The notes beneath the pieces are model-generated. The model searched no databases. It was not told the DNA's origin and saw only the letters and a list, made by a program, of their open reading frames with translations. Made by a program: the position numbers and the translations under genes. 36,837 nucleotides of DNA from Thermoplasmata archaeon (lineage in GTDB: Archaea; Thermoplasmatota; Thermoplasmata; Lutacidiplasmatales; UBA184): assembly GCA_030037955.1 (NCBI GenBank), contig JASHPT010000110.1, forward strand, positions 1 through 36,837, written 5' to 3'. Below are positions 1 to 36,837 of this stretch, piece after piece (within the stretch, counting starts at the first letter, position 1; every line of letters starts with the position of its first letter).

Positions 1-260
1 TACGTCGCGGCGGCGAGGCTCGCGGCGAGAGCCGCCGCGTTGAACGGGACGACCCAGAGCACGAAGATCCAGCTGTCGAAGATGAAGAAGCCGAGGGCGA
101 CCCACACCTTCGCGAACGGGCCGATCAGCCACTCTCCCCACGTGGGGCCGGGGTCCTCGAGGGCCTTTTGCCGGAGCGGTCCCTCGAGCTTCGGGAAATA
201 GCCGGTCGTTCGATACTTCGGGGCCGCAGGCGTGGGGGTGTCCCCGGGGTTCGTGGACAT
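1..260 (-). CDS. Small membrane protein, partial (C-terminus runs off the window)
   Basis: Minus-strand reading from ATG at 260 gives MSTNPGDTPTPAAPKYRTTGYFPKLEGPLRQKALEDPGPTWGEWLIGPFAKVWVALGFFIFDSWIFVLWVVPFNAAALAASLAAAT with no stop to the window edge. It has a hydrophobic segment and starts 20 bp after the OppF-like stop. It is not in the ORF track because it is open-ended. Confidence 0.65.
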   Translation of the reverse strand, partial: MSTNPGDTPTPAAPKYRTTGYFPKLEGPLRQKALEDPGPTWGEWLIGPFAKVWVALGFFIFDSWIFVLWVVPFNAAALAASLAAAT

Positions 261-279
261 CGATTCGGACGGGCCGCTC

Positions 280-1572
280 TCAGGGAAGGGCCGCCGCCAC
301 CGGAGACAGGGAGTCGCGGGCCGGGCTGCCGAGCTTGTCGCCGGACTCGAGCGGGGCGCTGGCGAGCGCCGGGGACTCCTCGGGCGCGCCGCCGGGGGTC
401 CAGGGGGCGGCGCCGCCGGCGCCCACGCCCTGGGGCCCGGGGTAGAGGTGGCAGGCCACCCAGTGGCCGGGCCGGATGGGGATCAACGGCGGCTCGACCT
501 TGGAACAGACCGGCATCACGGCCGGGCACCGGGTGTGGAACCGGCAGCCGCTCGGCGGGGAGGCGGGGCTGGGCACGTCCCCGGAGAGGATGATCCGCTC
601 CCGGTGGACATCCGGGTCGGGGATCGGGATCGCCGCGAGCAGCGCCTGCGTGTACGGGTGAAGCGGCCGGGCGAACAGCTCCTCGGTCGGAGCCCGTTCG
701 ACCACCTGGCCGAGGTACATCACGACCACGCGCTGGGACATGGCGCGGATGACCGACAGGTGATGCGAGATGAACAGGTACGAGAGGTCCTGCTCCTTCT
801 GCAGCCGCCGCAGGATGTTCAGGATCTGGGCCTGGACCGACACGTCGAGCGCGCTGGTCGGCTCGTCGAGGACGATGAAGTCCGGCCGGAGCGCGAGGGC
901 CCGGGCGATGCCGATCCGCTGCCGCTGGCCGCCCGAGAACTCGTGCGGGAACCGCCAGAGGTGGTCGGGGTTGAGGCCGACCGCCTGGATGAGCTCGGCG
1001 GCCCGCTCGTAGCGCTCCCGACGCGTCCCCATGTGATGGATCTCGAGCGGCTCGGTGATGATGTCGCGCACGAGCATCCGGGGGCTCAGGGAGGAGAACG
1101 GGTCCTGGAAGACGATCTGGAGCTTGGCCCGGAGCTCGGCCAGGCGCCGGCCCTTCATCCGGTAGATCGAGTACTGGTCCGCGATCTTCCGTATCTCCGC
1201 GAGCGCCTGGGTCTGCTCCGGCGCGAGCGCGGTCTTGGCTCCCTCGGCGCCGCCGTCCGTGCCGCGGCCGAGGATGTCGTAGAGCTCGTCCAGCCGGTGC
1301 GTCACCGCCGCCGACGGCCGGTAGTAGGTGTGTCCCGAGGTCGGGTCGATCAGTCGGAGCAGGAGCCGACCGACCGTGGTTTTGCCGCAGCCCGACTCTC
1401 CGACCAGGCCGACCGTCTCTCCGCGCTGGATGTCGAAGTTCACGCCGTCGACGGCGCGGACGTCGCCGATGTGCGTCGAGAACACGCCGCCGCGGATCGG
1501 GAACCACTTCCGGAGGTTCCGGACGACCAGCAGGGGGCCCTCGCCATCGTTCTCACTCAGCACGTGGGACAC
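280..1572 (-). CDS. oppF: Oligopeptide/dipeptide ABC transporter ATP-binding protein (OppF/DppF-like)
   Basis: Walker [11 protein letters not shown]-loop VFQDP, signature [15 protein letters not shown], Walker [13 protein letters not shown], and the C-terminal Opp/Dpp motif GCRFHTRCP. Confidence 0.93.
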
Positions 1573-1581
1573 CCCCGGGGT

Positions 1582-3230
1582 CTAGGTCGACCGAACGGGG
1601 GAGCCATGATAGAGATAACAGGCGACCGTGTGGTCGTCCCCCTCGATCGTCGTCGGCGGCCGGGCTCCCTTGCAGATCTCCATCGCGTGCGGGCACCGCG
1701 GATGGAATCGGCAGCCGGAGGGGGGATAAATCAGGTTGGGTACCGAGCCCGGAATCGACTCGAGGGTCTTGTTCGGATCGTCCATCCGGGGGATGGAGTT
1801 CAGCAGTCCCTGCGTGTACGGGTGCAGGGGCCGACGGAACAGGTCGTGGACCGTCGCGGTCTCCACGACGTTCCCGGCATACATCACGGACACCCGGTTG
1901 GCCATCTCGGCGATCACGCCCAGGTCGTGCGTGATGAGCAGGATCGAGCTGCCGATGTGGGTCTTGAGGTCCCGCATCACGGAGAGGATCTGCGCCTGGA
2001 TGGTGACGTCCAGCGCCGTGGTCGGCTCGTCGGCCAGGAGGAGCGCCGGGTTCGACGAGAGCGCCATCGCGATCATCACTCGCTGGAGCATGCCCCCGGA
2101 CAGCTCGTGCGGATACCCCCGGGCCACCTGGGCCGGGTTGGCGATCGTGACCCCCTCGAGCAGCGCGACCGACCGCCAGAACGTCTCCTCGCGCGCCGGT
2201 TTCCGCACGTGGCCGCGGATGCCCCAGAGGCTGTAGCCGAGTCCCCGGAGCCACTCGAGCCGGAGCCGCCGTCGCGCCGACCGGTCGGCCCCGGTGCTGG
2301 AGAGCACCCCGCGACGCATCTCCTCGAGGAGCGCCGCGTTCAGCTCGCGTCGGAGCCGGTAGACCCGCTCCTGCTGGCGTAGATAGGCCCGCTGGAGTCC
2401 GCCGACGCGGAACCGCTTGACGGCCTTCTGGAGCTCGGTCCGGGCCTCGTCCGGTCGCTGACGGGCCTCCTTGAGGATCGTGTAGGCCTGCGTCGCGAGG
2501 GACGGGTGTCCGAGCGTCTCCGCGAAGGCCCGGGCCGCCTCGCGCGTGGGTCCGGACTCCTGGACCGCCTGGAAGAGCTGGTCGATCGCCGCCGTCGTCT
2601 GCTCCGGAGTCGGGGGAGGGTGGAGCAGCTCCCCGACGATCTCGACCCCGCTGTGCAACAGCAGGGCCTCGGAGATCTGGTCGGAGATGGAGAAGATCGG
2701 GTTGAGGGCCGAGGAGGGTTCCTGAAAGATCATCGAGATGCCGGAGCCTCGCACGGATGCCATCCGCTCCTGGCCGCGGCGGATCCGCGAGTACTTTCGG
2801 GAGACCTTGACCCGGTTCGTCCCGCGGATCGGCTTGAAGGTGGCCTCCTGCTGGATGCCGGTGAGCAGGTCCGCCCCCTTGAACCGGATCTGACCCGACA
2901 TGATGCGGCCCGGCGGGTCGGCGAGGAGCTTCATCACCGAGAAGGCGGTCACGCTCTTCCCGCAGCCGGTCTCCCCGACCAGGCCCAGCGTTTCTCGTTC
3001 CCGGATCGTGAGGTCGACGCCGTCCAGGGCCTTGACGACGCCGTCGTAGGTGAAGAAGTAGGTCTTGAGGTCGCGGATGTCGAGCACGACGTTGGCGTCG
3101 GACATCGGACCGGTGATCAGGCGGGTGACACCGGAGGGGCCCCGGGAGGAGGCGAGTGGCGCGTCCGCCGCCGTCGGGACGCCGGGCATCGACGCGCTGG
3201 GAGGCCGAGGAACCTGATCGACCGCCATTC
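1582..3230 (-). CDS. oppD: Oligopeptide/dipeptide ABC transporter ATP-binding protein (OppD/DppD-like) with large internal insertion
   Basis: Walker [55 protein letters not shown]. Start taken at MAVDQVP (3230), directly after the upstream permease stop at 3233. Confidence 0.92.
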
Positions 3231-3232
3231 GT

Positions 3233-4387
3233 CTACCTCCGGAGCCTCGGGTCGAGGGCGTCCCGCAGGCCATCCGACAGGAAGTTCACCGAGATGCAGA
3301 ACAGGAAGAGCGTTACGCCGGGGAAGAAGATCTGCCACCAGGGGAACACACAGGGAGTGTACGAGCTCGCGAGGGAGCACTGCAGCAGGAACGGCTGGAG
3401 GTTCGTGACCGCGTCGGCGGCGATCGTCCCCCACTCGGGGAAGTAGACGCCGCTCGGCCAGATCTGGTAGCCCAGGAAGATGATGGCTCCGAGGAGCAAC
3501 GGGATCGTGCCGATGTCGAGGGACAGCTGGACGAAGACGGGGTAGAGCGAGTTCGGGATGATGTGCTTCCGCAGGATCCGCCCGGCGCCGGCGCCGCTGG
3601 CCCGGGCCGCCTCGACGTACTTCTGTTCCCGCGTGACCAGGACCTGCCCTCGGACGATACGGGTATAGATCGGCCACCACGTCACGACGAACGTGACGAT
3701 CAGGATCCCGACCCGGGCCTCGAGCGTGGTGAAGTAGATGCCGACGGCCGCGAGCGTGATCAGCACCAGGAAGAGGCCCGGGATGGCGAGGAAGATGTCC
3801 GTGAACCGCATGATCGTCTCATCGGTGTAGCCGCCCCGGTATCCGGCCAGGGAACCGAGTAACAGCCCGAGCAGCGCCCCCGTACCCACGATGGCGGCTG
3901 CGATCCCGATGGACCAGGGTGCGCCCTTGATCAGCCCGGCCATGATGTTGTACATGATGCCGAGCGACGGGTCGAGCGTCAGGGACCCGAGCGGCATGGG
4001 CCCGAGACTCAGCGGATGTAAGCTGATGGTGGGAGGCAGGACCGAGGGTTCCTCAAAGGGCACGGAGTAGCAGGGAGGCGTCCCGGTGGGCACGGTGCCG
4101 GGCTCGTACGTGCAGATCGTCTGCGTACAGCTGGAGTTCGTGCCTTCCGTGGCCGTGCTGGAGCAGTAGGCTTCCAGGTGGCTCGAGGGAGCGCTGTAGA
4201 AGGGGGAGTAGAGGGCCACGCCGACCCAGAAGAGCACGACGATGAGCCCGAACATCGCGAGACGGTTCCGCCGCAGGAAGTAGAACGTCCGCCGGTACTG
4301 GTCGAGTCGTGGGTTCGGGCGCTTCCCGGCCGTGGCCGAGCCCGAGGTCGGCTCCAGGGCCTCGGAGGGTGCCTTTCCTGCCGCCAT
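3233..4387 (-). CDS. oppC: Oligopeptide ABC transporter permease (OppC/DppC-like)
   Basis: Multiple TM segments and the permease EAA-type motif region (EAARASGAGAGRILRKHIIPNSLYPVFVQ). Confidence 0.92.
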   Translation of the reverse strand: MAAGKAPSEALEPTSGSATAGKRPNPRLDQYRRTFYFLRRNRLAMFGLIVVLFWVGVALYSPFYSAPSSHLEAYCSSTATEGTNSSCTQTICTYEPGTVPTGTPPCYSVPFEEPSVLPPTISLHPLSLGPMPLGSLTLDPSLGIMYNIMAGLIKGAPWSIGIAAAIVGTGALLGLLLGSLAGYRGGYTDETIMRFTDIFLAIPGLFLVLITLAAVGIYFTTLEARVGILIVTFVVTWWPIYTRIVRGQVLVTREQKYVEAARASGAGAGRILRKHIIPNSLYPVFVQLSLDIGTIPLLLGAIIFLGYQIWPSGVYFPEWGTIAADAVTNLQPFLLQCSLASSYTPCVFPWWQIFFPGVTLFLFCISVNFLSDGLRDALDPRLRR

Positions 4388-5545
4388 CTATCCCAACCGC
4401 ACCCGGGGGTCCAGGTAGGCGTAGAGTACGTCAACGATGATGTTCGCCGCGACGACGATGATCGTGAGGAGCAGGGTCGACCCGAAGATCAGCCCGAAGT
4501 CCTCCACCGGCTGGATGGCGATGGCGAACAGGTAGCCGATGCCGCGGAGCTGGAAGACATCCTCGATGATCGGGAAGCCGGTGATGAAGAATGCGAACGT
4601 CAGCCCCAGGATGGTGATCGTGACGTTGAGGCTGTTCCGGCCGGCGTGGCGGTTCACGACGACCCGCTCGGGCAGACCCTTCGCCCGCGCCGTGCGGACG
4701 AAGTCGAGGTTCATGACCTCGAGCATGCTGTTCCGTACGAACCGCAGGATGCTGGCCGTGTAGGTGTAGGCGATGACGAGCGCCGGCAGGATCATGCGCT
4801 GGACCGACTGCCACGCCAGGTAGAGGCCGGAGGGCGTGTTCCAGTGGATCAGCGCGTCGATCGTGGGGAAGCCCGTCGGCGACGTGTTCTCATGAGGTCC
4901 GATCCAGCTCGGTAAAGTCGTGGGAGATCCGGGAAGGCAGGCGGGCGGGGGCCAGGAGTAGTACCAGTCGAGGTAGTGGTAGGAGAGGCCGTTGCAGTCT
5001 GGCGTGAAGCCGCCGCTGAGCACGACGGCGGCCAGCAGCACGACGGCGGCGAGAAGGAACGTTGGAAAGGCGTAGCCCGAGAAGGAGAGCACCCTCGTCC
5101 CCTGGTCCAGGGGCCGGTTCCGGTAGACGGCCGAGAGGTTGCCGAGGGGAATGGCGATGGCCAGGATGATCAGCAACGACAGCGCGGCGAGTTCCAGGGT
5201 GTACGGCAGGTACCACCCGAGCACGGTCGCGACGGGCCAGGCCGTTGCGCCCAGCTTCCCCGTCTGCGTGGCATAGCTGTGGGGCGAGGTGTACCCCCAG
5301 TGTAAGGTGAGACTGTTGAGAATGTAGATGCCCCATTGCACCGGCACCGGTTTGTTCAGCCCTAAGGCCGCGATGGCGTGGTTCCACTCCGGGGTTCCCG
5401 GCTTCGCGTCCCGCGCCGTGGTGTAGGCCGCCACCCGGGTCGTGGTCGGGATCAGGCTGACCAGGATGAACGTGATCGTCATCACGCCGATGATGACGGG
5501 GACCACCAGCAGAAGACGCCGGACGATGTAGACCCACATCTTCAC
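4388..5545 (-). CDS. oppB: Oligopeptide ABC transporter permease (OppB/DppB-like)
   Basis: N-terminus MWVYIVRRLLLVVPVIIGVMTITFILVSLIP, typical of DppB/OppB, and the EAA-loop FVRTARAKGLPERVVVNRHAGRNSL. Confidence 0.92.
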   Translation of the reverse strand: MKMWVYIVRRLLLVVPVIIGVMTITFILVSLIPTTTRVAAYTTARDAKPGTPEWNHAIAALGLNKPVPVQWGIYILNSLTLHWGYTSPHSYATQTGKLGATAWPVATVLGWYLPYTLELAALSLLIILAIAIPLGNLSAVYRNRPLDQGTRVLSFSGYAFPTFLLAAVVLLAAVVLSGGFTPDCNGLSYHYLDWYYSWPPPACLPGSPTTLPSWIGPHENTSPTGFPTIDALIHWNTPSGLYLAWQSVQRMILPALVIAYTYTASILRFVRNSMLEVMNLDFVRTARAKGLPERVVVNRHAGRNSLNVTITILGLTFAFFITGFPIIEDVFQLRGIGYLFAIAIQPVEDFGLIFGSTLLLTIIVVAANIIVDVLYAYLDPRVRLG

Positions 5546-5608
5546 GGCCCCATCTCCTCCCGTAAGTCCCCGGAACCGCCGGGGGACCCCCAGCCGATTC
5601 GGGTGGCC

Positions 5609-5620
5609 CTATTTATTGAT
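5609..5620 (-). promoter_or_regulatory. Putative TATA box for the opp operon
   Basis: Minus strand reads ATCAATAAATAG in an otherwise GC-rich intergenic region, about 65 bp upstream of the oppB start. Confidence 0.55.
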
Positions 5621-5689
5621 TCATCGCCGGGCGGCTCGCCTCCGCCGAAGGGGGAACGTTCCCGCCATGCCCCCGGGGTCCCGCCGGGG

Positions 5690-6070
5690 CTACAGCAGCG
5701 GCAGGTCTCCCGTGATCTTGTCAAGGTCGACGTCGGGCGCCGGGCCCAGCCCCAGGCAGGTCCGGGTTCCCGGGGGAACCTCGGTAAATCCCGCGTCATC
5801 GACCCAGACGGACGGGATGCCGGCCCGGGATGCGCGGGCTTGGCGCTCCACCATATCGCCGAGCGAGGGAGATACGACGGCGATCTTCTTCTGTCCCTCC
5901 TCGAGCCATCGCTCCAGGGCCGCCGACTTGCGCTTCTGCTGCCGCAAGACCAGCAAAACGGCGGCGTGCGCCACCTGGACGGCGGCCTTTCCCGCCGTCA
6001 GCCGAATCTCTCCCCGGACGACCAGGACCATCTTGTACGAGCCCTTCCCACCGCTCCCCTTACTGGGCAT
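5690..6070 (-). CDS. pth2: Peptidyl-tRNA hydrolase, archaeal/eukaryotic type (Pth2)
   Basis: YKMVLVVRGEIRLTAGKAAVQVAHAAV and C-terminal VWVDDAGFTEVPPGTRTCLGLGPAPDVDLDKITGDLPLL match the Pth2 fold motifs. Confidence 0.93.
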   Translation of the reverse strand: MPSKGSGGKGSYKMVLVVRGEIRLTAGKAAVQVAHAAVLLVLRQQKRKSAALERWLEEGQKKIAVVSPSLGDMVERQARASRAGIPSVWVDDAGFTEVPPGTRTCLGLGPAPDVDLDKITGDLPLL

Positions 6071-6599
6071 ACTGAGCCTCCCGACCGGCCCGGAGGTCTT
6101 GGGACCTCCGCTGGGCCTGCTCGAGCTGGGCTTCCAGGGAGGTCCGGGCCGGGTCCCCCGAGGGTAGCGTTCGGAGCTGGTGCCGCAGCCGGCGAATCTC
6201 CCGGTCCGTCGCTTCCAGCGTTCGAACCAGGGTCATCGGATCCTCCTCCCCGGGCGAGGGCTCCGAGGCGGGACCGACCGGTGGCGTCTGGGCGAAGGCC
6301 CCTCGGAGCACGGCGACGACCAGGGCGACGGCCGCGATCGCGGCAAGAACCGCCTCGAGGAGCGGATCGCTCCATCCGGCCTGGAAGAGACCGCCCGGCA
6401 GGTTCCCGAGAACGAACCCAACGAGGATGGTCACGCCGACGCTCAGCACGAGGCTCAGGGTCCCGATCTCTACGACCCGGAGCAGGGCATCGGGACCCCG
6501 CACCCGCCACTCCGGGAAGGTCGCCTTGGTGAGAGCGTAGCCCGGGAGCCCGAAGACCAGGAGAAGGCCGGCGACAATCTCAGGAGGAGAGGCGGTCAC
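6060..6599 (-). CDS. Membrane protein, DUF1616-like N-terminus with C-terminal coiled coil
   Basis: Hydrophobic segments (IVAGLLLVFGLPGYALTKATFP; LSLVLSVGVTILVGFVLG) followed by a helical charged region. Overlaps the pth2 start by 11 bp. Confidence 0.65.
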   Translation of the reverse strand: MTASPPEIVAGLLLVFGLPGYALTKATFPEWRVRGPDALLRVVEIGTLSLVLSVGVTILVGFVLGNLPGGLFQAGWSDPLLEAVLAAIAAVALVVAVLRGAFAQTPPVGPASEPSPGEEDPMTLVRTLEATDREIRRLRHQLRTLPSGDPARTSLEAQLEQAQRRSQDLRAGREAQYAQ

Positions 6600-6611
6600 G
6601 TCGAGCCCGGC

Positions 6612-7949
6612 CTACGCCTTGAGCTCCCCTCCGGCGAGCTGGCGTTCCAGCTGGCGCCGGAGCTTCCGGTTGCTGGCGATTCCATGCGCGGCCTTCCGGG
6701 TCGTTTCCCAGAACTTGAGCAGCTGACGGACTTCCTGGGGCTTCTGCCCGCTGCCCCGGGCGATCCTCCGGATCCGGTCCCCCTTGATGACCATCGGATG
6801 ATCGAGCTCGTCGGCGGTCATCGAGTCCAGCATGGACCGGAACCGCCGGAGTCGGGCCTGGGAGTCCTCCACCTGCTTCTCGTCGACCTTGGCCGCGCCG
6901 AGCCCGGGGAACATGGAGACGATCTTCGAGAACGGTCCCATCTGTCCTAGGGAGTCCAGCTGGGTCCGCATGTCACGAAGGGAGAAGCGCCCGGCCATCA
7001 GGCTCTCCGCGACCTTCTCGGCCTCGGCCTTGTTGGACAGCTCCTCGAACCGTTCCAGCAGGGTCTGGATGTCGCCCATCCCCAGCAGTCGGGAGACGAA
7101 GCGCGTCGGGTCAAAGCGCTCGAGCTCGTCGAGATGCTCGCCCGTACCGATGAACAGGATCGGAGCTCCCGTCGCGGCCACGGCAGAGAGCGCTCCGCCG
7201 CCCTTCGCCGAGCCGTCTAGCTTGGTCAGGATGACGCCGGTGAGACCCACGGCCTTCTGGAACGCCTCGGCGCTCCGCCCGGCGGTCTGACCCATCGCGG
7301 CATCCAGCACGAGAAACGTCTCATCCGGCTCCAGGGCGGCGCGCATCCGCTGGAGCTCGGCGATCAGCTCCGGGTCGATGCCCGCCCGCCCGGCCGAGTC
7401 CACGACGATCGCCACATGCGGCGGCGCCCGGGCCAGGGCCTGCTGCACGATGCGCTCCGCTTTGGTCTCTTTTCGATCGGTGTAGAACTCGGCACCGACC
7501 TTGGCGGAGATCTGCTCGAGCTGGTCGATCGCGGCCGGTCGGTGGATATCGGCGGCCACGAGCAGCGTCCGGACGCCCTTCTTCTGGAAGTATCGGGCCA
7601 GCTTTCCGGCGGTCGTGGTCTTTCCCTGACCGAACAGACCGGCCAGGAGGATCTTGCGGGGCTTGACATCGAACGCCCGGTCCTTTCCGAGGATGCCGCG
7701 GATCTCTTCGTAGATGATCCGAACCAGGAAGTCCCGAACGTTCGCGCCTGCGGGCGGCTTCTCGTCGTGAGCCCTCCGTTTGACCCGCTGGGTCAGGTCG
7801 AGGGCGAGCTGGACATTCACGTCGGCCTGGAGCAGCGCGCGCTGGATGTCGCGCACCACCTCCGCGATGAGGGCCTCGTCGACCGTGTTGCTGCGGGCGA
7901 TGCGTTGCAGCACCCCGCGCAGAGACTTTCCGAGAGACTCTAGCACCAT
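6612..7949 (-). CDS. srp54: Signal recognition particle 54 kDa protein (SRP54/Ffh)
   Basis: MVLESLGKSLRGVLQRIARSNTVDEALIAEVVRDIQRALLQADVNV, GLFGQGKTTTAGKLA, AAMGQ, ILTKLDGSAKGGGALSA, and an M domain. Start placed at the internal Met (7949) by homology, not at the ORF-track start 8087. Confidence 0.95.
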   Translation of the reverse strand: MVLESLGKSLRGVLQRIARSNTVDEALIAEVVRDIQRALLQADVNVQLALDLTQRVKRRAHDEKPPAGANVRDFLVRIIYEEIRGILGKDRAFDVKPRKILLAGLFGQGKTTTAGKLARYFQKKGVRTLLVAADIHRPAAIDQLEQISAKVGAEFYTDRKETKAERIVQQALARAPPHVAIVVDSAGRAGIDPELIAELQRMRAALEPDETFLVLDAAMGQTAGRSAEAFQKAVGLTGVILTKLDGSAKGGGALSAVAATGAPILFIGTGEHLDELERFDPTRFVSRLLGMGDIQTLLERFEELSNKAEAEKVAESLMAGRFSLRDMRTQLDSLGQMGPFSKIVSMFPGLGAAKVDEKQVEDSQARLRRFRSMLDSMTADELDHPMVIKGDRIRRIARGSGQKPQEVRQLLKFWETTRKAAHGIASNRKLRRQLERQLAGGELKA

Positions 7950-8128
7950 GGGCAGACCGAGGGCACGTCCGTCCGGGACGCGTGGCGGTGGGAAGGCGGC
8001 GTGGGGGTCTTTACCCTTCCCGCCAGCGGCCGGCGTGTCCCGGCGGCCGGGCCCGTCCGTCGGACGGCCGGGAGGTCGCTCTCGCAACCGTCTTATTCGT
8101 CAGTAGGGAAACCGGGGGTGAGTAGCGT

Positions 8129-9586
8129 ATGGCGGCGGCAGCGACGCCCCCGGCTCGACCGACCCCGCCGAAGCTCAACCCGGTGCGGGTGACCGTGCCG
8201 GAAGAGCCGGTGGACGCCCGTACGGAGGATTTCCGGGAGATCCTCCACGCCTACTCGAAGGAGGATGCCGTCCTCGAGGCCAAACGGTGCATCCAGTGTC
8301 GCCGGCCCTGGTGCGTGGAGGCCTGCCCGATCTCGCAGGACTGTCGGGAGTACATCCGGCTCATCGCCGACGAGAAGTTTGACGAGGCAGCCAAGGTAAC
8401 CCTCCTCGACGATCCGTTGGCCACGTCCCTGTGCAAGGTCTGTTACCGGTATTGCGAGGAGTCCTGCGTCATCACCAAGAAGGGGGTGCCCATCGCCATT
8501 CGGCAGCTCAAGCGCGCGGCGCTGGAACTCGGGAACTCGGACCTCGCCTACGTCCCGTCGAAGCCCAAAGGACAGCGCGTCGCGGTGGTCGGCGCCGGGC
8601 CGGCCGGGATCATGGCGGCCTGGGAGCTCGGGATTCGGGGCTACTCGGTGACCGTCCTGGAAGCCGAGGACCTCCCGGGGGGTCTCATGCGGACGATCCC
8701 GGCGTACCGGATGACGGACGATGATGTTCGGACCGACCTCGGCCGACTTCGGAATCTGGACATCATGTGGAAGACCGACGCACGGGTCGGCCGCGGCCTT
8801 ACGCCGGAGAGCTTGCTGCAGGAGGGGTATCAGGCCGTGTTCGTCTCCATCGGGACCTCCACCCACCGTGTGATGGGGATCCCGGGCGAGGAGCTTCCAG
8901 GGGTGTACCCGGCCCTGTCCATGCTGAAGGCGATCCACCAGGGACACTACCCCGCCCTCGGCCGGGATGTCATCGTGGTCGGCGGCGGGGACGTGGCCAT
9001 GGACTCGGTCCGCAGCGCGGTCCGCTTGGCCCGGGGCGGGCGAGTCCGACTCGTGTACCGTCGGGGACGTGACGAGATGCCGGCCGACCGCGAAGAGGTC
9101 CACGGCGCGGAGCAGGAGCACGTGGAGTTCCTCTTCCAGAAGGCGCCGGTGCGGATCGTCGGGACGGACCACGTGACCGGTCTGGTCGTGCAGGCCATCG
9201 AACTGGGACCGCCCGACCCGAAGGGCCGCCGAACGCCGGTTCCGGTGGCCGGTTCCGAGGAAACGCTCCCGTGCGACACGGTCATCGTCGCCGTGGGCCA
9301 ACGCGCCGACCTCGACGGCTTTCCCGAGGAGCTCGACTTTCGGATCGCCCCGGGCGGTTGGCCGGAAGGCAAAGGCCCCGGGTACGCAACGGCGGTCCCG
9401 GGCGTCTTCGCGGCGGGCGGGAAGTCCGTCGTCTACGCCATGGGTACCGCGATCGACGCGATCAAGGCGCTGGACGAGTACCTGTGTCACCTTCGCGGCG
9501 AGACGCCGGGGCCCCGGCCGGACCCGTTCGGCGAGCCCATCGTCCACAAACTGCCCGTCGGATACACGGCCCCGATTCGTGAGTGA
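8129..9586 (+). CDS. gltD: GltD-like NAD(P)-dependent oxidoreductase (glutamate synthase small subunit family)
   Basis: N-terminal Cys-rich Fe-S region (CIQCRRPWCVEACPISQDC; CKVCYRYCEESC) and dinucleotide-binding GAGPAGIMAA and GGGDVAMD motifs. Could equally be NfnB-like or a partner of another reductase. Confidence 0.85.
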   Translation: MAAAATPPARPTPPKLNPVRVTVPEEPVDARTEDFREILHAYSKEDAVLEAKRCIQCRRPWCVEACPISQDCREYIRLIADEKFDEAAKVTLLDDPLATSLCKVCYRYCEESCVITKKGVPIAIRQLKRAALELGNSDLAYVPSKPKGQRVAVVGAGPAGIMAAWELGIRGYSVTVLEAEDLPGGLMRTIPAYRMTDDDVRTDLGRLRNLDIMWKTDARVGRGLTPESLLQEGYQAVFVSIGTSTHRVMGIPGEELPGVYPALSMLKAIHQGHYPALGRDVIVVGGGDVAMDSVRSAVRLARGGRVRLVYRRGRDEMPADREEVHGAEQEHVEFLFQKAPVRIVGTDHVTGLVVQAIELGPPDPKGRRTPVPVAGSEETLPCDTVIVAVGQRADLDGFPEELDFRIAPGGWPEGKGPGYATAVPGVFAAGGKSVVYAMGTAIDAIKALDEYLCHLRGETPGPRPDPFGEPIVHKLPVGYTAPIRE

Positions 9587-9676
9587 TCCGCCTCGGCCGC
9601 CGCTCCGAGGCTCCCCAGGCCGGAAGGTTGATACTGACCGGCCAGTCTCATTCGGCACTATCGAGGTCCGACGAAC

Positions 9677-12211
9677 GTGGACCGTCTTCCCTGGGTGGCT
9701 CCGGCAGTCATCGTCCTAGTGGCCGTGATGGCGATCCCGAGCGTCAGCGCCGCGGCGACGGGCACGGCGGGATCTTCGGTAACCTCCGGTGCCGCGCTAC
9801 CGCCGCCGAGCGTGGTGCTGCCCGCCGCATTGCAGACCTCCTGGGCCAGCCGGTCGGGGTTCGTGTCCGGGGTCCAGCTCGATCCGGGGTCGTCGAGGCC
9901 TGCGGAAGGGACGATCAGCGTTGCCGTTACCCTCTGGCCGTCGAACCTCGCCCTGTTTGACACACAATACTCCACGACGGACGCCCTCACCGCCGCCGAG
10001 TTTGAGGAGCAGTACAGTCCCTCGGTGGCCGAGTACCAGTCGTTCCTCCAGTATTTCGAGGGCTACGGGCTCACCATCGAGCACACGTGGGCGGACCGAT
10101 TGTCGCTCACGGTCGAGGGTCCAGCCGCACGGGTGGCGCAGGCCTTCGGGACCACGCTAGCGGCCGGTACGGTCTCCGGCCGGCCGGTGGCGTATCCGAC
10201 GACCGTCCCGACCTTGCCGGCCAGCCTCCAGGCCGAAGTCTCGGCCGTAACGGGTCTCTCGACCGGCTTCTCGACGTTCAGCCTGCCGGTTCAGCCGGTG
10301 TCCCCGGCCCTGTTGAACGACTCCCACCTGACCACGGACCTCGGGACCACCACGACCGAAGTGACGCCGACGGGCGCTCATGCGGCCTATGACCTGAACC
10401 CTCTGTACAACCTGTCCGGAACCTTCCACTCGGCGGAGGGCCAGAACATCGTGCTCTTGCTCTGGGGCGACGGCTACGCTCCGTCCGACCTGACGACGTT
10501 CTTCTCGACCTACTATCCCTCAAGCTTCCCGGCACCGGTGATCCAGGCGTATCCGATCGACGGTGCGCCCGCCCCCGCCGAGACGGCGGTGGACGACCCG
10601 AGCGGTGCCCCGCAGGAGCTGACGCTCGACATGGAGTGGTCGGGCTCGATGGCGCCGGGAGCCACGCTGGATGCGGTGTACGCCCCCGACGGGCCGGCTC
10701 CCAGCTACTCGCCCGAGGATGCGGCGATGGAGGACGCCCTCGCGTTCGCCGTGAACAACGTCTCCGCGTCGGTCATCTCCATGTCGTTCGGGCTTCCCGA
10801 GACCGAGGATCCGTCGTTCCAGGCCGCCTACACGACGCTGTTCGCCGAGGCGGAGAGCCGAGGCATCACCGTCGTATCGGCCTCCGGCGATGACGGCGGT
10901 AGCCAGCTCTCGCACGGCGCCTGTACCACGACCCCCGAGGTGGAGTTTCCGGCCTCGTCCCCGGACGTCGTCGCGGTCGGCGGCACCGAGCCCACGCTGA
11001 ACGTCTCGCTGTCGGGTCAGATCACCGGCATCGCCACGCAGCCGGCGTGGAACCTCTCGGGAGGCGGCCTCTCCCAGGAGTACACGGCACCGAGCTGGCA
11101 GCTCGTGGGTTCGGCGAAGACCGTGATCGGCACGGGAGGACGCGGAGTGCCGGACGTCGCCGGACCGGCCGCGGACAACTTCATCTATTACCGGGGAGCG
11201 ACCGGGCAGCTCGCCGGTACGAGCTTCGCCACTCCCTTCTGGGCCGGGATCCTCGCCGAGATCGACGCCATCCGGGGTACGCCGCTCGGGTTCGTGACCC
11301 CGAGGCTCTATGCCCTCGCTTCCCAGGAAGAGAATGGCGCGTCCGCCGCTTTCTCGGACGTGACCGCCGGCTCGAGCTGCCTGCATCCCGCTCTCTCCGG
11401 CTGGGACGAGGTCACCGGCTGGGGAACGCCGCGCGCCTTCGACCTCTACGCGGCGCTGACCTCGACCTTCGTCGACCTGACGGTGTCGGCCTCGCCGTCG
11501 ACGGTCTTCCCCGGCGGCTCGACCACGATCACCGTCACAGTCCTGAACGCCACGACCAAGGCGCCGGTGCCGGATGTGTCGGTAACCGTCGGGTTCGCAG
11601 CCGCCACGGGATACACGGGGCCGTGCGGGGGATCCTTCGGCGCGACCGTGTCCGTCGTGACGGACGCACAGGGGACGGGGTCCGCGAAGTTCTCGGTGCC
11701 ATACTGTTACTTCGGGAGTCAGGCCCAGGTCTCGGCGGTGCTGCTGTCGGGGGGATTCTTCGGGCAGGCGTCGGCGACCGTCACGGTGAGCCTGCTGAGC
11801 GGCAGCGGCTTCCTCTCCCTGATCACCTCGTATCCGTACAACGTGATCTTCTTCGTGCTCATCGTCGTCCTCTCCATCCTGATCGGGCTCCTCCTGAGCT
11901 CGCGGAGCCACCACCGGCGGTCCCCGCCGCCCGCGTATGCTCCGATGGGCGCGCCGGCGGGACCCCTGACGCCGAGCACGGTTCGGCCGACCCCGCCGGC
12001 CACCGGCCCGCCCCCGGGGGCTACGCTGGAACCCGGCCCTGCCTCCACCCCGCCGGTTCCGCCAGCTCCCGTGGCGTCCTCGGCCCCGCCGCCTCCGCCG
12101 ACCCCGAGTCCCGTGCGCTGCCCGGCCTGCGGAACGATGATCCCGGCCTTCAGTCTGGTTTGCCCGAAGTGCGGACTCGCACGTCCCGACTCGCAATTTA
12201 CAAACCCTTAA
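9677..12211 (+). CDS. Peptidase S53 (sedolisin/kumamolisin family) with pro-domain, Ig-like domain, C-terminal TM helix and zinc ribbon
   Basis: GTG start with signal peptide VDRLPWVAPAVIVLVAVMAIPSVSA, Pro-kumamolisin-like N-domain, QELTLDMEWSGSMAPGA (Glu/Asp site), SASGDDGGS, GTSFATPFWAGILAEID (catalytic Ser), TM YNVIFFVLIVVLSILIGLLLSS, and CPACGTMIPAFSLVCPKCG. Confidence 0.92.
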   Translation: MDRLPWVAPAVIVLVAVMAIPSVSAAATGTAGSSVTSGAALPPPSVVLPAALQTSWASRSGFVSGVQLDPGSSRPAEGTISVAVTLWPSNLALFDTQYSTTDALTAAEFEEQYSPSVAEYQSFLQYFEGYGLTIEHTWADRLSLTVEGPAARVAQAFGTTLAAGTVSGRPVAYPTTVPTLPASLQAEVSAVTGLSTGFSTFSLPVQPVSPALLNDSHLTTDLGTTTTEVTPTGAHAAYDLNPLYNLSGTFHSAEGQNIVLLLWGDGYAPSDLTTFFSTYYPSSFPAPVIQAYPIDGAPAPAETAVDDPSGAPQELTLDMEWSGSMAPGATLDAVYAPDGPAPSYSPEDAAMEDALAFAVNNVSASVISMSFGLPETEDPSFQAAYTTLFAEAESRGITVVSASGDDGGSQLSHGACTTTPEVEFPASSPDVVAVGGTEPTLNVSLSGQITGIATQPAWNLSGGGLSQEYTAPSWQLVGSAKTVIGTGGRGVPDVAGPAADNFIYYRGATGQLAGTSFATPFWAGILAEIDAIRGTPLGFVTPRLYALASQEENGASAAFSDVTAGSSCLHPALSGWDEVTGWGTPRAFDLYAALTSTFVDLTVSASPSTVFPGGSTTITVTVLNATTKAPVPDVSVTVGFAAATGYTGPCGGSFGATVSVVTDAQGTGSAKFSVPYCYFGSQAQVSAVLLSGGFFGQASATVTVSLLSGSGFLSLITSYPYNVIFFVLIVVLSILIGLLLSSRSHHRRSPPPAYAPMGAPAGPLTPSTVRPTPPATGPPPGATLEPGPASTPPVPPAPVASSAPPPPPTPSPVRCPACGTMIPAFSLVCPKCGLARPDSQFTNP

Positions 12212-12224
12212 CACGCGGTTCTCT

Positions 12225-13769
12225 TTGGGAACCGCCGTGCCGGACGAGGAGAGCCCGACCGCCGCCGATTCCACCGCTGCGCTGACACTCTCCGGGCCCG
12301 AGCGCACCCTGCTGGAGGCCCTCCGCGCCGCGCCCCACGTGATGCAGGAGGACTCGGCACTGGCCGAGCGAACCGGACTTCCGGCGGACACCCTCCGGGG
12401 AAGTCTGGAACGGCTCCGCTCGAAGGGCCTCGTCCTCGCCTCCGACGATTCCTGGGTCGAGCGTAAGCTCACCCATCGCGGGGAGGAGGCCCGGGCCCGG
12501 GGGCTGCCCGAGCGACGCTTCCTGTTTGCGCTGCGCCGGGCCGGCGGGACCCTCACCCCGGACCAGGTGGAGGCCGAGGGGCTCACGCCGGAGGAGCAGG
12601 CGGCGGCGATCGGGTACCTTCGTCGTCATCGCTACCTCGCCGAGGGCATTCCGTTCCGCTGGGCCGATCCTCGACCCGACGTGGACGCCGCGTTTCCCGA
12701 GGAACAGGCGCTCCAGGCCGTCGCGACCGGCGCCAAAGAGGTGGACGAGAAGCTGTTCTCCCAGCTCCAGCGCCGCGGCCTCGTCGCCGTCGACCGGCAC
12801 TCGGTACGGCGCTGGATCCCGTCGCCCGAGGGGCTCGCCCTCCCCCTCCCCAAGGCGGACCAGCCGCTGGTCGGCGCCCTGACCCCGTCCCTCCTCGTCT
12901 CGGATGCGTGGACACACGTCTCGTTCCGGCCGTATGACGTGCGGTCCGCCGTCCCGTATCTCCAGGGGGCCCGGCCGCATCCCTATCTCGCCTGGATCGA
13001 GGAGGTGGAGGACATCCTCCTCGGCCTGGGCTTCCAGGAGGCCGAGGGTCCGCTGCTCGAGACCGAGTTCTGGGACGCGGATGTTCTCAACATGCCCCAG
13101 GAGCACCCCGCCCGGTCCGTCCACGACATGTTCTTCGTGAATGCGGCGCCCGGCGCCCCGCTGCCGGCGGAGCTCGTCGATCGCGTCGCGGCGGCGCACG
13201 AAGGACGTCCCATGCCCGGGGAAAGGCTGCCGGTCTCGCCCGGGTGGAGAACTCCCTACTCGCGGGATCGGGCGCGTCGGCCGGTGCTCCGTTCCCAGAC
13301 GACCTGCGTCTCGGCGCGGTTCCTCGCGGCGCACCCGGCGCCCCCGTTCCGAATGTACTGTATCGGCCGGAACTTCCGGCCGGATGCGCTGGACGCCAAG
13401 CATCACATCGAGTTCGAGCAGTGCGAAGGCGTCCTGGGCGACAGCGGGGTCACGATCCGGCACCTCGCCGGGGTGTTCCGGGCCTTCTCGGAGGCCCTCG
13501 GCATCTCGGAGCTCAAGATTCGGCCGAGCTACTTTCCGTTCACCGAACCGTCCATCGAGGGCTACGTTCGCCACCCCCGGCTCGGCTGGATGGAGGTCTT
13601 CCCCGGCGGGATGCTCCGGCCGGAGGTGCTTCGGCCCCTCGGGATCGACGTCCCCGTGGCGGCCTGGGGCATCGGCATCACCCGACTGGCTCTCGTCGCG
13701 CTCGGCTACAACGACATCCGGGACCTCTACCTGGACGACCGCGGCCGACTGACGGGGCGACCGGACTGA
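12225..13769 (+). CDS. pheS: Phenylalanyl-tRNA synthetase alpha subunit
   Basis: Archaeal PheS features: N-terminal winged-helix domains, ARSVHDMFFV, MYCIGRNFRPDALDAKHHIEFEQCEG, GWMEVFPGGMLRPEVL, GIGITRLALVALGYNDIRDLY. Confidence 0.95.
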   Translation: MGTAVPDEESPTAADSTAALTLSGPERTLLEALRAAPHVMQEDSALAERTGLPADTLRGSLERLRSKGLVLASDDSWVERKLTHRGEEARARGLPERRFLFALRRAGGTLTPDQVEAEGLTPEEQAAAIGYLRRHRYLAEGIPFRWADPRPDVDAAFPEEQALQAVATGAKEVDEKLFSQLQRRGLVAVDRHSVRRWIPSPEGLALPLPKADQPLVGALTPSLLVSDAWTHVSFRPYDVRSAVPYLQGARPHPYLAWIEEVEDILLGLGFQEAEGPLLETEFWDADVLNMPQEHPARSVHDMFFVNAAPGAPLPAELVDRVAAAHEGRPMPGERLPVSPGWRTPYSRDRARRPVLRSQTTCVSARFLAAHPAPPFRMYCIGRNFRPDALDAKHHIEFEQCEGVLGDSGVTIRHLAGVFRAFSEALGISELKIRPSYFPFTEPSIEGYVRHPRLGWMEVFPGGMLRPEVLRPLGIDVPVAAWGIGITRLALVALGYNDIRDLYLDDRGRLTGRPD

Positions 13770-13771
13770 CC

Positions 13772-15463
13772 ATGCCGCAGAGCGTACTCTCCGCCAACCG
13801 GGTCCTGGAGCTCGTCGGCCAGCCGTTGGGTCGTGCCGAGCTCGAAGACCAGCTCTTCCGCTCGAAGGCCGAGCTCAAGGAGTGGACCGAGGACGCGCTC
13901 ACGGTCGAGGTCACGCCGGACCGTCTGGACCTGCTGTCGGAAGGCGGCCTCGGGCTCTTCCTCCAGGGCAGTCTCGGCGCCAAGACCGGTGCTGTGCCGA
14001 TCCCCGAGCCCCCGGCGGCGTTGGACCGACCCTCGGTGATCGTCGAAGCCGGTGTGGCGACCCTTCGTCCCTACCTCGCGGGAGCTCTTCTCTCCGCCCC
14101 GCCCGGCGTCGCCCTGGACGCCGGGTTGTACGCCGAGGCGATCCGGTTCCAGGAAGTCCTGCACGCCACGATCGGCCTCGACCGACGGGCGGCCAGCCTG
14201 GGGCTGTACCCTTGGGAACGCCTCCGGCCGCCGATTCGCTACGCGCTCGAGCCGGTCGACGGCGTCCGCTTCCAGCCCCTGGACGGGGCGGCGGAGGTCG
14301 AGGGACCCCGGTTCTTCGCCGAGCACGCGATGGCGCAGAAGTACGGCCGCCTGGGTCGGTCGAACGGGGAGTGCCTCACGCTGCGCGATGCCGAGGACGA
14401 GATCCTGAGCCTTCCTCCGATCCTGAACAGTCGCAAGGCCGGCGAGATTCGGATCGGGGACCGGACTATCCTGCTGGAGTCTACGGGGACCCGGGCGACG
14501 CGCGTCGAAGAGGCCGTTGGACTGATGCTTCTGCCCTTCATCGCCCGTGGCTGGGCACCCAGTGCGTTGCGGGTGGAGTACCCCGACCACGCGGACTCCG
14601 GCATGGACTGGATCTCTCCTCGGAGGCTGCCCTTCACCGCGTCGACGCTCCGCGACGTCGCCGGACTCTCCCTCCCCGACCCAGAGGTAGAAGCGTGGCT
14701 CGGACGCGCCCGCCTCGCGGGTTCGAAGGCGGCGGACGGCTGGTGGGTGTCGACACCCCCCTGGCGACCGGACCTGCAGACCTCGGTCGACCTCACCGAG
14801 GAGGTACTGGACGCCCGCGGTCTTTCGCCCGAAGAGGCGCTGCTGCCCCCGAGCGCTACCCGGGGCCGTCGGCTGGCGGACACGCGGTACCGACGACAGG
14901 TCCGCCACTACCTCCTCGGGCTGGGTTGCGTCGAGCTCCGGACCCCGGTCCTGGTGTCGGCACGGCACACCGACCTGCTGGGCCGGAGCTCGGCGATTCG
15001 TATCGTCAACCCGGTGTCCGAGCTCTACGCTTGTGTGCGGGATTCGATCCAGATTTCGATCGTCGGCGTGCTCGAACGGAACGTCCGATACGCCTATCCG
15101 CAGGCCTATTCGGACGTCGGCCCGGTGGTCGTCCCGGACCCCCATGATCCCTCCGGCGGAGCGACCCGGTGGCATGCCGGCATCGCCCTGGCCGGAGAAC
15201 GGGCCGGGTTCGCGGACGCCGCCGCGTGGACGGATTACCTCTTGGGGGCCTTCGGGGCCCAGGGCGTCCGCGAGCCGGCCGAGCTGCCCGGTACGATTCC
15301 CGGCCGTGCGGCCCGGGTGCGGATCGCCGGCGAGGTCGTGGCCGAGGTGGGAGAGCTCGCCCCGGCGGTCCTGACAGACCTCAAGGTACCGATGCCGGTC
15401 GCCTGGGGAGAAGTGGACCTGACGGCGCTGTGGCCTTTCGTCCGGCGGACGGAAAGCGCATAA
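13772..15463 (+). CDS. pheT: Phenylalanyl-tRNA synthetase beta subunit
   Basis: VTPDRLDLLSEGGLGLFLQG, IRFQEVLHATIGLDRRAASLGLYPWERL, LTEEVLDARGL; immediately downstream of pheS. ATG at 13772 is internal to the ORF-track entry 13244..15463. Confidence 0.94.
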   Translation: MPQSVLSANRVLELVGQPLGRAELEDQLFRSKAELKEWTEDALTVEVTPDRLDLLSEGGLGLFLQGSLGAKTGAVPIPEPPAALDRPSVIVEAGVATLRPYLAGALLSAPPGVALDAGLYAEAIRFQEVLHATIGLDRRAASLGLYPWERLRPPIRYALEPVDGVRFQPLDGAAEVEGPRFFAEHAMAQKYGRLGRSNGECLTLRDAEDEILSLPPILNSRKAGEIRIGDRTILLESTGTRATRVEEAVGLMLLPFIARGWAPSALRVEYPDHADSGMDWISPRRLPFTASTLRDVAGLSLPDPEVEAWLGRARLAGSKAADGWWVSTPPWRPDLQTSVDLTEEVLDARGLSPEEALLPPSATRGRRLADTRYRRQVRHYLLGLGCVELRTPVLVSARHTDLLGRSSAIRIVNPVSELYACVRDSIQISIVGVLERNVRYAYPQAYSDVGPVVVPDPHDPSGGATRWHAGIALAGERAGFADAAAWTDYLLGAFGAQGVREPAELPGTIPGRAARVRIAGEVVAEVGELAPAVLTDLKVPMPVAWGEVDLTALWPFVRRTESA

Positions 15464-15486
15464 GCCCCGGCCTCTCCGGACCCTCG

Positions 15487-17160
15487 ATGGGCGAGCCTCG
15501 GCCCCGGCCGGACCCGGCGAAGGCGGAGTGGGAAACGGCGGCTCGGACGGCGATCGGTGATCGCGTGGAGGGAGGCCGGCTCCCTCTCCTCGTGGGCCCG
15601 CCGGAGGACCCGGAGGCCGTCCTGCTGAACGACCTCGGCTTCCCGGGCGAGCTCCCGTACACGCGCGGCATCTACCCGACGATGTACCGGGGCCGCCTGT
15701 GGACCTTCCGGCAGTACTCGGGGTTCGGAAGCGCTACCGAGACGAACCGTCGGTATCGATACCTCATGGCGAGCGGCCAGACCGGCCTCTCCGTCGCGTT
15801 TGACCTGCCGACGCAGATCGGATTCGATTCGGACCACTCGCGGGCCGTCGGCGAGGTCGGCCGCTGCGGCGTGGCGATCTCGACCCTGGGCGATATGCGG
15901 ACACTCTTCGCCAGGATCCCGCTCCAGAAGGCCACGGTGTCGATGACGATCAATGCCACGGCGCCGATCCTCACCGCCCTGCTCGTGGCCGTGGCCGAGG
16001 AGAGCGGCGTTCCCCGGGCCGAACTGGGCGGAACCGTCCAGAACGACATTCTCAAGGAGTACATCGCCCGAGGCACGTACATCTACCCGCCCGAGGCCTC
16101 GCTGCGCCTCACGGTCGACCTGATCGAGTTCGCGACGCGCGAGATGCCGAAGTGGAACTACATCTCGGTCTCGGGCTACCACATGCGGGAAGCCGGGGCC
16201 ACGGCCGTCCAGGAGGTCGCCTTCACGATGGCGAACGCGCTGGCGTACGTCCAGGCGGTCCGTGCCCGCGGCCACGACCTCGATGATTTCCTGCCCCGTC
16301 TCTCGTTCTTCTTCTCCTCGGACCGCAACTTCCTCGAGGAGATCGCGAAGTTCCGCGCCGCCCGTCGGTTGTGGGCCCACCTGACGAAGGAGCAGCTCGG
16401 CGCGAAAGAGCCGCGGTCCTGGCAGCTGCGGTTCCACACCCAGACCGCCGGCTCGTCGCTGACGGCCCAGCAGCCCGAGCTCAACGTGGTCCGGACGACT
16501 CTCGAAGCCCTCGCGGCGGTGCTCGGCGGGACCCAGTCGCTCCACACCAATGCCCTGGACGAGGCGCTCGGTCTACCGACGGAAAAGGCGGCCCGGCTGG
16601 CCTTGCGGACCCAGCAGCTGCTGTCGGAAGAGTCGGGCGTCGTATCGACCGTGGACCCGCTCGCCGGCTCGTACGAGGTCGAGTGGTTGACCGACCACAT
16701 CGAGACGGAGGCGCGCCGGTACCTCGACCGGATCGCGGAGATGGGCGGGTCGCTCGTGGCGGTCGACCAGGGGTTTTTCCAGGCCGAGATCGCCCGGGAG
16801 GCCTACCGAGTGGCCCGCGCCCGGGAAGCCCTCGAGGAGAAGGTCGTGGGGGTGAACGCCTACACCGAGGGCAACCCCGGGTTCTCGCTGTTCCCGGACC
16901 GTCGGTCGAAGGGGACTCCCATCACCCGGATCACGCCCGAGCAGGAGGCCCGTCAGGCCCGGCGGGTCCGTCGGTGGAGGGCGCAGCGGGACGCCCGGCG
17001 CGCCGAGCAGTCCGTCGATGCATTGCGGGCCGGGACCCTCTCGGGCCAGAACGTCATGCCCCTGGTCGTGGCGGCGGTCCAGCGCCACGCGACGCTCGGG
17101 GAGATCGCGAATGTCTGGCGCGAGCTCTTCGGGGAGCACCGTCCATCTCACGCGTACTAG
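15487..17160 (+). CDS. mcmA1: Methylmalonyl-CoA mutase large (catalytic, N-terminal) subunit
   Basis: GIYPTMYRGRLWTFRQYSGFGSATETNRRYRYLMASGQTGLSVAFDLPTQIGFDSDH, TMTINATAPILTALLVAVAEE-like motif, FHTQTAGSSLTAQQPELNVVRTTLEALAAVLGGTQSLHTNALDEAL. No B12-binding DxHxxG domain. Confidence 0.95.
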   Translation: MGEPRPRPDPAKAEWETAARTAIGDRVEGGRLPLLVGPPEDPEAVLLNDLGFPGELPYTRGIYPTMYRGRLWTFRQYSGFGSATETNRRYRYLMASGQTGLSVAFDLPTQIGFDSDHSRAVGEVGRCGVAISTLGDMRTLFARIPLQKATVSMTINATAPILTALLVAVAEESGVPRAELGGTVQNDILKEYIARGTYIYPPEASLRLTVDLIEFATREMPKWNYISVSGYHMREAGATAVQEVAFTMANALAYVQAVRARGHDLDDFLPRLSFFFSSDRNFLEEIAKFRAARRLWAHLTKEQLGAKEPRSWQLRFHTQTAGSSLTAQQPELNVVRTTLEALAAVLGGTQSLHTNALDEALGLPTEKAARLALRTQQLLSEESGVVSTVDPLAGSYEVEWLTDHIETEARRYLDRIAEMGGSLVAVDQGFFQAEIAREAYRVARAREALEEKVVGVNAYTEGNPGFSLFPDRRSKGTPITRITPEQEARQARRVRRWRAQRDARRAEQSVDALRAGTLSGQNVMPLVVAAVQRHATLGEIANVWRELFGEHRPSHAY

Positions 17161-17174
17161 GGGAGGGCAGGGAA

Positions 17175-17570
17175 GTGCAGGTCGACCATCTGGGCATCGC
17201 GGTCCGGAGCCTCGCCGCGACGGTCCCGAAGTGGGAGCAGCTGCTGGGTGGCCGCGCGAGCCCCCCCGAGGAGGTGGCCTCCCAGCGGGTCCGTGTCTCG
17301 TTCCTGGATGCCGAGGGGACGCATGTCGAGCTCCTGGAGCCGACCGACGCCGACTCCTCGGTCGGCCGGTTCCTGGACGCCCGGGGCGAGGGGATGCACC
17401 ATGTCGCCTTCGCGGTGGCCAACGTCACCGCCACCCTGACCGGTCTGTCGGCCAAGGGCGAGCGGGTGATCGATAGGGAGTCGCGGCCCGGCGCCCGTGG
17501 CCGTCGGGTAGGGTTCGCCCATCCGGCCGCCTTTGACGGGGTCCTCGTGGAGTTCGTGGAGTGGCCATGA
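17175..17570 (+). CDS. mce: Methylmalonyl-CoA epimerase (glyoxalase/VOC family)
   Basis: GTG start; VQVDHLGIAVRSLAATVPKWEQLLG, VELLEPTDADSSVGRFLDARGEGMHHVAFAV, HPAAFDGVLVEFVE. Confidence 0.92.
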   Translation: MQVDHLGIAVRSLAATVPKWEQLLGGRASPPEEVASQRVRVSFLDAEGTHVELLEPTDADSSVGRFLDARGEGMHHVAFAVANVTATLTGLSAKGERVIDRESRPGARGRRVGFAHPAAFDGVLVEFVEWP

Positions 17571-18778
17571 GTCGGGTCGTGGACGCCTCCATGCGACTCA
17601 TCTACGACAGCCGGGGGCGTCCGACGGTGGAGGCCACGGTCTCCGCCGAGGACGGGGGGCAGGGCCGGGCCGGCGCTCCCAGCGGCGAGAGCACGGGCGC
17701 GACCGAGGTCCAGGCCTTCCCGCCCGGAGGGGTGCCCGAGGCGCTCCTGCGCTTCCGCTCCGACATCCGGCCGGGCCTTCTCGGGCTCTCCGTGGAGGAC
17801 CAGGCCGGCGTCGATGCCTTCCTGCACCGGACCGATGGCACGGCGAACTTTTCCGGAATTGGAGGGAACACCGCGACGGCGATCTCGGTCGCGGTAGCTC
17901 TCGCCCATGCGGCCGAGGCGGGCACTCCACTCTGGCGGTCCCTGCTGCGACCGGGCCTCGACCGACCGACAGACCCCGCGATCGTGGGGAACTGTCTCAA
18001 TGGCGGTCGGCACGCGATCGGCGGGCCGGAGATCCAAGAGTATCACGTGATCTCCTCCGGTCGCCCGTCCGAGTCGATCCCCGCGGCGATCGAGGTGCAT
18101 CGGGAGATCGGGGAGCGGCTCAAGCGGAAGTACCCCGGCATGGCCCTCGGGCGGGGCGACGAGGGCGGCTGGGTCGCGCCCCTGGGCAACGTCGAAGCGG
18201 TGGAGCTGCTCGCTGAGAGCTGCGCCGCCGTCCGAGACCGGCGGCATGCCGAGGTCCACCCCGGCCTTGACCTGGCGGCCAGCGAGTTCTTCCGGGACGG
18301 GAAGTACGTCTATCGGGAGAGGTCGCTCGACCCAGACGGCCAGGTGGCCTTCGTCGCCGAGCTGGTCGACCGGTTCGGCCTCCGGTTCCTCGAGGACCCG
18401 ATCCAGGAGGGCGACTACGACGGGTTCACCGCCGTGACCCAGGCGGTCGGGCGGAAGGCGCTGGTGGTCGGCGACGATATCTACACGACCGCGAAAGACC
18501 GCGTGGCGGAGGGTGTGCGCCGACACGCCGGCAACGCCGTGCTCATCAAGGTCAACCAGGTCGGGACGCTGAGCGACACGCTCGCGACCGTGGACCTTGC
18601 GCGGTCAGCGGGATGGAAGACGGTGACATCGCATCGGTCCGGCGAGACGCCGGATGGGTGGCTCGCGCATCTCGCGGTCGCCTTCGGCTCCGCGGGGCTC
18701 AAATGCGGCCTGCTCGGCGGAGAGCGGGTGGCAAAGCTAAATGAACTCCTGCGGCTCGCGAGCCCCCCCGGAGCGTAA
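17567..18778 (+). CDS. eno: Enolase (phosphopyruvate hydratase)
   Basis: IYDSRGRPTVEATV, GDEGGW, LEDPIQEGDYDGF, LVVGDDIYTT, LIKVNQVGTLSDT, SHRSGETPDGWLAHLAVAF, ERVAKLNELLRL. ATGA overlap with the mce stop; an alternative GTG start is at 17561. Confidence 0.94.
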   Translation: MSRVVDASMRLIYDSRGRPTVEATVSAEDGGQGRAGAPSGESTGATEVQAFPPGGVPEALLRFRSDIRPGLLGLSVEDQAGVDAFLHRTDGTANFSGIGGNTATAISVAVALAHAAEAGTPLWRSLLRPGLDRPTDPAIVGNCLNGGRHAIGGPEIQEYHVISSGRPSESIPAAIEVHREIGERLKRKYPGMALGRGDEGGWVAPLGNVEAVELLAESCAAVRDRRHAEVHPGLDLAASEFFRDGKYVYRERSLDPDGQVAFVAELVDRFGLRFLEDPIQEGDYDGFTAVTQAVGRKALVVGDDIYTTAKDRVAEGVRRHAGNAVLIKVNQVGTLSDTLATVDLARSAGWKTVTSHRSGETPDGWLAHLAVAFGSAGLKCGLLGGERVAKLNELLRLASPPGA

Positions 18779-18781
18779 CGA

Positions 18782-19447
18782 GTGCCCGACGAGGACATCC
18801 AGGCCACGGAACCCCTCACGTCCACCTCGAGCGAGGGCCAGGACATCCGGCCGGGCGAGCTCCTCGTTCCCGAGGACACCTACCTGACGGCGGGCGTCCA
18901 CATCGGCACCCAGCAGAAGTCGGCCAGCATGCGCCACTTCGTGTTCAAGATCCGCTACGACGGGCTCTACGTTCTCGACATCAAGGAAACCGACCGTCGG
19001 ATCCGTCTCGCGGCGCAGTTCCTCGCCCGATTCCCGGCCGACAAGGTCCTCGCGGTCTCCCAGCGCCAGTATGGCCAGAAGCCGGTCCGGATCTTCGCGA
19101 AGACGACCGGCGCGATCGCGTTCTCGGAGCGGTTCGTTCCCGGCAGCCTGACGAACCCGAACCTGGCGGAGTACATCGAGCCCAAGGTCCTGGTCGTGAC
19201 CGACCCGGCGACCGACCAGCAGGCCCTCTCGGAAGCCGTCTCGGTAGGGATCCCCGTCGTCGGGCTGTGCGACGTCAACAACGAGACGCGGAACGTCGAC
19301 CTCGTCATCCCGTGCAACAACAAGGGGCGGGTCTCCCTGGCCACGATCTACTGGCTGCTCGCCCGGGAGATCCTCCGGGCGCGGAGCGGCTCGGAGGCCG
19401 AGCCGGCCTACTCGCTCACGATCGACGACTTCCAGGCGGCGCTGTAG
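18782..19447 (+). CDS. rps2: 30S ribosomal protein S2 (uS2)
   Basis: YLTAGVHIGTQQKSASMRHFVFKIRYDGLYVLDIKETDRRIRLAAQFLARF, FVPGSLTNPN, PKVLVVTDPATDQQALSEAVSVGIPVVGLCDVNN. Follows eno as in many archaea. Confidence 0.96.
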   Translation: MPDEDIQATEPLTSTSSEGQDIRPGELLVPEDTYLTAGVHIGTQQKSASMRHFVFKIRYDGLYVLDIKETDRRIRLAAQFLARFPADKVLAVSQRQYGQKPVRIFAKTTGAIAFSERFVPGSLTNPNLAEYIEPKVLVVTDPATDQQALSEAVSVGIPVVGLCDVNNETRNVDLVIPCNNKGRVSLATIYWLLAREILRARSGSEAEPAYSLTIDDFQAAL

Positions 19448-19498
19448 CCTCGACCGAAGGCACCGTCACGGCCCCGGTACGTTTTATCGCCGGTCCCG

Positions 19499-20782
19499 GT
19501 GGTACGCTCCGTGGCGCGTTCGGGCGCCGGCCTCGTTCGATTGCTCGCCGAGCGCGGAGTTCCGGAGAGGGCGGCCCGCATCTACATCGCGGCCTCCCGC
19601 GAAGGTCCTCAGACGGCGTCCGAACTCGCTCGGATGAGCGGAACCCATCGGGTCGAGACCTACCGGCATATCCAGCAGCTCCGGGAGGCCGGCCTGTTGC
19701 GACCGATGGGCGGACGTCCGATGCGCTTCGGCGCGCTATCGGCGGAGGACCTCCTGGAGCGCTGGATCCGGACCACCTCCGAGGACCTGCGGCGCCTGGA
19801 GGCAGGACGCGACCAGCTGCTGCGGGAGTTCCAGGAGCACCTCTCCACGCCCGAGTTGAGCGACGGACGCAAGTACGTGGTCATGGAGCGCCGCAAGGCG
19901 CTCTACAGCTTCCTGCGCAAGCAGATCGGCCTGGCACGGAAGGAGATCCTGCTCTCGCTGAGCCCGTCGGCGCTCGCCCGCTTCATCGATGGCGGACTGG
20001 ACCGCGACCTTCGGACCGCGAAGCAGCGGGGCGTGAAGCTTCGGGTGATCACCGAGATCAACCGAGGGAATCTCGCCGACGTCAAGCACTTCTCTACGTT
20101 CTCCGAGATCCGGAACACCCGGACGATGCCGGCGGCGCGCGGGGTGCTCTTCGACAAGACCGGCGCGGTGGTCTACGTCGCCGGGGACCTTCGGACCGGC
20201 GGCAACGAGGACCATCTCGTGACGGTCTGGACGACGGACGCCGAGTTCCTCAACCTGGTCCGGGTGCAGTATCAGCAGCTCTGGAATCACTGCACCCCCG
20301 CCGATCACCGGATCGTAGAGCTCGAGGAGCCCCCGGCCGCGGCCCTGCCGGTGCGCCTCGGTCGCGAGGTCGAGTCCTTCAACCGGCTTCGCGAGATCAC
20401 CCAGCTGGGCATGCAGGTCGGCGGGCTCCGGGACCTGCCGTTCGATGTGCCCGAGTTCATCGACACGGTGGCGCGGCAGGTCGGCCGCCAGATCGCGTCG
20501 GAGATCGAGGGGGAGTTGCCGCTGGAGGTCGCACGCTCCCTCCAGGAGTACTACCGGGGGCGTAACGTACGGTTCGAGATCCTGGACTCCGAGCCGCTCG
20601 TCGTGCGTGCGGACGGATGCATCGCCTGCGACGGAGCCTCTCCCGAGGTCGGCCGACTCCTGTGCCCCGCGATCCTCCGCACCGTGTTCGAGGCCCGGAC
20701 GGGTGGACGGTGGGAGGTTACGCGCCCCGAAGGACGCCGGCGCGGCCCCCGGGGGCACGTGTTCTCACTGAACCCGCTCTAG
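19499..20782 (+). CDS. TrmB-like transcriptional regulator (winged HTH plus PLD-like domain) with extra C-terminal Cys-containing domain
   Basis: N-terminal HTH (AARIYIAASREGPQTASELARMSGTHRVETYRHIQQLREAGLL), then KYVVMERRKALYSFLRKQIGLARKEILLSLSP and VYVAGDLRTGGNEDHLVTVWTTDAEFLNLVRVQYQQLW, typical of TrmB middle domains. Confidence 0.8.
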   Translation: MVRSVARSGAGLVRLLAERGVPERAARIYIAASREGPQTASELARMSGTHRVETYRHIQQLREAGLLRPMGGRPMRFGALSAEDLLERWIRTTSEDLRRLEAGRDQLLREFQEHLSTPELSDGRKYVVMERRKALYSFLRKQIGLARKEILLSLSPSALARFIDGGLDRDLRTAKQRGVKLRVITEINRGNLADVKHFSTFSEIRNTRTMPAARGVLFDKTGAVVYVAGDLRTGGNEDHLVTVWTTDAEFLNLVRVQYQQLWNHCTPADHRIVELEEPPAAALPVRLGREVESFNRLREITQLGMQVGGLRDLPFDVPEFIDTVARQVGRQIASEIEGELPLEVARSLQEYYRGRNVRFEILDSEPLVVRADGCIACDGASPEVGRLLCPAILRTVFEARTGGRWEVTRPEGRRRGPRGHVFSLNPL

Positions 20783-20858
20783 GGTCCTGCTGTGGCATGG
20801 TAGCACGCATCATCTTGTAGCAACTGTTCAAACACCAGTGACAAAAAAACCGGCCAAT

Positions 20859-20867
20859 CTATAAATA
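20859..20867 (+). promoter_or_regulatory. Archaeal TATA box (with A-rich BRE-like stretch upstream) for TFB
   Basis: ACAAAAAAACCGGCCAATCTATAAATAGTCC, with CTATAAATA about 35 bp upstream of the TFB ATG and a CTCGGAG SD-like element before the start. Confidence 0.7.
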
Positions 20868-20898
20868 GTCCCAACCCCCTCCTCCCCTCGGAGAAATC

Positions 20899-21999
20899 AT
20901 GCAGACCCACACCCCACTTTCTACACGCTCGGCGCGTAGCAAAACCTCGAGTCCGGCCGCGCTCCGCGCGGCCCCGACGGCGCCCGATGTCGACGCCGCG
21001 CCGACGATCCCGGAGGACGCCTGTACCAACTGCGGCTCGACCCACCTGACGCGCGACGATATCCGCGGGGAGATCGTCTGCGCCGACTGTGGACTGGTCG
21101 TGGACGCGAGCGCGCTGGTCTCGGACCGCGGGCAGCGCGGGAGCAAGGAGGACACCGGCCGCGAAGCCCGAGGCTGGGGCCCCGTCATCTCGCCGCTGAT
21201 GCCCGACAAGGGGCTGTTCAGCGAGATCGGCGTGCCCACGCGGGACTTCCAGGGCAATTCGCTGTCCCGGAACACTTCGCTCAAGTTCTACCATCTCCGG
21301 AAGCTGAACCACCGGCTCCGGGCGGCCCGGACGCACCAGCGCAACCTCGTCGTGGCGCTCGGAGAGCTCAACCGCCTCGCCGGGGTCCTCGGCCTCTCGC
21401 GCGAGGTCAAGGAGTCGGCGACCTACATCTACCGTCGGGCCCTCGAGCACAAGGCCACGCGCGGCAAGAAGATCGTGGCGCTGGTCGCCGCCTCTGTCTA
21501 CGCAGCCTGTCGCCAGTGCCGCGTGCCGCGCACGATGAAGGAGATCATCCAGCACTCCAAGGCGACCAAGATCGAGGTCGGTCGGGCCTACACGCTCCTC
21601 GCGCGCGAGCTCAAGCTGGGCCTCAAGCCGGTCGAGCCGCGGGATTACCTCGTCCGCTTCACGCAGGACCTCAACCTGTCGAAGGAGGTCCGGCAGAAGG
21701 TGCTGGGACTGCTCGAGCAGGTGGAGAAGGTCTACTCGACGAGCGGCGTCCTGCCGAACGGGATCCTCGCGACGATCATCTACATCGCCTCGAACCTGAT
21801 GGGCGAGCCCCGCAGCCAGGACCGTATCGCCGCGGTCGCGAACGTGACCCCGGTGACGATCCGCAACCACTACAAGGAGCTCCTCGACCTGCTGGGCCTG
21901 CCGAAGAACCTCTCGAACCCGCAGGCGCGGGGGACGCTCCCCGCACCCAAGCTCGGCGAGGACTCCCTGGCGGACGCGCCGCTCGCGGCGGGCCACTGA
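20899..21999 (+). CDS. tfb: Transcription initiation factor IIB (TFB)
   Basis: Zn ribbon CTNCGSTHLTRDDIRGEIVCADCGLVV and two cyclin-like repeats (KIVALVAASVYAACRQCRVPRTMKEI; ATIIYIASNLMGEPRSQDRIAAVANVTPVTIRNHYKEL). Confidence 0.95.
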   Translation: MQTHTPLSTRSARSKTSSPAALRAAPTAPDVDAAPTIPEDACTNCGSTHLTRDDIRGEIVCADCGLVVDASALVSDRGQRGSKEDTGREARGWGPVISPLMPDKGLFSEIGVPTRDFQGNSLSRNTSLKFYHLRKLNHRLRAARTHQRNLVVALGELNRLAGVLGLSREVKESATYIYRRALEHKATRGKKIVALVAASVYAACRQCRVPRTMKEIIQHSKATKIEVGRAYTLLARELKLGLKPVEPRDYLVRFTQDLNLSKEVRQKVLGLLEQVEKVYSTSGVLPNGILATIIYIASNLMGEPRSQDRIAAVANVTPVTIRNHYKELLDLLGLPKNLSNPQARGTLPAPKLGEDSLADAPLAAGH

Positions 22000-22069
22000 G
22001 CCCTCGAACGGACCGGGGGTCGTGCCCCGGCCCCCAACCCGTTAAGGGTGCGGACGTCTGGGCCTCGCC

Positions 22070-23278
22070 GTGGCCGACCTGCGTCCGCTGAGCTACTCGT
22101 CGCTCCGGACCTACCTCGAGTGCCCACTCCGCTGGAAGTTCCTCTACGTCGACAAGCTGCCCGAGGCCCCGCGGTCGTACTTCTCCTTCGGTCGGACGAT
22201 CCACTCCGTCCTCGAGGAGCTGGTCCGGCCGTTCCTCGTGCCGGAGGCCGTTCCCCGCAAGAGCGCGGGCGCTTCCCAGCGCCGCCTGGACGAGTGGCAG
22301 GCCGGCGAGGCGATGGTCGAGGGCCACCCTCGACCGCTCACGAAGGACCAGCTCCTCGCGACGTACGACCGGTTGTGGGTCCGGGAGGGCTACGCCAGCC
22401 CGGAAGAGGAGCATCGATACAAGGGCCTCGGCGAGAACCTGCTCCTCCGGTACTACGATCAGTTCCTGGAAGAGCATCCCCGACCGGTGGCGATCGAGGA
22501 GTACCTCCAGTCGACCCTCGATGGGATTCCGGTCCACGGCTACGTCGACCGGATCGACCTCACGTCCCGCGGGGGCCTCGAGGTCCTGGATTACAAGACC
22601 AGCCGGGAAATGGCCGCCCACGAGGCACGGCAGTCCGACCAGCTCACGCTCTACCAGGTACTGGTCGAGAACAACTACGCCCTCCCGGTCGAGCACCTCA
22701 CGCTCTATCACCTGCGGTCGCTGACGCCGCATCGGAGCGCCGCCCGCAGTCCCACCACCCTGGCCCATCTCTCGCAGAAGGTCGGCGAAGTCGCGGACGG
22801 GATTCGGAGCCAGCGCTTCGACCCCACCCCGGGCCGTCAGTGCGAGCGCTGCGACTTCCGCGCCCTCTGCCCCGAGTTCCGCGAGGTCCCGATCGAGGAG
22901 AAGCAGCGGCTCGAGGCGCTGGTCGACCGATTCATCCAGCTCCGTCGGGACGGGGAGAAGGTCGACGCCGACCTCCACCGGGTCGCGGACGAGCTGCACG
23001 CGGAGGCGGAGCGGCTCGGCGTGCACCGGCTGCCGGGCCGGGCCGGCGTGGCGATCCGTCGGCGGGAGGAGGAGTGGAGCTACGCCCCGGACGGCGTCCG
23101 CCCGCTGTTGGAGCAGCATGGGCTGCTCCCGCGGGCCAGCCGACTGGATGCCGCCGAGATCCAGCGGTTGGTACGGGACCCGACGATCGACGCCTCGGTG
23201 CGGCAGGAGATCTCGAAGCGCGGTGGCCGCCAGGTTCGCTGGTACTGGGAGCTCGACCATCCGGAGCCGGACTCCTGA
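22070..23278 (+). CDS. PD-(D/E)XK nuclease family protein (RecB/AddB/Cas4-like) with probable Fe-S cluster
   Basis: LSYSSLRTYLECPLRWKFLYVDKL, GRTIHSVLEEL, nuclease motif GYVDRIDLTSRGGLEVLDYKTS, QLTLYQVLVENNY, and C-terminal CERCDFRALC. Cys near the N-terminus plus CxxCx5C suggests an iron-sulfur staple. GTG start. Confidence 0.88.
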   Translation: MADLRPLSYSSLRTYLECPLRWKFLYVDKLPEAPRSYFSFGRTIHSVLEELVRPFLVPEAVPRKSAGASQRRLDEWQAGEAMVEGHPRPLTKDQLLATYDRLWVREGYASPEEEHRYKGLGENLLLRYYDQFLEEHPRPVAIEEYLQSTLDGIPVHGYVDRIDLTSRGGLEVLDYKTSREMAAHEARQSDQLTLYQVLVENNYALPVEHLTLYHLRSLTPHRSAARSPTTLAHLSQKVGEVADGIRSQRFDPTPGRQCERCDFRALCPEFREVPIEEKQRLEALVDRFIQLRRDGEKVDADLHRVADELHAEAERLGVHRLPGRAGVAIRRREEEWSYAPDGVRPLLEQHGLLPRASRLDAAEIQRLVRDPTIDASVRQEISKRGGRQVRWYWELDHPEPDS

Positions 23279-23324
23279 GCCGTCCGCGCGCAAAGGCTAT
23301 CTCCAAACCCTGGTCCTCTTCCGT

Positions 23325-24392
23325 ATGGGAATCGAGCTCGCCCCGTCGTCCCGCGTGGCGGCGGTGAAGGAGCGGACCCCCACTATCGCCACCCTCTGCT
23401 CGCACTCGTCGCTCCAGATCTTCCACGGGGCCCGGCACGAGGGCCTCGGTACGCTCGGGATCGCCGTGGGCAAGCCGCCGCGATTCTACGAGGCGTTCCC
23501 GCTCGCGCGGCCGGACCGGTTCCTCTCGCTCCCCAAGCTGGCCGACCTTGGACGCCATGCCGCCACGCTCCAGCGCGAAGGAGCGGTCATCGTGCCGACG
23601 GGCTCCTTCGTGGAGTACCTCGGGCCGGCGGCGTTCAACGCCCTCGAGGTCCCGGTCTTCGGTAACCGGAAGGTGCTCGGATGGGAATCGGACCGCGAAA
23701 AGGAGCGCGAGTGGCTCGAGCAGGCCGACGTGCCGATGCCGAAGAAGTTCGCGAACCTCGACTCGGTCGATGGGCCGGTGATCATCAAGTACTACGGAGC
23801 CAAGGGCGGCAAGGGCTTCTTCCTCGCCAAGAATCCGGAGGAGCTCTCGGACTTCCGGCCTACGGGACCCTACGTGATCCAGGAGTACGTGGTCGGGACC
23901 CGGTACTACGTTCACTTCTTCTACTCTCCGCTGTCCGAGGACGGCTACCGGGTCCGGCACGGGTCGATCGAGCTGCTCGGCATGGACCGGCGGGACGAGG
24001 CCAACATCGACGAGCTCTACAAGCTCGGCGCCCAGGAGGGCCTCCGGCGGGCCGGCATCCGGCCGACCTTCGTCGTGACCGGAAACGTCCCGGTCGTTCT
24101 CCGGGAGTCGCTGCTCCCTCAGGTCTTCGATGTGGCGGCCCGGATCGTGGACACCTCCGTCGACCTCTTCGGAGGCATGGTGGGCCCGTTCTGCGTCGAG
24201 GGGATCGTGACCGAGGAGCTCCAGTTCAAGGTCTTCGAGATCTCGACCCGGATCGTCGCCGGAACGAACCTGTTCCCGTCCGGGTCGAGCTACTCCGACC
24301 TGGTGGCGCCCCAGCTGTCGACCGGGCGCCGGATCGCCCTCGAGCTCAAGCGGGCCCGAGCCGAGGACCGGCTGGCCGAGGTGCTGAGCTAG
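23325..24392 (+). CDS. purP: 5-formaminoimidazole-4-carboxamide-1-(beta)-D-ribofuranosyl 5'-monophosphate synthetase (PurP)
   Basis: TIATLCSHSSLQIFHGARHEGLGTLGIAVGK, FVEYLGPAAFNALEVPVFGNRKVLGWESDREKEREWLEQADVPMPKKF, IKYYGAKGGKGFFLAKN, FEISTRIVAGTNLFPSGSSYSDL. Confidence 0.95.
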   Translation: MGIELAPSSRVAAVKERTPTIATLCSHSSLQIFHGARHEGLGTLGIAVGKPPRFYEAFPLARPDRFLSLPKLADLGRHAATLQREGAVIVPTGSFVEYLGPAAFNALEVPVFGNRKVLGWESDREKEREWLEQADVPMPKKFANLDSVDGPVIIKYYGAKGGKGFFLAKNPEELSDFRPTGPYVIQEYVVGTRYYVHFFYSPLSEDGYRVRHGSIELLGMDRRDEANIDELYKLGAQEGLRRAGIRPTFVVTGNVPVVLRESLLPQVFDVAARIVDTSVDLFGGMVGPFCVEGIVTEELQFKVFEISTRIVAGTNLFPSGSSYSDLVAPQLSTGRRIALELKRARAEDRLAEVLS

Positions 24393-24462
24393 TGGCCGGG
24401 CACCGCGTCTCTCCGGGACGCTCCCGGTAGCGGCTCGGGTCGGGAGGAGGGGCGGAGGGCTC

Positions 24463-25410
24463 GTGGCGACCGCCGTGTCCGCGCAGCATCTGTCGAAGAC
24501 GTACACCTATCGCGGCGGGTCCACCCAGGCGCTGGACGATGTCTCGTTCGACATTCCCGCCGGGGAGACCTACGGGCTCATCGGGCGGAACGGCGCCGGG
24601 AAGACCACGTTCCTGCGGATCACGGGGACCCTGCTCCTCCCGTCGAGCGGTACGGCGACGGTCCTGGGGTACGACATCCGGACCGAGGAGCGGGAGATCC
24701 GCCGGCGCATCGCGATGGTTCCGCAGGAGTCGCGGCCGCTGTACTTTGCCACGACCGAGCAGTTGATCGACGGATACCTCCGGATGCGGGGGATGGACGG
24801 CACGGAAGCGCGCCGTCGGCGCAACGACGTCATCGACGAGCTCGGACTCGCCGACGTGCGCCGACGTCTCGTGAGCCGCCTGTCCGGGGGCCAGCGACGC
24901 CGGGTGATGGTCGCGATGGTGCTCGCGTCGGACGCCGAGCTCCTGTTCCTCGACGAGCCGACCACCGGCCTCGACCCGCTCGCGCGTCGGGAGGTCTGGT
25001 CGGCCATCCAGCGCGCCACCCGCGAGCGACGTACGGTCCTGCTCACCACGCACTACCTGGACGAGGCCGAGGCCCTCTCCTCGCGTCTCGCATTGCTCGA
25101 GGGAGGCCACCTGCGGATCGAGGGAACGCCCGACTCGATCCGGGCCCGGGTGCAGCTCCCCTACCGGGTCACCCTCGATTCGAGCTGGAGCGTGGACGAA
25201 CTCACCTCGTTCGGACCCGTGACCTCCGTCGTCGGGGGCCACCTCCTCTTCACCCGCGAAAAGGAGGCCCGCGAGATCGTGCAGTCCGCGCTCGCCCGGG
25301 GAAGCCGGGTCGCGCTGGCCCCGGTGAGCCTCGAGGACATCTTTCTCCAGCTCGTCGGCCGCCCGCTCGATGAGGGCGAGGTCACCGAGAAACCGGAGGA
25401 GCCCGAATGA
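24463..25410 (+). CDS. ABC-2 type transporter ATP-binding protein
   Basis: GRNGAGKTTFLRI, LSGGQRRRVMVAMVL, LLFLDEPTTGLDPLARREVW, TTHYLDEAEAL. Confidence 0.93.
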   Translation: MATAVSAQHLSKTYTYRGGSTQALDDVSFDIPAGETYGLIGRNGAGKTTFLRITGTLLLPSSGTATVLGYDIRTEEREIRRRIAMVPQESRPLYFATTEQLIDGYLRMRGMDGTEARRRRNDVIDELGLADVRRRLVSRLSGGQRRRVMVAMVLASDAELLFLDEPTTGLDPLARREVWSAIQRATRERRTVLLTTHYLDEAEALSSRLALLEGGHLRIEGTPDSIRARVQLPYRVTLDSSWSVDELTSFGPVTSVVGGHLLFTREKEAREIVQSALARGSRVALAPVSLEDIFLQLVGRPLDEGEVTEKPEEPE

Positions 25411-26171
25411 GCGCACGCAACCGGGCCCGGTCGTTCCTCTCGATCGTCTACCTGAACGGCATCCTCCCGATGCGCGCGCAGCCGCTCTATCTGCTCAACA
25501 CCATCGCCTCGCCGCTGGCCTTCCTGTTCTTCATCGACGTGGCCTCCCGGGGCGCGCTCAGCTCCTTCGCGATCACCGGCGGGCTCATCCTGACCATTCT
25601 GACGACCGGCACCGGGATCCAGGCGGACCTGGTCCACTACAAGCAGGACCTCAAGTTCCAGGACGTGGTCGTGGCGTCGCCGGTCGAGGCGCCGATCTAC
25701 GTCGCCGGGATGGCGTTCTCGGAGTTCGTCTACTCGATCCCGGGTCTCGCGGTCTTTCTCCTCCTCTCGGTCGGCGTCCTCGACTACACCGTCGTCGGGA
25801 CGCTGACGCTCGCCGGCGCGCTGGTCCTCATCTGGGGCTTCTCGACCGCGTTCGGCTTCACCCTCGCGACCTACTTCTCCGATATCCGGGAGGCCTTCGT
25901 CTTCGCTCCGCTGATCTCGATCCTGATGACGACGTTGCCCCCTGTCTACTATCCGATCACGTACATCCCCGCCAGCATCCGGTGGGCGGCGTATCTCTCG
26001 CCGACCACGTACGCCGCCGACCTGGTCCATCGGGGGCTGTGCGCCGCGGGCTCGGCCTGCTACGAAGCCCCGTCCGCAGCGGCGACGGCGGTGGACTGGG
26101 GCGTGCTCACGGGCCTCACAGTCGTCCTGATCGTCCTGGCCGCGACCAAGGCACGGTGGCGGGAGCCGTAG
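25407..26171 (+). CDS. ABC-2 type transporter permease
   Basis: Multiple hydrophobic segments, ATGA overlap with the ATPase gene, and typical terminal region VYYPITYIPASIRWAAYLSPTTYAADLVH. Confidence 0.9.
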   Translation: MSARNRARSFLSIVYLNGILPMRAQPLYLLNTIASPLAFLFFIDVASRGALSSFAITGGLILTILTTGTGIQADLVHYKQDLKFQDVVVASPVEAPIYVAGMAFSEFVYSIPGLAVFLLLSVGVLDYTVVGTLTLAGALVLIWGFSTAFGFTLATYFSDIREAFVFAPLISILMTTLPPVYYPITYIPASIRWAAYLSPTTYAADLVHRGLCAAGSACYEAPSAAATAVDWGVLTGLTVVLIVLAATKARWREP

Positions 26172-26233
26172 GCCGCTGCGCGGGCCGGAGCCCGCCCCGG
26201 AGGGTCGGAATCCCGGCGAGGGCAACAGGGCTT

Positions 26234-26500
26234 ATGTACGCGAGCAATGGTCGAGCCGCCCGGATGCTGGCCCAGTCCGATCGGCGTTTCTTTTCGAGCG
26301 CCGAGGACCGGTACCAGCACTGTCTGTTCTGCGGCAAGTCGATCGTCGTGCTGCCCTCGGACCGGCGCGGTGGCGCCTGCTTCGACTGCATGGCGTTGCT
26401 CGGCCCGGAAGCGATGCCCTGTCCGGAATGTGGGACGGAGATCGAGCCGACCTCGAGGGCGGCGGGCTGCGTGCGCTGCGGCTGGTTCCCGAACCCGTAG
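26234..26500 (+). CDS. Small zinc-ribbon protein (88 aa)
   Basis: MYASNGRAARMLAQSDRRFFSSAEDRYQHCLFCGKSIVVLPSDRRGGACFDCMALLGPEAMPCPECGTEIEPTSRAAGCVRCGWFPNP, with four CxxC knuckles. Internal ATG in the ORF-track frame 25370..26500. Confidence 0.7.
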   Translation: MYASNGRAARMLAQSDRRFFSSAEDRYQHCLFCGKSIVVLPSDRRGGACFDCMALLGPEAMPCPECGTEIEPTSRAAGCVRCGWFPNP

Positions 26501-26560
26501 CCGCCGGCGAGTCCCGGCCAAAGAGGTAATAGGGCGACCCCCGTCCGATTCGGCGGGCGT

Positions 26561-26678
26561 GCCGAGGTGGCTCAGTCCGGTACGGCGCGAGTCTGGAAAG
26601 CTCGTGGCGGCATACGCCTCGGGAGTTCAAACGCCGGCATCGGCCGACCCGGTCCGGCGGAAATTCTCCCCCTCGGCG
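26561..26678 (+). tRNA. tRNA-Ser (anticodon GGA) interrupted by an intron in the T-loop
   Basis: Acceptor GCCGAGG pairs with CCTCGGC (26671-26677), discriminator G 26678. Anticodon arm CGAGT-CTGGAAA-GCTCG with GGA at 26595-26597. Variable arm GGCG-GCATA-CGCC. T-stem GGGAG (26621-26625) pairs with CTCCC (26666-26670) only after removing about 33 nt. No encoded CCA. Confidence 0.88.
26632..26664 (+). other. Putative tRNA intron at T-loop position about 59/60 (exact junction uncertain by 1-2 nt)
   Basis: GGGAG-TTC-AAA-CGCCGG...CCGGCG-GAA-ATT-CTCCC forms a bulge-helix-bulge-like fold: perfect 6-bp intron helix, TTC/GAA central helix, opposed 3-nt bulges AAA and ATT. Removal restores a 7-nt T-loop TTCAAAT. 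Confidence 0.82.
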
Positions 26679-26709
26679 CTCCCTCCCGCCGTTCCTCCAG
26701 GTGATCGCC

Positions 26710-27225
26710 ATGTCCGTACGGACCGTCCAGGTGACTCCCTCGCTGCTGCAGGTCGACTCGATCCTCACGCACCTCTCCGGCATCGACGCGCTCGGCGAGG
26801 TCTGCCGCTTCCTTCGGCATGAGTTCGGCCACTACCGCTGGGTCGGGATCTACCTCCGGGACGGGGAGACCCTGCGGCTCGCGGCCTGGGCCGGTCCCCA
26901 GGCGACCGAACACGTCACGATCCCGGTCGGTGCCGGTATCTGCGGCAAGGCCGCGAGAGAGGACCGGACCGTCATCGTGGACGATGTCCGAACCGCGCCG
27001 GAGTACCTCGCCTGCTTCCTGGAGACCCGAGCGGAGATCGTCGTACCGATCCGGAAACACGGTCAGGTGATCGGCGAGATCGACATCGACGGGAACGAGG
27101 TCCGGGCCTACGACGCGTCGGACGATCGGTTCCTCACGGCCGTGGCCGAGCGGGTGGCCGCCGTCGCCGAACAGGTCCAGCCCGAGGTCGCCGGCGGCCG
27201 GCCATCCGTGCGAGGCGGCGGCTGA
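26710..27225 (+). CDS. GAF domain protein
   Basis: YRWVGIYLRDGETLRLAAWAGPQATEHVTIPVGAGICGKAAREDRTVIVDDVRTAPEYLACFLETRAEIVVPIRKHGQVIGEIDIDGNEVRAYDASDDRFL resembles the free methionine-(R)-sulfoxide reductase/GAF family. ATG at 26710, alternative GTG at 26701. Confidence 0.85.
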   Translation: MSVRTVQVTPSLLQVDSILTHLSGIDALGEVCRFLRHEFGHYRWVGIYLRDGETLRLAAWAGPQATEHVTIPVGAGICGKAAREDRTVIVDDVRTAPEYLACFLETRAEIVVPIRKHGQVIGEIDIDGNEVRAYDASDDRFLTAVAERVAAVAEQVQPEVAGGRPSVRGGG

Positions 27226-27940
27226 TCGTGACCAGGGCGGCGGCTCGGGCCGCTGCCCCATCGAAGGCGGGGAACGGATCGCGACCCGGGCGCGTCCGAG
27301 GGGTTCGGATCGCGGCGGTGAGCCCTCGGAGCGTCCGTCCCAGCTCGTCCACGATGGGAATGTCTGCCGCGATGGACGTCCGCGATAGCGGGTTCAGGTC
27401 GATCGCGATGACTCGCTTCCCGATCCGACGCAACGCTTCGGTCCGATCTCCGTCCTCGAGGGGGACGAGCACCACATCCGCCTTGGCGATGCCGTTCCGG
27501 TCGACGAGCCGGCGATCCGAGGGGAGGCCGGGGATCCGGGCCGTGGGGCGGACACCACGTACGGTGGGGACGCCCGCTGCGCGGAGGCGAGCGGCGACCC
27601 GGGCCGCACGTCCGGGGGTCCGATGGAAGAGGTTGACTTCCACCGTCAGCGAAGGGAGGGCCCGCGCGAGTGCAGCAATCTCGGGAGCGGCCAGTGCGGC
27701 CACGTTGCCGTTCACGCTGATGGCGGGGGCACGGGCCCCCCGGAGCCAGCGCGCCGCGGCCCGGATCGCCCGGGAGGCCGAAGGAGACGTGCGCTCGCCG
27801 AGCAGGTAGTCGAAGGCCTCCGCACGTCCGTGCGCGATCAGCCCCTCGGGAACCACGATCCCGGACCGGAGCTCGTCCGCCAGTCGGGCCCGCGTGGCCA
27901 GGCTCTGATAGCGCGGATGCGACCGAGGGATTCGCGTCAT
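27134..27940 (-). CDS. 4-phosphopantoate--beta-alanine ligase (archaeal phosphopantothenate synthetase)
   Basis: IPRSHPRYQSLATRARLADELRSGIVVPEGLIAHGRAEAFDYLLGE, APAISVNGNVAALAAPEI, VDRNGIAKADVVLVPLEDGDRTEALRRIGKRVIAIDLNPLSRTSIAADIPIVDEL match archaeal PPS (COG1701-type). Confidence 0.9.
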   Translation of the reverse strand: MTRIPRSHPRYQSLATRARLADELRSGIVVPEGLIAHGRAEAFDYLLGERTSPSASRAIRAAARWLRGARAPAISVNGNVAALAAPEIAALARALPSLTVEVNLFHRTPGRAARVAARLRAAGVPTVRGVRPTARIPGLPSDRRLVDRNGIAKADVVLVPLEDGDRTEALRRIGKRVIAIDLNPLSRTSIAADIPIVDELGRTLRGLTAAIRTPRTRPGRDPFPAFDGAAARAAALVTISRRLARMAGRRRPRAGPVRRRRPPARPRP

Positions 27941-27962
27941 CCCGCGCCGGTGGACCGGGCGC

Positions 27963-28721
27963 TCACGCCGGGGGCGTGGTCGTCCCGTTCGGCTCTACGG
28001 TCCCGTTGGTCGCCGGCCGGGACGTGGGCGGAGACGCCGGAATGCCGAGGTGAGCCTCCAGGGCGCTCAGACGCTGCTCGAACGGGAGGAGTGCCTCCTC
28101 GAGGGTTTTGCCGACCACGAGCTTCAGGCTGTCCTCCAGGGCCAGAAGGTCACGGCCCAGGTCCGTGATCCGCCGAGCGTTCTCGTTCAGCAGGAGACGC
28201 GTCTGGGTGGCCACACGGTAGGTGTCGGCCACGTCCTTGAGGATCTGCTTCGAGCCGGTCGCGAACGTCTCGACCGACTCGCTGATCGGCTTCCACTTCC
28301 GGTCGAGGTTCTCGTTCATCGACGTGGTGAGGGTGCCGGTCATCTGCTGGACCGAGCTGTCGATGCCCCGCTGGAGCTGCTGGACGAGGCTCCCTTCCAG
28401 CGAGTCGAACCGTCCCCGGAAATCGTTCTCGACGGACGTCTCCAAGTCCTCGACGTGCGCCAGTCGATCCTCCAGCGCCTGGAACCGTGCGAGCAGGTTG
28501 GAGTAGGCAGCGCCGATCAGCGTGTTGACGTGGGCCTGCTCCTGCTCAAAGGCACGGAGCAGCAGATGGAGGACCCAGTGCTCCCGGCCTTTCGTCTCGG
28601 CCAGGGGGCCCCGGTCGAGCCGGTCCCTCTGGTCCCGATTCTCGAGAATCTGCTGAAGCTCCTTCAGCACCTCGGTACGAATCTGGGGTACCGGCGCAGC
28701 ACCCGCGGGACGGCCAGCCAT
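27963..28721 (-). CDS. Coiled-coil protein of unknown function
   Basis: Long helical heptad-like region (FQALEDRLAHVEDLETSVENDFRGRFDSLEGSLVQQLQRGIDSSVQQMTGTL...), no recognised catalytic motif. ATG at 28721 or 28724. Confidence 0.7.
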   Translation of the reverse strand: MAGRPAGAAPVPQIRTEVLKELQQILENRDQRDRLDRGPLAETKGREHWVLHLLLRAFEQEQAHVNTLIGAAYSNLLARFQALEDRLAHVEDLETSVENDFRGRFDSLEGSLVQQLQRGIDSSVQQMTGTLTTSMNENLDRKWKPISESVETFATGSKQILKDVADTYRVATQTRLLLNENARRITDLGRDLLALEDSLKLVVGKTLEEALLPFEQRLSALEAHLGIPASPPTSRPATNGTVEPNGTTTPPA

Positions 28722-28754
28722 CAACTCGCTGATGGACCGAGAGAGGGCAAAAAC

Positions 28755-28790
28755 CTTCGCTCCTCGGGGGGTTGAACCCCCGCCGAGGAG
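28755..28790 (-). terminator. Hairpin plus T-tract, possible transcription terminator downstream of the acyl-CoA dehydrogenase gene
   Basis: Minus strand CTCCTCGGcGGGGgttcaaCCCCCCGAGGAGcgaaggTTTTTg: about 12-bp stem with one bulged base, followed by a short T run. Confidence 0.5.
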
Positions 28791-28850
28791 AATTCGTTCC
28801 GGAGGCGCACCGGGGCCGTGCTGGGACGCCGCCGCGGAACTCGGGCCGGA

Positions 28851-30008
28851 TTAGTTCGCGTCGAATCCCTCCCCCAAGAGTTCCCGGGCCACGAGCAATC
28901 GTCGGATCTCGGACGTGCCGGCTCCGATCTCCAGGAGCTTCGCGTCCCGCGCCAGGCGCTCGAGCGGAAGGTCCCGCATGTAGCCATATCCGCCGAAGAT
29001 CTGGATCGCATCGAGGGCGACACGGGTCGAGGCCTCCGAGGCGTAGGTCAGTGCGGTGGCGCTGGCCCGGTGGCTGCGCTGGTCGCCCGACACCGCCGAG
29101 AGCGCCTGGTAGAGCAGGAGTCGGGACGCCTGCAGCTGGGCGTACATGTTGGCGATCTTCTCCTGGATCAGCTCGAACTGGCCGATCTTCTTGCCGAACT
29201 GCTCCCGTTGCCGCGCGTACTCGAGGGATCGGTCCAGGCACTCGGCCATGATGCCGACCGGGATCGCCGACAGGACCGCCCGCTCGACGTTGAGCCCGCT
29301 CATCATGACCGCAACGCCACGGTTCTCCTCGCCGACGCGCTGGTCCAGAGGGATCCGACAGTCCTGGAATGCGAGCTCCCCCGTCGGAGACCCTCGCATG
29401 CCCATTTTGTCGAGGCTCCGTGCGACGGAGAACCCGGGGGCATCCCGGGTCACCACGAAGGCACTGATCCCCTGGGCACCCTTCGTCGGCTGCGTCTTCG
29501 CATAGACGAGAAGCGTGTCCGCGACCGGACCGTTCGTGATGAACTGTTTGGAGCCATTGAGGATGTAGGAGTCCCCTTGACGCTCGGCCCGCGTACGCAG
29601 GGACACGGCGTCGGATCCCGACGCGGGCTCGGTCAATGCCAGGGCCCCCACCCGACGCCCGGCCACCAGGTCGGGGAGGAACTGCTGTCGCTGAGCCGGG
29701 GTGCCGTTGCGACAGAGGTTGTCGGCGCAGAGATTGGAATGAGCGCCGACGCTCAGGGCCAGGGCGGGGCTGGCCCGCGCGATCTCCTCCAGGATGATGG
29801 CCTGCGTCCGGTAGGTCTGGCCCAGGCCGTCGTACTCCGACGGGATCGTCGGTCCGAGAAACCCTTGCGTTCCCAGCCGGGTGAAGAGGTCCCGGGGAAA
29901 GTAGTCCTCCCGGTCCATCCGCTCGGCGACCGGCGCGAGCTCCTTCTGGACAAAGCGGCGTACGGCCGACTGAAGCTCGACCTCATCCGGCGAGAGGTCC
30001 AGGTCCAC
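28851..30008 (-). CDS. Acyl-CoA dehydrogenase
   Basis: VDLDLSPDEVELQSAVRRFVQKELAP, ALALTEPASGSDAVSLRTRAERQGDSYILNGSKQFITNG, IQIFGGYGYMRDLPLERLARDAKLLEIGAGTSEIRRLLVARELLG. GTG start inside the ORF-track frame 28851..30506. Confidence 0.94.
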   Translation of the reverse strand: MDLDLSPDEVELQSAVRRFVQKELAPVAERMDREDYFPRDLFTRLGTQGFLGPTIPSEYDGLGQTYRTQAIILEEIARASPALALSVGAHSNLCADNLCRNGTPAQRQQFLPDLVAGRRVGALALTEPASGSDAVSLRTRAERQGDSYILNGSKQFITNGPVADTLLVYAKTQPTKGAQGISAFVVTRDAPGFSVARSLDKMGMRGSPTGELAFQDCRIPLDQRVGEENRGVAVMMSGLNVERAVLSAIPVGIMAECLDRSLEYARQREQFGKKIGQFELIQEKIANMYAQLQASRLLLYQALSAVSGDQRSHRASATALTYASEASTRVALDAIQIFGGYGYMRDLPLERLARDAKLLEIGAGTSEIRRLLVARELLGEGFDAN

Positions 30009-30015
30009 GACGTCG

Positions 30016-31608
30016 CTAGGGGGTACGGGGGATAATGGTTGGCCCGCGCGCACCGGCGGCGGCCGCCCGGCGGGCTCCTTGGTGATACTTCCACCGGGGG
30101 GAGGGGCGCGGGAAGTCCGACCGGTAGTGGGCCCCGCGGCTCTCTTCGCGCGCCAGCGCGGCGTTCGCGATGAGGAGTGCGGTGAGCGCCGCGTTCGCGG
30201 AGGCGTTCGGCAGTGACGTCGCGTCCGGCGGGTCGGATCGGGACCGCCACTCCTCGAGACGCCCCACGGCATCCCGCAGACCGGTGCGGTCCCGTACGAT
30301 CCCCACGTCGTTCCACAGGATGGCGCCCACGTCGCGGAAGCACGCCAGCCGGTCATCCTTGCCCTGGCCGGCCGGCAGCGGGAGCGATTGCATTCGAGGC
30401 GCATCCCGCGGCCCCCCCGGCACCGGGCTCGCCAGCTGCCGGGCGACCCGCTCGCCGAACACGACCCCCTCGAGCAACGAGTTGCTGGCGAGGCGGTTGG
30501 CCCCATGCACCCCGGTCGACGCCACCTCGCCGCAGGCCCAGAGTCCCGGCAACGAGGTCCGGCCGTCGAGGTCGGTCGTCACGCCGCCGATCATGTAGTG
30601 CGCCATCGGGCTGACCGGAATGAGATCCCGGGAGGGGTCGAGGCCGTGATCCGCGAGGAAGCGGCAGATGCTCGGGAATCGGACGTACAGACGCTCCCGC
30701 GGGATCCGTGTCGCGTCCAGGTAGACGAACGGCTCGTCGGTCCGACGCATCTCCTGGTGGATCGCACGACTCACGACGTCACGCGTAGCGAGCTCCGCAT
30801 CGGGGTGGTAGCGGAGCAGGAATTGCTCGCCGGCGTGGTTCCGCAGCACGGCGCCTTCGCCGCGCAGGGCCTCGGTGATCAGAAAGCGCGGCGCTCCTTC
30901 CTTTGCGAAGACCGTGGGGTGGAACTGAATGAACTCCATGTCGGTCACGAGCGCCCCGGCTCGGAAGGCCAAGGCGACCCCCTCACCGGTCGCGGTCGCC
31001 GGGTTCGAACTCTGACGGTACAGGCTTCCGGTGCCGCCGGTCGCCAGCACCACCGGCCGTCCCGAGACCTCCTCGACCTGGGTTCCATCCTCCCGAGAGA
31101 GGACCGCCGTCACCGTGCCGTCGGGTCCCGGGCGCAGGGCGCGCAGGCGAGAACGTTCCCGGGCCTCGATGCCTGCCTCGAGGACGCGGGCGCGGAGCGT
31201 CTCCTCGATCTGGAGCCCCGTGGCATCGCCACCCGCATGGACGATCCGGGCGCGAGAGTGGCCTCCTTCGCGGCCGAGGGCGATGCGTCCCTCGATCGTG
31301 TCGAACGGAACGCCGTAGCGGACCAGGTCGGCGATCCGTCGGGGAGCCTCTGACGCGAGTACCTCGGCGGCATGACGGTCCGTGATTCCGGCTCCGGCCC
31401 GGATCGTGTCCTTGCTGTGCAGTTCCGTGGTATCGTCCGCGCCGAGCGCCGCGGCGATGCCGCCCTGGGCATACCGGGTGTTCGACTCGGCCAAGCCGCT
31501 CTTCGTGACGACGACCGGACGAAGGCCTTCCTCTCGGACCCGCAGCGCGACGTAGAGCCCCGCGATTCCGCTTCCGACGATGAGCGGGGACCCGGACTCT
31601 GGAGCCAT
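30016..31608 (-). CDS. nadB: L-aspartate oxidase
   Basis: IVGSGIAGLYVALRVREEG, VVTKSGLAESNTRYAQGGIAAALGADDT, MEFIQFHPTVF, HYMIGGVTTDLDGRTSLPGLWACGEVASTGVHGANRLASNSLLEGVVFGERVA. Confidence 0.95.
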   Translation of the reverse strand: MAPESGSPLIVGSGIAGLYVALRVREEGLRPVVVTKSGLAESNTRYAQGGIAAALGADDTTELHSKDTIRAGAGITDRHAAEVLASEAPRRIADLVRYGVPFDTIEGRIALGREGGHSRARIVHAGGDATGLQIEETLRARVLEAGIEARERSRLRALRPGPDGTVTAVLSREDGTQVEEVSGRPVVLATGGTGSLYRQSSNPATATGEGVALAFRAGALVTDMEFIQFHPTVFAKEGAPRFLITEALRGEGAVLRNHAGEQFLLRYHPDAELATRDVVSRAIHQEMRRTDEPFVYLDATRIPRERLYVRFPSICRFLADHGLDPSRDLIPVSPMAHYMIGGVTTDLDGRTSLPGLWACGEVASTGVHGANRLASNSLLEGVVFGERVARQLASPVPGGPRDAPRMQSLPLPAGQGKDDRLACFRDVGAILWNDVGIVRDRTGLRDAVGRLEEWRSRSDPPDATSLPNASANAALTALLIANAALAREESRGAHYRSDFPRPSPRWKYHQGARRAAAAGARGPTIIPRTP

Positions 31609-31615
31609 GCCTGCC

Positions 31616-32566
31616 CTACCGTCCGCTCGGAGGACGCACCCACCGAAAGATCGAGGCGGACGTGTCCTCCACGAAGCCCAGTTTCTCGTACAGCGAGCGC
31701 GCGGGCACGTTTCCGTCAGTTACCCAGAGGTGCGCCCGCGGGTAGCCGAGCGCGAGCAGTCCCCGAAGACACCGCAAGAGGAGCGCCTCGCCCAGACCCC
31801 TCCGCTTCACCTCGGGATCGACGGCGATGTCGAGGACGACTCCGGACCGAAGGGACTCTTGGCAGCCGATGGCAAAACCCAGCAGGCGGCCCCCGGGGTC
31901 GCGGGCGGCCGGGGAGGCTTCGTCGAGATACGTCCCGAACAGGCCCGCGAGCGCATTCTCCAGGACCTCTCGGTTCCCCTCCGGGGTGGCGGAAAGCAGC
32001 GTTTCATCCGGCGTCCCCCGGTAGGTTCGCCAATCCAGCGCCGTCAGCTGTTCCATCGGGACCTGTCGAACGGTCGTGAGTTCGACCCCCGAGGGCCACC
32101 GGGGCTCCGGGGGCGGATGCTCGGCGGACAGCGGGCGGGTCATGGAGTGCCGGAGGAGCGTCGAGAACCCGGCCTCGGCACCGAGCAGACGGCCCGCCAC
32201 CAGCTCGTCCGGCTGGGCCAGACCCGTGGACCCGATGTCGAGTCGACCGACCTGAGGGGCTAGGGCGTCCGTAAGCCGTCGGGCGAGCCGAGTGATGTCG
32301 GGAACGGCGGAGGAGCCTGCGAGGGCATGGAGATGTCCGTACCCGTGGCCCTCACGGACCCAGAGGATTGCCAGGGCGGAGGGTCGGGCTTTGTCCCCGG
32401 TGTACCACGCCGAGCCTGCCCCTTGCACGATGGAGTCGACCGTCTCGTCGACCCAGGCGGGGGGAAGGATCTCCCCCCGGGCCGCGAGGTCGTGACGAAT
32501 CGTTCCAACAACGTTCCACAGCTCATCCCGCGGAAGCTCGCGGGCAGGCCTGGGCTCGGTCGGCAT
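31616..32566 (-). CDS. GNAT family N-acetyltransferase, probably tandem with degenerate N-terminal domain
   Basis: C-terminal GNAT core VVLDIAVDPEVKRRGLGEALLLRCLRGLLALGYPRAHLWVTDGNVPARSLYEKLGFVEDTSASIFRW. Confidence 0.85.
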   Translation of the reverse strand: MPTEPRPARELPRDELWNVVGTIRHDLAARGEILPPAWVDETVDSIVQGAGSAWYTGDKARPSALAILWVREGHGYGHLHALAGSSAVPDITRLARRLTDALAPQVGRLDIGSTGLAQPDELVAGRLLGAEAGFSTLLRHSMTRPLSAEHPPPEPRWPSGVELTTVRQVPMEQLTALDWRTYRGTPDETLLSATPEGNREVLENALAGLFGTYLDEASPAARDPGGRLLGFAIGCQESLRSGVVLDIAVDPEVKRRGLGEALLLRCLRGLLALGYPRAHLWVTDGNVPARSLYEKLGFVEDTSASIFRWVRPPSGR

Positions 32567-32582
32567 TGCGGTCGCCGTATGC

Positions 32583-33470
32583 TCAGCCGGCCGCCGGACC
32601 TGCGAGATGGCGCTTCACGATGGCCGCCAGGTCCGGGGCGACCGACGCCTTCTCCGCCGGATTCGCGAGAGTGTCGGTCGAGTAGATTTCGTCGGTCACG
32701 GCCTTGATCCGTTCGAAGGCATCCCGCAGGAACAGGCCATGGGTGCACGCGGCCGTGATCGCCCCGACCTTGTGCCTCGCGAGGAGACGCGCCGCCTCGA
32801 CGATGGTGCCACCCGTCGAGATCACGTCGTCGACGATGACCACATGCTTGTCATCCAGCTCCATCGGTAGCTCCACCGGTAGCTGCAACTCGACATGCTC
32901 GCTGTCGATGCGATGCTTCTCGAGCGCCATCCAGGGCCGGTCGAGCAGCTGACCCATGCGACGGGCACGATCCGTGCCCCCCTTGTCGGGGGAGACCAGC
33001 AGGTCCACGGGCCGCTGGCGGAGCAGGCGTGCCATCGCCGGGATGCCGCTCGCCTCGTAGGCAGGTTTGGTGAACGCCTTGAGGGTGTCGGTCGAGTGGA
33101 GGTCCACGCTGACGACGGCGTCCGCCTCGAGCGCGATGTGCTGGGCGAGCGTCTGGGCGGTAGCGGGCTCGCCGGGGAAGAAGACCTTGTCCTGGCGCGC
33201 GTACCCAAAGTACGGAACCACGACGACGAGCCTGCGGGCGCCAGACTGCCGGACCGCATCCTCGAGAAAGAGAAGTTCGAGCAGGTCCTGGTCGCTGCGC
33301 GTGGATTGTACCAGGACCACGTCCTCGCCGGCCATCTGCCCTCCGATCCGAACGTAGAGCTCTCCGTCGGGAAACCGCTTCAGGAACGGCATCCCGAACG
33401 GCACGTTTCCAAGCTCCCGGGAGATCCGTTCCGCGAGGGGGGTGGACGCCGTGCCCGCTACGACGTACAT
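32583..33470 (-). CDS. prs: Ribose-phosphate pyrophosphokinase
   Basis: FPDGELYVRI, VVPYFGYARQDKVFFPGEPATAQTLAQHI, DVVSVDLHS-like DAVVSVDLHSTDTL, PRPP loop HVVIVDDVISTGGTI. Start at MYVVAGTAS (33470), internal to the ORF-track entry. Confidence 0.94.
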   Translation of the reverse strand: MYVVAGTASTPLAERISRELGNVPFGMPFLKRFPDGELYVRIGGQMAGEDVVLVQSTRSDQDLLELLFLEDAVRQSGARRLVVVVPYFGYARQDKVFFPGEPATAQTLAQHIALEADAVVSVDLHSTDTLKAFTKPAYEASGIPAMARLLRQRPVDLLVSPDKGGTDRARRMGQLLDRPWMALEKHRIDSEHVELQLPVELPMELDDKHVVIVDDVISTGGTIVEAARLLARHKVGAITAACTHGLFLRDAFERIKAVTDEIYSTDTLANPAEKASVAPDLAAIVKRHLAGPAAG

Positions 33471-33686
33471 CGATTCCGCCCCGGCGCGGTTCACCGAGAG
33501 CGAGGCAAAAGCGTTGTGGGGCCGACCCACGTCTGTGTCTCCGCCGAGCGCGCCGCCATGTCTCGCGGGCCGCACACGGAACTCGGACGCGCGTGCCCTG
33601 CCGGTGTGACCGCCGTCAAATGTCGAAGGCATTCTCGATGAGTACTAATACAGGAACCCGGCCCTCGCGCATCTTCAGGACCTACG

Positions 33687-34265
33687 ATGCTTCGAGCGAG
33701 TGCCAGATGTCCACGGATCTCCGGAACGCGACGACGATACGCCCACCGGCGCGGCGTCTCGGATATCGTCGCCGTCATCATGATGGTCGTCATCGTTGTC
33801 GTACTGGCGGCGGTGTTGTTCGTCATCATTCGGGGCTACACGGCGGGGACCGCTACAACACCCGGGCTGGGCACGGCCTTTGCCCTGGGGACCCCTCAGG
33901 AGTCCGTAGGCAAGACAGGAAGCATCGCCGCGTGCAGCGCCTCGCCATGCAACTTCTACAATCTCTCCGTCCAGGCCACTTCGCACACGCTCGAGCTGCA
34001 CGACATTGCGGTGGAGATCATCGCGGCCAACGGCAGTTTGGTTCTTCCACCGGGCGGAGTAGTAGTGGTCAACGCCACCAACCAGATCGTTGGTCAATCG
34101 ACCTGGGCCGGGACTTGGACCGTCGGCGGCTCCCTTCCCGTGACCTCCTCGTTCACGTTCGTGGTGTATACCTCCGGAGTCACACCGACGAGCCTCTCGG
34201 GTGAAACGCTCCGTTTTATCGGTGTCAGCGCGTACTCTGGGAACATCGAAGTGCACGTCTTCTAG
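33687..34265 (+). CDS. Archaeal type IV pilin/archaellin-like protein
   Basis: Class III signal peptide ...RRYAHRRG|VSDIVAVIMMVVIVVVLAAVLFVII followed by a low-charge beta-rich region. The cleavage position is inferred from FlaK/PibD-type rules. Confidence 0.85.
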   Translation: MLRASARCPRISGTRRRYAHRRGVSDIVAVIMMVVIVVVLAAVLFVIIRGYTAGTATTPGLGTAFALGTPQESVGKTGSIAACSASPCNFYNLSVQATSHTLELHDIAVEIIAANGSLVLPPGGVVVVNATNQIVGQSTWAGTWTVGGSLPVTSSFTFVVYTSGVTPTSLSGETLRFIGVSAYSGNIEVHVF

Positions 34266-34488
34266 GGCTCCGGCCGCCTCGGGCGCGGCAAACGCTGTCG
34301 CGGCTGGAGTTGGAGGGTGCCTCCAAGGCTTCTCCGACGCCGAGGTTACCGAGACAGGATCGCCTCCACGCGCCGTTCTAGCACGGGCCCCGGAGACCGG
34401 TTTTCGTGCCGGCCTCTCGAGAGAACGGATGCGTATTCATGCGTGTGTCGTAGTCGGAAACGGCGATTGCCGACACGACCGCCGCTGG

Positions 34489-34498
34489 ATTTAAATAG
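34489..34498 (+). promoter_or_regulatory. Putative TATA box for the second pilin gene
   Basis: CTGGATTTAAATAGGC in a GC-rich context, about 65 bp upstream of the ATG. A GGAGG SD-like element at 34543-34547 suggests a leadered transcript. Confidence 0.65.
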
Positions 34499-34557
34499 GC
34501 AACCCCGCCCCCTACGGCTTTCTTAGGGGAGTGCCACTCCTCGGAGGAAAAACGCGA

Positions 34558-35205
34558 ATGAACATTTGGGGCAAGAACGAACGAAGCTGGCGCCGGAAGA
34601 ACAGGCGCGCGGTGTCGCCGATTATCGCTACGATCCTACTCGTCGCGATTACCGTCGTACTGGCCGCGGTCCTGTACATTCTGATCAGCCAGTACACAAA
34701 GAGCGGCGGGTCCGTGACGATCGGAAGCGCACTGGCCATCGGGAGCTCGAACGACGGCACGGGAACGGTCAACTACTACAACATGACTGTTGAGTCCGCT
34801 GGGTCGACGCTGACCATGAGCTCGTTCATCTTCGAGATCAGGTCCCCCACCGGAGCCATCACTACCGTCGGTAGCACCGTCGCGGGCGTCGCGATTACCA
34901 AGCTGTACATTCAGCTGGTGAGCCCTACCCTCAGCTACGCCGCGACCTACTGCGTGGCCGCCGGCGAAGCAGCGCCCCCAGCGGGACCGGCCTGTCCGAC
35001 GACTGGCGGCGGCGTGGGTTGGAGCTACGGCTCGGGCTGCACCTCCCCGGCCTTCACTACGGCCTGCAGCTCGACCAGCACCATGACCACTCAATACACG
35101 TTCTCGGTTCAGGTTGGACCGACCACGGTGAGCTTGAGCGGCTACAGCCTGGTTGCGCTCGGTCAGGGATCGTTCTCGGGTACGACCAGCGGCACGATCA
35201 CGTAA
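34558..35205 (+). CDS. Archaeal type IV pilin-like protein
   Basis: MNIWGKNERSWRRKNRRAVSPIIATILLVAITVVLAAVLYILISQY contains the classic archaeal pilin N-terminal motif (RRAVSPIIATILLVAITVVLAAVLY). Confidence 0.92.
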   Translation: MNIWGKNERSWRRKNRRAVSPIIATILLVAITVVLAAVLYILISQYTKSGGSVTIGSALAIGSSNDGTGTVNYYNMTVESAGSTLTMSSFIFEIRSPTGAITTVGSTVAGVAITKLYIQLVSPTLSYAATYCVAAGEAAPPAGPACPTTGGGVGWSYGSGCTSPAFTTACSSTSTMTTQYTFSVQVGPTTVSLSGYSLVALGQGSFSGTTSGTIT

Positions 35206-35247
35206 TCGGGCTGTTCGAGGACCACGCTCGTCGAACCTTTTCCCTCC

Positions 35248-35277
35248 TTCCGGGGGACGGAATACCGTCCCCCGGGA
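35248..35277. repeat. Perfect intergenic inverted repeat between convergent genes
   Basis: TTCCGGGGGACGG-AATA-CCGTCCCCCGGGA: 11 perfect Watson-Crick pairs (35250-35260 with 35265-35275) with a 4-nt loop, extendable by a G-T and a T-A pair. Located between the pilin stop (35205) and the signal peptidase stop (35320). Confidence 0.85.
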
Positions 35278-35319
35278 GTTCGAATTTTGTTGGGCCCGCC
35301 TGGGTAGGGGCGCTGCCGT

Positions 35320-36774
35320 CTAGAGCGTGTCCTCGTCGGGGTGGGACGAGGGCTTCTTGGGGGTCTTTCGGGACCACAGGCTCCTCGACTTTCGGACGAC
35401 GGGCTTGGGCCGACCGCGGTTCCGGGCCGTCGCCGAGGCGGTCGGGGTCTTCCGGACCGGCGCTGGACGGGCTGCGGACGGCCGGCGGGCCGGAGCGGGC
35501 CGAGGCTCCTCGGATTCCTCGTCGTCCGAGGCGGGCGCGGCCAGCCATTCTCGGAGGCCGTGCCAACGGCCCCCCGGGGGGCGGTCCCTCCAGGGCGGGC
35601 CGCCATCCTCCTCCTGGTCGCGGCGTTCGGCGCGTTCCTCCTCCCGGCGCCGGGGGTCTTCGATGCCCTCGACACGGAACAGGTAGTGGATGCCGAACCC
35701 ACCGAGGACCACGGCGGAGATCGTCAGGGCGAGGAACTGCCAGGACTGCGCGGGCACCTCCTGGGCGTTCCCGTCGATGAGCAGCTTGAACGCGCCCACC
35801 CAGGGGACCATCCCGCGAGCGACGCCGATGACCCAGCCCGGAGCGACGAGCGCCGAGATGCCCCAGGCCTGGTCGGTCTTTCCCTGGGGGGGCGAGCCAG
35901 CGATGAGATTGTTGTCCCCCATCGTGATGAACCCGGAGTAGCGACCCAGGCCGCCCAGCGGGATGGAGACCGTCGCGTTCTTCCATCCCACGTGATAGAG
36001 GGTGATCGTGGTGATCAGCCCCGTCGATCCGCAGCCGGTGCTGCTGCCTTCGATGGAGTACAGGGCGCCCGGCTCGCTGCCGCAGGGCAGGCTGGCGAGC
36101 GCGGGGGCGGAGTAGTCCCCGGCGGCCGCATCCCACACGAGATACAGGATCGCGCGGTGGATCACCGGGGTTGCGGCGGTGTCCCCGTACGGATGGTACA
36201 GAATCACGTCTCCATACTCCCCGTAGGTCGAGAAGCCGCTCACCTCGCCGTCCACGTAGGTGACGACCGAGGATGGGTTGACCTTCTGCACCAGCACGAG
36301 GTCCCCCGTGTTGATCAGGCCCACAACATCCCCGTCGCCGTGCTGCATGCTGTCCGATTCCACGACGAAGATCGGTGGCCAGTTCGACGTGTAGGCAAAG
36401 AGACCGACCAGGAGCAGTACGATGATCGCAAGAGCGACCAGGGGCTCGAAGTACCAGCTGTCCCGGGCCCGGAAGAACACCGGCCGGCGGAGACTCGCGA
36501 AGAAACCGCCCGTGTCGTCGGGCTCTTTGGCCTTCCGCCGCTTCCGTGGCCGTTCCTTCTCCTCTTCGTCATCGAGGTCGGCGATGGTCCACGGCTTGAC
36601 CGGCCGCGCCGGCCGGCTGGAGGAGGAGCGACGGGCCCGGGGTGGCGGACGACGGGGAGGAGACTCCTCCTCATCTTCCACCGATCCCCCGGTCTCGTCG
36701 AGGACGCGTTCGTCTCCGTCGTCGTCCTCGACGAGGCCGTCCCCGAGGTCGTCCGGCTCTCCCCGCGGGGCCAT
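35320..36774 (-). CDS. Signal peptidase I (S26B/Sec11-like) with long charged N- and C-terminal extensions
   Basis: Catalytic Ser in FVVESDSMQHGD, His in PVIHRAI, Asp in ITMGDNN; TM segment near FEPLVALAIIVLLLVGLFAY and a second after the catalytic region (FLALTISAVVLGGFGIHYLF). Confidence 0.88.
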   Translation of the reverse strand: MAPRGEPDDLGDGLVEDDDGDERVLDETGGSVEDEEESPPRRPPPRARRSSSSRPARPVKPWTIADLDDEEEKERPRKRRKAKEPDDTGGFFASLRRPVFFRARDSWYFEPLVALAIIVLLLVGLFAYTSNWPPIFVVESDSMQHGDGDVVGLINTGDLVLVQKVNPSSVVTYVDGEVSGFSTYGEYGDVILYHPYGDTAATPVIHRAILYLVWDAAAGDYSAPALASLPCGSEPGALYSIEGSSTGCGSTGLITTITLYHVGWKNATVSIPLGGLGRYSGFITMGDNNLIAGSPPQGKTDQAWGISALVAPGWVIGVARGMVPWVGAFKLLIDGNAQEVPAQSWQFLALTISAVVLGGFGIHYLFRVEGIEDPRRREEERAERRDQEEDGGPPWRDRPPGGRWHGLREWLAAPASDDEESEEPRPAPARRPSAARPAPVRKTPTASATARNRGRPKPVVRKSRSLWSRKTPKKPSSHPDEDTL

Positions 36775-36837
36775 GCAGGTCCGGCGGGCCGGTCCGGCCT
36801 CTTAGCTCTTGGTCTCGACCGGCAGGGAAGTCCGGCC

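Follow-up and report, generated by a model that had tools for sequence, protein, structure and literature searches.

Introns at tRNA positions 59/60 are already listed among the non-canonical intron sites of Archaea, for which Crenarchaeota and Nanoarchaeota are the rich sources, and the kind of intron described here is therefore not itself new (PMC4090602). The Thermoproteales (Crenarchaeota/Thermoproteota) carry short bulge-helix-bulge (BHB) introns outside the anticodon loop in several tRNAs per genome, much as we describe below; the euryarchaeal alpha4/alpha2 lineages are reported to have few tRNA introns, which are single and located at 37/38 (PMC4090602). A few Euryarchaeota, e.g. Methanopyrus kandleri, are on record as having tRNAs with several introns each (PMC4033280), and the Asgard groups Atabeyarchaeia and Freyarchaeia resemble the present genomes in being soil MAGs outside Thermoproteota with many non-canonical tRNA introns (PMC11291895); non-canonical abundance outside Thermoproteota is thus not new either. 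Unusual introns have been linked to loop-bearing, broad-specificity splicing endonucleases, and alpha'2 enzymes are considered narrow and strict for the canonical BHB (PMC6379350, PMC12397907). Among open-licence papers we found no report of tRNA introns like these in Thermoplasmata, and the word “intron” is absent from the main text of the Lutacidiplasmatales genome paper (PMC9287336).

The window (the whole 36,837-nucleotide stretch of DNA that was analysed) carries at 26561-26678 a tRNA-Ser(GGA) gene with a 33-nt intron at T-loop position 59/60. Inspection of the sequence agreed with an earlier description made from the letters alone (hereafter the sequence-only reading): the 5' part is a class II tRNA with anticodon GGA, and the contiguous T-arm cannot close. 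ARAGORN found no tRNA in the unspliced window, and the Rfam tRNA model scored the unspliced gene at 22.8 bits (cut-off: 29 bits) with its 3' half misaligned. The sequence-only reading had held that skipping 26632-26664 restores the T-stem, acceptor and discriminator; with this segment deleted, ARAGORN indeed called tRNA-Ser(gga) with all stems intact (T-stem: GGGAG/CTCCC; acceptor: GCCGAGG/CCTCGGC; G73; 7-nt T-loop). The features of the gene are as follows.

26561-26631, + strand: 5' exon of tRNA-Ser(GGA) (sequence; ARAGORN on the spliced form; kept in relatives)
26561-26567, + strand: 5' strand of the acceptor stem, within the 5' exon, which continues with the D-arm
26595-26597, + strand: anticodon GGA in the loop CTGGAAA, 5' exon, with the variable arm further 3'
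26621-26625, + strand: 5' strand of the T-stem, 5' exon
26626-26631, + strand: T-loop positions 54-59, TTCAAA, 5' exon
26626-26629, + strand: exon strand of the BHB central helix, U54 U55 C56 A57 (pairing in 57 introns; 57/-6 tracking)
26630-26632, + strand: 5' bulge AAC, predicted cut 26631/26632 (covariation-defined register and BHB cleavage rule)
26632-26664, + strand: intron, 33 nt, tRNA positions 59/60 (empty sites in relatives and paralogue; 67 MAGs; covariation)
26633-26658, + strand: inner hairpin of the intron (pairs 26633-26637/26654-26658 and 26640-26643/26649-26652; loop 26644-26648)
26659-26662, + strand: intron strand of the BHB central helix, G-6 G-5 A-4 A-3, the -6 layer here being an A.G mismatch
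26663-26665, + strand: 3' bulge ATT, predicted cut 26664/26665 (covariation-defined register and BHB cleavage rule)
26665-26678, + strand: 3' exon (pairs completely with the stem strands of the 5' exon; kept in relatives)
26665, + strand: T60, 3' exon
26666-26670, + strand: 3' strand of the T-stem, CTCCC, 3' exon
26671-26677, + strand: 3' strand of the acceptor stem, CCTCGGC, 3' exon
26678, + strand: discriminator G73, 3' exon

The anticodon loop is unbroken, and the insert thus does not lie at the canonical 37/38 position. Full pairing with the 12-mer of T-stem plus acceptor was found at just one other place in the window (73,674 positions, both strands), and when the DNA downstream was shuffled 200 times, such a pairing site fell within 60 nt twice. 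Chance is excluded because 67 MAGs share the exact insertion place and because the T-arm of four close relatives is the joined form that had been predicted, and we regard the observation of a T-loop intron in this gene as confirmed.

The exact 5'-exon pattern was found at about 80 loci (MAGs; GTDB species set). Most lie in genomes named Thermoplasmata archaea; Candidatus Lutacidiplasma silvani AcS3-62 and UBA184 are among the carriers, and both are assigned to Lutacidiplasmatales (Terrestrial Miscellaneous Euryarchaeota Group; PMC9287336). Judged from the names of these carriers, the window too belongs to Lutacidiplasmatales (Thermoplasmatota). Among these GTDB copies, 67, each in a public MAG, are interrupted at the same site (33 nt: 57; 32 nt: 8; 31 nt: 2); the four close-relative copies are empty, with a T-arm identical to the predicted joined GGGAGTTCAAATCTCCC; six more are uninterrupted with a slightly different T-stem; and the remaining three are truncated at the end of a contig. 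The paralogous Ser(TGA) gene (anticodon UGA) of the window's own genome likewise has an uninterrupted T-arm that reads GGGAGTTCAAATCTCCC. A 160-base DNA query matched 105 of the 106 genomes of the order, most matches in family f1 spanning the whole insert. In genera g1 and g3-g7 the exon is nearly invariant and the insert variable at an unchanging insertion point, and genus g2 has no insert and reads GGGAGTTCAAATCTCCCCCTCGGCG, which is the predicted joined product. The alignment of relatives that the sequence-only reading had proposed therefore gave conserved exons and no decay. An artefact of metagenome assembly might be suspected, as the window's genome is a 168-contig draft, but dozens of other MAGs show the feature with different intron sequences and the probability of this explanation is negligible.

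The inner intron helix is preserved by compensatory change. Across the 57 distinct 33-nt introns it is paired in 90.2% of cells (shuffle mean: 80.4%; maximum: 83.0%), and 48 cells are changed on both sides (shuffle mean: 15.9; maximum: 24), although these shuffles ignore relatedness and overstate the significance. When the partner strand was displaced by 1-3 bases, pairing fell to 32-53%; this control retains relatedness but favours the chosen structure. The same 57 introns define the central helix, since T54, T55 and C56 pair with intron positions -3, -4 and -5 in 57/57. At the next layer, in 38 introns of different tRNAs (from related genomes, hence not independent), G57 faces C(-6) in 16/16 and A57 faces G (17) or T (5) in 22/22, the layer being a G-C pair in 16/38 and an A-T pair in 5/38. 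Within the window's genome alone the 57/-6 combinations split 4 versus 7 with no exception (random-label probability: 1/330), and changes on both sides were found between genomes in four orthologous tRNAs: Arg(TCT), Asn, Asp and Arg(CCG). This tracking makes the central helix four layers deep (54-57 with -3 to -6), and the bulges in the general register are 58, 59, +1 and -2, -1, 60, so that two 3-nt bulges around a 4-bp central helix are the consensus of the 59/60 introns. The Ser(GGA) gene itself has three central pairs and an A.G mismatch as its fourth layer.

By the established rule, each bulge of a BHB substrate is cut just 3' of its second base, which in the four-layer register gives joining of 59 to 60 and a correct 7-nt T-loop. 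The last intron base differs among relatives and the T at 26665 is constant. The comparative evidence thus bore out the sequence-only reading: the genome is Thermoplasmata-like, and the intron in the T-loop has the geometry of a BHB. The interval 26632-26664 that it removed fits the four-layer register, but its bulges, AAA and ATT, lie one base out of register, and its central helix of merely 3 bp did not hold up, because the fourth layer of TTCA/GGAA covaries across tRNAs even though it is A.G here. The AAA/ATT register was rejected, as second-base cuts would leave a 6-nt T-loop and the 57/-6 covariation is ignored. Two other excisions were also discarded: removal of 26631-26663 gives an ARAGORN-valid tRNA with the T-loop TTCAATT, but relatives and the paralogue have TTCAAAT; removal of 34 nt (26631-26664) leaves a 6-nt loop.

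Introns at 59/60 were recognised among weak Rfam tRNA matches in 11 of the ~40 distinct tRNA genes found in the window's genome (about 27%), i.e. Ser(GGA), Asn(GTT), Arg(TCT), Arg(TCG), Glu(CTC), Ala(GGC), Gly(TCC), Ser(GCT), Gln(CTG), Ser(CGA) and Lys(TTT), and removal of the insert restored full T and acceptor stems in each of the 11. A complete-looking genome of the order (G041) has 11 T-loop introns; 6 were found in a genome of genus g2 (G006), and 3 and 5 in genomes from two further families of the order, where some are just 13 nt long. In other families of the class at least two T-loop introns were found, both in Lys(CTT), four genomes of such families being covered by the matches listed for them. 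Most of these intron-bearing genes are overlooked by ARAGORN and by the Rfam tRNA cut-off, and tRNA counts made with such tools would consequently be too low for such MAGs. Unlike the Thermoproteales, the host here belongs to Thermoplasmatota and has an alpha'2 enzyme without the crenarchaeal loop, the T-loop introns are all at 59/60 with a near-canonical BHB, and no tRNA was seen to have more than one T-loop intron, although one tRNA of the window's genome (Lys-UUU) has a D-loop insert besides its T-loop intron. The Asgard genomes have 92-95% intron-bearing tRNAs, more than half with multiple introns (PMC11291895), against about 27% and a single T-loop site here.

No further Ser(GGA) gene turned up in Rfam-based tRNA searches of the window's genome, which is about 90% complete, so that a missing second copy is conceivable; the tRNA inventories were compiled from Rfam searches and selected stretches, and genes may be missed. 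The Ser(GGA) gene of G041, which is listed as 100% complete, also bears the intron, and UCC codons are frequent (144 in a sample of 6,720). A decaying pseudogene, or a tRNA disrupted by an insertion and left unspliced, would account for the failure of standard tools and for the unpaired contiguous T-arm. We consider this highly improbable, given that full-stem exons are conserved across genera, the insertion point is common to the 67 MAGs, the intron helix covaries and ten other tRNAs of the same genome share the architecture. The sequence-only reading had named an intact second Ser(GGA), or decay in relatives, as the sign of a pseudogene; the searches of the window's genome and the relatives' exons gave neither.

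A single endonuclease locus was found in the window's genome, and one reading frame there contains two PF01974 repeats. Most genomes of the order and many genomes of the class likewise have two such repeats, usually in one frame. Over most of its length the protein can be aligned with the alpha'2 enzyme of Archaeoglobus fulgidus. Two lineage-specific loop inserts near the active site were considered. At the place of the crenarchaeal loop (CSL), YGSRIGHRLELSL runs colinear with the wild-type A. fulgidus sequence and has no counterpart of the extra loop residues in 3p1y, an A. fulgidus variant that we presume to be the CSL insertion mutant described earlier; for the ARMAN loop (ASL), the comparison with 4fz2 was at the level of match ranges, which are colinear. 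Judged from its sequence, the enzyme is of the two-repeat alpha'2 type without the crenarchaeal loop. This supplies the architecture that the sequence-only reading had proposed to identify, and its suggestion that a relaxed central helix implies a broad-specificity endonuclease is thus not supported. The alpha'2 enzymes of A. fulgidus and Thermoplasma acidophilum (PDB: 1RLV, 2OHC) are similar in having two repeats per chain, an alignable sequence, a catalytic-type C-terminal repeat and no crenarchaeal loop insert; they are described as narrow, from hosts with introns at the canonical position only, whereas many introns are at another position here. A gene for the ligase RtcB is also present, and the genome thus encodes both a predicted endonuclease and a predicted ligase for a BHB tRNA intron.

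We are nearly certain that the insert is a functional pre-tRNA intron at 59/60 of the only Ser(GGA) gene found; the alpha'2 enzyme would excise it and RtcB would join the exons. Once the gene is transcribed, the T-stem, the four-layer helix (54-57 with -3 to -6) and the intron hairpin would make up the BHB; the homodimeric endonuclease would cut after the second base of both three-base bulges and free the 33 nt; and RtcB would join positions 59 and 60 into the standard T-loop UUCAAAU. The reportedly strict alpha'2 type and the A.G fourth layer in Ser(GGA) count against this explanation, but the near-canonical BHB geometry of the lineage's introns may still suit a narrow enzyme. Alternatively, the insert could be retained and a mature tRNA with an extended T-arm hairpin used unspliced, in keeping with the predicted precursor fold, in which the T-stem forms and the intron hairpin lies beyond it. 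The elbow between T-loop and D-loop, an established part of tRNA structure, would then be lost, the close relatives and the paralogue have a standard T-loop, and the 54-57/intron pairing covaries in a BHB-like manner for which a retained arm would have no obvious use; we therefore give retention very little credence compared with splicing.

Lutacidiplasmatales appears not to fit the rule of few, single and canonical introns (PMC4090602), and the abundance of T-loop introns in an alpha'2 lineage conflicts with the stated rule of enzyme/intron co-evolution. We lean towards the view that this order of Thermoplasmatota expanded 59/60 introns while keeping a loop-less alpha'2 enzyme, by means of a near-canonical BHB and co-adaptation of the intron with positions 54-57. 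If true, an intron at a non-canonical position would need no enzyme of broad specificity, against the proposal that enzyme type and intron position evolved together, and Lutacidiplasmatales separates intron position from a relaxed BHB shape, two properties formerly tied together.

Several further observations were made by eye or in passing. The tRNA-Lys(TTT) of the window's genome (L090; G000:C26:450-800) combines an insert of 38 nt in the T-loop with another in the D-loop, and thus apparently has two non-canonical introns. D-loop inserts were also seen in L089 (G000:C1), L092 (G000:C94), L240-L243 (G001) and L251, L252 and L256 (G113, G111), in Arg-GCG, Pro-TGG and other tRNAs of this order and of other families of the class, suggesting from the gene sequences that D-loop introns may be widespread in uncultured Thermoplasmata. 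The 13-nt T-loop introns of L243, L245 and L249 (G001), with a 4-bp TTCA/TGAA central helix and hardly any inner helix, are possibly near-minimal BHB introns. L025 (G000:C106) was called Arg(TCG) by ARAGORN and is by eye better read as tRNA-Glu(TTC) with C33 and a putative canonical BHB intron (central helix: CCTT/AAGG; bulges: CGA and ACA). L091 (G000:C150) is a tRNA-Trp with a long intron in the anticodon arm; the tRNA-Trp intron of other archaea often bears a C/D box guide RNA. Identical tRNA-Ala(CGC) genes lie near contig ends (L008 and L009; G000:C76 and C99), possibly as an assembly duplication. In the window, translations inspected by eye gave two small proteins with pilin-like N-termini (33687-34265 and 34531-35205, both + strand), adjoining a signal-peptidase-like reading frame (35320-36774, - strand).
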